Of a DNA stretch of 46,762 nucleotides, positions 1-46,762 are shown one piece after another (within the stretch, counting starts at the first letter, position 1; every line of letters starts with the position of its first letter). Source of the stretch: Actinomycetota bacterium (GTDB lineage: Bacteria; Actinomycetota; Thermoleophilia; Gaiellales; Gaiellaceae); the NCBI GenBank assembly GCA_005885245.1, contig VAWR01000057.1, forward strand, positions 3,157 to 49,918. The letters run 5' to 3'. Below the pieces are notes generated by a model that was not told the DNA's origin, ran no database searches, and saw only the letters and a program-made list of their open reading frames with translations. Position numbers and translations under genes: made by a program.

Positions 1-557
1 TCGTTCGAGAGGGCGACAGGATCGGCGACCGAGACGAACCCGAAGACGAGCTTCCGCAGGCGCGGGGAGCGCGCGACCCAGCCGCGATGTCTCGCCGCGA
101 TGCGGCCCGGGCGAACCGCGGTGAAGAGCGACAGGACCTGCCTACCGAAGAGATTCCCGATGCTGAGGCCGGCCGCACCGGCGAGCACGATCGCCTTCAC
201 GTCGTCGGGCCGGCGCAGCGCCAGCCGCAGCACGACCATGCCGCCGAGCGAATGGCCCACCACGGGTGCGGGCAGCATGCCCTCCCGCTCGGCGAGGAGG
301 GCCACCCGGTCGGCGTAGGGCTCGAGTCCGGATACAGCGGGCAGAGCCGAGGAGCCACCGTGACCCGGTAGGTCTGGCACCAGCAGGCGGTGTCGCGTCG
401 CGAGCAGCGGCGCCAGCTCGGTCCAGTTCGACGCCGCCCCGCCCAGACCGTGGACGAGTACGAGCGGAGGCCCGCTTCCGCCCACGAAATAGCGCATCCG
501 GACGCCCTTGAGCTCGGCGGTTCGCTCCTCGAGTCCGGCGAGTTTTGCGTCCGTCAC
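1..557 (-). CDS. alpha/beta hydrolase fold protein (partial, C-terminus off window)
   Basis: About 185 codons are visible before the gene leaves the window. The protein shows the canonical alpha/beta-hydrolase signatures: an oxyanion-type HGLGG turn at residues 36-40, PDLPGHG near 61-67, and the nucleophile elbow GHSLGG at 101-106 with Ser103 as the expected nucleophile. The catalytic His would lie in the missing part, so substrate class (esterase, haloperoxidase-like, epoxide hydrolase-like) cannot be decided. The start is GTG at 557 because an in-frame TAA lies three codons upstream. No Shine-Dalgarno is present; an AATAAT box 8 nt upstream suggests a leaderless transcript. Confidence 0.85.
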   Translation of the reverse strand, partial: MTDAKLAGLEERTAELKGVRMRYFVGGSGPPLVLVHGLGGAASNWTELAPLLATRHRLLVPDLPGHGGSSALPAVSGLEPYADRVALLAEREGMLPAPVVGHSLGGMVVLRLALRRPDDVKAIVLAGAAGLSIGNLFGRQVLSLFTAVRPGRIAARHRGWVARSPRLRKLVFGFVSVADPVALSN

Positions 558-571
558 GTGGGCCGATTATT
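558..571 (-). promoter_or_regulatory. candidate -10 box for leaderless hydrolase mRNA
   Basis: On the minus strand AATAAT (plus 566-571) matches five of six bases of the TATAAT consensus and lies 8 nt before the GTG start, which would place the transcription start at or next to the start codon. No good -35 box is visible, so this is tentative. Confidence 0.35.
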
Positions 572-589
572 CTTGGAGCGATGATTGGA

Positions 590-737
590 TTGCGAAGGCG
601 CCCACTGGCGGGCGCCGCAACAAGGCCGCACGGGCTTCGCCCGGGTGGCCGGGCCGGAGCGGCCCGTTGAATCCGGCACTGACATGTGGAGGCTCGTTTC
701 TAGCCCGCTGAGCGCAAGTCGCGCCGGCGGGTTTTTT
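590..737 (+). ncRNA. structured leader RNA ending in an intrinsic terminator (attenuator or small RNA)
   Basis: Four consecutive hairpins are visible: TTGC/GCAA flanking GGCGCCC (597-603)/GGGCGCC (610-616); GGCC-CGGGC/GCCCG-GGCC (624-650); GGGCC/GGCCC (651-665); and a terminator stem CCCGC...GCGGG (704-731) with inner GCG/CGC, followed by six T (732-737). A competing GGCT (691-694)/AGCC (702-705) pairing overlaps the 5' arm of the terminator and could act as an antiterminator. The next gene starts only 24 nt after the T tract, so it is either read by antitermination or this is the 3' end of a separate small RNA. No T-box consensus or other riboswitch class was recognised. Confidence 0.55.
704..737 (+). 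terminator. intrinsic terminator in the leader of the 55-aa gene
   Basis: The stem CCCGC/GCGGG with an internal GCG/CGC extension and a five-base loop is followed directly by TTTTTT. It sits 24 nt upstream of the ATG at 762, a position typical of transcription attenuators. Confidence 0.65.
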
Positions 738-761
738 CGTGCGACAAAGAGAGGAGCGTCG

Positions 762-929
762 ATGGCAAACCACCTCACGCCCGAGGAGCTGTCCAAGGAA
801 CTCGGGATCGACCGCCAAGAGGTCATCCGCGTCTGCGTCGAAGAAGGTGTGCCGATCTACCAGGGCAAGATCGACAAGACGCTGTTCCAGGCCCAGCTCG
901 AGGCGCTAGGTGCGTTGCAGAAGCACTAG
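762..929 (+). CDS. small helix-turn-helix-like protein, 55 aa, unknown function
   Basis: A 55-residue protein with pattern LTPEELSKELGIDRQEVIRVC followed by EEGVPIYQGKIDKTLF. The first half resembles a short helix-turn-helix or the N-terminal fold of IF2-like proteins (x-ELxKELGxxxxEVI), but no specific family is recognised. The start is the ATG at 762 preceded by a good GAGGAG Shine-Dalgarno (751-756). It lies behind the terminator-bearing leader at 590-737 and is followed 6 nt after its stop by a perfect 12-bp hairpin, so it looks like a free-standing, conditionally expressed unit. A nucleic-acid-binding role is plausible but inferred. Confidence 0.7.
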   Translation: MANHLTPEELSKELGIDRQEVIRVCVEEGVPIYQGKIDKTLFQAQLEALGALQKH

Positions 930-935
930 TTACAA

Positions 936-962
936 CGTGGGGGAAACCATGTTTCCCCCACG
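936..962. terminator. perfect 12-bp inverted repeat, likely terminator hairpin
   Basis: CGTGGGGGAAAC (936-947), loop CAT, and its exact complement (951-962) start 6 nt after the stop of the 55-aa gene. There is no T tract on either strand, so it may work as a Rho-assisted or bidirectional terminator between this gene and the convergent Ku gene. Confidence 0.5.
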
Positions 963-1009
963 AACCCCCTTCTTCTTGGCACGAAAAGGCTCTTGCCTTG
1001 TAGCGCTCC

Positions 1010-1029
1010 GGCGTGAGCGGGGTCACGCC
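1010..1029 (-). terminator. hairpin downstream of Ku
   Basis: GGCGTGA (1010-1016) and TCACGCC (1023-1029) form a 7-bp stem about 40 nt after the Ku stop codon on the minus strand. There is no clear U tract; this is a weak terminator candidate. Confidence 0.3.
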
Positions 1030-1068
1030 TCCGCGCGCCCTCGGTCACTTCCCTAGAAGGTCGTTGCC

Positions 1069-1944
1069 TTAGGCCGATTTGCGGGCCGGGGTGCGACGAC
1101 TTGCCGAACCGCTCTTCGCGGCGGTCTTCTTCTTTGAGTCCGCGGCCGGCTTTCGACCCGTCGCTTCGGCCACGCTGCGCTTCAACGCTTCCATGAGATC
1201 GACAACGGGCGCTTCCGGGACCGGCTCGGGCTTGGCGATCTCCTGCCCGTCCAGCTTCGCCTCGAGCATCTGCCGGAGGTCGCTGCGGTACTGGCTCTTG
1301 AGCTCCGACGGATCGAACTCACCGACGAGGCTGTCCATCACCTGCTGTGCAAGCTTGAGCTCTGCCGCCTTGACCTCGGTGCCCGCGACGGCCTCGTCGA
1401 TCTCGGCCTGCGAGCGGACGTCCTCGGCGAGGAAGAGCGTCTCGAGCACGAGTGCTTCTCCCTTCGGGCGGATGAGGGCGAAGTACTCCGCGCCCCGGAG
1501 GACGAAGCGGCCGATTGCGCCCATCTCCGCCTGCCTCATCGCCTCGAGCAGCAGCACGTACGGCCGCCGCTGAGCCGGAGCCTGCGCCGGCGCGAGGTAA
1601 TACGTCCGGTCGAGATAGACCGGATCGACCTCGTCCAGCGGAACGAAGCGCGTGATGTCGATCGAGCGGGAGTCGTCGTGCTGCGTGATCGCTTCGAGGT
1701 CCGCGTCCTCGACGACCACGAACTCTCCCTTGGCCACCTCCCAGCCCTTGACGATCTCGTCCGGACCGACCTCCCGCTCGTGCGTCGGACACCAGCGCTT
1801 CTGGCGGATCGGCGTCTTGCACTCCCGATGGAGCGTGCGGAAGCTGACATCCGACTGCTTCGCCTTCGGCGTCGTCGCGAGGGCCAGGCCGACGGGGATG
1901 TTGACCAGGCCGAAGCTGATTGATCCATTCCAGATGGTGCGCAT
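1069..1944 (-). CDS. ku: non-homologous end-joining protein Ku
   Basis: The 291-aa protein begins MRTIWNGSISFGLVNIPVGL, the hallmark N-terminus of bacterial Ku, and continues through the Ku beta-barrel core (about residues 10-195, including YYLAP and EAMR..MGAIGRFVLR). It ends in a Lys/Ala/Arg-rich tail of the kind used for DNA or LigD contacts. Bacterial Ku forms a homodimer ring that binds double-strand ends and recruits LigD. The ATG at 1944 is preceded by an AGGGAG Shine-Dalgarno; the reading frame stays open further upstream but without Ku similarity. It is divergent from the acyl-CoA synthetase. No ligD is present in this window, so its ligase partner must be elsewhere. Confidence 0.96.
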   Translation of the reverse strand: MRTIWNGSISFGLVNIPVGLALATTPKAKQSDVSFRTLHRECKTPIRQKRWCPTHEREVGPDEIVKGWEVAKGEFVVVEDADLEAITQHDDSRSIDITRFVPLDEVDPVYLDRTYYLAPAQAPAQRRPYVLLLEAMRQAEMGAIGRFVLRGAEYFALIRPKGEALVLETLFLAEDVRSQAEIDEAVAGTEVKAAELKLAQQVMDSLVGEFDPSELKSQYRSDLRQMLEAKLDGQEIAKPEPVPEAPVVDLMEALKRSVAEATGRKPAADSKKKTAAKSGSASRRTPARKSA

Positions 1945-2064
1945 GGGGCCGCTCCCTGTGAATTCTAGTGAGGGACCGGCCCCATTCGCCTCGCTGCGGT
2001 GCTTTTCCTCCTGTGCGACGCCCGACGAAGCCGGCAGAGGCCCGGCACTAAGCTTCGTCGGGAG

Positions 2065-3798
2065 GTGGCAACCGAACGCACGAGGCTGTCCGAGGAGGCC
2101 GGACCCGGGGAGAGCACACGCACGATCGCTCGGCTCTGGCTGGATGCGATCGCGCGCCGCTGGCCCGACCCCGCCTATCTCGTCCAGGAGGGTGAGAGCT
2201 GGCGGGAGGTCTCCTGGGAGGAAGCCGCCCGCACGGTCGACGAGCTCGCCCACGGCCTGCTCGCGCTGGGCATCCGCAAGGGCGACGCCTTCGCGATCCT
2301 GGCCTCGACGCGGCTGGAATGGGCCCTGTTCGACTTCGCGCTCGGCCTCATCGGCGCTGTGGGAGCGCCCGTCTACATGAACAGCTCTCCAAAGGACACG
2401 GCGTACGTCATCCGCCACTCCGAGGCGATCGGCGTGCTATGCGAGGACGACGAGCAGCGCGGCAAGCTTCGTGGAGTCGAGCTTCGGCACGTGCTGACGT
2501 TCGCCGATCTGGACGATCTACGGGCCCGTGGTCGCGCCCATGCCGTGCAACACGCGAGTGCGGTCGAGGACGCTACGGCGGCGATCTACGAAGACGACCT
2601 CTTCACCTACATCTACACGTCCGGTACGACGGGACCGCCGAAGGCCTGCATGATCACGCACCGCAACTACTACGAGATGGCGGACAAGGTGCGGCAGATC
2701 GACGACTTCACGGTGAGCGAGGACACGATGCTCCTGTACCTCCCGCTCGCGCACAACTTCGGCCGTCTCATGCACCTGCACAGCCCGCACGTCGGGTACA
2801 CGCTCGCCTTCTGCCCCGACCCGTACGCCATCGCGGAAGCGCTGCCGGCGGTACGACCGACGGTGTTCCCGAGCGTGCCGCGCGTCTACGAGAAGATCCA
2901 CACGGGGGTCACGGCCAAGTTCGCCGAGGCGACGGGCGTCAAGCGCAGGCTCATCGACTGGGCGCTCCGCGTGGGTGGTGAGGCGAGCCGGCTGCGCCAG
3001 GATGCGAAGCCGCTGCCGCGTGGGCTCGCGTTCCAGCACCGGCTGGCCGATCGACTCGTCTACAAGAAGGTCAAGGACCGCCTGGGCGGGCGCGTCCGGA
3101 TCTGCGTCTCGGGCGGTGCGCCGCTGGCGAAGGAGATCATCGAGTTCTTCCACGCGCTGGACATCCTCATCCTCGAGGGCTACGGCCTCACCGAGTGCAC
3201 GACTGCGGCGACCGTAAACCGCCCGACCCGCTTCCGGTTCGGCAGCGTCGGCCCCGCGTTGCCCGGCGTGGAGCTCCGCCTTGCAGACGACGGTGAGATC
3301 CTGATCAGAACCGACACGATCTTCGCCGGCTACTTCAAGGAGGAGGAAGCCACGCGCGAAGTCCTGCCAGGCGACGGCTGGCTTTGCTCCGGCGACCTCG
3401 GCTCGATAGATGCCGACGGCTTCCTGAGCATCACGGACCGCAAGAAGGACATCCTCGTCACCGCGGGCGGGAAAAACGTCGCGCCCCAGAATCTCGAGAA
3501 CGCCCTCAAGACGCACCCGATCGTCTCGCAAGCGCTCGTCGTCGGTGACCGACGCCCTTACGTCGCCGCCCTCATCACGCTCGTCGAGGACGCACCGCGC
3601 GAGGACGCAGAAGCCGAGGTGCAGCGAGCCGTCGACGAAGTCAACCGGGACCTGTCGCGGTTCGAGCAGATCAAACGCTTCGCGATCCTGCCCCGCGACT
3701 TCAGCGCCGAGGAAGGGGAGGTCACCCCGACGCTCAAGCTCAAGCGCCGCGTCTGCCAGGAGCACTTCGCCGCCGAGATCGAAGGGCTCTACTCCTGA
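2065..3798 (+). CDS. long-chain fatty acid-CoA ligase (AMP-binding family)
   Basis: An adenylate-forming enzyme of about 577 aa that activates a fatty acid with ATP and transfers it to CoA. The P-loop YTSGTTGPPK is at about residues 184-193, the A5 motif is GYGLTEC, the A7 motif is SGDLG, and the hinge DRKKDILVTAGGKNVAP precedes the C-terminal lid. The DRKKD and GKN(V/I)xP pattern is typical of FadD15-type long-chain synthetases. The start is uncertain: GTG at 2065 is chosen because conserved sequence begins shortly after it, but GTG at 1999 is in frame and neither has a well-spaced ribosome site. Its TGA overlaps the next gene. Confidence 0.92.
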   Translation: MATERTRLSEEAGPGESTRTIARLWLDAIARRWPDPAYLVQEGESWREVSWEEAARTVDELAHGLLALGIRKGDAFAILASTRLEWALFDFALGLIGAVGAPVYMNSSPKDTAYVIRHSEAIGVLCEDDEQRGKLRGVELRHVLTFADLDDLRARGRAHAVQHASAVEDATAAIYEDDLFTYIYTSGTTGPPKACMITHRNYYEMADKVRQIDDFTVSEDTMLLYLPLAHNFGRLMHLHSPHVGYTLAFCPDPYAIAEALPAVRPTVFPSVPRVYEKIHTGVTAKFAEATGVKRRLIDWALRVGGEASRLRQDAKPLPRGLAFQHRLADRLVYKKVKDRLGGRVRICVSGGAPLAKEIIEFFHALDILILEGYGLTECTTAATVNRPTRFRFGSVGPALPGVELRLADDGEILIRTDTIFAGYFKEEEATREVLPGDGWLCSGDLGSIDADGFLSITDRKKDILVTAGGKNVAPQNLENALKTHPIVSQALVVGDRRPYVAALITLVEDAPREDAEAEVQRAVDEVNRDLSRFEQIKRFAILPRDFSAEEGEVTPTLKLKRRVCQEHFAAEIEGLYS

Positions 3799-4529
3799 CC
3801 GACGTCTTCCTCGTCCTGTCCGCGTTCCTCGCGAGCGCGGTCGAAACAGTCGAGGCGCTGACCATAGTCCTTGCCATGGGCCTCACCCGCGGCTGGCGCT
3901 CAGCGCTCACGGGCACCGCAGTAGCGAGCCTGGCGCTGGCGGCCATCGTTGCCGCTCTCGGGCCTGCCCTGACCGTGATCCCGATCGAGGTGCTGCGTCT
4001 GGTGGTGGGTGCGCTGCTGCTCGTGTTCGGCCTGCAGTGGCTCCGGAAGGCGATCCTGCGAGCGAGCGGCTGGCGGGCGATCCGGGACGAGGACGCTGTC
4101 TTCGAGCGGGAGCGCGCCGCCGCGCGGACTGCGCCACAGGAGGAGCGGGCGGGCCTCGATTGGTACGCGTTCACGATCTCGTTCAAAGGCGTCCTGCTCG
4201 AGGGGCTCGAGGTCGCCTTCATCGTCCTCACCTTCGGCACCACACAGGGCAGCATCGGACTCGCTGCGATCGGTGCGGGCGCCGCCGTCGTGCTCGTTGT
4301 GATCGCCGGCCTCGTCGTGCGCGAGCCGCTGAGCCGCGTGCCGGAGAACACGTTGGCGTTCGCAGTCGGCGTGATGCTCACGACGTTCGGCATCTTCTGG
4401 GGTGCCGAGGGCGCCGGTGTCGACTGGCCCGGCAACGACGCCTCGCTGCCGGCGGTGCTGGCGTTCGTGCTGCTGGTCTCGCTTGGGTACGTCAGCGCAC
4501 TGAGACGCCGGAAGCTCGCACCGGCGTGA
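3795..4529 (+). CDS. polytopic membrane protein, COG4280-like (FTR1/UPF0016-type repeats)
   Basis: A hydrophobic protein with about six to seven membrane segments and two related halves. Each half contains an acidic helix motif (ETVEALTIVL near the N-terminus and LEGLEVAFIV after a charged central loop), reminiscent of the duplicated Glu-containing motifs in iron and divalent-cation permeases. I place it with the uncharacterised COG4280 membrane proteins; metal transport is inferred. The first ATG (3876) falls inside the first transmembrane/acidic motif, whereas in-frame coding-like sequence runs back to a CTG at 3795, which overlaps the TGA of the upstream gene (CTGA) and has GAAGGG 8 nt before it. 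I therefore favour the CTG start. Confidence 0.75.
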   Translation: MTDVFLVLSAFLASAVETVEALTIVLAMGLTRGWRSALTGTAVASLALAAIVAALGPALTVIPIEVLRLVVGALLLVFGLQWLRKAILRASGWRAIRDEDAVFERERAAARTAPQEERAGLDWYAFTISFKGVLLEGLEVAFIVLTFGTTQGSIGLAAIGAGAAVVLVVIAGLVVREPLSRVPENTLAFAVGVMLTTFGIFWGAEGAGVDWPGNDASLPAVLAFVLLVSLGYVSALRRRKLAPA

Positions 4530-4553
4530 AGGCCTTCGCGAGATTCTGGTGGA

Positions 4554-4679
4554 GTGGGGATTGCCATCGGATTCGCGCTCACGGCGCTCCTCGCTGCGAC
4601 ATCGCTGCCGGCGTGGTGGCTGTTACCACTGGCGGTTGCCGCCGTGCTGTGGCTCTCGCTGCGGCGAGTTGCGCGCTAG
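4554..4679 (+). CDS. possible small single-pass or hairpin membrane protein, 41 aa
   Basis: An open frame from GTG 4554 to TAG 4679 encodes a very hydrophobic peptide with two stretches (GIAIGFALTALLAA and WWLLPLAVAAVLWL) ending in a positively charged RRVAR. It lies 24 nt after the COG4280-like gene on the same strand, with GGTGGA directly upstream. Composition and position favour a real small membrane protein, but no homologue is recognised and chance is not excluded. Confidence 0.4.
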   Translation: MGIAIGFALTALLAATSLPAWWLLPLAVAAVLWLSLRRVAR

Positions 4680-4692
4680 AGGCCTTCGACAG

Positions 4693-5784
4693 CTAGATGC
4701 GCCGGCCGCCGGCGAAGTTCGACGAGTAGTACCCGCTCAGCGACGAGATCTTGACGACGTCGCCGGTATGCGGTGCGTGGATGAACTGGCCGCCGCCGAT
4801 GTAGATGCCGACGTGACTCGCCCCCGTGAAGAAGACGAGATCGCCGGCCTGCAACTGGCTGATCGAGACGGGCGTGCCCATGCCGAACTGCGAGTAGGAG
4901 CTGTGCGGCAACGACACGCCGATCTGCGCGAACACGTAGGAGACGAGGCCGGAGCAGTCGAAGCCTCGCGGGCTCGAACCGCCCCAGACGTACGGAACGC
5001 CGAGATACTGCATCGCGATCCCGACCACGCCGCCGTGGACGTTCGGGGGCGCGACCGTCGAGCCCTCGGGCGTCGACGCCGAGATACCCACGCCGACAGC
5101 CGCCACGGGCTGCGCTGCCGCGAGCCGCGATTGCGCCGCAGCCGCCAGCTGTCGCTGCTGCGCCGCCTCGGCGGCCTTGATCCGGACGATCTGGCCCTTG
5201 ATCGACGACAGCAGTTGCCGTCGTGAGGCGAGCTGCGCCTCGATGTGCCGTCTCTGCGCGGCCTTCTCCGCCACGACGCTGCGCTGCTCGGCGTGTGCCC
5301 GCTTCAACTCGGCCCGGTGGCGCTGGACCGCGGCCTTGAACGAGGCCACCTGCTGCACGATGCTCGCGTCCTGCTGGGAGGTCGAGTTGACCGCTTCGAT
5401 CCTGTTCAGCAGGTCCTCCAAGCTCGTCGAGCCGAGGAGAACCGAGAGCGTCGAGTTGTCCTGGGTCGAGGTGTAGGCGCTCACGAGCCGGGCGGCGAGG
5501 GAGTCCTGCGCAACCTTGAGGTTCGCCTGCGTGAGCTTCAGCTGCCGGCGGTTCTCGCGCTGGTCGTTCTCGATCTTGTGGAGGCGGACGTTGGCGAGGT
5601 TGTAGGCCTCGACCGCCGCGCCCAGGCTGTTGTCGATCTGCTGGATCTGGCCGAGCACCCGCTGCGCCTGCGCGCGCTTCGCAGCCACCGTGCCCGGATC
5701 TGCGTTGGCTGCGGTGGCCGCGAGCAGGAGCGCGGCTATGCCGAGGACGAACGCCTGCGCCTGTCGTCTCCTGCCGCTAATCAA
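4693..5784 (-). CDS. secreted NlpC/P60 peptidoglycan endopeptidase with coiled coil
   Basis: A 363-aa exported cell-wall hydrolase. An N-terminal signal peptide (positively charged RRR, then a hydrophobic run to ATAANA) precedes a long coiled coil (about residues 33-215) rich in Q, A, L and R. The C-terminal NlpC/P60 domain begins with VGIAMQYLGVPYVWGG. The catalytic Cys277 lies in FDCSG, His324 in ASHVGIY, and the third polar residue His336 in FIHAP. It is of the RipA/PcsB-type architecture, probably cutting stem peptides during cell separation. The start appears to be TTG 5784, since the signal peptide follows directly; no strong Shine-Dalgarno is visible. Confidence 0.93.
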   Translation of the reverse strand: MISGRRRQAQAFVLGIAALLLAATAANADPGTVAAKRAQAQRVLGQIQQIDNSLGAAVEAYNLANVRLHKIENDQRENRRQLKLTQANLKVAQDSLAARLVSAYTSTQDNSTLSVLLGSTSLEDLLNRIEAVNSTSQQDASIVQQVASFKAAVQRHRAELKRAHAEQRSVVAEKAAQRRHIEAQLASRRQLLSSIKGQIVRIKAAEAAQQRQLAAAAQSRLAAAQPVAAVGVGISASTPEGSTVAPPNVHGGVVGIAMQYLGVPYVWGGSSPRGFDCSGLVSYVFAQIGVSLPHSSYSQFGMGTPVSISQLQAGDLVFFTGASHVGIYIGGGQFIHAPHTGDVVKISSLSGYYSSNFAGGRRI

Positions 5785-5845
5785 TCGCTCGGAAGGTCGG
5801 GTTCGACGAGCGCACCGGAGGGGGCCGGTACGTCACAAGTGGGGC

Positions 5846-5874
5846 ACCCTAGCAACGACTTCGGATGTCTGCAA
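5846..5874 (-). promoter_or_regulatory. sigma-70-type promoter for the NlpC/P60 gene
   Basis: On the minus strand TTGCAG (plus 5869-5874) and TAGGGT (plus 5846-5851) are separated by exactly 17 bp, giving an untranslated leader of about 55 nt before the TTG start. The match to the -10 consensus is only moderate. Confidence 0.45.
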
Positions 5875-5942
5875 CAGCTTTCCGAGCCTAAAACTGATCA
5901 TTTTCCACATGTGCCCTCAGCGCACAAAGTCGCGGGTTGCTA

Positions 5943-6977
5943 ATGTCCCCGCCCTTGCCTTGGCGACGGGAGAGCCGCCTTGTGCTCGGGCTTGGGCTCG
6001 CGGCCGTTTTCATCCTCGGGGCCTTCCTGCCGGGGGCCCACGGGGCTGGCCGCAAGCGGGCGGCCCCTGTCGCCTCCCTGAAGCAGCGGCAGGCCGGACT
6101 GACGGCTCAGTCTCGTAGTGCCCTGCTCGACCTTTATGCCCTTGATTCACGCCTGGCCCAGGCCCGGGGGGACCTCGGCCGCCTGCGGGCCAGTGCCGAA
6201 GCCCTGCGGCTCGAACAGGAGCGAGTCAGGCGCGAGATCGCGGTCGTCGCGGGGACGCTGAGGGCCTCTCAGAGGCTCCTGGGCGACCGCCTGCGCGCCC
6301 TCTACGAGCAGGGAGAACCGAACGCCATCGCGATCCTCCTCGGCGCCGCGTCGCTCGACGATGCCGTTACACGCCTCGACGAGCTCGACCGGAGCGCTCT
6401 CCAGGGAGCACAGGCGGCGGCAGACGCGCAGGACGGCCGCGCGAAGCTCAGGGGCCTGGCCCTCGAGCTCGCCGCCCGTGCCAGGGAGGTTCAGACTCTC
6501 GAGGCGCAGGCGGCCCGGACCGCGGCCGCGGTGTCCAGCGCCCGAGCCCAGCGGGTCGCTTACCTCGCCTCGCTCGCCCGCCAGCGGCGCTTCACGGCCC
6601 GCCAGATCGCCGCCCTGGCAGTGCGGGCGCGACACGTGGTCGAGCGAGCTCAAGCAGTCCAGGTCGGAGGCGAACCGAGCGCGCCGACCATCGTGGCCGT
6701 GCCGACCACCGAGGGCGCCCGCACGCTGACCGTGACCGCAACGGGCTACTCGCTACCCGGTCACACCGCGACCGGTCTTCCCGTTGGGTTCGGGGTCGTC
6801 GCAGTCGATCCCGCTGTCATTCCTCTCGGCACGCGACTGACGATTCCGGGCTACGGCGAGGGGGTCGCCGCCGACACCGGGACAGCCGTCCAGGGCACGA
6901 CGATCGACCTCTGGTTCCCGACGCTTGCGGACGCCACGGCCTGGGGCCGGCGTACGGTTACGATCACGCTTCACTAG
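5943..6977 (+). CDS. secreted coiled-coil protein with C-terminal 3D domain
   Basis: A 344-aa exported protein. The N-terminus WRRESRLVLGLGLAAVFILGAFLPG is a signal peptide or anchor; residues about 45-225 form an Ala/Arg/Leu-rich coiled coil; the C-terminus is a 3D (three-Asp) domain with ATGYS, VAVDP..IPLGT, AADTG and the final DLWF, giving the three conserved aspartates. 3D domains occur in RpfB/YocH/Stp-type cell-wall enzymes and have a lytic-transglycosylase-like double-psi beta-barrel fold. It is divergent from the NlpC/P60 gene and shares its coiled-coil plus lytic-domain layout, so both likely act in wall remodelling. ATG 5943 is chosen; no clear ribosome site is present. Confidence 0.87.
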   Translation: MSPPLPWRRESRLVLGLGLAAVFILGAFLPGAHGAGRKRAAPVASLKQRQAGLTAQSRSALLDLYALDSRLAQARGDLGRLRASAEALRLEQERVRREIAVVAGTLRASQRLLGDRLRALYEQGEPNAIAILLGAASLDDAVTRLDELDRSALQGAQAAADAQDGRAKLRGLALELAARAREVQTLEAQAARTAAAVSSARAQRVAYLASLARQRRFTARQIAALAVRARHVVERAQAVQVGGEPSAPTIVAVPTTEGARTLTVTATGYSLPGHTATGLPVGFGVVAVDPAVIPLGTRLTIPGYGEGVAADTGTAVQGTTIDLWFPTLADATAWGRRTVTITLH

Positions 6978-7013
6978 ACTTTCTCCGCCTGCGTGGGGAG
7001 GCAACGCCCAGTC

Positions 7014-7694
7014 ATGAGTGAGCCCTTCAGAGCGGACGAGCAGACGCTGGCCGATGTCCGCGTGCTGATCGTCGACGACCACGATCTCTTCCGCAGCGGC
7101 CTCCGGAATCTGCTGGAGGACGAGGGCGTCCAGATCATCGGCGAGGCGTCCGCCGGCCAGGAGGCGCTGAACATCGTGCGCGAGGTGGCGCCGGACGTCG
7201 TCGTCATGGACCTGAACATGCCGGGCATGGGCGGCGTCGAGGCGACGCGGCACATCTCGAGCATCGCGCCACTCACGCGTGTCGTGATGTTGACGATCTC
7301 GGACCAGGACAACGACGTGATCGACGCGATCCTCGCCGGCGCATGTGGCTACCTGCTCAAGGATTCGTCGATCCAGGAGCTGATTGCGGGCATTCGCGCA
7401 GCGGCGCGCGGCGAGTCCCTCATCTCCCCGACGATCGCCTCGAAGGTCTTGCAGCGTCTTCGCGCGTCGAACACTCAGCCTGACATCGAGAGCACGATTC
7501 GCGCCGAGCTCTCGGACCGTGAGATCGAGGTCCTGAAGCTGATCGCGAACGGCAAGGACAACTCCATGATCGCCGCGGAGCTGCACATCAGTCCCAAGAC
7601 GGTCAAGAACCACATTTCGAACATCCTGATGAAGCTGCAGATCGACAACCGCATCCAGGCCGCCGTCTACGCCGTCCGTAGCGGGATCGTCTAG
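7014..7694 (+). CDS. NarL/FixJ-type response regulator with LuxR HTH
   Basis: A 226-aa two-domain transcription regulator. The receiver domain shows the acidic pair DD at 21-22, phospho-acceptor Asp66 (VVVMDLNMPG), Thr94 and Lys116 (YLLKD), so it is a complete phosphorylatable receiver. The C-terminal LuxR-type HTH spans about 163-224 (LSDREIEVLKLIANG...SPKTVKNHISNI). No histidine kinase gene is adjacent, so it is an orphan here. ATG 7014 is preceded by GGGGAGG at a longish 12-nt spacing; an in-frame GTG at 6993 is an alternative. Its stop shares the four bases CTAG with the stop of the convergent gene. Confidence 0.93.
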   Translation: MSEPFRADEQTLADVRVLIVDDHDLFRSGLRNLLEDEGVQIIGEASAGQEALNIVREVAPDVVVMDLNMPGMGGVEATRHISSIAPLTRVVMLTISDQDNDVIDAILAGACGYLLKDSSIQELIAGIRAAARGESLISPTIASKVLQRLRASNTQPDIESTIRAELSDREIEVLKLIANGKDNSMIAAELHISPKTVKNHISNILMKLQIDNRIQAAVYAVRSGIV

Positions 7695-8002
7695 GGGCCG
7701 GAGCGAATCTCGTCGGCGCGGAGGCGCAGCGATGCGAGCAGCTCGCGCAGCCGCGCGAGGTCACCGTCGGCCGTGGAGAGCCGCTGGCCAAGGTTGGCGA
7801 GCTCGGAATGCCGCGACTCACCCGCCTCGGCTAGCTTCGACGCCACCTCGGCGATCCGGCGCTCGAGCCGCCAGCGCTCGGCCTCCAGCGCGAGCGCCCT
7901 GGCATAGCCGGCCGTCAGAGTGTGCTCGACCGCATCGATGCTGGGAGCATCCTCGCCGACAGGCGGAGCGTCGAGAAGTGTGCGGATCTCTTCCTGAATC
8001 AT
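7691..8002 (-). CDS. small coiled-coil protein, unknown function
   Basis: A 103-aa, Leu/Ala/Glu/Arg-rich protein beginning MIQEEIRTLLDAP. From about residue 28 onward it is predicted to be almost entirely helical with heptad-like leucines (LEAERWRLERRIAEVASKL; LATLRLRADE-like end). No enzymatic motif is visible. It faces the response regulator convergently, the two stop codons being interleaved in one CTAG. ATG 8002 is chosen; a GTG five codons upstream is possible. It may be a cell-wall or nucleoid-associated helper, but no function is assigned. Confidence 0.6.
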   Translation of the reverse strand: MIQEEIRTLLDAPPVGEDAPSIDAVEHTLTAGYARALALEAERWRLERRIAEVASKLAEAGESRHSELANLGQRLSTADGDLARLRELLASLRLRADEIRSGP

Positions 8003-8062
8003 CGGCAGGGCGACAGGCACTGGGCCGCTCGCACAAGTATCCCGTGAGACAGGCGGCACCAC

Positions 8063-8102
8063 ATGGGCCGCCCGGACTATCTTCCTCCGCCGGGAGGCCC
8101 AT
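8063..8102. other. long interrupted inverted repeat upstream of the carboxypeptidase gene
   Basis: ATGGGCC-g-CCCGG (8063-8075) is complementary to CCGGG-a-GGCCCAT (8090-8102), giving 12 paired bases around a 14-nt loop. It lies in the divergent region between the coiled-coil gene and the dacB-like gene and could be a leader hairpin or operator; function unknown. Confidence 0.4.
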
Positions 8103-8144
8103 CTTCTTGACTCGACCGCTCCACCCTCGAAAAATGGATCCTGC

Positions 8145-11982
<3,838 letters not shown>

Positions 11983-11992
11983 GGAATTGATG

Positions 11993-12289
11993 CTAACCAG
12001 CGCGGAGCCAGACGGACCACGGTTCGACGCTCTCCACGACGAGCGTCCCGTCGGCCCACGGATCCTGGGCGAGACAAGCGCGAACCTCCCCTTCGTCCGC
12101 CGCGTCGAAGACGAGCAACGCGTAATCCCCGTCGCCTTCGCCGACCGGACCGCCTAGGACAATCGCGCCCTGCGTCGTCAACGAATCCATGAAGGCGGCG
12201 TGCTCGGTCCAGCCCAGTTGCTCGCGCCGGCGACGGGTGTGATCCCAGCGTGGACCCGCGACGTGCCTGACGAGAAAGTAGTCGGCCAC
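11993..12289 (-). CDS. YCII-related (YciI-like) protein
   Basis: A 98-aa protein with the dimeric ferredoxin-like YCII pattern: YFLVRHVAGPRWD at the start, His in TEHAAFMD, the turn GAIVLGGPVGEGDGDYALLVFDAAD, and Asp in AQDPWADGTLV; the His/Asp pair is the putative active site of the family. YciI proteins are widely distributed with poorly known roles. GTG 12289 starts 4 nt after the truA stop, so it is translated with truA. Confidence 0.85.
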   Translation of the reverse strand: MADYFLVRHVAGPRWDHTRRRREQLGWTEHAAFMDSLTTQGAIVLGGPVGEGDGDYALLVFDAADEGEVRACLAQDPWADGTLVVESVEPWSVWLRAG

Positions 12290-12293
12290 CGTC

Positions 12294-13010
12294 TCAGTAG
12301 TCCACTCGTTCGAGATACAGGCCCCACGCCGGAGCGGTCGAGCCCGCCTCGGCTCGCATGCGCCCGTCGAGCAGCGGCTCGATTCGCTCCGGCGGCAGCT
12401 CGAGCATCGTCCCGACGAGTGTACGCACCATGTGCCGGAGGAAGCTGTCGGCTGTGATCTCGAATTCCAGCGCCTCGCCACGGCGATGCCATTCGGCGCC
12501 GGAGACGTTGCGCACGAACACATCGTGCTGTGTCTCGGTCGGCGTGAAGGCTCGAAAGTCGTGCTCGCCGACGAGCAGAGCGGCCGCGGCCGAGAGGCGC
12601 TCTTCGTCGACTCGGCGCGGGTACCACCAGGCGCGCCGGGCCTCGAACGGCGACGGCTCCGGTCTGCGCCAGATGCGGTAGCGGTAGCTGCGGGCCCGGG
12701 CGGAGTGACGCGCGTGAAAGTCGGACGCGCTCTCTGCAGCGGCGATCACCGAGACGTCGTCCGGCAGCGAAGCGTTGATCGCCTCGGCCGCGCGCTCGAC
12801 TGGCGGTCCACCTTCAGCGTCGACGCTCACGACGTTGCCGAGCGCGTGCACGCCGGCATCGGTCCGCCCTGCGACGGCGAGCGAGTCCACCGTGCGAAAG
12901 ACCGAGCCGAGCGCCCCGTGCAAGACGCCCTCGACTGTCCGCAAGCGCGGCTGCGCCGCCCAGCCGTGGAACTCTGTGCCGTCGTACTCGAGCGTTAGCT
13001 TCAACCGCAC
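12294..13010 (-). CDS. truA: tRNA pseudouridine(38-40) synthase TruA
   Basis: A 238-aa enzyme that isomerises U38-U40 in the tRNA anticodon arm. The catalytic Asp51 lies in the family signature AGRTDAGVHALG; other conserved blocks are LEYDGTEFHGW at the N-terminus, ARSYRYRI in the centre and ADSFLRHMVR near the end. GTG 13010 is preceded by AGGAGA. truA commonly follows rpoA-rplQ; here it is separated from rplQ by an NfeD-like gene and by a VIT1-like gene on the opposite strand, and it heads a four-gene operon. Confidence 0.95.
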   Translation of the reverse strand: MRLKLTLEYDGTEFHGWAAQPRLRTVEGVLHGALGSVFRTVDSLAVAGRTDAGVHALGNVVSVDAEGGPPVERAAEAINASLPDDVSVIAAAESASDFHARHSARARSYRYRIWRRPEPSPFEARRAWWYPRRVDEERLSAAAALLVGEHDFRAFTPTETQHDVFVRNVSGAEWHRRGEALEFEITADSFLRHMVRTLVGTMLELPPERIEPLLDGRMRAEAGSTAPAWGLYLERVDY

Positions 13011-13013
13011 GTC

Positions 13014-13029
13014 AGGGTCTCCTGACCCT
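13014..13029. other. 6-bp palindrome over the truA ribosome-binding region
   Basis: AGGGTC-tcct-GACCCT, lying 3-19 nt upstream of the truA GTG, encloses the AGGAGA ribosome site of the minus strand in the loop and 3' arm. It could be a small hairpin or an operator shared with the divergent gene. Confidence 0.3.
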
Positions 13030-13072
13030 ATTTGTCAGGTTTGCCTTATGTTCTACTTTCTTGCGTTTGATC

Positions 13073-13081
13073 TGATACACT
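13073..13081 (+). promoter_or_regulatory. extended -10 promoter for the VIT1-like gene
   Basis: TGATACACT matches an extended -10 element (TGnTAnnnT). It ends 7 nt before the ATG at 13089, which predicts a leaderless or nearly leaderless mRNA. No convincing -35 box was found. Confidence 0.4.
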
Positions 13082-13088
13082 CTAGTCA

Positions 13089-13565
13089 ATGACCGATCGC
13101 GAAGCCTTCCTGCTGCAACGAGTTCAGCCGGCTATGGTCGGGCTCATCGACGGGTCGCTGTCGACCCTGGCGCCGATCTTCTCCGTCGCGGTCGTCACCC
13201 ACAAGCCGCACTACGCGTTCATTGCGGGCCTTGCGACCGCCTTCGGGGCCGGCATCTCGATGGCCTTCTCGGAAGGCCTCTCCGACACCGGCGAGCTGAC
13301 CGGACGAGGCAATCCGCTCGTGCGCGGCGGCATCACCGGTGCCGGCACATTCCTGGGTGGCATCCTGCACACGCTGCCGTTTCTGATTCCCCACTACCTC
13401 GTCGCGCTGTACGTCGCGATTGCGGTCGTCGCCCTCGAGCTCCTGATCCTCGCCTGGCTCCGCTGGAAGTTCTTCCGCGTCGGATTCGTTCGCGCGCTCG
13501 CGTCCGTCACCCTCGGCGGCATCATCATCGCCGCGGTCAGCGCGGCGCTCGGTTCCGCGGGCTGA
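13089..13565 (+). CDS. VIT1/CCC1-family membrane protein
   Basis: A 158-aa protein with about four to five membrane helices. The N-terminal QRVQPAMVGLIDGSLSTLAPIFSVA corresponds to the VIT family D-G-L/xxL helix, and AGISMAFSEGLSDTG matches the SMxxxE helix that follows. These transporters move ferrous iron or manganese out of the cytosol; substrate is inferred from family. It lies on the opposite strand to its ribosomal and truA neighbours and overlaps the NfeD-like gene tail-to-tail by 29 nt. Confidence 0.82.
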   Translation: MTDREAFLLQRVQPAMVGLIDGSLSTLAPIFSVAVVTHKPHYAFIAGLATAFGAGISMAFSEGLSDTGELTGRGNPLVRGGITGAGTFLGGILHTLPFLIPHYLVALYVAIAVVALELLILAWLRWKFFRVGFVRALASVTLGGIIIAAVSAALGSAG

Positions 13566-13860
13566 CCCGGAGCGTCAGGCCTTCCAGGCCGGTGACCTCG
13601 ACCTCGTCGCCGGGGACGAGCTCCTCCTCGGACCGCGCCTTCCACAGCTCACCGGCAACGCGGACGTGCGTGGGCGTGCTCACGACCGCCGCCTGGCCGA
13701 TGAGCGCCTCCCCGCCGGTCACAGCCCGGCGCCGGCGGGACCACCGGAGCAGGATGAGCGATTCGGCGACGTCGAGGAAGCCTCCCGCCGCGACGGCGAC
13801 GATCCCCCAAGGCGACGGGAGGACGAAGATCGCCAGCAGGATCGCTCCGAGGAGGAGCAT
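13537..13860 (-). CDS. NfeD-like membrane protein with C-terminal OB-fold
   Basis: A 107-aa protein: an N-terminal hydrophobic segment (LLLGAILLAIFVLPSPWGIVAVAAG) followed by a basic RWSRRRRAVTG stretch, then a small beta domain (GEALIGQAAVVSTPTHVRVAGELWKARSEEELVPGDEVEVTGLEGLTLRV), typical of the soluble domain of NfeD proteins that partner with stomatin/SPFH proteins. No SPFH gene is adjacent. It starts 15 nt after the rplQ stop and is probably the last cistron of the ribosomal superoperon. Confidence 0.8.
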   Translation of the reverse strand: MLLLGAILLAIFVLPSPWGIVAVAAGGFLDVAESLILLRWSRRRRAVTGGEALIGQAAVVSTPTHVRVAGELWKARSEEELVPGDEVEVTGLEGLTLRVSPRNRAPR

Positions 13861-13875
13861 CCCGCCGTTCCCGTG

Positions 13876-14271
13876 CTACGACGCGGCCGTCGTCACCGGC
13901 GCCGCGCCCGCCGGCTGGTAATCGACGAGCTCGAGATAGACCATCTCGGCTGCATCGCCGAGGCGCGGCCCGAGCTTGACGATGCGCGTGTAGCCGCCGG
14001 GCCGGTCTGCGAAGCGGGGCGCCACGTCTGAGAACAGCTGATGCACGACAAACTGCGAGCGCAGCTCGGCGAGCGCGAGCCTCCGGGCGTGGAGGTCACC
14101 GCGCTTGCCGAGCGTGATCATCTGCTCTGCGAACGGCTTGACCGCCTTGGCCTTGGCCTCGGTGGTCTTGATCCTGCCGTGCTCGATCAGGGCGCCCGCC
14201 AGGTTCGAGTACAGGGCCTTGCGGTGCGCCGAGTCGCGCCCGAGCTTCTTGCCTGCGCGACGGTGACGCAT
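13876..14271 (-). CDS. rplQ: 50S ribosomal protein L17
   Basis: A 131-aa protein starting [20 protein letters not shown], the signature of L17, with the conserved [27 protein letters not shown]17 sits near the peptide exit of the large subunit. The C-terminal VTTAAS is a short extra tail. ATG 14271 follows the rpoA stop by 2 nt, as usual for the alpha operon. Confidence 0.97.
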
Positions 14272-14273
14272 CG

Positions 14274-15266
14274 TTAGATGTTGTTCCCGCCCTCGTCGCC
14301 GCGCAGCGTGAGGCCGTGGGCAGACAGCGTCTCCTTGACCTCCTCGACCGACTTCTTCCCGAAGTTGGGGATCGCCGCGAGCTCGCTCTCGGTCTTGACG
14401 ACGAGATCGCCGATCGTCTCGATGCCGACGCGCTTGAGGCAGTTGTACGAGCGCACGCCGAGCTCGAGCTCCTCGATCGGGAAGTTCTCCATCCCGTGCG
14501 CGAGCGGCATCTCTGGCTGTGCGCCGTCACCGGCAGCGGCCGCAGCCTCGCCGAAGCCCTCGATGCGATCGAGGTCCGTGAAGATGGCGAGCTGGCGGAT
14601 CAGGATCTCGGAGGCCTGGGCGATCGCGTCCTTCGGGCTGATCGAGCCGTCGGTCGTGACGTCGAGGCGCAGCTTGTCGTAGTCGGTTCGCTGCCCGACG
14701 CGGGCAGCCTCGACGTCATACGCCACACGCCGGACCGGCGAGAAGATCGAGTCGATCGGAATGACGCCGATCGTGTGCTCCGGCCCGCGGTTGAGCTCCG
14801 CCGGAACGTAACCGCGGCCGCGGCCGATCGTCAGCGTCATCTCGAGCTTGCCCTTCTCAGAGAGGTGGGCGAGCTCCAGATCCGAGTTGAGGATCTCGAG
14901 CTCCGCCGGCGCTTCGATGTCCGAGGCCTTGACGGTGCCAGCGCCCCGCTTGGCGACGTGCACCTCGATCTCCGGTGAGTCCCCGTACAGGCGGCAGACG
15001 AGGTTCTTGAGGTTGAGGATGATGTCCGTGACGTCCTCGCGGACGCCGGTCAGCGTCGTGAACTCGTGGGAGATCCCCTCGATCTTCACCGAGGTGACCG
15101 CCGCACCCTCCAGCGAGGAGAGCAGAACGCGACGCAGGGAGTTGCCGAAGGTGTAGCCAAAGCCGCGGTCGAGCGGCTCGATCTCGAAGACACCGCGCTG
15201 CTCGTCCAGCTCTTCGTGGACGATCTTCGGGATCTGGAATTCCATCAAGCTTGTGCGTGTTGCCAA
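14274..15266 (-). CDS. rpoA: DNA-directed RNA polymerase subunit alpha
   Basis: A 330-aa protein. The N-terminal assembly domain contains [24 protein letters not shown] and [14 protein letters not shown]; a linker rich in Ala/Gly (about 237-252) leads to the C-terminal domain ([26 protein letters not shown]...[14 protein letters not shown]) that contacts UP elements and activators. The start is TTG 15266 with AAGGAA at good spacing; ATG 15245 lies seven codons inside and lacks a ribosome site. Confidence 0.97.
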
Positions 15267-15277
15267 GGTGTTCCTTT

Positions 15278-15898
15278 CTACTTCGAGTAGAGCTCGACGA
15301 TGAGTGATTCCTGAACCGGCGTGTCGATCTCGTCACGCGCCGGCCACTTGAGGATCTTTCCGGTCAGCCCATCGTGGTCGGCCTGCAACCACGGCGCCAC
15401 CGAGGCGGTCAGATCGGTCGCATCCCGGATCACCTGCTCGGCGGACGAGCCCGCCGCGACGGTGATGATGTCGTCCGGCTTGACCTGGTAGCTCGGGATG
15501 TTGACCCGGCGACCGTTCACCTGGAAGTGGCCGTGTCGGACGAGCTGGCGCGCCTGGGCGCGCGAGACCGCGAACCCGAGGCGGTAGACGACGTTGTCGA
15601 GGCGGGTTTCGAGCATCTGCAGGAGGGTCTCACCCGTGACGCCGGTGCCCTTGGCCGCCTTGCTGTAGTAGGTGCGGAACTGCTTCTCGAGCAGGCCGTA
15701 GTAGCGGCGCGCCTTCTGCTTCTCGCGCAACTGCAGCAGGTACTCGGACTGCTTGATGCGACCGCGCCCGTGCTCGCCCGGTGGATACGAGCGGCGCTCG
15801 ATCGCGCACTTCTCTGTCAGGCAGCGCTCGCCCTTGAGGAAGAGCTTCATGCCCTCGCGCCGGCACTGCTTGCACTTTGGTGAACGGTCTCGGGCCAT
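15278..15898 (-). CDS. rpsD: 30S ribosomal protein S4 (zinc-binding form)
   Basis: A 206-aa primary 16S-binding protein. The N-terminus has the four-Cys zinc pattern of Thermus-type S4 (Cys9, Cys12 in CKQC; Cys26 and Cys31 in ERCLTEKCA), followed by [13 protein letters not shown] and the S4 RNA-binding domain ([35 protein letters not shown]). The ATG overlaps the rpsK stop as TAATG. Confidence 0.97.
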
Positions 15899-16302
15899 TA
15901 AACCCGCCGCCTTTTCCGTGGACGTACACCGTTGTGCGCCTGCGGCGTCACGTCCTTCACCCCGAGGATCTCGAGGCCGGCGGCCTGAAGAGAACGGATT
16001 GCCGTCTCTCGTCCGGACCCTGGGCCCTTGACGAAAACCTCGACCTTCTGGAGGCCGTGCTCCATGCCCTTGCGCGCGCAGGAGTCGGCGGTGACCTGCG
16101 CGGCGAACGGCGTCGACTTGCGAGAGCCCTTGAAGCCGGCCGAGCCGGCGGATTCCCACGCAATCACGTTGCCCTCCTTGTCGGTGAGGGCCACGATCGT
16201 GTTGTTGAACGACGTCTTGATGTGCGCCTGGCCGATTGCGATGTTCTTACGGACGCGCCGACGCGTGCGGCCCCGGGCCGCTGTCTTGCGAGGAGGCGCC
16301 AT
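15898..16302 (-). CDS. rpsK: 30S ribosomal protein S11
   Basis: A 134-aa platform protein with [40 protein letters not shown] and the C-terminal [33 protein letters not shown]. The ribosome site AAAGGTGA lies at the 3' end of the structured intergenic element at 16327-16444, so that element could modulate its translation. Confidence 0.97.
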
Positions 16303-16326
16303 TAGCGGTCACCTTTCGTGGCACGC

Positions 16327-16444
16327 GTGCTCTGCGGCCGCGAAAACCAAGCCAGGGAAGGACGCAGGGAGCGTTCGTAGCCGGAGGCTACGGGCGCGAC
16401 TGAGGACGCCCCCTGGCGCAGGTTTGCAGCGCCCCGCAGAGTGC
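16327..16444. repeat. structured intergenic element, copy A (rpsM/rpsK)
   Basis: One of four related elements in this operon. Written on the plus strand: outer stem GTGCTCTGCGG (16327-16337)/CCGCAGAGTGC (16434-16444); inner stem GCCAGGG (16351-16357)/CCCTGGC (16411-16417); small hairpin ACGC/GCGT (16362-16374); hairpin CGTAGCC-gga-GGCTACG (16376-16392); invariant ACTGAGGACGC (16399-16409). It fills most of a 169-nt gap in an operon whose genes otherwise nearly touch. Confidence 0.8.
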
Positions 16445-16471
16445 GCGGGACGCGGAAGGTGGCCGCAGGCA

Positions 16472-16855
16472 TCAAGTCTTCGCCGTCGCCTTCTTGCCGC
16501 GGCTCACCGTCTTCGCCGGGCCCTTGCGGGTTCGCGCGTTCGTCCGCGTACGCTGGCCGTTCACAGGTAGGCCGCGACGGTGGCGGATGCCGCGGTACGC
16601 GCCGATCTCGCCGAGGCGCTTGATCGCCTGCGAGCGGTCGCGGCGCAGGTCACCCTCGACCTGGAGGTTCTCGTCGATGTACTGACGCAGCTTCGTGACC
16701 TCTGCGTCGGTGAGATCGCGGATCTTGGTGTCGGGATTGAGTCCCAGCGCGACGGCAACCTTGCGTGCCGTGGGCTGGCCGATCCCGTAGATGTAGGTCA
16801 GCCCGATCTCGAGCCGCTTCTGGTTCGGGAGGTTGACGCCTGCGATTCTTGCCAT
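16472..16855 (-). CDS. rpsM: 30S ribosomal protein S13
   Basis: A 127-aa head protein that contacts P-site tRNA. It has [49 protein letters not shown] and the conserved C-terminal [18 protein letters not shown]. The stop is followed by the structured element copy A rather than directly by rpsK. Confidence 0.97.
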
Positions 16856-16864
16856 TCTCTGGTC

Positions 16865-16978
16865 CTAACCTTGTCTTTGCTTGTGTCGGGGGTTGGTGCA
16901 GATGACCATGGTCTTACCGTGCCGCTTGATTACGCGGCAGCGCTCGCACATGGGCTTGACGGATGCTCTGACTTTCAT
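16865..16978 (-). CDS. rpmJ: 50S ribosomal protein L36 (zinc-binding form)
   Basis: A 37-aa protein, [17 protein letters not shown]..., with the zinc ligands C-x2-C, a later Cys (VICTN) and His (PRHKQ), the classic C+ L36. It starts 7 nt after infA and ends 9 nt before rpsM. Confidence 0.95.
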
Positions 16979-16985
16979 CGGTGTC

Positions 16986-17207
16986 CTATCGGTGTCTGTA
17001 GGTGATGCGGCCGCGCGTGAGGTCGTATGGAGAGAGTTCGACCTTCACCTTGTCCCCGGGCAGGATGCGGATGTAGTGCTTGCGCATCTTTCCGGAGATC
17101 GTGGCGAGCACCGAATGCCCCCCATCGAGCTGCACCCGAAACATCGTGCTCGGGAGCGCTTCGGTGATCTCTCCTTCCATCTCGATCTTCTCTTCTTTGC
17201 CTGCCAT
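16986..17207 (-). CDS. infA: translation initiation factor IF-1
   Basis: A 73-aa S1/OB-fold protein: [63 protein letters not shown]. It binds the A site of the 30S subunit during initiation. ATG 17207 has AAAGG upstream. A hairpin plus U tract lies between map and infA, so infA may have partly independent expression. Confidence 0.97.
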
Positions 17208-17230
17208 CGCCTTTCTTGTTGTCTGCGCGC

Positions 17231-17255
17231 AAAAACACGGCGGGGCGGCCCGCCG
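17231..17255 (-). terminator. intrinsic terminator or attenuator between map and infA
   Basis: On the minus strand CGGCGGG-ccgc-CCCGCCG (plus 17238-17255) is followed by TGTTTTTG (five T from plus 17231-17235). It begins 9 nt after the map stop and ends 24 nt before infA, so it should lower read-through from map into infA-rpmJ-rpsM. Confidence 0.65.
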
Positions 17256-17263
17256 CGAACCGA

Positions 17264-18043
17264 TTATGGTACCAAACCGGCCTTTTCTCGGGATTTCGCC
17301 GCGGTGAGGATCCGCGGCGGGCCCTCCTCGGCCACCGCGACCGTGTGCTCGAAATGAACGGCCATGGAGCCGTCGGCGGTCGAGATCGACCAGTCATCGT
17401 CGTGAAGGTAGACATCCGGGCCGCCGGCGGTGATCATCGGCTCGATCGCGAGGGTCATCCCGGCCTGGAGCCGGGCGCCCCGCCCGGCGTCGCCGAAGTT
17501 GGGGATCTGTGGCTCTTCGTGGTAGGAGCGCCCGACGCCGTGCCCGACGAGCGAGCGCACGACCGAGAAGCCGGCGCCCTCGACGACGGCCTGGACAGCA
17601 TGGGAGATGTCACCGACCCGGTTGCCCGCCCGTGCCTGGGCGATGCCGGCTGCCAGGGCCTCTTTGCCGACGTCGAGCAGCCGCTGGACCTCCGGCTCGA
17701 CCGCGCCGATGCGGAAGGTGTAGGCGCTGTCTGCCACGAGACCATCCAGGGTGACCCCGACGTCCACGGAGATCAGATCGCCGTCCTCCACGCGATGCTT
17801 GCCGGGAATACCGTGGACGACCATCGCATTTGGCGAGATGCAGGTCGCAGCCGGGAAGCCGCGGTAGCCCTTCGAGGTGGGCACGCCACCCTGCTCCCGG
17901 ATGAACTCCTCCGCGAGCCGGTCGAGCTCGGCGGTCGTGATCCCGGGCTGGGCGTGTTCGCCGAGTAGCGCGATCGTGCCGGCGACGACCTCGCCGGCGC
18001 GAGCCATGCCCTCGATCTCCTGAGCTGACTTTCTGACGATCAA
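17264..18043 (-). CDS. map: methionine aminopeptidase, type I
   Basis: A 259-aa dinuclear metalloprotease that removes the initiator Met. The metal ligands are visible: Asp in SVDVG, Asp in ADSAYTF, His in [13 protein letters not shown], Glu in IEPM and Glu in HFEHTVAV. The N-terminus ([20 protein letters not shown]) is typical of the bacterial type Ia enzyme. TTG 18043 overlaps the adk stop by four bases (TTGA), indicating translational coupling. Confidence 0.97.
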
Positions 18044-18621
18044 ACCGCGGGCACCTGTTCCAACGCTTGCTGAATGTCGGCGAAGACCCGATTCTCGCTG
18101 CGCTCCGCTCGAATCGGAACGAGGTTGCCGCGCGTCCGGTAGTACTCGATCAGCGGCTCTGTTTCACGGTGGTAGTTGTCGAGCCGCCGCTGGATCGCCT
18201 CATCGGTGTCGTCGGCGCGACCCTCCACTTCGGCGCGCCTTCGCAGTCGTTCGAACGCGACCTCGTCCGGGATCTGGAGCGCGAATGCAACGCTGAAGTT
18301 TCGCCCGATGTCCGCGAACATCGAATCGAGTGCTTCGGCCTGGACCGTCGTGCGCGGAAAGCCGTCGAGGACGAACCCCGATTCTGTGTCGGGTTGCTCG
18401 AGCCGGTTGCGGATCAGCTCGATCATCAGGTCGTCGGAGACGAGGTCGCCGCGATCGTAGACTTCCTTCACCCGGCGGCCGAGGTCGGTGTTGGCACTCA
18501 TCTCCGCACGCAGGATCTCGCCGCTGGCGATGTGTGGGATCCCGTATTCCTCGGAGATCCTCTTCGCCTGCGTCCCCTTGCCGGCCCCTTGGGGACCGAG
18601 AAGCAGAACGTTCAGCGGCAC
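18040..18621 (-). CDS. adk: adenylate kinase (short-LID form)
   Basis: A 193-aa kinase interconverting ATP+AMP and 2 ADP. The P-loop is GPQGAGKGTQ (residues 9-18); IPHIASGEILR and DGFPRTTVQAEAL mark the AMP-binding site; the LID is short (RRAEVEGRADDTDEAIQRRL) with no zinc cysteines. The start is GTG 18621, which overlaps the secY stop by one base (TAGTG). Confidence 0.96.
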   Translation of the reverse strand: MPLNVLLLGPQGAGKGTQAKRISEEYGIPHIASGEILRAEMSANTDLGRRVKEVYDRGDLVSDDLMIELIRNRLEQPDTESGFVLDGFPRTTVQAEALDSMFADIGRNFSVAFALQIPDEVAFERLRRRAEVEGRADDTDEAIQRRLDNYHRETEPLIEYYRTRGNLVPIRAERSENRVFADIQQALEQVPAV

Positions 18622-19874
18622 TATTTGAGAAAGCCCTCGTAGCTGCGCATCATCATCTGCGACTCCATCTGGCGCATCGTGTCGAGCGCGACGCCGACGA
18701 CGATGAGGACGGACGTGCCGCCGAGAGCGCGGGAGGTCGCCTGCGAGAAGCCGCCGTACTTGATGAAGATGCTCGGGAGGACGGCGATCGCCGCGAGATA
18801 GAGCGCCCCGGGAAGCGTCAGGCGAGTGAGCACGCGGTCGAGATACTGCGCAGTCGGCGCGCCCGGTCTGATGCCCGGGATGTAGCCGCCGTACTTGCGC
18901 AGGTTGTCCGCCTGGTCGACCGGGTTGAATTGGACCGCCGTGTAGAAGTAGGTGAAGACGATGATCAGCACTCCCTCGAGCCCGATGTAGAGCAGCGACC
19001 CATAGGAGAAATGCGCATTGATCCAGCCCTGACTCGCGGGGAAGAACTGCGCGATCGTCGGCGGGAACGCCATCACCGCGGCGGCGAAGATGACCGGGAT
19101 CACGCCGGCCATGTTCACTCGTAACGGCATGTAGGTCGATCCCCCGGCGGTTTGTCGCCGGCCCACCATCCGTTTCGCATACTGGATCGGAATGCGCCGC
19201 TGGCCTTCCTGGATGTAGACCACCGCGGCGACGATCGCGATTGCCACGAGCGGGAAGAACAGCCGCTCCATCGTGCCGCCGTTGTACCAGGCGGCGATTC
19301 CGGTCGGCGCGGACGAGAGGATCGAGCCGAAGATCAGCAGCGAGATGCCGTTGCCGACGCCGCGCTTGGTGATCAGCTCGCCCATCCACATCAGGAGCGT
19401 CGTCCCCGCGGTCAGCGTGACGACGATCAGGACGATTCGGCCGGTGTTCGCGTTGAGACTCCCGGAGCGCTTGAACAGATACGCGTAGCCGGTCGACTGG
19501 GCAGCCGCGAGGCCGACGGTCAGATAGCGCGTGTACTGGTTGATCTTCGCGTAGCCGGACTCGCCCTCCTTCTGCAGCTGCTCGAGCTTCGGCACGACGA
19601 CGGTCATGAGCTGCAAGATGATGGACGCGGTGACGTAGGGCATGATCCCGAGCGCGAACAGCGCGAACTGGGACAGGGCGCCCCCCGAGAAGATGTTCAG
19701 CAGGCCGAGAATCGTGCCGCCCCGCGAATTGAAGTAGTCCTTGATCGTCTGCGAGTCGACGCCCGGCGCGGGAATCCACGAGCCGAGGCGGTAGAGCGCG
19801 AGGATCATGAACGTGAAGAGAACGCGCTTCCGTAGCTCCGGCACGCGCCACGCGTTGGCGAGCCAGGAGAACAT
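18621..19874 (-). CDS. secY: preprotein translocase subunit SecY
   Basis: A 417-aa, ten-helix channel protein of the SecYEG translocon. Diagnostic parts are the N-terminal LYRLGSWIPAPGVD, the plug region IFSGGALSQFALFALGIMPYVTASI, GGSTYMPLRVNMAGVIPVIFA in the centre and GYIPGIRPG before the last helices. ATG 19874 begins directly after the rplO stop with GAGGAG upstream. Confidence 0.97.
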   Translation of the reverse strand: MFSWLANAWRVPELRKRVLFTFMILALYRLGSWIPAPGVDSQTIKDYFNSRGGTILGLLNIFSGGALSQFALFALGIMPYVTASIILQLMTVVVPKLEQLQKEGESGYAKINQYTRYLTVGLAAAQSTGYAYLFKRSGSLNANTGRIVLIVVTLTAGTTLLMWMGELITKRGVGNGISLLIFGSILSSAPTGIAAWYNGGTMERLFFPLVAIAIVAAVVYIQEGQRRIPIQYAKRMVGRRQTAGGSTYMPLRVNMAGVIPVIFAAAVMAFPPTIAQFFPASQGWINAHFSYGSLLYIGLEGVLIIVFTYFYTAVQFNPVDQADNLRKYGGYIPGIRPGAPTAQYLDRVLTRLTLPGALYLAAIAVLPSIFIKYGGFSQATSRALGGTSVLIVVGVALDTMRQMESQMMMRSYEGFLK

Positions 19875-20492
19875 CTAACGCTCCTCGGGTGCGGGCTCTT
19901 CGACCTGCTCGGGCTCCGCGTCGGGCGCGGCCTCAGCCTCGGGAACCTCGGGAGCCTCGGGCTCCGACGCTGCCGGCTTCGGCCTCTTCTGCTTCTGCTT
20001 CTTCGGCTTTGGCTCCTTCAGCAGGGAGATGGTGCCGCCCGCCTGCTCGACCTTCTCCCGAGCGGTCGCCGAGATGGCGTGCACGCGGATCGTCAGCTTC
20101 TTCTTCAGCTCGCCGTTCCCGAGCAGCTTCACGTCTGTCTTGGTGTCCTTCACCAGACCCTTCTCGACGAGCGCCTCGGGCGTGACCTCGGCGCCGTCGT
20201 CGAACAGATCGAGCGAGCCGACGTTGACCGGCGCAGTGGAGGTTCTGAAGGGACCGATCGGCATCGCGTCCTTCGATGTGGCCCCGCGCTGCTTGCCCAC
20301 GCGCATGTAGATCGGCATCTGGCCGCCCTCGAACCCCGCGCGCATCTTGTGCGAGCCGGAACGGGACTTCTGGCCCTTGATCCCGCGGCCGGAATAGCGG
20401 CCCTTGCCCGAGCCCAGTCCGCGGCCGACGCGCTTGCGCGCCTTCTGGCTCTGCGCGGGCTTGAGAGAAGAGAGGTTGAGCTTCTTAGCCAT
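19875..20492 (-). CDS. rplO: 50S ribosomal protein L15 with acidic C-terminal tail
   Basis: A 205-aa protein. Residues 1-158 are ordinary L15 (KKRVGRGLGSGKGRYSGRGIKGQKSRSG, FEGGQMPIYMRVGKQRG). Residues about 159-205 are an added low-complexity tail, first Lys/Pro/Gln-rich and then Glu/Ala/Pro-rich, absent from most L15. The start ATG 20492 lies inside the 3' end of rpmD (8-nt overlap). Confidence 0.96.
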   Translation of the reverse strand: MAKKLNLSSLKPAQSQKARKRVGRGLGSGKGRYSGRGIKGQKSRSGSHKMRAGFEGGQMPIYMRVGKQRGATSKDAMPIGPFRTSTAPVNVGSLDLFDDGAEVTPEALVEKGLVKDTKTDVKLLGNGELKKKLTIRVHAISATAREKVEQAGGTISLLKEPKPKKQKQKRPKPAASEPEAPEVPEAEAAPDAEPEQVEEPAPEER

Positions 20493-20664
20493 TGTCGACC
20501 TTGACCAGGTGTCGGACCTTCCGAAGCATGCCTGCGAGCACGGGCCCGTCGTCGTGCTCGACGGACTTGCCGATCCTGCCCAACCCGAGCGCACGGAGCG
20601 TTCCGCGGTGCTTCTCGCTCTGGCCGATCTGGCTCCGAACCTGAGTGACCCGTACTTTCGCCAT
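20485..20664 (-). CDS. rpmD: 50S ribosomal protein L30
   Basis: A 59-aa protein beginning MAKVRVTQVRSQIGQSEKHRGTLRALGLGRIGKSVEHDDGP, which covers the whole L30 family. ATG 20664 has GGAG a few bases upstream; the stop overlaps the start of rplO. Confidence 0.95.
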   Translation of the reverse strand: MAKVRVTQVRSQIGQSEKHRGTLRALGLGRIGKSVEHDDGPVLAGMLRKVRHLVKVDNG

Positions 20665-20677
20665 CGTCTCCGACTTA

Positions 20678-20700
20678 GTGGCTCTGAGCCACTAACTCCC
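20678..20700 (-). repeat. 23-bp palindromic repeat, copy 1 (over the rpsE stop codon)
   Basis: A 23-bp sequence with the palindrome core GTGGCTCTGAGCCAC is repeated identically at 20742-20764, 64 bp away in the same orientation. In the operon sense it contains the rpsE TAG and would fold into a perfect hairpin just before rpmD. Confidence 0.75.
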
Positions 20701-21324
20701 TTCTCCCGTTTCGACCGGGGCGGACGGCTCAATGGGGGCTTGTGGCTCTGAGCCACTAACTCCCGCCTCGTCCTCGGGCGGCGGCTTGTACGGCAGCACC
20801 TGGGAGACCGTGAGGCCGCGCATCTTCGCGACCTCGTCGGGACGACGGAGACGCTTGAGGCCGTTGACCGTCGCCTTGGCCATGTTGATCGGGTTCGTGG
20901 TCCCGAGGCTCTTCGCGAGGATGTCGCGGATGCCGGCGAGCTCGAGCACGGCACGCACGCCGCCGCCCGCGATCACGCCGGTGCCCTCGCTCGCGGGCCG
21001 CAGGAGCACGCGCGCGGCGTCCGAGCGGCCGAGGATCTCGTGCGTGATCGTGGAGCCGTGCTTGGGCACGGTGAACAGGTTCTTCTTCGCGTCGTCGACG
21101 GCCTTCGTGATCGCGAGCGGAACCTCGCGCGCCTTCCCGTAGCCGACACCGACGCGATCGACCTCGTCGCCGATCACGACGAGAGCCGTGAACGAGAAGC
21201 GCCGGCCGCCCTTGACGACCTTCGCGACTCGGTTGATCTCGACCACGCGTTCCTTGAGCTCGCGGGTCTCCTCGCGTTCGATCACCTGACGCTCCACCGG
21301 TGTGAATTCAGGCCTTGTGCTCAC
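20692..21324 (-). CDS. rpsE: 30S ribosomal protein S5 with extra C-terminal tail
   Basis: A 210-aa protein. The S5 N-terminal dsRNA-binding domain ([29 protein letters not shown]) and C-terminal domain ([31 protein letters not shown]) are complete by about residue 185. The last 25 or so residues ([22 protein letters not shown]) are not part of the family core and are encoded by a stretch holding two copies of a 23-bp palindromic repeat. GTG 21324 follows the rplR TAA directly. Confidence 0.96.
20742..20764 (-). repeat. 23-bp palindromic repeat, copy 2 (inside rpsE coding sequence)
   Basis: Identical in sequence and orientation to the copy at 20678-20700. Here it is translated, giving the VSGSEP part of the S5 tail, which suggests that the tail arose from insertion or duplication of the palindrome. 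Confidence 0.75.
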
Positions 21325-21681
21325 TTAGAACTTCAGTCCTCCTTCGCGCGCAGCCTCGGCGAGCGCCTTCACGCGTCCGTGGTACAGGTAGCCGCCGCGG
21401 TCGAAAACCGCGGCCTCGATTTCCGCCTTCTTCGCGCTGTCGGCGAGCAACTTGCCCACCTCGGCCGCCTGCGCAGTCTTGTTTCCCTTGAAGGACTTCT
21501 TCACCTGGAGCCAGCTGGCGGACGCAAGCGTCCGGCCCGAGGCGTCGTCGACGAGCTGGCCGACAATGCCCCGGTTCGAGCGCGTGACGACGAGGCGTGG
21601 GCGCTCTGCCGTGCCGGCAACCTTGCCGCGCACGCGCTTGTGGCGTCGCAGTCGCGCCTCTCTGACCGTCAGAGTTGCCAT
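21325..21681 (-). CDS. rplR: 50S ribosomal protein L18
   Basis: A 118-aa 5S rRNA-binding protein: [35 protein letters not shown], then [46 protein letters not shown] 21681 overlaps the rplF stop by one base (TGATG). Confidence 0.97.
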
Positions 21682-22214
21682 CAGGCGCGCTTCCCGACCT
21701 TCCGGCGGACGTACTCGCCGGTGTAGCGGATGCCCTTGCCCTTGTACGGCTCGGGCGGGCGAACCTTCCGAATCTCGGCCGCGGTCTGTCCGACCTGCTG
21801 CTTGTCGACGCCCTTGACCACGATTTCTGTCGGAGTCGGAACCTCGAAGCTGATTCCCTGCCGCGCCTTGAGCACGACGGGATGCGAGTAACCGACGTCG
21901 AGGCGGAGGTCGGCGCCCTGAAGCGCCGCGCGGTAGCCGACGCCCTGAAGCTCGAGCCGTTTCTCGAAGCCCTTGGTGACGCCCTCGACCATGTTGGCGA
22001 TCAAGGTCCGTGTCAGGCCGTGCAGGGCGCGATCCTCGCCGCGTTCGGTCGGCCGGCTGACGGTGATCACGCTCTCGGCTTGCTCGATCTTCATGCGCGC
22101 CGGGACCTCTTGCGTAAGCTCGCCGAGAGGCCCGTTGACCATGACGCGGCCGGGCAGAAGCGACACGTTCACGCCGCTGGGCAATTCGATGGGCTGTCTA
22201 CCGATTCGACTCAT
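21681..22214 (-). CDS. rplF: 50S ribosomal protein L6
   Basis: A 177-aa protein with two L6 folds: [15 protein letters not shown] at the N-terminus and the C-terminal signature [28 protein letters not shown]6 lies near the sarcin-ricin loop. ATG 22214 starts 4 nt after rpsH. Confidence 0.97.
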
Positions 22215-22218
22215 CTCG

Positions 22219-22614
22219 CTACCAGATGAAGCACACGACCTCGCCGCCGATGCCTTTCTCCTCGGCCGTGCGGGAGGTGATCAGTCCGGTCGAAGTCGAC
22301 AGGATCGCCACGCCCATTCCGCCGAGCACGCGCGGCAGACGATCCTTGCCCGCGTAGACACGGCGACCGGGCTTCGACACCCGCTTGAGGTCGGTGATGA
22401 TCCTCTCGCGGCTCCGGCCGTACTTCAGCTGGATGACCAGGGTATCGAAGCTCTCGCCCTTCTTGACGTGGAAATCGGAGATGTAGCCCTCCTCCTTGAG
22501 GATGCGCGCGATGCCCTCCTTGAGACGCGATGTGGGCATCTCGGCGCTCTCGTGCAGCGCCTTGTTGGCGTTGCGGATGCGGGCGAGCATGTCGGCGACT
22601 GGATCGGTAAGCAC
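22219..22614 (-). CDS. rpsH: 30S ribosomal protein S8
   Basis: A 131-aa protein: [43 protein letters not shown] at the N-terminus and the C-terminal [33 protein letters not shown]. In E. coli S8 is the spc-operon translational repressor. GTG 22614 lies 2 nt after the rpsN stop; sequence upstream in frame is rpsN antiframe and not S8. Confidence 0.97.
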
Positions 22615-22616
22615 GG

Positions 22617-22802
22617 TTACCAGCTCGATTTGGTCATGCCGGGGATCACGCCCTGGTGTGCGAGGTCCCGCAGGCAGATCCGGCACAGGCCGAACTTGCG
22701 GAACACGGCTCGCGGGCGTCCACAGCGGTTGCACCGTGAATAGTTCCGCACACGGAACTTCTGCGGCCGCTGCTGCTTGATCCGGAGTGATGTCTTGGCC
22801 AC
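22617..22802 (-). CDS. rpsN: 30S ribosomal protein S14 type Z
   Basis: A 61-aa zinc-ribbon S14: [16 protein letters not shown] and two CxxC pairs ([25 protein letters not shown]). GTG 22802 overlaps the rplE stop as TAGTG. Confidence 0.96.
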
Positions 22803-23413
22803 TACTGCTGCTCCCTTCCGTCCTCGGCGAAGGGCATGCCGAGCCCGCGCAGGAGCGCCAGCCCGTGCTCGTCCGTCTTCGCAGAGGTCGTGATCGCGAC
22901 GTCGAGGCCGCGAACCTGCTGGATGTCGTCGTAGTTGATCTCAGGGAAGATGATCTGCTCGCGGATGCCGAGCGAATAGTTCCCGCGCCCGTCGAACGCT
23001 CGCGGGCTCAGTCCGCGAAAGTCGCGGATTCGGGGTAGAGCAATCGCGATCAGCCTGTCGAGGAACTCGTACATCCGAGCGCCGCGCAGCGTCACGCGCG
23101 CGCCGATCGGCATGCCCTCGCGGATCTTGAACTGCGCGATGGACTTCCGCGCCCGCCGCACCTGCGCCCGCTGGCCGGCGATGATCGTCAGCTCCTCCAG
23201 CGCAGAGTCCAGCTGCTTGGCGTCGGTCTTCGCCTCGCCGACGCCCATGTTCAGCGTGATCTTCTCGATGCGCGGAACCTCCATCGTCGAGGACAGGTCG
23301 AGCTCGTTCTTCAGGTTTCCGCGCAGCTCTTGCTCGTAAAGCGTCTTCAGGCGCGGCGCGTAGGACGCGCGCGCAGCTTCCTTGCGGACTTCTCTGACCC
23401 GCGTTGTGCTCAT
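22802..23413 (-). CDS. rplE: 50S ribosomal protein L5
   Basis: A 203-aa 5S rRNA-binding protein with an N-terminal extension of about 15 residues before [10 protein letters not shown]. The core contains [52 protein letters not shown] and [31 protein letters not shown] 23413 has GAGGTGA upstream, at the end of structured element copy B. Confidence 0.97.
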
Positions 23414-23434
23414 AGGTCACCTCTCGTGCCGATC

Positions 23435-23570
23435 GTGCGCGCCAGCCGCGAAACGCCCGTCTCGGAATGGCGCTCGCGCCTACAGCGCTCACGAGAGGGC
23501 GCGTAGCCGGAGGCTACGGGCCCGACTGAGGACGCCCCGAGACGGAGCGTTGCAGCGCCCTGGCGCGTGC
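23435..23570. repeat. structured intergenic element, copy B (rplX/rplE)
   Basis: Plus strand: outer stem GTGCGCGCCAG (23435-23445)/CTGGCGCGTGC (23560-23570); inner stem CCGTCTCGG (23457-23465)/CCGAGACGG (23537-23545); an additional GC-rich hairpin (about 23468-23496) shared with copy D; hairpin CGTAGCC-gga-GGCTACG (23502-23518); invariant ACTGAGGACGC (23525-23535). The stem sequences differ from copies A, C and D but still pair. Confidence 0.8.
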
Positions 23571-23594
23571 GAGCGGTGCGGGAGGGGGCCGTCA

Positions 23595-23966
23595 CTACCG
23601 GTCGATCTCCTCGCCGCAGTCCTGGCGTTTACAGACACGCACCTTGACCTGCTGGCCGTGCGATTCCTTGTCCTTCATCCCGACTCTCGTCGGCCTGTTG
23701 CACACGGGACAGACGACCATGACGTTCCCCACATGCAGGGGCGACGGCTTCTCGATCACGCCACCCGGCGTCATGCCCGCCGCTCCCATCCGGCTCGTGT
23801 TCTGGATCGGCCGCGGCTTCGTGTGCCGCTTGGCAATGTTGAGGTTCTCAACGATGACCTTCCGGTCCTTCGGGCGTGAGTCGATGACCCGGCCCTGCTT
23901 GCCGCGGTCCTTGCCGCTGAGAACATGGACGAGATCTCCCTTGCGGATGCGCATTGTGTGCGCCAC
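23595..23966 (-). CDS. rplX: 50S ribosomal protein L24 with C-terminal Cys motifs
   Basis: A 123-aa KOW-domain protein: MRIRKGDLVHVLSGKDRGKQGRVID and NIAKRHTKPRP. The C-terminus VVCPVCNRPTRVG...VRVCKRQDCGEEID has two Cys pairs (CxxC and CxxxxC), suggesting a zinc site found in only some L24. GTG 23966 overlaps the rplN stop and has GGAGG at 7 nt. Confidence 0.96.
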   Translation of the reverse strand: MAHTMRIRKGDLVHVLSGKDRGKQGRVIDSRPKDRKVIVENLNIAKRHTKPRPIQNTSRMGAAGMTPGGVIEKPSPLHVGNVMVVCPVCNRPTRVGMKDKESHGQQVKVRVCKRQDCGEEIDR

Positions 23967-24334
23967 TAGAGAACCTCCGGTGCCAGCGAGACGATCTTCA
24001 TGAAGTTCTTCTCACGCAGCTCCCTGGCGACGGGCCCGAAGATGCGCGTCCCTCGCGGGTTCCGCTGCGCGTCGATGATCACCGCGGCGTTCTCATCGAA
24101 GGCGATGGTCGTCCCATCGTCGCGGCCGAACGGCTTCCGTGTGCGGACGACCACGGCCTGCACGACCTCGCCCTTCTTGACGGCGCCCTGGGGAGCCGCC
24201 TGCTTGACCGTACCGACGATGATGTCGCCGACCCGGGCGTAGCGACGACCCGTGCCGCCCTTGACGCGGATGCACAGGAGCTCGCGCGCGCCGGTGTTAT
24301 CGGCCACTCGCAGTCTCGACTCCTGTTGGATCAC
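23966..24334 (-). CDS. rplN: 50S ribosomal protein L14
   Basis: A 122-aa protein, exactly the family length: [27 protein letters not shown] at the N-terminus and [31 protein letters not shown] at the C-terminus. GTG 24334 is chosen because it aligns with the family start and is preceded by a strong AAGGAGG; the upstream gap contains structured element copy C. Confidence 0.97.
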
Positions 24335-24355
24335 AGGCGTCCCTCCTTCCAGATC

Positions 24356-24473
24356 GTGCTCTCTGGCCGCGAAAAGCAAGCCATGCAAGGACGCAGGGAG
24401 CGCGCGTAGCCGTAGGCTACGGGCGCGACTGAGGACGCGGCAGGGCGCCGCTTTGCAGCGCGCCAGAGAGTGC
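24356..24473. repeat. structured intergenic element, copy C (rpsQ/rplN)
   Basis: Plus strand: outer stem GTGCTCTCTGG (24356-24366)/CCAGAGAGTGC (24463-24473); inner stem GCCATGC (24380-24386)/GCAGGGC (24440-24446) with one A-G mismatch; hairpin CGTAGCC-gta-GGCTACG (24405-24421); invariant ACTGAGGACGC (24428-24438). Same layout and length as copy A. Confidence 0.8.
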
Positions 24474-24497
24474 GAGATGGGAGGAGGGCCGCCGTCA

Positions 24498-25355
24498 TTA
24501 CCTTGCGGCCTCTACTACTTCGACGAGCCGCCAGTGCTTGGACTTCGAGACCGGTCGCGTTTCGACGATCCGAACGACGTCGCCGACGTTGGCGGCGTTC
24601 TGCTCGTCGTGCGCATGGAACTTCACGCTGTGGCGGACAACCTTCTTGTAGCGCCGGTGCGACTTGATCGTGTCGACCTTGACGACGATCGTCTTGTCCA
24701 TCGCGCTCGAGACGACGACGCCGCGGCGCTCCTGGCGCCGACCGCGCTCAGAGTCGGCCTTGGGCAGGCGGGTGATCGGCTTGCGCTCGGCGGGGCGCTC
24801 GCGTCGCGTCTTGGGACGCTGACGGCGCTCCGCACGCGGCACGTGCTTGCGCTTCTTCTTCGGCTGGGAGACGGCGGGCGGCTCCGCCTCGGCCGCAGGA
24901 GCCTCCTCGGCTTCGGTCGCAGGCGGCTCCTTGACCGCCTCGGCGGGCATCTCGGGAGCAGGCTCTTCCGCAGCCGCCTCCGCGACGGGCTCGGGTGCAG
25001 GCTCGTCAGCCGGGGCTTCCTGGGCCGGAGTCTCTTCTGGCATGGGCTCTTCCGCCACCGGTGCCTCGGCGACCGGCTCGACTTCGGCGACAGGCTCCTC
25101 GACCGGCGCCTCGGCGACCGGTTCCGGAACCACTTCCTCGACGGGAGTCTCGGCAGCCTCTTCCTCGACCAGAGGCGTCTCCTCGACCTTCTTCTTCGGA
25201 GCAGCCTTCTTCGCCGCCGGCTGCTTCGCGGCGGTCTCCTTCTTGGCTGCCGGTTCCTTCTTCGCGGCCGGCTTGCGCTTCGGCTTTTCTTCGGCCACGG
25301 TCTCGGGAGCCTCCTCGTCCTTCTTCTTGCGCGTCGTCTTCTTCTCGTCAGCCAT
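24498..25355 (-). CDS. rpsQ: 30S ribosomal protein S17 with ~200-aa N-terminal extension
   Basis: A 285-aa protein. Only the last 82 or so residues are S17 ([42 protein letters not shown]...[28 protein letters not shown]), which is the whole usual protein. Residues 1-200 are low-complexity: Lys/Ala/Pro-rich at first, then acidic Ala/Glu/Pro/Val repeats ([12 protein letters not shown]-like), then a basic [12 protein letters not shown] segment. The ATG at 25355 overlaps the rpmC stop (TGATG), which fits the operon's coupling style and supports the long form as the true start. The extension is inferred to be disordered. Confidence 0.9.
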
Positions 25356-25558
25356 CAGTTTGTCGTCAGCCTTCCTTCGCGCTCGTGGCGCACGGTGAGG
25401 ATGCGCGCGATCTCGCGCTTGGCGAGCTTCAACCGCGCGCTGTTCTCCAGCGCGCCGGTCGCCGATTGGAAGCGCAGGTTGAACAGCTCCTGGCGCCGAT
25501 CGTGCAATGCGTTCTCCAGTTCCTCGTCGGTCATGTCCCTCAGGTCTCTAGCTCTCAA
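25355..25558 (-). CDS. rpmC: 50S ribosomal protein L29
   Basis: A 67-aa helical hairpin protein near the tunnel exit: [30 protein letters not shown]...[28 protein letters not shown] 25558 restores the usual L29 N-terminus (MKAxDLR-like), whereas the first ATG (25534) would remove eight conserved residues. The start overlaps the end of rplP by 11 nt. Confidence 0.95.
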
Positions 25559-25973
25559 AGAGATCAGCCTCTCGTTTCACGAACTTGGTCTTGACGGAGA
25601 GCTTCGTCCCGGCAAGTCGAAGCGCCTCCTGCGCAAGCGGCTCGGGGACGCCGGCGAGCTCGAACATCACACGGCCCGGCTTGACGACCGCCACCCAGTG
25701 TTCGGGTGACCCTTTGCCGGAGCCCATGCGCGTCTCGGCCGGCTTCTGCGTGGTCGGCTTGTCCGGGAAGACGTTGATCCACACCTTCCCGCCGCGCTTG
25801 ATCTTGCGGGTCATCGCGATTCGCGCAGCCTCGATCTCGCGGTTCGTTACCCAGCCTGTTTGCAGGGCCTTGAGCCCGAAGTCCCCGAACTGCACGGAGG
25901 TCTGGCCCTTGGCGTACCCGCGGCGGCGGCCGCGCTGGTGCTTGCGGAACTTCGTCTTCTTCGGGAGAAGCAT
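25548..25973 (-). CDS. rplP: 50S ribosomal protein L16
   Basis: A 141-aa protein: [92 protein letters not shown]16 organises the A-site side of the 50S. ATG overlaps the rpsC stop (TGATG). Confidence 0.97.
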
Positions 25974-27097
25974 CAGCTATCAGCCTTTTCCTGCTTGGTT
26001 GGATCCTCGGTCTGCTGCTTCGGAGTGGTGCTGTCGGGCGCGTCGGCAACGGGCGCCGGAGTCGTCTCGACCTGCGGCGCATCGGTCTCTGTCGGGGGAC
26101 CCTCCCGGTTCCCCCGAACCCCCTCCACTGGTCCACTCTCGCGGACGGGTGGCTGCGCCGCCTGCTCCCGCCCCTCGGCCGAGGTCGCGGTCTCGTCGGT
26201 GCGCGGCCGCTCCACGTTGTCCTGCTGGCCGGCACGGTTTCGCGGTGCTGACCTACCACGGCCTTGTCCACGGCCCTGGCCGCCGCCGCGGCCCTGTCCA
26301 CTGCGCTTCCGACCCGGACGCACCGGGCCGAGGCCCTCGCGATCGCGCTGCCTGTCGCGACCGCCCTCGCGCGACGCACCGAGTCCTTCGACGTTCGCGC
26401 GTCGGCGTCGAGCCTGATCCTGCTCCCCGAGCCGCACGTCCTTCTCGGTGTCGAGACCGCCGTAACCCTCCGGCATGATCTCGCCCTTGTTGATCCAGAC
26501 CTTGACGCCGATCCGGCCGAAGGTCGTCTTGGCCTCGACGAACCCGTAGTCGATGTCCGCACGAATCGTATGCAGCGGTACGCGACCTTCCGAATAAGCC
26601 TCGGACCGGCTCATCTCGGTGCCGCCCAGACGGCCGCCGCACTGGATGCGGACACCCTTGGCGCCGGAGCGGATTCCAGACGCCAGCGCGCGCTTCATCG
26701 CGCGCCGGAAGCTGACCCGGTTCTGCAGCTGCTCGGCGATCGATTGCGCGACGAGCTTGGCGTCGAGCTCAGGCCGCTTGATCTCATTGATGTTGATGTG
26801 GACGTTCTTCTTGGTGATCGCGTGCAGCTCTTTGCGAAGCGCGTCGACCTCGACGCCCGACTTTCCGATCACGATGCCCGGCCGTGCGGTGTAGATGTCG
26901 ACGGTGATCCGCTGCTTGTCCTTGCGGATGAGGATGTCGGACAGGCCCGCATGCGCAAGCTTGTTCGTGATGTGGTCCCGGATCTTGATGTCCTCGATTA
27001 GGTAGCCCGGGAACTCCTTCTTGCCCGTGTACCAGTTGGACTTCCAGTCGTGGATGACGCCGACGCGCATCCCGCCGGGATGGACTTTTTGACCCAT
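25973..27097 (-). CDS. rpsC: 30S ribosomal protein S3 with ~160-aa C-terminal extension
   Basis: A 374-aa protein. Residues 1-211 are complete S3: [20 protein letters not shown] domain with [17 protein letters not shown], and the S3_C domain ([19 protein letters not shown]...[27 protein letters not shown]). Residues about 212-374 are extra: an Arg/Gly/Gln-rich block ([16 protein letters not shown]) followed by an acidic, Pro/Thr-rich end. The Arg/Gly block suggests RNA contact near the mRNA entry; this is inference. ATG overlaps the rplV stop (TAATG). Confidence 0.95.
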
Positions 27098-27606
27098 TAG
27101 TTCGCCGTCTCCTTCTTCCTTGCGGGACGCTTCGACGCGGTCTTCTTCTTCGAGGCCTCCGCGGTCTTCTTCCTCGTGGATGCGCGGCTCGGCTTCGGCG
27201 CCTCCTCGACGGCCTGAGCCGCGGACTGCTGCTCGACGGCCGGCGCATCGTATGGAAGCTCTGCCAGAAGCACCGTGATGTGGCAGGTGCGCTTGCGGAT
27301 GCGGGCCACCCGGCCACGCGCGCGGGCGCGCCAGCGCTTCATCACCGGGCCGCTGTCTGCATATGCGGCCTTGACGTACAGCCTTTCCTCGGCGATGCCG
27401 TGGTTGGACTCGGCATTGGAGACCGCCGAGTGCAAGACTTTCTGCAGCACCTGGGCTGCCTCTCGCGACGTGAACGCGAGCACTGCCCGGGCCTCGGGCA
27501 CGCTGCGGCCGCGGATGTGCTCCGCGACCAAACGGGCCTTGCGCGGCGACATGCGCACGTACTTCGCTTCCGCGCGCACTTCGCGTGGTGTCTCCGTGGT
27601 GCTCAT
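27097..27606 (-). CDS. rplV: 50S ribosomal protein L22 with basic C-terminal tail
   Basis: A 169-aa protein. The L22 core ([21 protein letters not shown]...[11 protein letters not shown]...[24 protein letters not shown]) ends near residue 117; the remaining 50 or so residues are Ala/Glu then Lys/Ala-rich, ending [18 protein letters not shown]22 lines the peptide tunnel. ATG 27606 has a GAGAGG ribosome site. Confidence 0.96.
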
Positions 27607-27664
27607 CGGCAGGCCTCTCGCCGATGAGCGGGGGAAGGGGCGACGGGGGAAACCGGGAGGACGC

Positions 27665-27952
27665 TCACGTTCTCTTCTTCACCTCGGTCTTGCGGTCCCC
27701 GGAATGCCCGCGGAAGGTGCGCGTCGGCGCGAACTCGCCGAGCTTGTGACCGACCATCTGCTCCGAGATGAACACCGGCACGTGCTTGCGGCCGTCATGG
27801 ACCGCGATCGTGTGCCCGACCATGTCCGGGAAGACGGTGGAGGTGCGCGACCAGGTGCGGATCATCCGCTTCTCGTTTCGTTCGTTCATCGCCTCAATGC
27901 GGCTCATCAACCGCTCCTCGACGAAAGGCCCCTTCTTTGAACTTCTGCTCAT
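27665..27952 (-). CDS. rpsS: 30S ribosomal protein S19
   Basis: A 95-aa head protein: [75 protein letters not shown] 27952 has GAGGAG. It is followed by a 58-nt gap before rplV in which nothing specific is seen. Confidence 0.97.
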
Positions 27953-28000
27953 CTGCCTCTCCTCAATTCACCCGAGCGAAGCGACGGGTCAAACTTCTCC

Positions 28001-28029
28001 ACGATGAAAATGCGCAGCATTTTCATCGT
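28001..28029. other. perfect 13-bp hairpin overlapping the rplB stop codon
   Basis: ACGATGAAAATGC (28001-28013), loop GCA, and its exact complement (28017-28029). On the minus strand the 5' arm includes the rplB TGA; on the plus strand the hairpin is followed by TTTT, so it would be an intrinsic terminator for antisense transcription. In the operon sense it may protect or pause the message between rplB and rpsS. Confidence 0.6.
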
Positions 28030-28865
28030 TTTTCCTTACCTCGTCTCCGCGAGCGGACGATCAAACGGTTGGATTCCTTGTGCTTCCGGCGCGTGCGCTT
28101 GCCGAGCGTCGGCACGCCCCAGGGCGTGACCGGGTGGCGGCCGCCCTTCGACTTGCCCTCGCCGCCGCCGTGCGGATGGTCGACGGGGTTCATGGCGGAG
28201 CCGCGCACCGTCGGCCGCTTGCCCTTCCACCGGCTCCGTCCTGCCTTGCCGCCGGTGATGTTCTCGTGGTCCACGTTACCGACCTGCCCGATCGTGGCGC
28301 GGCAGGTGAGCGGCACTCGCCGCATCTCGCCCGACGGGAGGCGCAGGACACCGTAGCCCTCGTCTTTCGCGACGAGCTGGACGCCTGATCCGGCGCTACG
28401 CGCCATCTGACCGCCCCGACCCGGCTTCAGCTCGACGTTGTGGACGAGTGTGCCCGTCGGGATGTTCAGGAGCGGCAGCGCGTTGCCGGGCTTGATGTCG
28501 GCGGCCGGTCCGGACTCCACCGTCGCGCCGACCCGCAGTCGCGCCGGCGCCAGGATGTAGCTCTTGGCTCCGTCGGCGTAGTGCAGGAGCGCGATGCGCG
28601 CCGAACGATTCGGGTCGTACTCGATCGCAGCCACCTTCGCCGGCACGCCGTCTTTCGTCCGCTTGAAGTCGATCACGCGGTAGCGTCGCTTGTGACCGCC
28701 ACCCTGGTGGCGGGTCGTGATCCGGCCTTTGTTGTTCCGGCCACCCTTCTTCGTCAGCTTCTCCGTCAGTGCTTTGTCCGGCTTCGACTTCGTGATCTCC
28801 TCGAACGTGGAGACGGTCATGAAGCGACGGCCCGGCGAGGTGGGCTTGTAACGGCGAAGGGCCAC
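28023..28865 (-). CDS. rplB: 50S ribosomal protein L2
   Basis: A 280-aa protein: [43 protein letters not shown] and the C-terminal [28 protein letters not shown] with the His needed near the peptidyl-transferase centre. GTG 28865 overlaps the rplW stop (TAGTG) and has GAGGGGG upstream. Its last codons are part of a 13-bp hairpin. Confidence 0.97.
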
Positions 28866-29164
28866 TAAGCGTGCACCCCCTCGAAGATCTCGATCGAGTC
28901 GCCTGGGCGGAGTTGCACGATCGCCTTCTTCCAGCCGGGCTTCTTGCCACGCTGCAGGCCGCGACGCTTGGGCTTCGCCTGAACCTTGGAGACGTTCACA
29001 CGCAGCACCTTGACGCCGAAGAGCTCCTCGACGGCCTGCCGGACCTGGGTCTTGTGCGCGTCCGGATGGATGCGGAACGAGTACGTGTTGCTGCCCTCGA
29101 TCTGCGCGTAGCTCTTCTCCGACACAACCGGCGCGAGCAGCACTTCGTTGGGATGAAGGCTCAC
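28865..29164 (-). CDS. rplW: 50S ribosomal protein L23
   Basis: A 99-aa tunnel-exit protein that docks trigger factor and [70 protein letters not shown] 29164 overlaps the rplD stop by four bases (GTGA), with AGGAGAAGG upstream. Confidence 0.96.
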
Positions 29165-29787
29165 GACGCCTTCTCCTGCACGCGTTCGAGCGCATCCTGC
29201 GTGACGAGGACCGACCGTGCCCATACGAGCGCGGCGACTTCGAGCTTGTCCGGGGTCGTGACGACGACCCTGTCGATGTTGCGGAAAGACTTCGAGACGT
29301 TCTGTTCGTCGCCCGTTACGACCACGACGGGCAGTTCCTGCCCCCAGTTGGCCAGAAGCTCCACGGCGGCCCGCGTCGACGGCTCCGAGAAGCTCGCGCC
29401 GTCCAGCACGCCGAAGGTGCCGTCGGCCGCGTGCTGCGACAGGACGCCACGCAAGGCCGAGCGGCGCGCCTTGCGGTTCACCTTGACCTCGAAGTCCCGG
29501 GGTGTCGGCGCGAACGCGACGCCGCCGCCCGTCCAATGCGGTGCTCGAGTGGTACCTGCACGGGCGCGGCCGGTGCCCTTCTGGCGCCATGGCTTGGCGC
29601 GTCCGCCACGGACGAGCCCACGGCTCTTCGCGGCGCGCGTCCCGGCCCGGTCGGCGTTGAGCTCAGCACGCACGGTCTCGTGCACGACGTGCGGCTTCAG
29701 CTCCGCGCCGAAGACCGAGGCCTCGAGCGTCAGGTCCTTCGACTTCTTGCCCGCGGAATCGAGGAGCGGTGCTTTCGGAGCAGCCAC
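29161..29787 (-). CDS. rplD: 50S ribosomal protein L4
   Basis: A 208-aa protein: [22 protein letters not shown], the tunnel loop [28 protein letters not shown], and the C-terminal [32 protein letters not shown]4 is the S10-operon autoregulator in E. coli. GTG 29787 overlaps the rplC stop. Confidence 0.96.
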
Positions 29788-30431
29788 TACCTTGTCGCCT
29801 CACGGACTTCGACGAAGCCGTTCTTGGGCCCCGGCACTGCGCCCTTGACCAGCAGAAGGTTCTCGTCCGGTCGGACCTCGTGGACGACCAGTCCCACCTG
29901 CGTGATGCGCTTCCCGCCCATGCGGCCGGCCATCTTGATTCCCTTGAACACGCGCGAGGGAGTCGCCGACGCGCCGATCGATCCTGGCTTGCGGATGTTG
30001 TGCGAGCCGTGCGTCTTCGGGCCGCGGTGGAAGTTGTGTCGCCTGATCGTCCCCGCGAAGCCCTTGCCGTGGGAGATCCCGCTGACCTTCACCTTCTCGC
30101 CCGGCTCGAACGCCTCGACGGTCACGTTCTCGCCGACGATCAGCTCACTCTGGCCACGCAGCTCGAGCAGGCCACGGTAGGCCCCACTGACGTTGTTCTT
30201 CTTCAGATGCCCGAGCTCGGCCTTCGAGACCTTGCGCTCGGCGGCCTCGTCGTAGGCGATCTGGACCGCGTCATAGCCGTCCGCGTCCGCGGTTTTGACC
30301 TGCACGACCGGACACGGCGCGGCCTCGATCACCGTCACAGGCGTGACGACCCCGGTCTCCGAATCGAAGATGCGCGTCATGCCAAGCTTCCTGCCGACGA
30401 TCCCCTTCATCGACGGTTCTGCCGGTGACAT
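29787..30431 (-). CDS. rplC: 50S ribosomal protein L3
   Basis: A 214-aa protein: MKGIVGRKLGMTRIFDSETG, the family signature FAGTIRRHNFHRGPKTHGSHNIRKPGSIGA and VFKGIKMAGRMGGKRITQVGL. Two ATGs are possible: 30431, used here, and 30410, which begins exactly at MKGIVG like most L3; neither has a good ribosome site. Structured element copy D lies immediately upstream. Confidence 0.95.
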   Translation of the reverse strand: MSPAEPSMKGIVGRKLGMTRIFDSETGVVTPVTVIEAAPCPVVQVKTADADGYDAVQIAYDEAAERKVSKAELGHLKKNNVSGAYRGLLELRGQSELIVGENVTVEAFEPGEKVKVSGISHGKGFAGTIRRHNFHRGPKTHGSHNIRKPGSIGASATPSRVFKGIKMAGRMGGKRITQVGLVVHEVRPDENLLLVKGAVPGPKNGFVEVREATR

Positions 30432-30439
30432 TGGTGGAT

Positions 30440-30565
30440 GCCTGGGTCGCGAGCACCAAGCGATGCAATGGCGCTCGCGCCTCCGGCGCTCACGAGAGTG
30501 CCTGGGCAGGACTGCCCAGGCGCGACTGAGGACGCGGCAGCGCGCAGCGTGATCGCGGGCCAGGC
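30440..30565. repeat. structured intergenic element, copy D (rpsJ/rplC), divergent
   Basis: Plus strand: outer stem GCCTGG (30440-30445)/CCAGGC (30560-30565); inner stem GCGATGC (30460-30466)/GCAGCGC (30537-30543) with one A-G mismatch; GC-rich hairpin shared with copy B (about 30468-30496); hairpin GCCTGGGCA-ggac-TGCCCAGGC (30500-30521), a wholly different sequence from the CGTAGCC hairpin of A-C but at the same place; invariant ACTGAGGACGC (30525-30535). Confidence 0.78.
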
Positions 30566-30591
30566 GCCGCCGAATGTTGCCGGTAGAGCCG

Positions 30592-30897
30592 TCATAGCTT
30601 GATCTCGATATCTACGCCGGCCGGGAGGTCGAGCCGCATCAGCGAGTCGACTGTTTTCGGCGTCGGCGAGTGGATGTCGATCAGACGCTTGTGCGTGCGC
30701 ACCTCGAAGTGCTCCCGCGAGTCCTTGTCCTTGAACGGCGACCGGATCACGCAGTAGACGTTCTTCTCGGTGGGCAGCGGCACGGGACCGGTGATGGTGG
30801 CGCCGGTTCGCTGAGCCGTCTCGACGATCGACTGAGCCGACTTGTCGAGCTGGTGGTGGTCGTAGCCCTTGAGACGGATACGGATCTTCTGAGCCAT
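30592..30897 (-). CDS. rpsJ: 30S ribosomal protein S10
   Basis: A 101-aa protein, also NusE in antitermination complexes: [73 protein letters not shown]. It follows tuf by 20 nt and heads the S10 part of the superoperon. Confidence 0.97.
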
Positions 30898-30917
30898 TTG
30901 GCGAACCGGCGCCCTTC

Positions 30918-32111
<1,194 letters not shown>

Positions 32112-32128
32112 GCTTCTCCTTCCTTGTG

Positions 32129-34219
<2,091 letters not shown>

Positions 34220-34224
34220 CTTCG

Positions 34225-34695
34225 CTACCACCTGTAGTGCGCGAAGGCCTTGTTGGCCTGCGCCATCCGGTAGACGTCGTCCTTGCGCTTGAACGCCCCG
34301 CCCTGCTGGTTGAGCGCGTCGAGGATCTCGGCGGAGAGCTTCTCGATCATGCCTTTCTCACGGCGGTCGCGGGCGAAGTCCACGAGCCAGCGCACCGCGA
34401 GCGTGCGCGCTCGTCGCTGGGGCACCTCGACGGGTACCTGGTAGTTCGCACCGCCGACTCGGCGGCTCTTGACCTCGAGGACGGGCGTCACGGTCTTCAC
34501 GGCCTGCTCGAGCACCTCGACCGGCGGCTTGCCCGTCTTCTCGCCGATGCGCTCGAGTGCGCTGTAGACGATCTGCTCGGCGGTCGACTTCTTGCCGCGG
34601 CTCATCACTTTGTTGATCACCTGCGTGACGAGGGGCGAGTTGTAGACGGGATCCGGCTCGACCGGCCGGGCCTGGACTTCTGCACGGCGCGGCAC
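34225..34695 (-). CDS. rpsG: 30S ribosomal protein S7
   Basis: A 156-aa head protein, the family length: [102 protein letters not shown]. The start is GTG 34695, next to the rpsL stop, with AAAGG upstream. Confidence 0.97.
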
Positions 34696-34697
34696 TA

Positions 34698-35069
34698 CTA
34701 CGAACCTTTCTTGGCGCCGTACTTGGAACGGCCCTGCTTGCGGTCGGACACGCCGGCGGCGTCGAGCGCTGCACGGATCACCTTGTACCGCACACCCGGG
34801 AGATCCTTGACGCGGCCGCCTCGGACAAGTACGACGGAGTGCTCCTGGAGGTTGTGGCCCTCGCCGGGGATGTAGGTCGTGACCTCCATCTGGTTCGTCA
34901 GGCGGACGCGCGCCACTTTCCGAAGCGCCGAGTTCGGCTTCTTCGGGGTATGGGTGAAAACGCGCGTGCAGACGCCGCGCTTCTGCGGCGCCCCGCCGAG
35001 AGCAGGCGTCTTCGTCTTCCCCTTCTGGAGAGCGCGACCCTTGCGGACGAGTTGGTTGACGGTGGGCAT
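34698..35069 (-). CDS. rpsL: 30S ribosomal protein S12
   Basis: A 123-aa decoding-centre protein: [49 protein letters not shown] and [28 protein letters not shown]. The residues PKKPNS (Lys at the streptomycin-resistance position 43 region) look wild type. A perfect AGGAGG precedes the ATG. First gene of the superoperon. Confidence 0.98.
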
Positions 35070-35143
35070 GAACCTCCTGGAAAATTTCCCTTCTCACACA
35101 GCAACGGTCGGCGGGGCCGATGGCCCTGCCAACCGGACGAGGC

Positions 35144-35172
35144 ATGGTACCGAAAGGAGGGAGACCCCGCAA
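35144..35172 (-). promoter_or_regulatory. promoter of the str-S10 superoperon
   Basis: On the minus strand TTGCGG (plus 35167-35172) and TACCAT (plus 35144-35149) are exactly 17 bp apart and give a leader of about 70 nt before rpsL. The rest of the divergent region 35070-35328 shows nothing else recognisable. Confidence 0.5.
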
Positions 35173-35328
35173 ACCCCGAAACCCCGCTTCTGGAGCGAAA
35201 CGAGGAGGGCATTTGCCCCGTTTTCCACGGCACCTTCGGGTTCGTTTTTCCTGTTTGCAAAGACTAGTGAGACCGCTCGGACGCCACTACAGTGAGTCGG
35301 CGGATTTCATCTTCCCTGCGGCAAATCG

Positions 35329-36492
35329 ATGACCACCATTCTGATCGGGATCAGTGTGGCCCTTGGCGCCCTCGTCGTGCTACTCCTGGCCCTGCTCGTC
35401 GTCCGCTGGCGGTCCGACAACTCGGCCGACGAGCGCGTCGCCGAGGTCGTCGCGACCCTGAACGCCCGGATGGACGAGCTCGGACGGGAGCTGGCAGGGG
35501 CGCTCGAGCGCGCCGAGGAGGAAGGACGCCGGAGTCGCATCTTCGGGGAGCTCGCGGGCTCGATCGACCTCGACGAAGTGCTCTCCAGGACACTCGAGGC
35601 GGCCGGCGCCCTCGAGGGGGCCGATGCAGCCCTGATCATGCTCCCGGATCCCCAGGGCGGGAAACCGCTGGTCGCAACGCTTGGCCTGTCCGTCGAGGAG
35701 GCGGAGCGTCACGCGATCACCGGGCCCCCGGACGGCCGCCTGGCCCGCTCGATCTCGATGTCGTACACCTATCCCGAGCTCGAACGGGGCGAGCGTGACG
35801 AGGCGGCGATCAGCAGCGGCCTCGCCGTGCCTCTCCCCGGCGAGACAGCGACGCTTGGCTACCTGACCGTCTTCACACGCACGAAGGGCCACCAGTACTC
35901 GGACGACGACGTGCGGCTGCTCGAGACGCTGGCGGTGCGCGCCGGCCCCGCGATCGAGAACGCGCATCGTTTCCGCGAAGCCCGCCAGCTCGCCGACCTC
36001 GACGCACTTACGGGTCTCCACAACCGGCGCTTCTTCCACGAGACGCTCGCCCGCGAGTGCGCCCGTGCGCACCGCTACGAGCGCAAGCTCTCCCTGATTG
36101 TCTTCGATCTGGACGACTTCAAGGACGTCAACGATCGCATCGGCCATCTGGCGGGGGACTCCGTGCTCGCCGAGGCCGCGGAGCGCGTCCGCGACGTCGT
36201 CCGGACCGCGGACATTGCGTGTCGCGTGGGCGGGGATGAGTTCGCGGTCATCCTGCCGGAGTCGGCGATCGGGGACGCCGACCAGCTCTATCGCCGAATC
36301 CAGAACGCGGTCTCCTCACGGCCTCTCGGCCAGGGCGGGAAGTTGTTCCTCTCTGCGGGCGTCGCAGAGCTCCGCGCAGAGGACGACCCCGTCGCGTTCT
36401 TCCAGCGGGCGGACGACGCCCTGTACCGCGCGAAGGAAGCCGGCAAGGGCCGCGTCGTCTCGGCCAACTCGCCCCGGCTCGGTCCGGCCTAG
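35329..36492 (+). CDS. membrane-anchored diguanylate cyclase (GAF-GGDEF)
   Basis: A 387-aa signalling enzyme making c-di-GMP from GTP. One N-terminal membrane helix (residues 4-26), a short coiled coil (about 35-70), a GAF domain (about 75-215) and a GGDEF domain (about 222-380). The active site GGDEF is at 301-305 and the inhibitory I-site RTAD at 292-295 has the canonical five-residue spacing, so product feedback is expected. Substrate-site residues DALTGLHNRR and FDLDDFKDVND are intact. It is divergent from rpsL. Confidence 0.94.
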   Translation: MTTILIGISVALGALVVLLLALLVVRWRSDNSADERVAEVVATLNARMDELGRELAGALERAEEEGRRSRIFGELAGSIDLDEVLSRTLEAAGALEGADAALIMLPDPQGGKPLVATLGLSVEEAERHAITGPPDGRLARSISMSYTYPELERGERDEAAISSGLAVPLPGETATLGYLTVFTRTKGHQYSDDDVRLLETLAVRAGPAIENAHRFREARQLADLDALTGLHNRRFFHETLARECARAHRYERKLSLIVFDLDDFKDVNDRIGHLAGDSVLAEAAERVRDVVRTADIACRVGGDEFAVILPESAIGDADQLYRRIQNAVSSRPLGQGGKLFLSAGVAELRAEDDPVAFFQRADDALYRAKEAGKGRVVSANSPRLGPA

Positions 36493-36518
36493 CTCGCCGG
36501 CGAACCGCGACCCTCGTC

Positions 36519-38285
36519 TCAGCCGGTAACGGCCAGGAAGGGGAGGTAGTTCGTCAGGTCGACCTCGCTCAGCTCCGGCATCTGGTCGCGCCAGCAGATC
36601 GCCTCGCTCAACGCGGTCCTCTGCGCCGACATCAGCCACGTGGGGAAGCGGTCTTCGCGCGCCTGCGCCATCAGCGCGGTGCGAATGGCCGTCCGCACGT
36701 TCGCGAGCGGCAACGTTGCGAGCGGCTGTGGCGGACCGAGCGGACGGACATGCACGGGCCCGAGCGGCGACCAGACCGTCGACCAGCGGCCCGAAGCGAC
36801 GTTCATCAGCTGAGGCGGCGCAGTCGAGGCGAGCGCGTAGCCGGAGCGCTTGCCGCCCAACCACTGCATCCCGGCCTTGGCCTGGACCAGGCGCGCGTTC
36901 AGGTCGCCGTACGTGTCGTGGTAGTCGGCGATCGCGCGCGTGCTCGGAGCGGCCACGCGAAACCCGCTCTCGATCCGCGCGTGGCGCAACTCGTCGCCGA
37001 TCACGCCGCGCGCCACGAAGAGGCTGCTGTGCGCCTCGGCAATCGCGTTGACGTACGCGCCTCGAGACCCACCGAACCGTGCTGAGACGATCGAGCGTTC
37101 CGCAGCGAGGATGTCCGAGGACGTCACCGGCGCCGCCTTTTGCTCCACCGCTCGAGCAAACGCGTTCGAGAACGCAAGCTCGGGGTCGCCGGTGAGCTTG
37201 AGGAGGGGGTTGATGGAAGACCAGCGAACGGTGCCTCTTCCGATCTGACACCTCAACCCCGGGGCCAAAATGAGCTGTCCTTCGGTTCGTGAAGCCACGA
37301 ATCCCTTGCCGGCAGCGTGCGGCCCGTTGCACAGGTTCGGGCTGCGGGTCCAGAGATATACGCACGCGGCTTTCGACTTCGCGGGATCCATCTCGCCCGG
37401 CGTCGTCTTCCACTGCGCCCAGCCCCAGGACCAGACCGAGCTGAACTTCATCTCGCGCGCGACGTAACCGGCGGCGAGCGCCTGCCACTTGACCGTCCGA
37501 AACCATGGCTGCGCGCCGAGCCCTTCGCGGCCGCCGCTTCCCTTGGTCGTCTGGAAACCGAGAAAGACGCCGAGCTTCGAGACCGGAAGTCCGATCTTCG
37601 TGAAGTCGAGGATTCCGTTCCGGAACGCCTGGCGCAGCGTGCGACTGCCACGGATCGGGCCCTGCCTGTAGATCAGCGGCGCGGGAAAATACACCTCGCG
37701 GACGATCCCGGCGACATCTGCAACCTGCCGCCACCAGTCGCCGGCCGTACCGTCCGTGTACGGCTTCGCGTTCACGAGGAGCCACGGCTGCGCTCCCCGC
37801 TGCCGCAACGTCTGCAGAAAGAGCAGCACGTTCGCTCGATACTGGGCGTTCGTCGCCGACCAGGGCACCGCGAGCCAGGAGCCGAAGAGCTCGTTCTCGG
37901 CGATCACCGGGTTCGTGCAATCCATCGCCTGTGCCGCGTACTCGTAGAACTTGTTCGCCTTGTCGACAATCGTGCTCGGATCCGCCGGAGCGCTCGTCGT
38001 CCCGACTCGCCTGTTGAGATAGAGGTCGAAGTACGCCGTTTGCGCGCCGCCCGCCCGCAGCTTCGGCGGATAGATGAGGTTCGAGGCGAGCGCGGTGACA
38101 CCCGGCCGCGCGAAGAGATTCCAGAACGGAACCGACCCGTCTGCAAAGTCGAGCCAGAGCGGCGTCTTCCCCGTGAACAGCGAACAGTTCGCCTGCAGTT
38201 CCTGCGCAGGCGCGCGACCGCTCCCCAGGAGGGCAAGAGCGGCGGCGGCAGCGACGGCGGCGGCCAGGACCCCGAGCCTCTTCAC
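36519..38285 (-). CDS. large secreted protein, unknown function (possible TIM-barrel N-terminal half)
   Basis: A 588-aa exported protein. The N-terminus KRLGVLAAAVAAAAALALLGSG is a signal peptide ending near APA-QE. The first 300 residues are rich in Trp/Tyr/Phe and have alternating strand-helix stretches with ENELFGSWLAVPW, PWLLVNAKPY, VFLGFQ and SVWSWGWAQW, suggestive of a glycosidase-like TIM barrel, though no family is recognised. The C-terminal part is helical (TSSDILAAERSIVSARFGGSRGAYVNAIAEAHSS; DYHDTYGDLNARLVQ). GTG 38285 is the start that gives the signal peptide; a TACTGT box lies 7 nt upstream, so the mRNA may be leaderless. Confidence 0.75.
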   Translation of the reverse strand: MKRLGVLAAAVAAAAALALLGSGRAPAQELQANCSLFTGKTPLWLDFADGSVPFWNLFARPGVTALASNLIYPPKLRAGGAQTAYFDLYLNRRVGTTSAPADPSTIVDKANKFYEYAAQAMDCTNPVIAENELFGSWLAVPWSATNAQYRANVLLFLQTLRQRGAQPWLLVNAKPYTDGTAGDWWRQVADVAGIVREVYFPAPLIYRQGPIRGSRTLRQAFRNGILDFTKIGLPVSKLGVFLGFQTTKGSGGREGLGAQPWFRTVKWQALAAGYVAREMKFSSVWSWGWAQWKTTPGEMDPAKSKAACVYLWTRSPNLCNGPHAAGKGFVASRTEGQLILAPGLRCQIGRGTVRWSSINPLLKLTGDPELAFSNAFARAVEQKAAPVTSSDILAAERSIVSARFGGSRGAYVNAIAEAHSSLFVARGVIGDELRHARIESGFRVAAPSTRAIADYHDTYGDLNARLVQAKAGMQWLGGKRSGYALASTAPPQLMNVASGRWSTVWSPLGPVHVRPLGPPQPLATLPLANVRTAIRTALMAQAREDRFPTWLMSAQRTALSEAICWRDQMPELSEVDLTNYLPFLAVTG

Positions 38286-38410
38286 CGGCAACACAGTAGC
38301 CCGCGGAACGGGCGTCCTAACGAACGTTTTACGTTTCCGCACGCGAAGGACCGCCCGCTGGAGCGTGGGCCCACCTCGATTTCCGGCGGCGGGAGCGGTA
38401 GCTTGGGTTC

Positions 38411-39895
38411 GTGCAGCGGAGGAGGATCGGGCTCGCGCTCGCCGCGGCGGCCGCCGCCGCAATCGTCGTCTCGGCGATCGCAGCGGGTTCCGGGAACACA
38501 CGGCCGGCTGCGCACAGAGCCGCACCTACGTGGGCGGACGTAGCCCCGATCTTTGCCGAGAAGTGCGCGGGCTGTCACACACCCGGCGGGATCGCTCCGT
38601 TCTCGCTGCGCAGCGCGCGAACTGCAGCCGCATATGCGAACGGCATCCTCGTGATGACAAAGCTCGGGAGGATGCCGCCGTGGATGCCGGGCAAGGATTC
38701 CCCGGCCTATCTGGGGCAGTCGCGACGGATCTTGACTCCGGCCGAGAAGAACCTGATCGCCCGCTGGGTACGTGGCGGCGCGCGGATCGGGGCAGGCCGC
38801 CCGGTCGAGCCGGTCGGCGGGACCACCAATGCTCCCGGAACGACGCTGACCCTTGCCCCCGCGAAGCCGTACCTTCCGAAGGCGGCGGTCGGCGGGCTCG
38901 ACGACTACCACTGCTTCCTGCTCGAGCCGCACCTGGCACAGAACGCGTACGCGACGAGCGCCGTCATCAAGCCGCAGCAGCCTGGAATCGTGCACCACGT
39001 GATCCTCTTCGAGGCGGCAGGAGAGAACGCAATCGACGCACGGCGGCTCAACGACGCGTCAGGCGGCAACGGGTGGACCTGCTTCGGCGGCCCCGGCCTG
39101 TCCGAGACGCATCCAACAGCCGATTCGGCCGCGAACGACAGGCTCGGCGCGCCGCCGTGGATCAGCGCCTGGGTGCCGGGACACACGACGAACGACACGC
39201 CGTCGGGAACCGGCGTGCTGGTGCATGCAGGTGCCGCGATCGTCATGCAGGTGCACTACAACCTCATTCACAAGGCCAAGCCGGACCGGTCACGCGCAGT
39301 CATCCGCTTCGCCCCGGCCGCCGACACCAACCTGACGCCGCTGAACACGATCCTGATCCCAGCGCCCGTCGAGCTCCCATGCCCGCGCAGCATCCGCTCC
39401 CGGCTCTGCTCGCGAGACGTGGCCGTCAAGGACGAAATACGCAAGTACGGCTACAACGCCGCGCTGATCCCGTCCGGGCTTCTCTACATCTGCGGCAAGT
39501 CACTGGGCGAGTACCCAAGGTCGCCCGCGAGCGTCAGGTCGCTGACGACGACGTGCGACCGCCGCGTCAACCGTCCCCTCCGCATCTACGGCGTCGCGGG
39601 CCACATGCACCTCCGCGGCTTCGACATTCGAATCGAGCTGAATCCGGGGGCGCCGAATGCCCAGACGCTTCTGCACATTCCGCGCTGGAACTTCCACTGG
39701 CAGGACGCGTACTACCTCGCTCGGCCGGTGGACGCGAACGTCGGCGACACGATTCGCGTCACCTGCCGCTTCGACAACTCGGCGATCAGGCAGCCGCTCG
39801 TGAACGGGAAGCTGCAGAAGCCGCGCTACGTGCTCTGGGGCGAAGGCACGACCGACGAGATGTGCCTCGGCCTCCTACAGGCAGCGGATCGCTAA
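38411..39895 (+). CDS. secreted copper type II monooxygenase (PHM/DBH-like) with N-terminal cytochrome-c-type motif
   Basis: A 494-aa exported protein. After a signal peptide or anchor (residues 7-26) comes a short haem-binding region with CAGCH (52-56) and a Met-rich RMPPWMPGK that could give the axial ligand. The rest matches the two-copper monooxygenase fold: His195-His196 (VHHVIL) and His282 (VHYN) as the first copper site, His398 and His400 (GHMHLRG) plus Met484 (DEMC) as the second. PHM/DBH enzymes hydroxylate C-H bonds using an external electron donor; the haem domain may supply electrons. GTG 38411 is the start that gives the signal peptide. Confidence 0.83.
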   Translation: MQRRRIGLALAAAAAAAIVVSAIAAGSGNTRPAAHRAAPTWADVAPIFAEKCAGCHTPGGIAPFSLRSARTAAAYANGILVMTKLGRMPPWMPGKDSPAYLGQSRRILTPAEKNLIARWVRGGARIGAGRPVEPVGGTTNAPGTTLTLAPAKPYLPKAAVGGLDDYHCFLLEPHLAQNAYATSAVIKPQQPGIVHHVILFEAAGENAIDARRLNDASGGNGWTCFGGPGLSETHPTADSAANDRLGAPPWISAWVPGHTTNDTPSGTGVLVHAGAAIVMQVHYNLIHKAKPDRSRAVIRFAPAADTNLTPLNTILIPAPVELPCPRSIRSRLCSRDVAVKDEIRKYGYNAALIPSGLLYICGKSLGEYPRSPASVRSLTTTCDRRVNRPLRIYGVAGHMHLRGFDIRIELNPGAPNAQTLLHIPRWNFHWQDAYYLARPVDANVGDTIRVTCRFDNSAIRQPLVNGKLQKPRYVLWGEGTTDEMCLGLLQAADR

Positions 39896-39898
39896 TAA

Positions 39899-39943
39899 AG
39901 CGCGAGAATCCGGCGCCTTCGGCGCCATGATGATTCTCGCGCT
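39899..39943. terminator. 12-bp hairpin with nested 6-bp hairpin after the copper monooxygenase
   Basis: AGCGCGAGAATC (39899-39910) is complementary to GATTCTCGCGCT (39932-39943); inside, GGCGCC-ttc-GGCGCC adds a second stem. It starts 3 nt after the stop codon and has no T tract; probably a terminator or 3' stabiliser. Confidence 0.6.
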
Positions 39944-39960
39944 GCCGACAGCGTTTGGTA

Positions 39961-39987
39961 GCGAGGCCGGGCAAAGCCCGGCCTCGC
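39961..39987. terminator. perfect 12-bp GC hairpin in the rpoC/monooxygenase gap
   Basis: GCGAGGCCGGGC, loop AAA, and its exact complement. It is placed between convergent genes and could stop transcription from either side, although no T tract follows on either strand. Confidence 0.5.
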
Positions 39988-39992
39988 GGCCA

Positions 39993-40114
39993 GGGTCAGG
40001 TCTTGCATTTCCTCACTACCCGCCAAGTGGCGGTGTGCACGACTTGACCGCCATCTCCTTCATCGAGCCACGGTCAGGGCCTTGAACGGCGTGACCGAAT
40101 GCAAGACCTGACCC
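39993..40114. mobile_element. 122-bp inverted-repeat element, REP/RAYT-type MITE candidate
   Basis: Both ends carry the 17-bp arm GGGTCAGGTCTTGCATT (39993-40009) and its exact complement (40098-40114). The middle contains a CCGCC/GGCGG hairpin (40020-40033) and no transposase. From memory, a GGGTCAGGTCTTGCATT-like terminus flanks REP-associated Y1 transposase loci in other bacteria; this copy would be a non-autonomous derivative. It ends 10 nt from the rpoC stop codon. Confidence 0.6.
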
Positions 40115-40124
40115 CATTTACTTC

Positions 40125-44699
<4,575 letters not shown>

Positions 44700-44768
44700 C
44701 GCGCGTCACTCCTTCTTCCCTTGAAATTTTCTCGTGCCCGTTCCACAGAGCGCCTGGCTTTCTTCTCC

Positions 44769-46762
44769 CTATTCCTCGAGTTCCACTTCGCCTTCGGCCA
44801 ACGCGGGCGCTTCTTCTTCCGCGTCGTCGTCGGAGACCTCAACGTCGCTCAGATCGCCGAGCGACTCGTCGTTCGGCAAGGCCATCTCGCCGTCCTGGTC
44901 GACCCGCTCCTGGCCTTCCTCGGCCTCTTCGGCTGTCGGCGGGCGGGCCGCCGCGCGCAACGAGCCGGGCGAGAGGTCGATGCCGAGCTCCTCCGCAGCT
45001 CGCAGCAGCTCGTCGTCCTCCTCGCGTACTTCGACCGTCGTGCCCTCGTCGGAGAGGACGTTGACGTCGAGCGCGAGCGACTGCATCTCCTTGAGCAGCA
45101 CCTTGAAGCTCTCGGGGATGGACGGCTCGGCGATGTTCTCGCCCTTGACGATCGCCTCGTAAGCCTTCACGCGGCCGACCGTGTCGTCGGACTTGATCGT
45201 GAGCATCTCCTGCAGGGTGTAGGCGGCGCCGTACGCCTCGAGCGCCCAGACCTCCATCTCGCCGAACCGCTGGCCGCCGAACTGGGCCTTACCGCCGAGG
45301 GGCTGCTGCGTGACGAGCGAGTACGGGCCCGTCGAGCGAGCGTGGATCTTGTCGTCTACGAGGTGGAGCAGCTTCAGGATGTACATGAAGCCGATCGTCA
45401 CCTTGGACTCGTACGGGGCGCCGGACTTCCCGTTGAACAGCCGCACCTTGCCGGACACCTTGCGCCCGGCGGGGCGGTTCTGGTCGACGACGAACTTGAT
45501 CGGCGAGTCGGGATGGTCGGCGACCCACTTGACGAGCGCCTCGTCGACGTCCTCCTCGGTCGCGCCGTCGAAGACCGGCGTCGCGACGGGATGGGGGTTC
45601 TCGGCCGCGATCGGCTTCGCAGCCATCCCGTTCGGGCCGTCACCGTTGGCGAAGACGCCGTGCGCCGCGGCCCAGCCGAGGTGCGTCTCGAGGATCTGGC
45701 CGATGTTCATCCGGCTCGGCACGCCGAGCGGGTTGAGCACGACGTCCACCGGCCGGCCGTCCTCGAGGAACGGCATGTCCTCTTCCGGGACGATCTTCGA
45801 GATGACGCCCTTGTTGCCGTGGCGCCCGGCGAGCTTGTCGCCCTCCGCGATCTTCCGCTTCTTGGCCACGTAGACGCGGACGAGCTCGTTGACGCCGGGC
45901 GAGAGGTCGTCGCCGGCCTCGCGCGAGAACGTCTTGACGTCGATGACTTTGCCGCCCTCGCCGTGCGGAACCTTCAGCGAGGTGTCGCGGACCTCACGCG
46001 CCTTCTCCTTGAAGATGGCGCGGATCAGCTTCTCTTCGGCCGTCAGCTCGGTCTCGCCCTTAGGCGTCACCTTGCCGACGAGCAGGTCGCCGGAGCTGAC
46101 CTCGGCACCGATGCGGACGACGCCGCGGTCGTCGAGGTCCTTGAGCGACTCCTCCGAGCGGTTCGGGATGTCGCGCGTGATCTCCTCGTCGCCGAGCTTG
46201 GTCGAGCGGGCGTCGATCTCGTACTCGTGGATGTGGATCGAGGACAGCACGTCCTCCTTCACGAGCCGCTCCGAGATGACGATCGCGTCCTCGAAGTTGT
46301 AGCCCTCGAACGGCATGAAGGCGACGAGCAGGTTGGCGCCGAGCGCAAGCTCGCCCTGGTCGGTCGAGCTGCCGTCCGCGAGCACCTCCTGCGCCCTGAC
46401 CTTGTCGCCGAGCGACACGATCGGCTTGTGGTGGATCAGCGTGCCCTGGTTCGACCGCATGAACTTCGTCAGCGGGTACTCGTCCTTGCCGTCCTTCGTC
46501 TCGACGGTGATGTGCCCGGCGTCGACGTCGACGACCGTTCCGGCCTGCTGAGATAGGACGACGTCGCCCGTGTCGATCGCCGCGCGGTACTCGAGCCCCG
46601 TCCCGACGATCGGAGCCTGCGTGATCATCAGCGGCACTGCCTGCTTCTGCATGTTCGCGCCCATCAGCGCTCGGTTCGCGTCGTTGTGCTCGAGGAACGG
46701 GATCAGGGCAGTCGCGACGGACACGATCTGCGCCGGCGCGACATCCATGAACTGGATGTCCT
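44769..46762 (-). CDS. rpoB: DNA-directed RNA polymerase subunit beta (partial, N-terminus off window)
   Basis: The last 664 codons of beta. The frame is open to the window edge ([44 protein letters not shown]). Recognisable blocks are [14 protein letters not shown], the [22 protein letters not shown] switch region, [12 protein letters not shown], and [24 protein letters not shown] near the clamp. After [15 protein letters not shown] comes an extra acidic C-terminal tail of about 95 residues. The gap to rpoC is 69 nt. Confidence 0.98.

Follow-up and report, generated by a model that had tools for sequence, protein, structure and literature searches.

The DNA analysed (the window, 46,762 nucleotides of contig VAWR01000057.1 from a member of the Gaiellaceae) carries fusA, tuf and the ribosomal genes of the S10, spc and alpha groups on its minus strand. 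The motif ACTGAGGACGC matches the plus strand of the window exactly four times, at 16399, 23525, 24428 and 30525, and nine exact copies occur genome-wide. Each match in the window separates two ribosomal genes, namely rpsM-rpsK (copy A), rplX-rplE (copy B), rpsQ-rplN (copy C) and rpsJ-rplC (copy D). Copy D, of subfamily Y, has an apical hairpin, GCCTGGGCA-GGAC-TGCCCAGGC, at 30500-30521 of the plus strand, with arms at 30500-30508 and 30513-30521 that were read directly and folded. The invariant ACTGAGGACGC follows at 30525-30535 and forms one side of a purine-rich internal loop. This hairpin forms the end of a much longer palindrome, about 165-190 nt, which takes up all of the space between the two genes; in copy D, RNA folding places it at 30412-30593 of the plus strand (about 182 nt), antisense to rpsJ-rplC. 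Translation of the minus strand between rpsJ and rplC, both assigned by Pfam, gives a stop-free mini-ORF of 62 codons (30407-30595). Its ATG overlaps the stop codon of rpsJ (ATGA), and its TGA overlaps the start codon of rplC (ATGA).

The other three copies belong to subfamily X, and their elements and mini-ORFs likewise lie on the minus strand. Copy C, located from its Pfam-assigned neighbours and by translation, spans 24331-24498 with a mini-ORF of 55 codons, its apical hairpin at 24405-24421 and the invariant motif at 24428-24438. Copy B (23410-23595, 61 codons) has the hairpin at 23502-23518 and the motif at 23525-23535, plus a side-arm of about 18 nt. Copy A (16302-16472, 56 codons) has the hairpin at 16376-16392 and the motif at 16399-16409. 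The gene preceding copy C, rpsQ (24498-25355), encodes an S17 protein whose S17 domain (residues 212-279) is preceded by an N-terminal extension, about 200 residues long and rich in Ala, Glu, Pro and Lys.

A preliminary description of these hairpins was largely borne out by reading the sequence. As it stated, the apical stem of A, B and C is CGTAGCC/GGCTACG, copy D carries GCCTGGGCA/TGCCCAGGC instead, ACTGAGGACGC is identical in all four copies, and the outer stems vary with pairing retained. The same was said of the inner stems; this holds for A and B, but C (GCCATGC) and D (GCGATGC) have a central mismatch that leaves 6 of 7 pairs. The extra side-arm is common to copies D and B. It reads CTCTCGTGAGCGC...GGCGCGAGCGCCATT and is found in X copy B and in two Y copies of the same genome, D and L002; a copy of similar length is present in G017 (L073). 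Such sharing between subfamilies suggests gene conversion or module exchange.

Searches with a covariance model, the source of all copy counts, place at least 16 copies in the source genome, G000 (E<0.01), and find the element in 28 of 41 relatives at up to 40 copies per genome. Across Thermoleophilia, 68 of 199 genomes have it, representing 45 of 95 genera. Most of these genomes are metagenome-assembled, and the copies sampled are tilted towards high-scoring members of X and Y. Among named records that contain the 19-mer core, almost all are MAGs assigned to Thermoleophilia or Actinobacteria, and one is labelled uncultured Gaiellaceae. The best overall explanation, which we consider probable, is that A-D are copies of a formerly uncatalogued dispersed family of palindromic DNA, evidently mobile, that belongs to uncultured Gaiellaceae and other Thermoleophilia.

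Subfamilies X and Y are distinguished by their apical stems, their outer arms and their 3' halves. The sequence closest to copy D, at a distance of 0.16, is a different copy from its own genome, and the rpsJ-rplC copy of the sister genome G007 lies outside the four nearest (0.16-0.25). Because the nearest relative of D is a same-genome copy and not a same-junction copy, its contrast with A-C mostly reflects subfamily divergence between dispersed, mobile copies. The preliminary description had proposed a compensatory stem replacement in copy D. The stem does differ, but D represents the other subfamily and not an A-C copy with a swapped stem. A third subfamily, Z (L020, L021, L023, L024 and L237-L244), has another apical domain, clean ends AGTGCCCCTTCCAG...CTGGAAGGGGCACT and about eight genome copies. 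Family f2 (G031 and G037; L247-L257) carries the core inside other outer arms with a GCGCGCCTGGACG flank, and its copies lie in both orientations to genes, often off stop/start overlaps. Family f5 (G109; L259, L262) is bounded by CTAGTGG...CCACTAG, with the terminal TAG positioned like a stop codon, and some of its copies lie between convergent genes.

Both filled and empty sites exist at rpsQ-rplN, rplX-rplE and rpsJ-rplC. In most relatives, rpsQ and rplN simply share a bare 4-nt overlap (GTGA/ATGA). X copies occupy the junction in G000 and G023, Y-like elements occupy it in G006 and G010, and the two X copies are not sisters. By these sequence relationships, rpsQ-rplN appears to have been filled at least twice, since several gains at a single junction make a simpler history than several losses that were each exact. 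The rplX-rplE junction is bare in all relatives where it could be read. At rpsJ-rplC the element is present only in G000 and G007 among the genomes read. Together, the filled and empty sites form a natural series for testing translational coupling across a strong hairpin.

The fold itself is pronounced. On the plus strand, the 196-nt element of copy D reaches -124.8 kcal/mol (z = -7.8), which none of 200 shuffles equals; the opposite, mRNA strand reaches -102.4 kcal/mol (z = -4.85). Across eight copies, 88% of cells are paired and 13 of 26 pairs show two-sided changes. The covariation score of 0.385 exceeds those of shuffles (0.145) and of slid registers (0.115 at most). With 46 distinct copies the score is 0.434, and slid registers do not rise above 0.100. 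The covariation also held once phylogeny was modelled, by a test that was R-scape-like and not R-scape. A tree of 83 distinct copies was used, the inferred substitutions were moved to random sites 100 times, and all column pairs were scored. Eight of the 26 structural pairs were significant at E<0.05 over all column pairs, and the only other significant column pairs were three register neighbours within the same helix. The alignment leans towards structure because it was fitted to the model. An independent check compared the elements at rpsJ-rplC in G000 and G007, which belong to the same genus: among 60 pairs, six have changed on both sides and seven on one side, and three are broken. Because covariation exceeds the phylogenetic null and these two copies change as pairs, selection for a folded structure is supported. 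Covariation in a repeat, however, does not by itself prove a function in host RNA. A kink-turn in the internal loop was also considered and, judged by eye, does not fit.

Pairing of the arms is near-perfect up to the ends of the element, and arm sequence varies from copy to copy. Since the arms vary while the internal loop stays invariant, the sequences suggest recognition by fold. The alternative that survives best is a conventional MITE that targets TA and is moved in trans by a DDE transposase recognising its terminal repeats. The palindrome would then be no more than these repeats, and site and orientation at gene junctions would reflect only purifying selection in dense operons. Many copies do have terminal inverted repeats AGTG...CACT and TA or CTAG ends, and TA termini, hairpin transcripts and ORFs are typical of bacterial MITEs (PMC2229807). 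Yet the outer arms are the most variable and covarying part of the element and the internal loop the most conserved, which would be unexpected if the ends were the recognition site. Flank duplication is also inexact: TA, CTAG or NTGA stands at both sides in many copies but is not exact in others, and the selected overlap codons mimic duplication. Moreover, a search limited to RAYT-like loci and reverse transcriptase found no autonomous partner or transposase sharing the ends. We therefore regard a TA-targeted MITE as unlikely. Mobilisation by a reverse transcriptase was rejected, as PF00078 is absent from the whole of family f1. As for carriage by phage, the 19-mer core has no exact match in viral contigs, and a search of viral contigs for tuf added nothing.

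Less likely still, in our judgement, is a regulatory or processing RNA that acts in cis within ribosomal-protein mRNA, where protein binding or RNase cleavage at the sense hairpin would set the stoichiometry of neighbouring genes. The strong covariation, the presence of a hairpin within the mRNA strand, the four copies in one ribosomal gene cluster and the still significant sense fold (z = -4.85 in copy D) would all agree with such a role. However, it is the antisense strand that has the stronger fold, both in the cores (82 of 82) and in the full elements (80 of 82), with a mean for the core of -72.7 kcal/mol against -60.4 for the mRNA strand, and flanking sequence shows no such bias. In a strand-neutral alignment of the arms, mismatches on the sense strand are 533 A.C against 310 G.T and 605 C.T against 104 A.G; the antisense strand folds better because its counterparts of the sense A.C and C.T mismatches are G.U and G.A. 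With DNA parameters the sign is unchanged. Furthermore, copies also adjoin unrelated genes, and close relatives lack the element at these junctions, so no gene needs it. The window has no Rfam match at gathering threshold, and copy D has chance-level matches only.

The strand bias also bears on the preliminary reading of selection on RNA structure. Selection on a folded structure stands, but RNA as its carrier is not established, because the better-folding strand is the antisense one under RNA and DNA parameters alike. On modelled energies, single-stranded DNA or antisense RNA would be as likely a folded molecule as mRNA, and host mRNA would be the least favoured carrier. Alternatively, selection may have weakened the mRNA strand for the passage of ribosomes, and both may hold. 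Deamination of C to T as the source of the asymmetry was set aside by reasoning, as co-directional replication predicts the opposite sign.

The element is closely tied to gene junctions. By a heuristic based on GC content by codon position, without a gene finder, 71 of 82 copies lie in sense orientation between co-oriented genes and six are antisense; in another set of 25 copies from this family, 19 are likewise sense. The upstream stop and the next start keep an almost constant spacing to the model ends, with medians of -24 and +22 respectively. A mini-ORF of 54-62 codons links the two, with a stop/start overlap at both ends. This coupled frame is open in 52 of 57 copies. The two remaining sense frames are open in 23% and 61%, antisense frames in 9-35% and shuffled sequence in 42%; the copies are related, so neither open-frame nor orientation counts are independent. 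The right arm tends to offer Shine-Dalgarno-like pairing, at -6.6 kcal/mol where internal NTG controls give -3.4, and the predicted sense fold pairs about three quarters of the Shine-Dalgarno window. The mini-ORF and the paired Shine-Dalgarno window fit RNA-unfolding and re-initiation models of translational coupling (PMC12548453). Coupling is not universal, because family f2 has no preferred orientation and members of f5 are often found between convergent genes.

What is kept is the openness of the frame; the peptide is not conserved, because X and Y translate the shared 3' nucleotides in different frames and GC by codon position in the mini-ORF is flat (0.69/0.69/0.72, against about 0.7/0.45/0.9 in flanking genes). 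Although the open frame, its near-constant length and the stop/start overlap at both ends might point to a conserved small protein encoded by the mini-ORF, we find this very improbable, given these two observations, changes that track base pairing, and the absence of a Pfam match for the peptide of copy D.

In the explanation that we consider probable, a copy enters an operon exactly at the overlap of the upstream stop with the next start. The ribosome finishing the upstream gene would restart on the mini-ORF and melt the hairpin that covers most of the Shine-Dalgarno window. Translation would then be handed to the next gene, with coupling and stoichiometry surviving, and the insertion would be tolerated because the restarting ribosome carries translation onwards. 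The fold would be kept for the element's own movement, as the antisense-strand hairpin, and not for host mRNA, while the sense strand would be left weaker and stop-free, letting ribosomes pass. A bolder reading, in which our confidence is low, is that of a mobile element recognised by its fold and not by the sequence of its ends, as an antisense hairpin (single-stranded DNA or antisense RNA) with an invariant purine-rich internal loop. It would insert in one orientation specifically at stop/start overlaps and carry a built-in translational link that allows it to live in ribosomal operons. Insertions in essential, tightly coupled ribosomal operons are expected to be harmful as a rule, yet this family has entered them repeatedly. 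Each copy brings an in-frame link together with a start-site sequence for the gene that follows, and the family has kept its fold through compensatory change.

Judged by analogy, the closest counterparts would be the MIRUs of mycobacteria, for coupled insertion, and bacterial MITEs such as ERIC. MIRUs are apparently mobile, insert at start codons, have an internal ORF coupled at a spacing of -4 nt and show little effect on expression (PMC12548453, a 2025 review). Like them, the present element is actinobacterial and inserts at a gene start, and its internal ORF overlaps both neighbours in the same direction. MIRUs are not known to have dyad symmetry and often form tandem arrays. By comparison of descriptions only, the present element differs in that each copy is a single long palindrome with a conserved covarying fold, and it occurs in another bacterial class.

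ERIC/RU-1, NEMIS/Correia, RUP, YPAL and RPE elements are about 100-200 bp long, with terminal inverted repeats, TA ends, long hairpin transcripts and, in many of them, contiguous ORFs (PMC2229807), and ERIC affects mRNA stability in an orientation-dependent manner (PMC2759123). The present element resembles them in being short (about 165-190 bp), dispersed in multiple copies and bounded by terminal inverted repeats, and it codes for no transposase. However, ORFs of MITEs are reported as fused in frame to genes, whereas here a separate ORF runs from the stop of one gene to the start of the next. The element also differs in sitting at the exact junction in a mostly fixed orientation, and in having the internal loop as its conserved part. 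On these comparisons, what is new would be the joining of MIRU-like coupling with a MITE-like palindromic build. The literature searched, which was covered in part, contains no similar family in Thermoleophilia.

REP and REPIN sequences are likewise palindromic extragenic repeats, and RAYT-like Y1 genes occur in 28 of the 41 relatives. A dedicated transposase is likewise lacking for CGTC repeats (PMC3733652). However, REPs of the GTAG and CGTC superfamilies are 20-40 bp long with an unpaired GTAG or CGTC tag at one end, a tag absent from the element of about 165-190 bp described here. RAYT mobilisation was also rejected, as none of the 16 RAYT-like loci examined had an adjoining copy of the element or the arrangement of a RAYT gene flanked by its repeat; strong folds at these loci were coding sequence or another repeat. 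On contig C197 of G000 (L323:1700-2150), tandem AGGGACTGTCCCT palindromes lie near a RAYT-like Y1 transposase gene, in what looks like a separate REP-type system.
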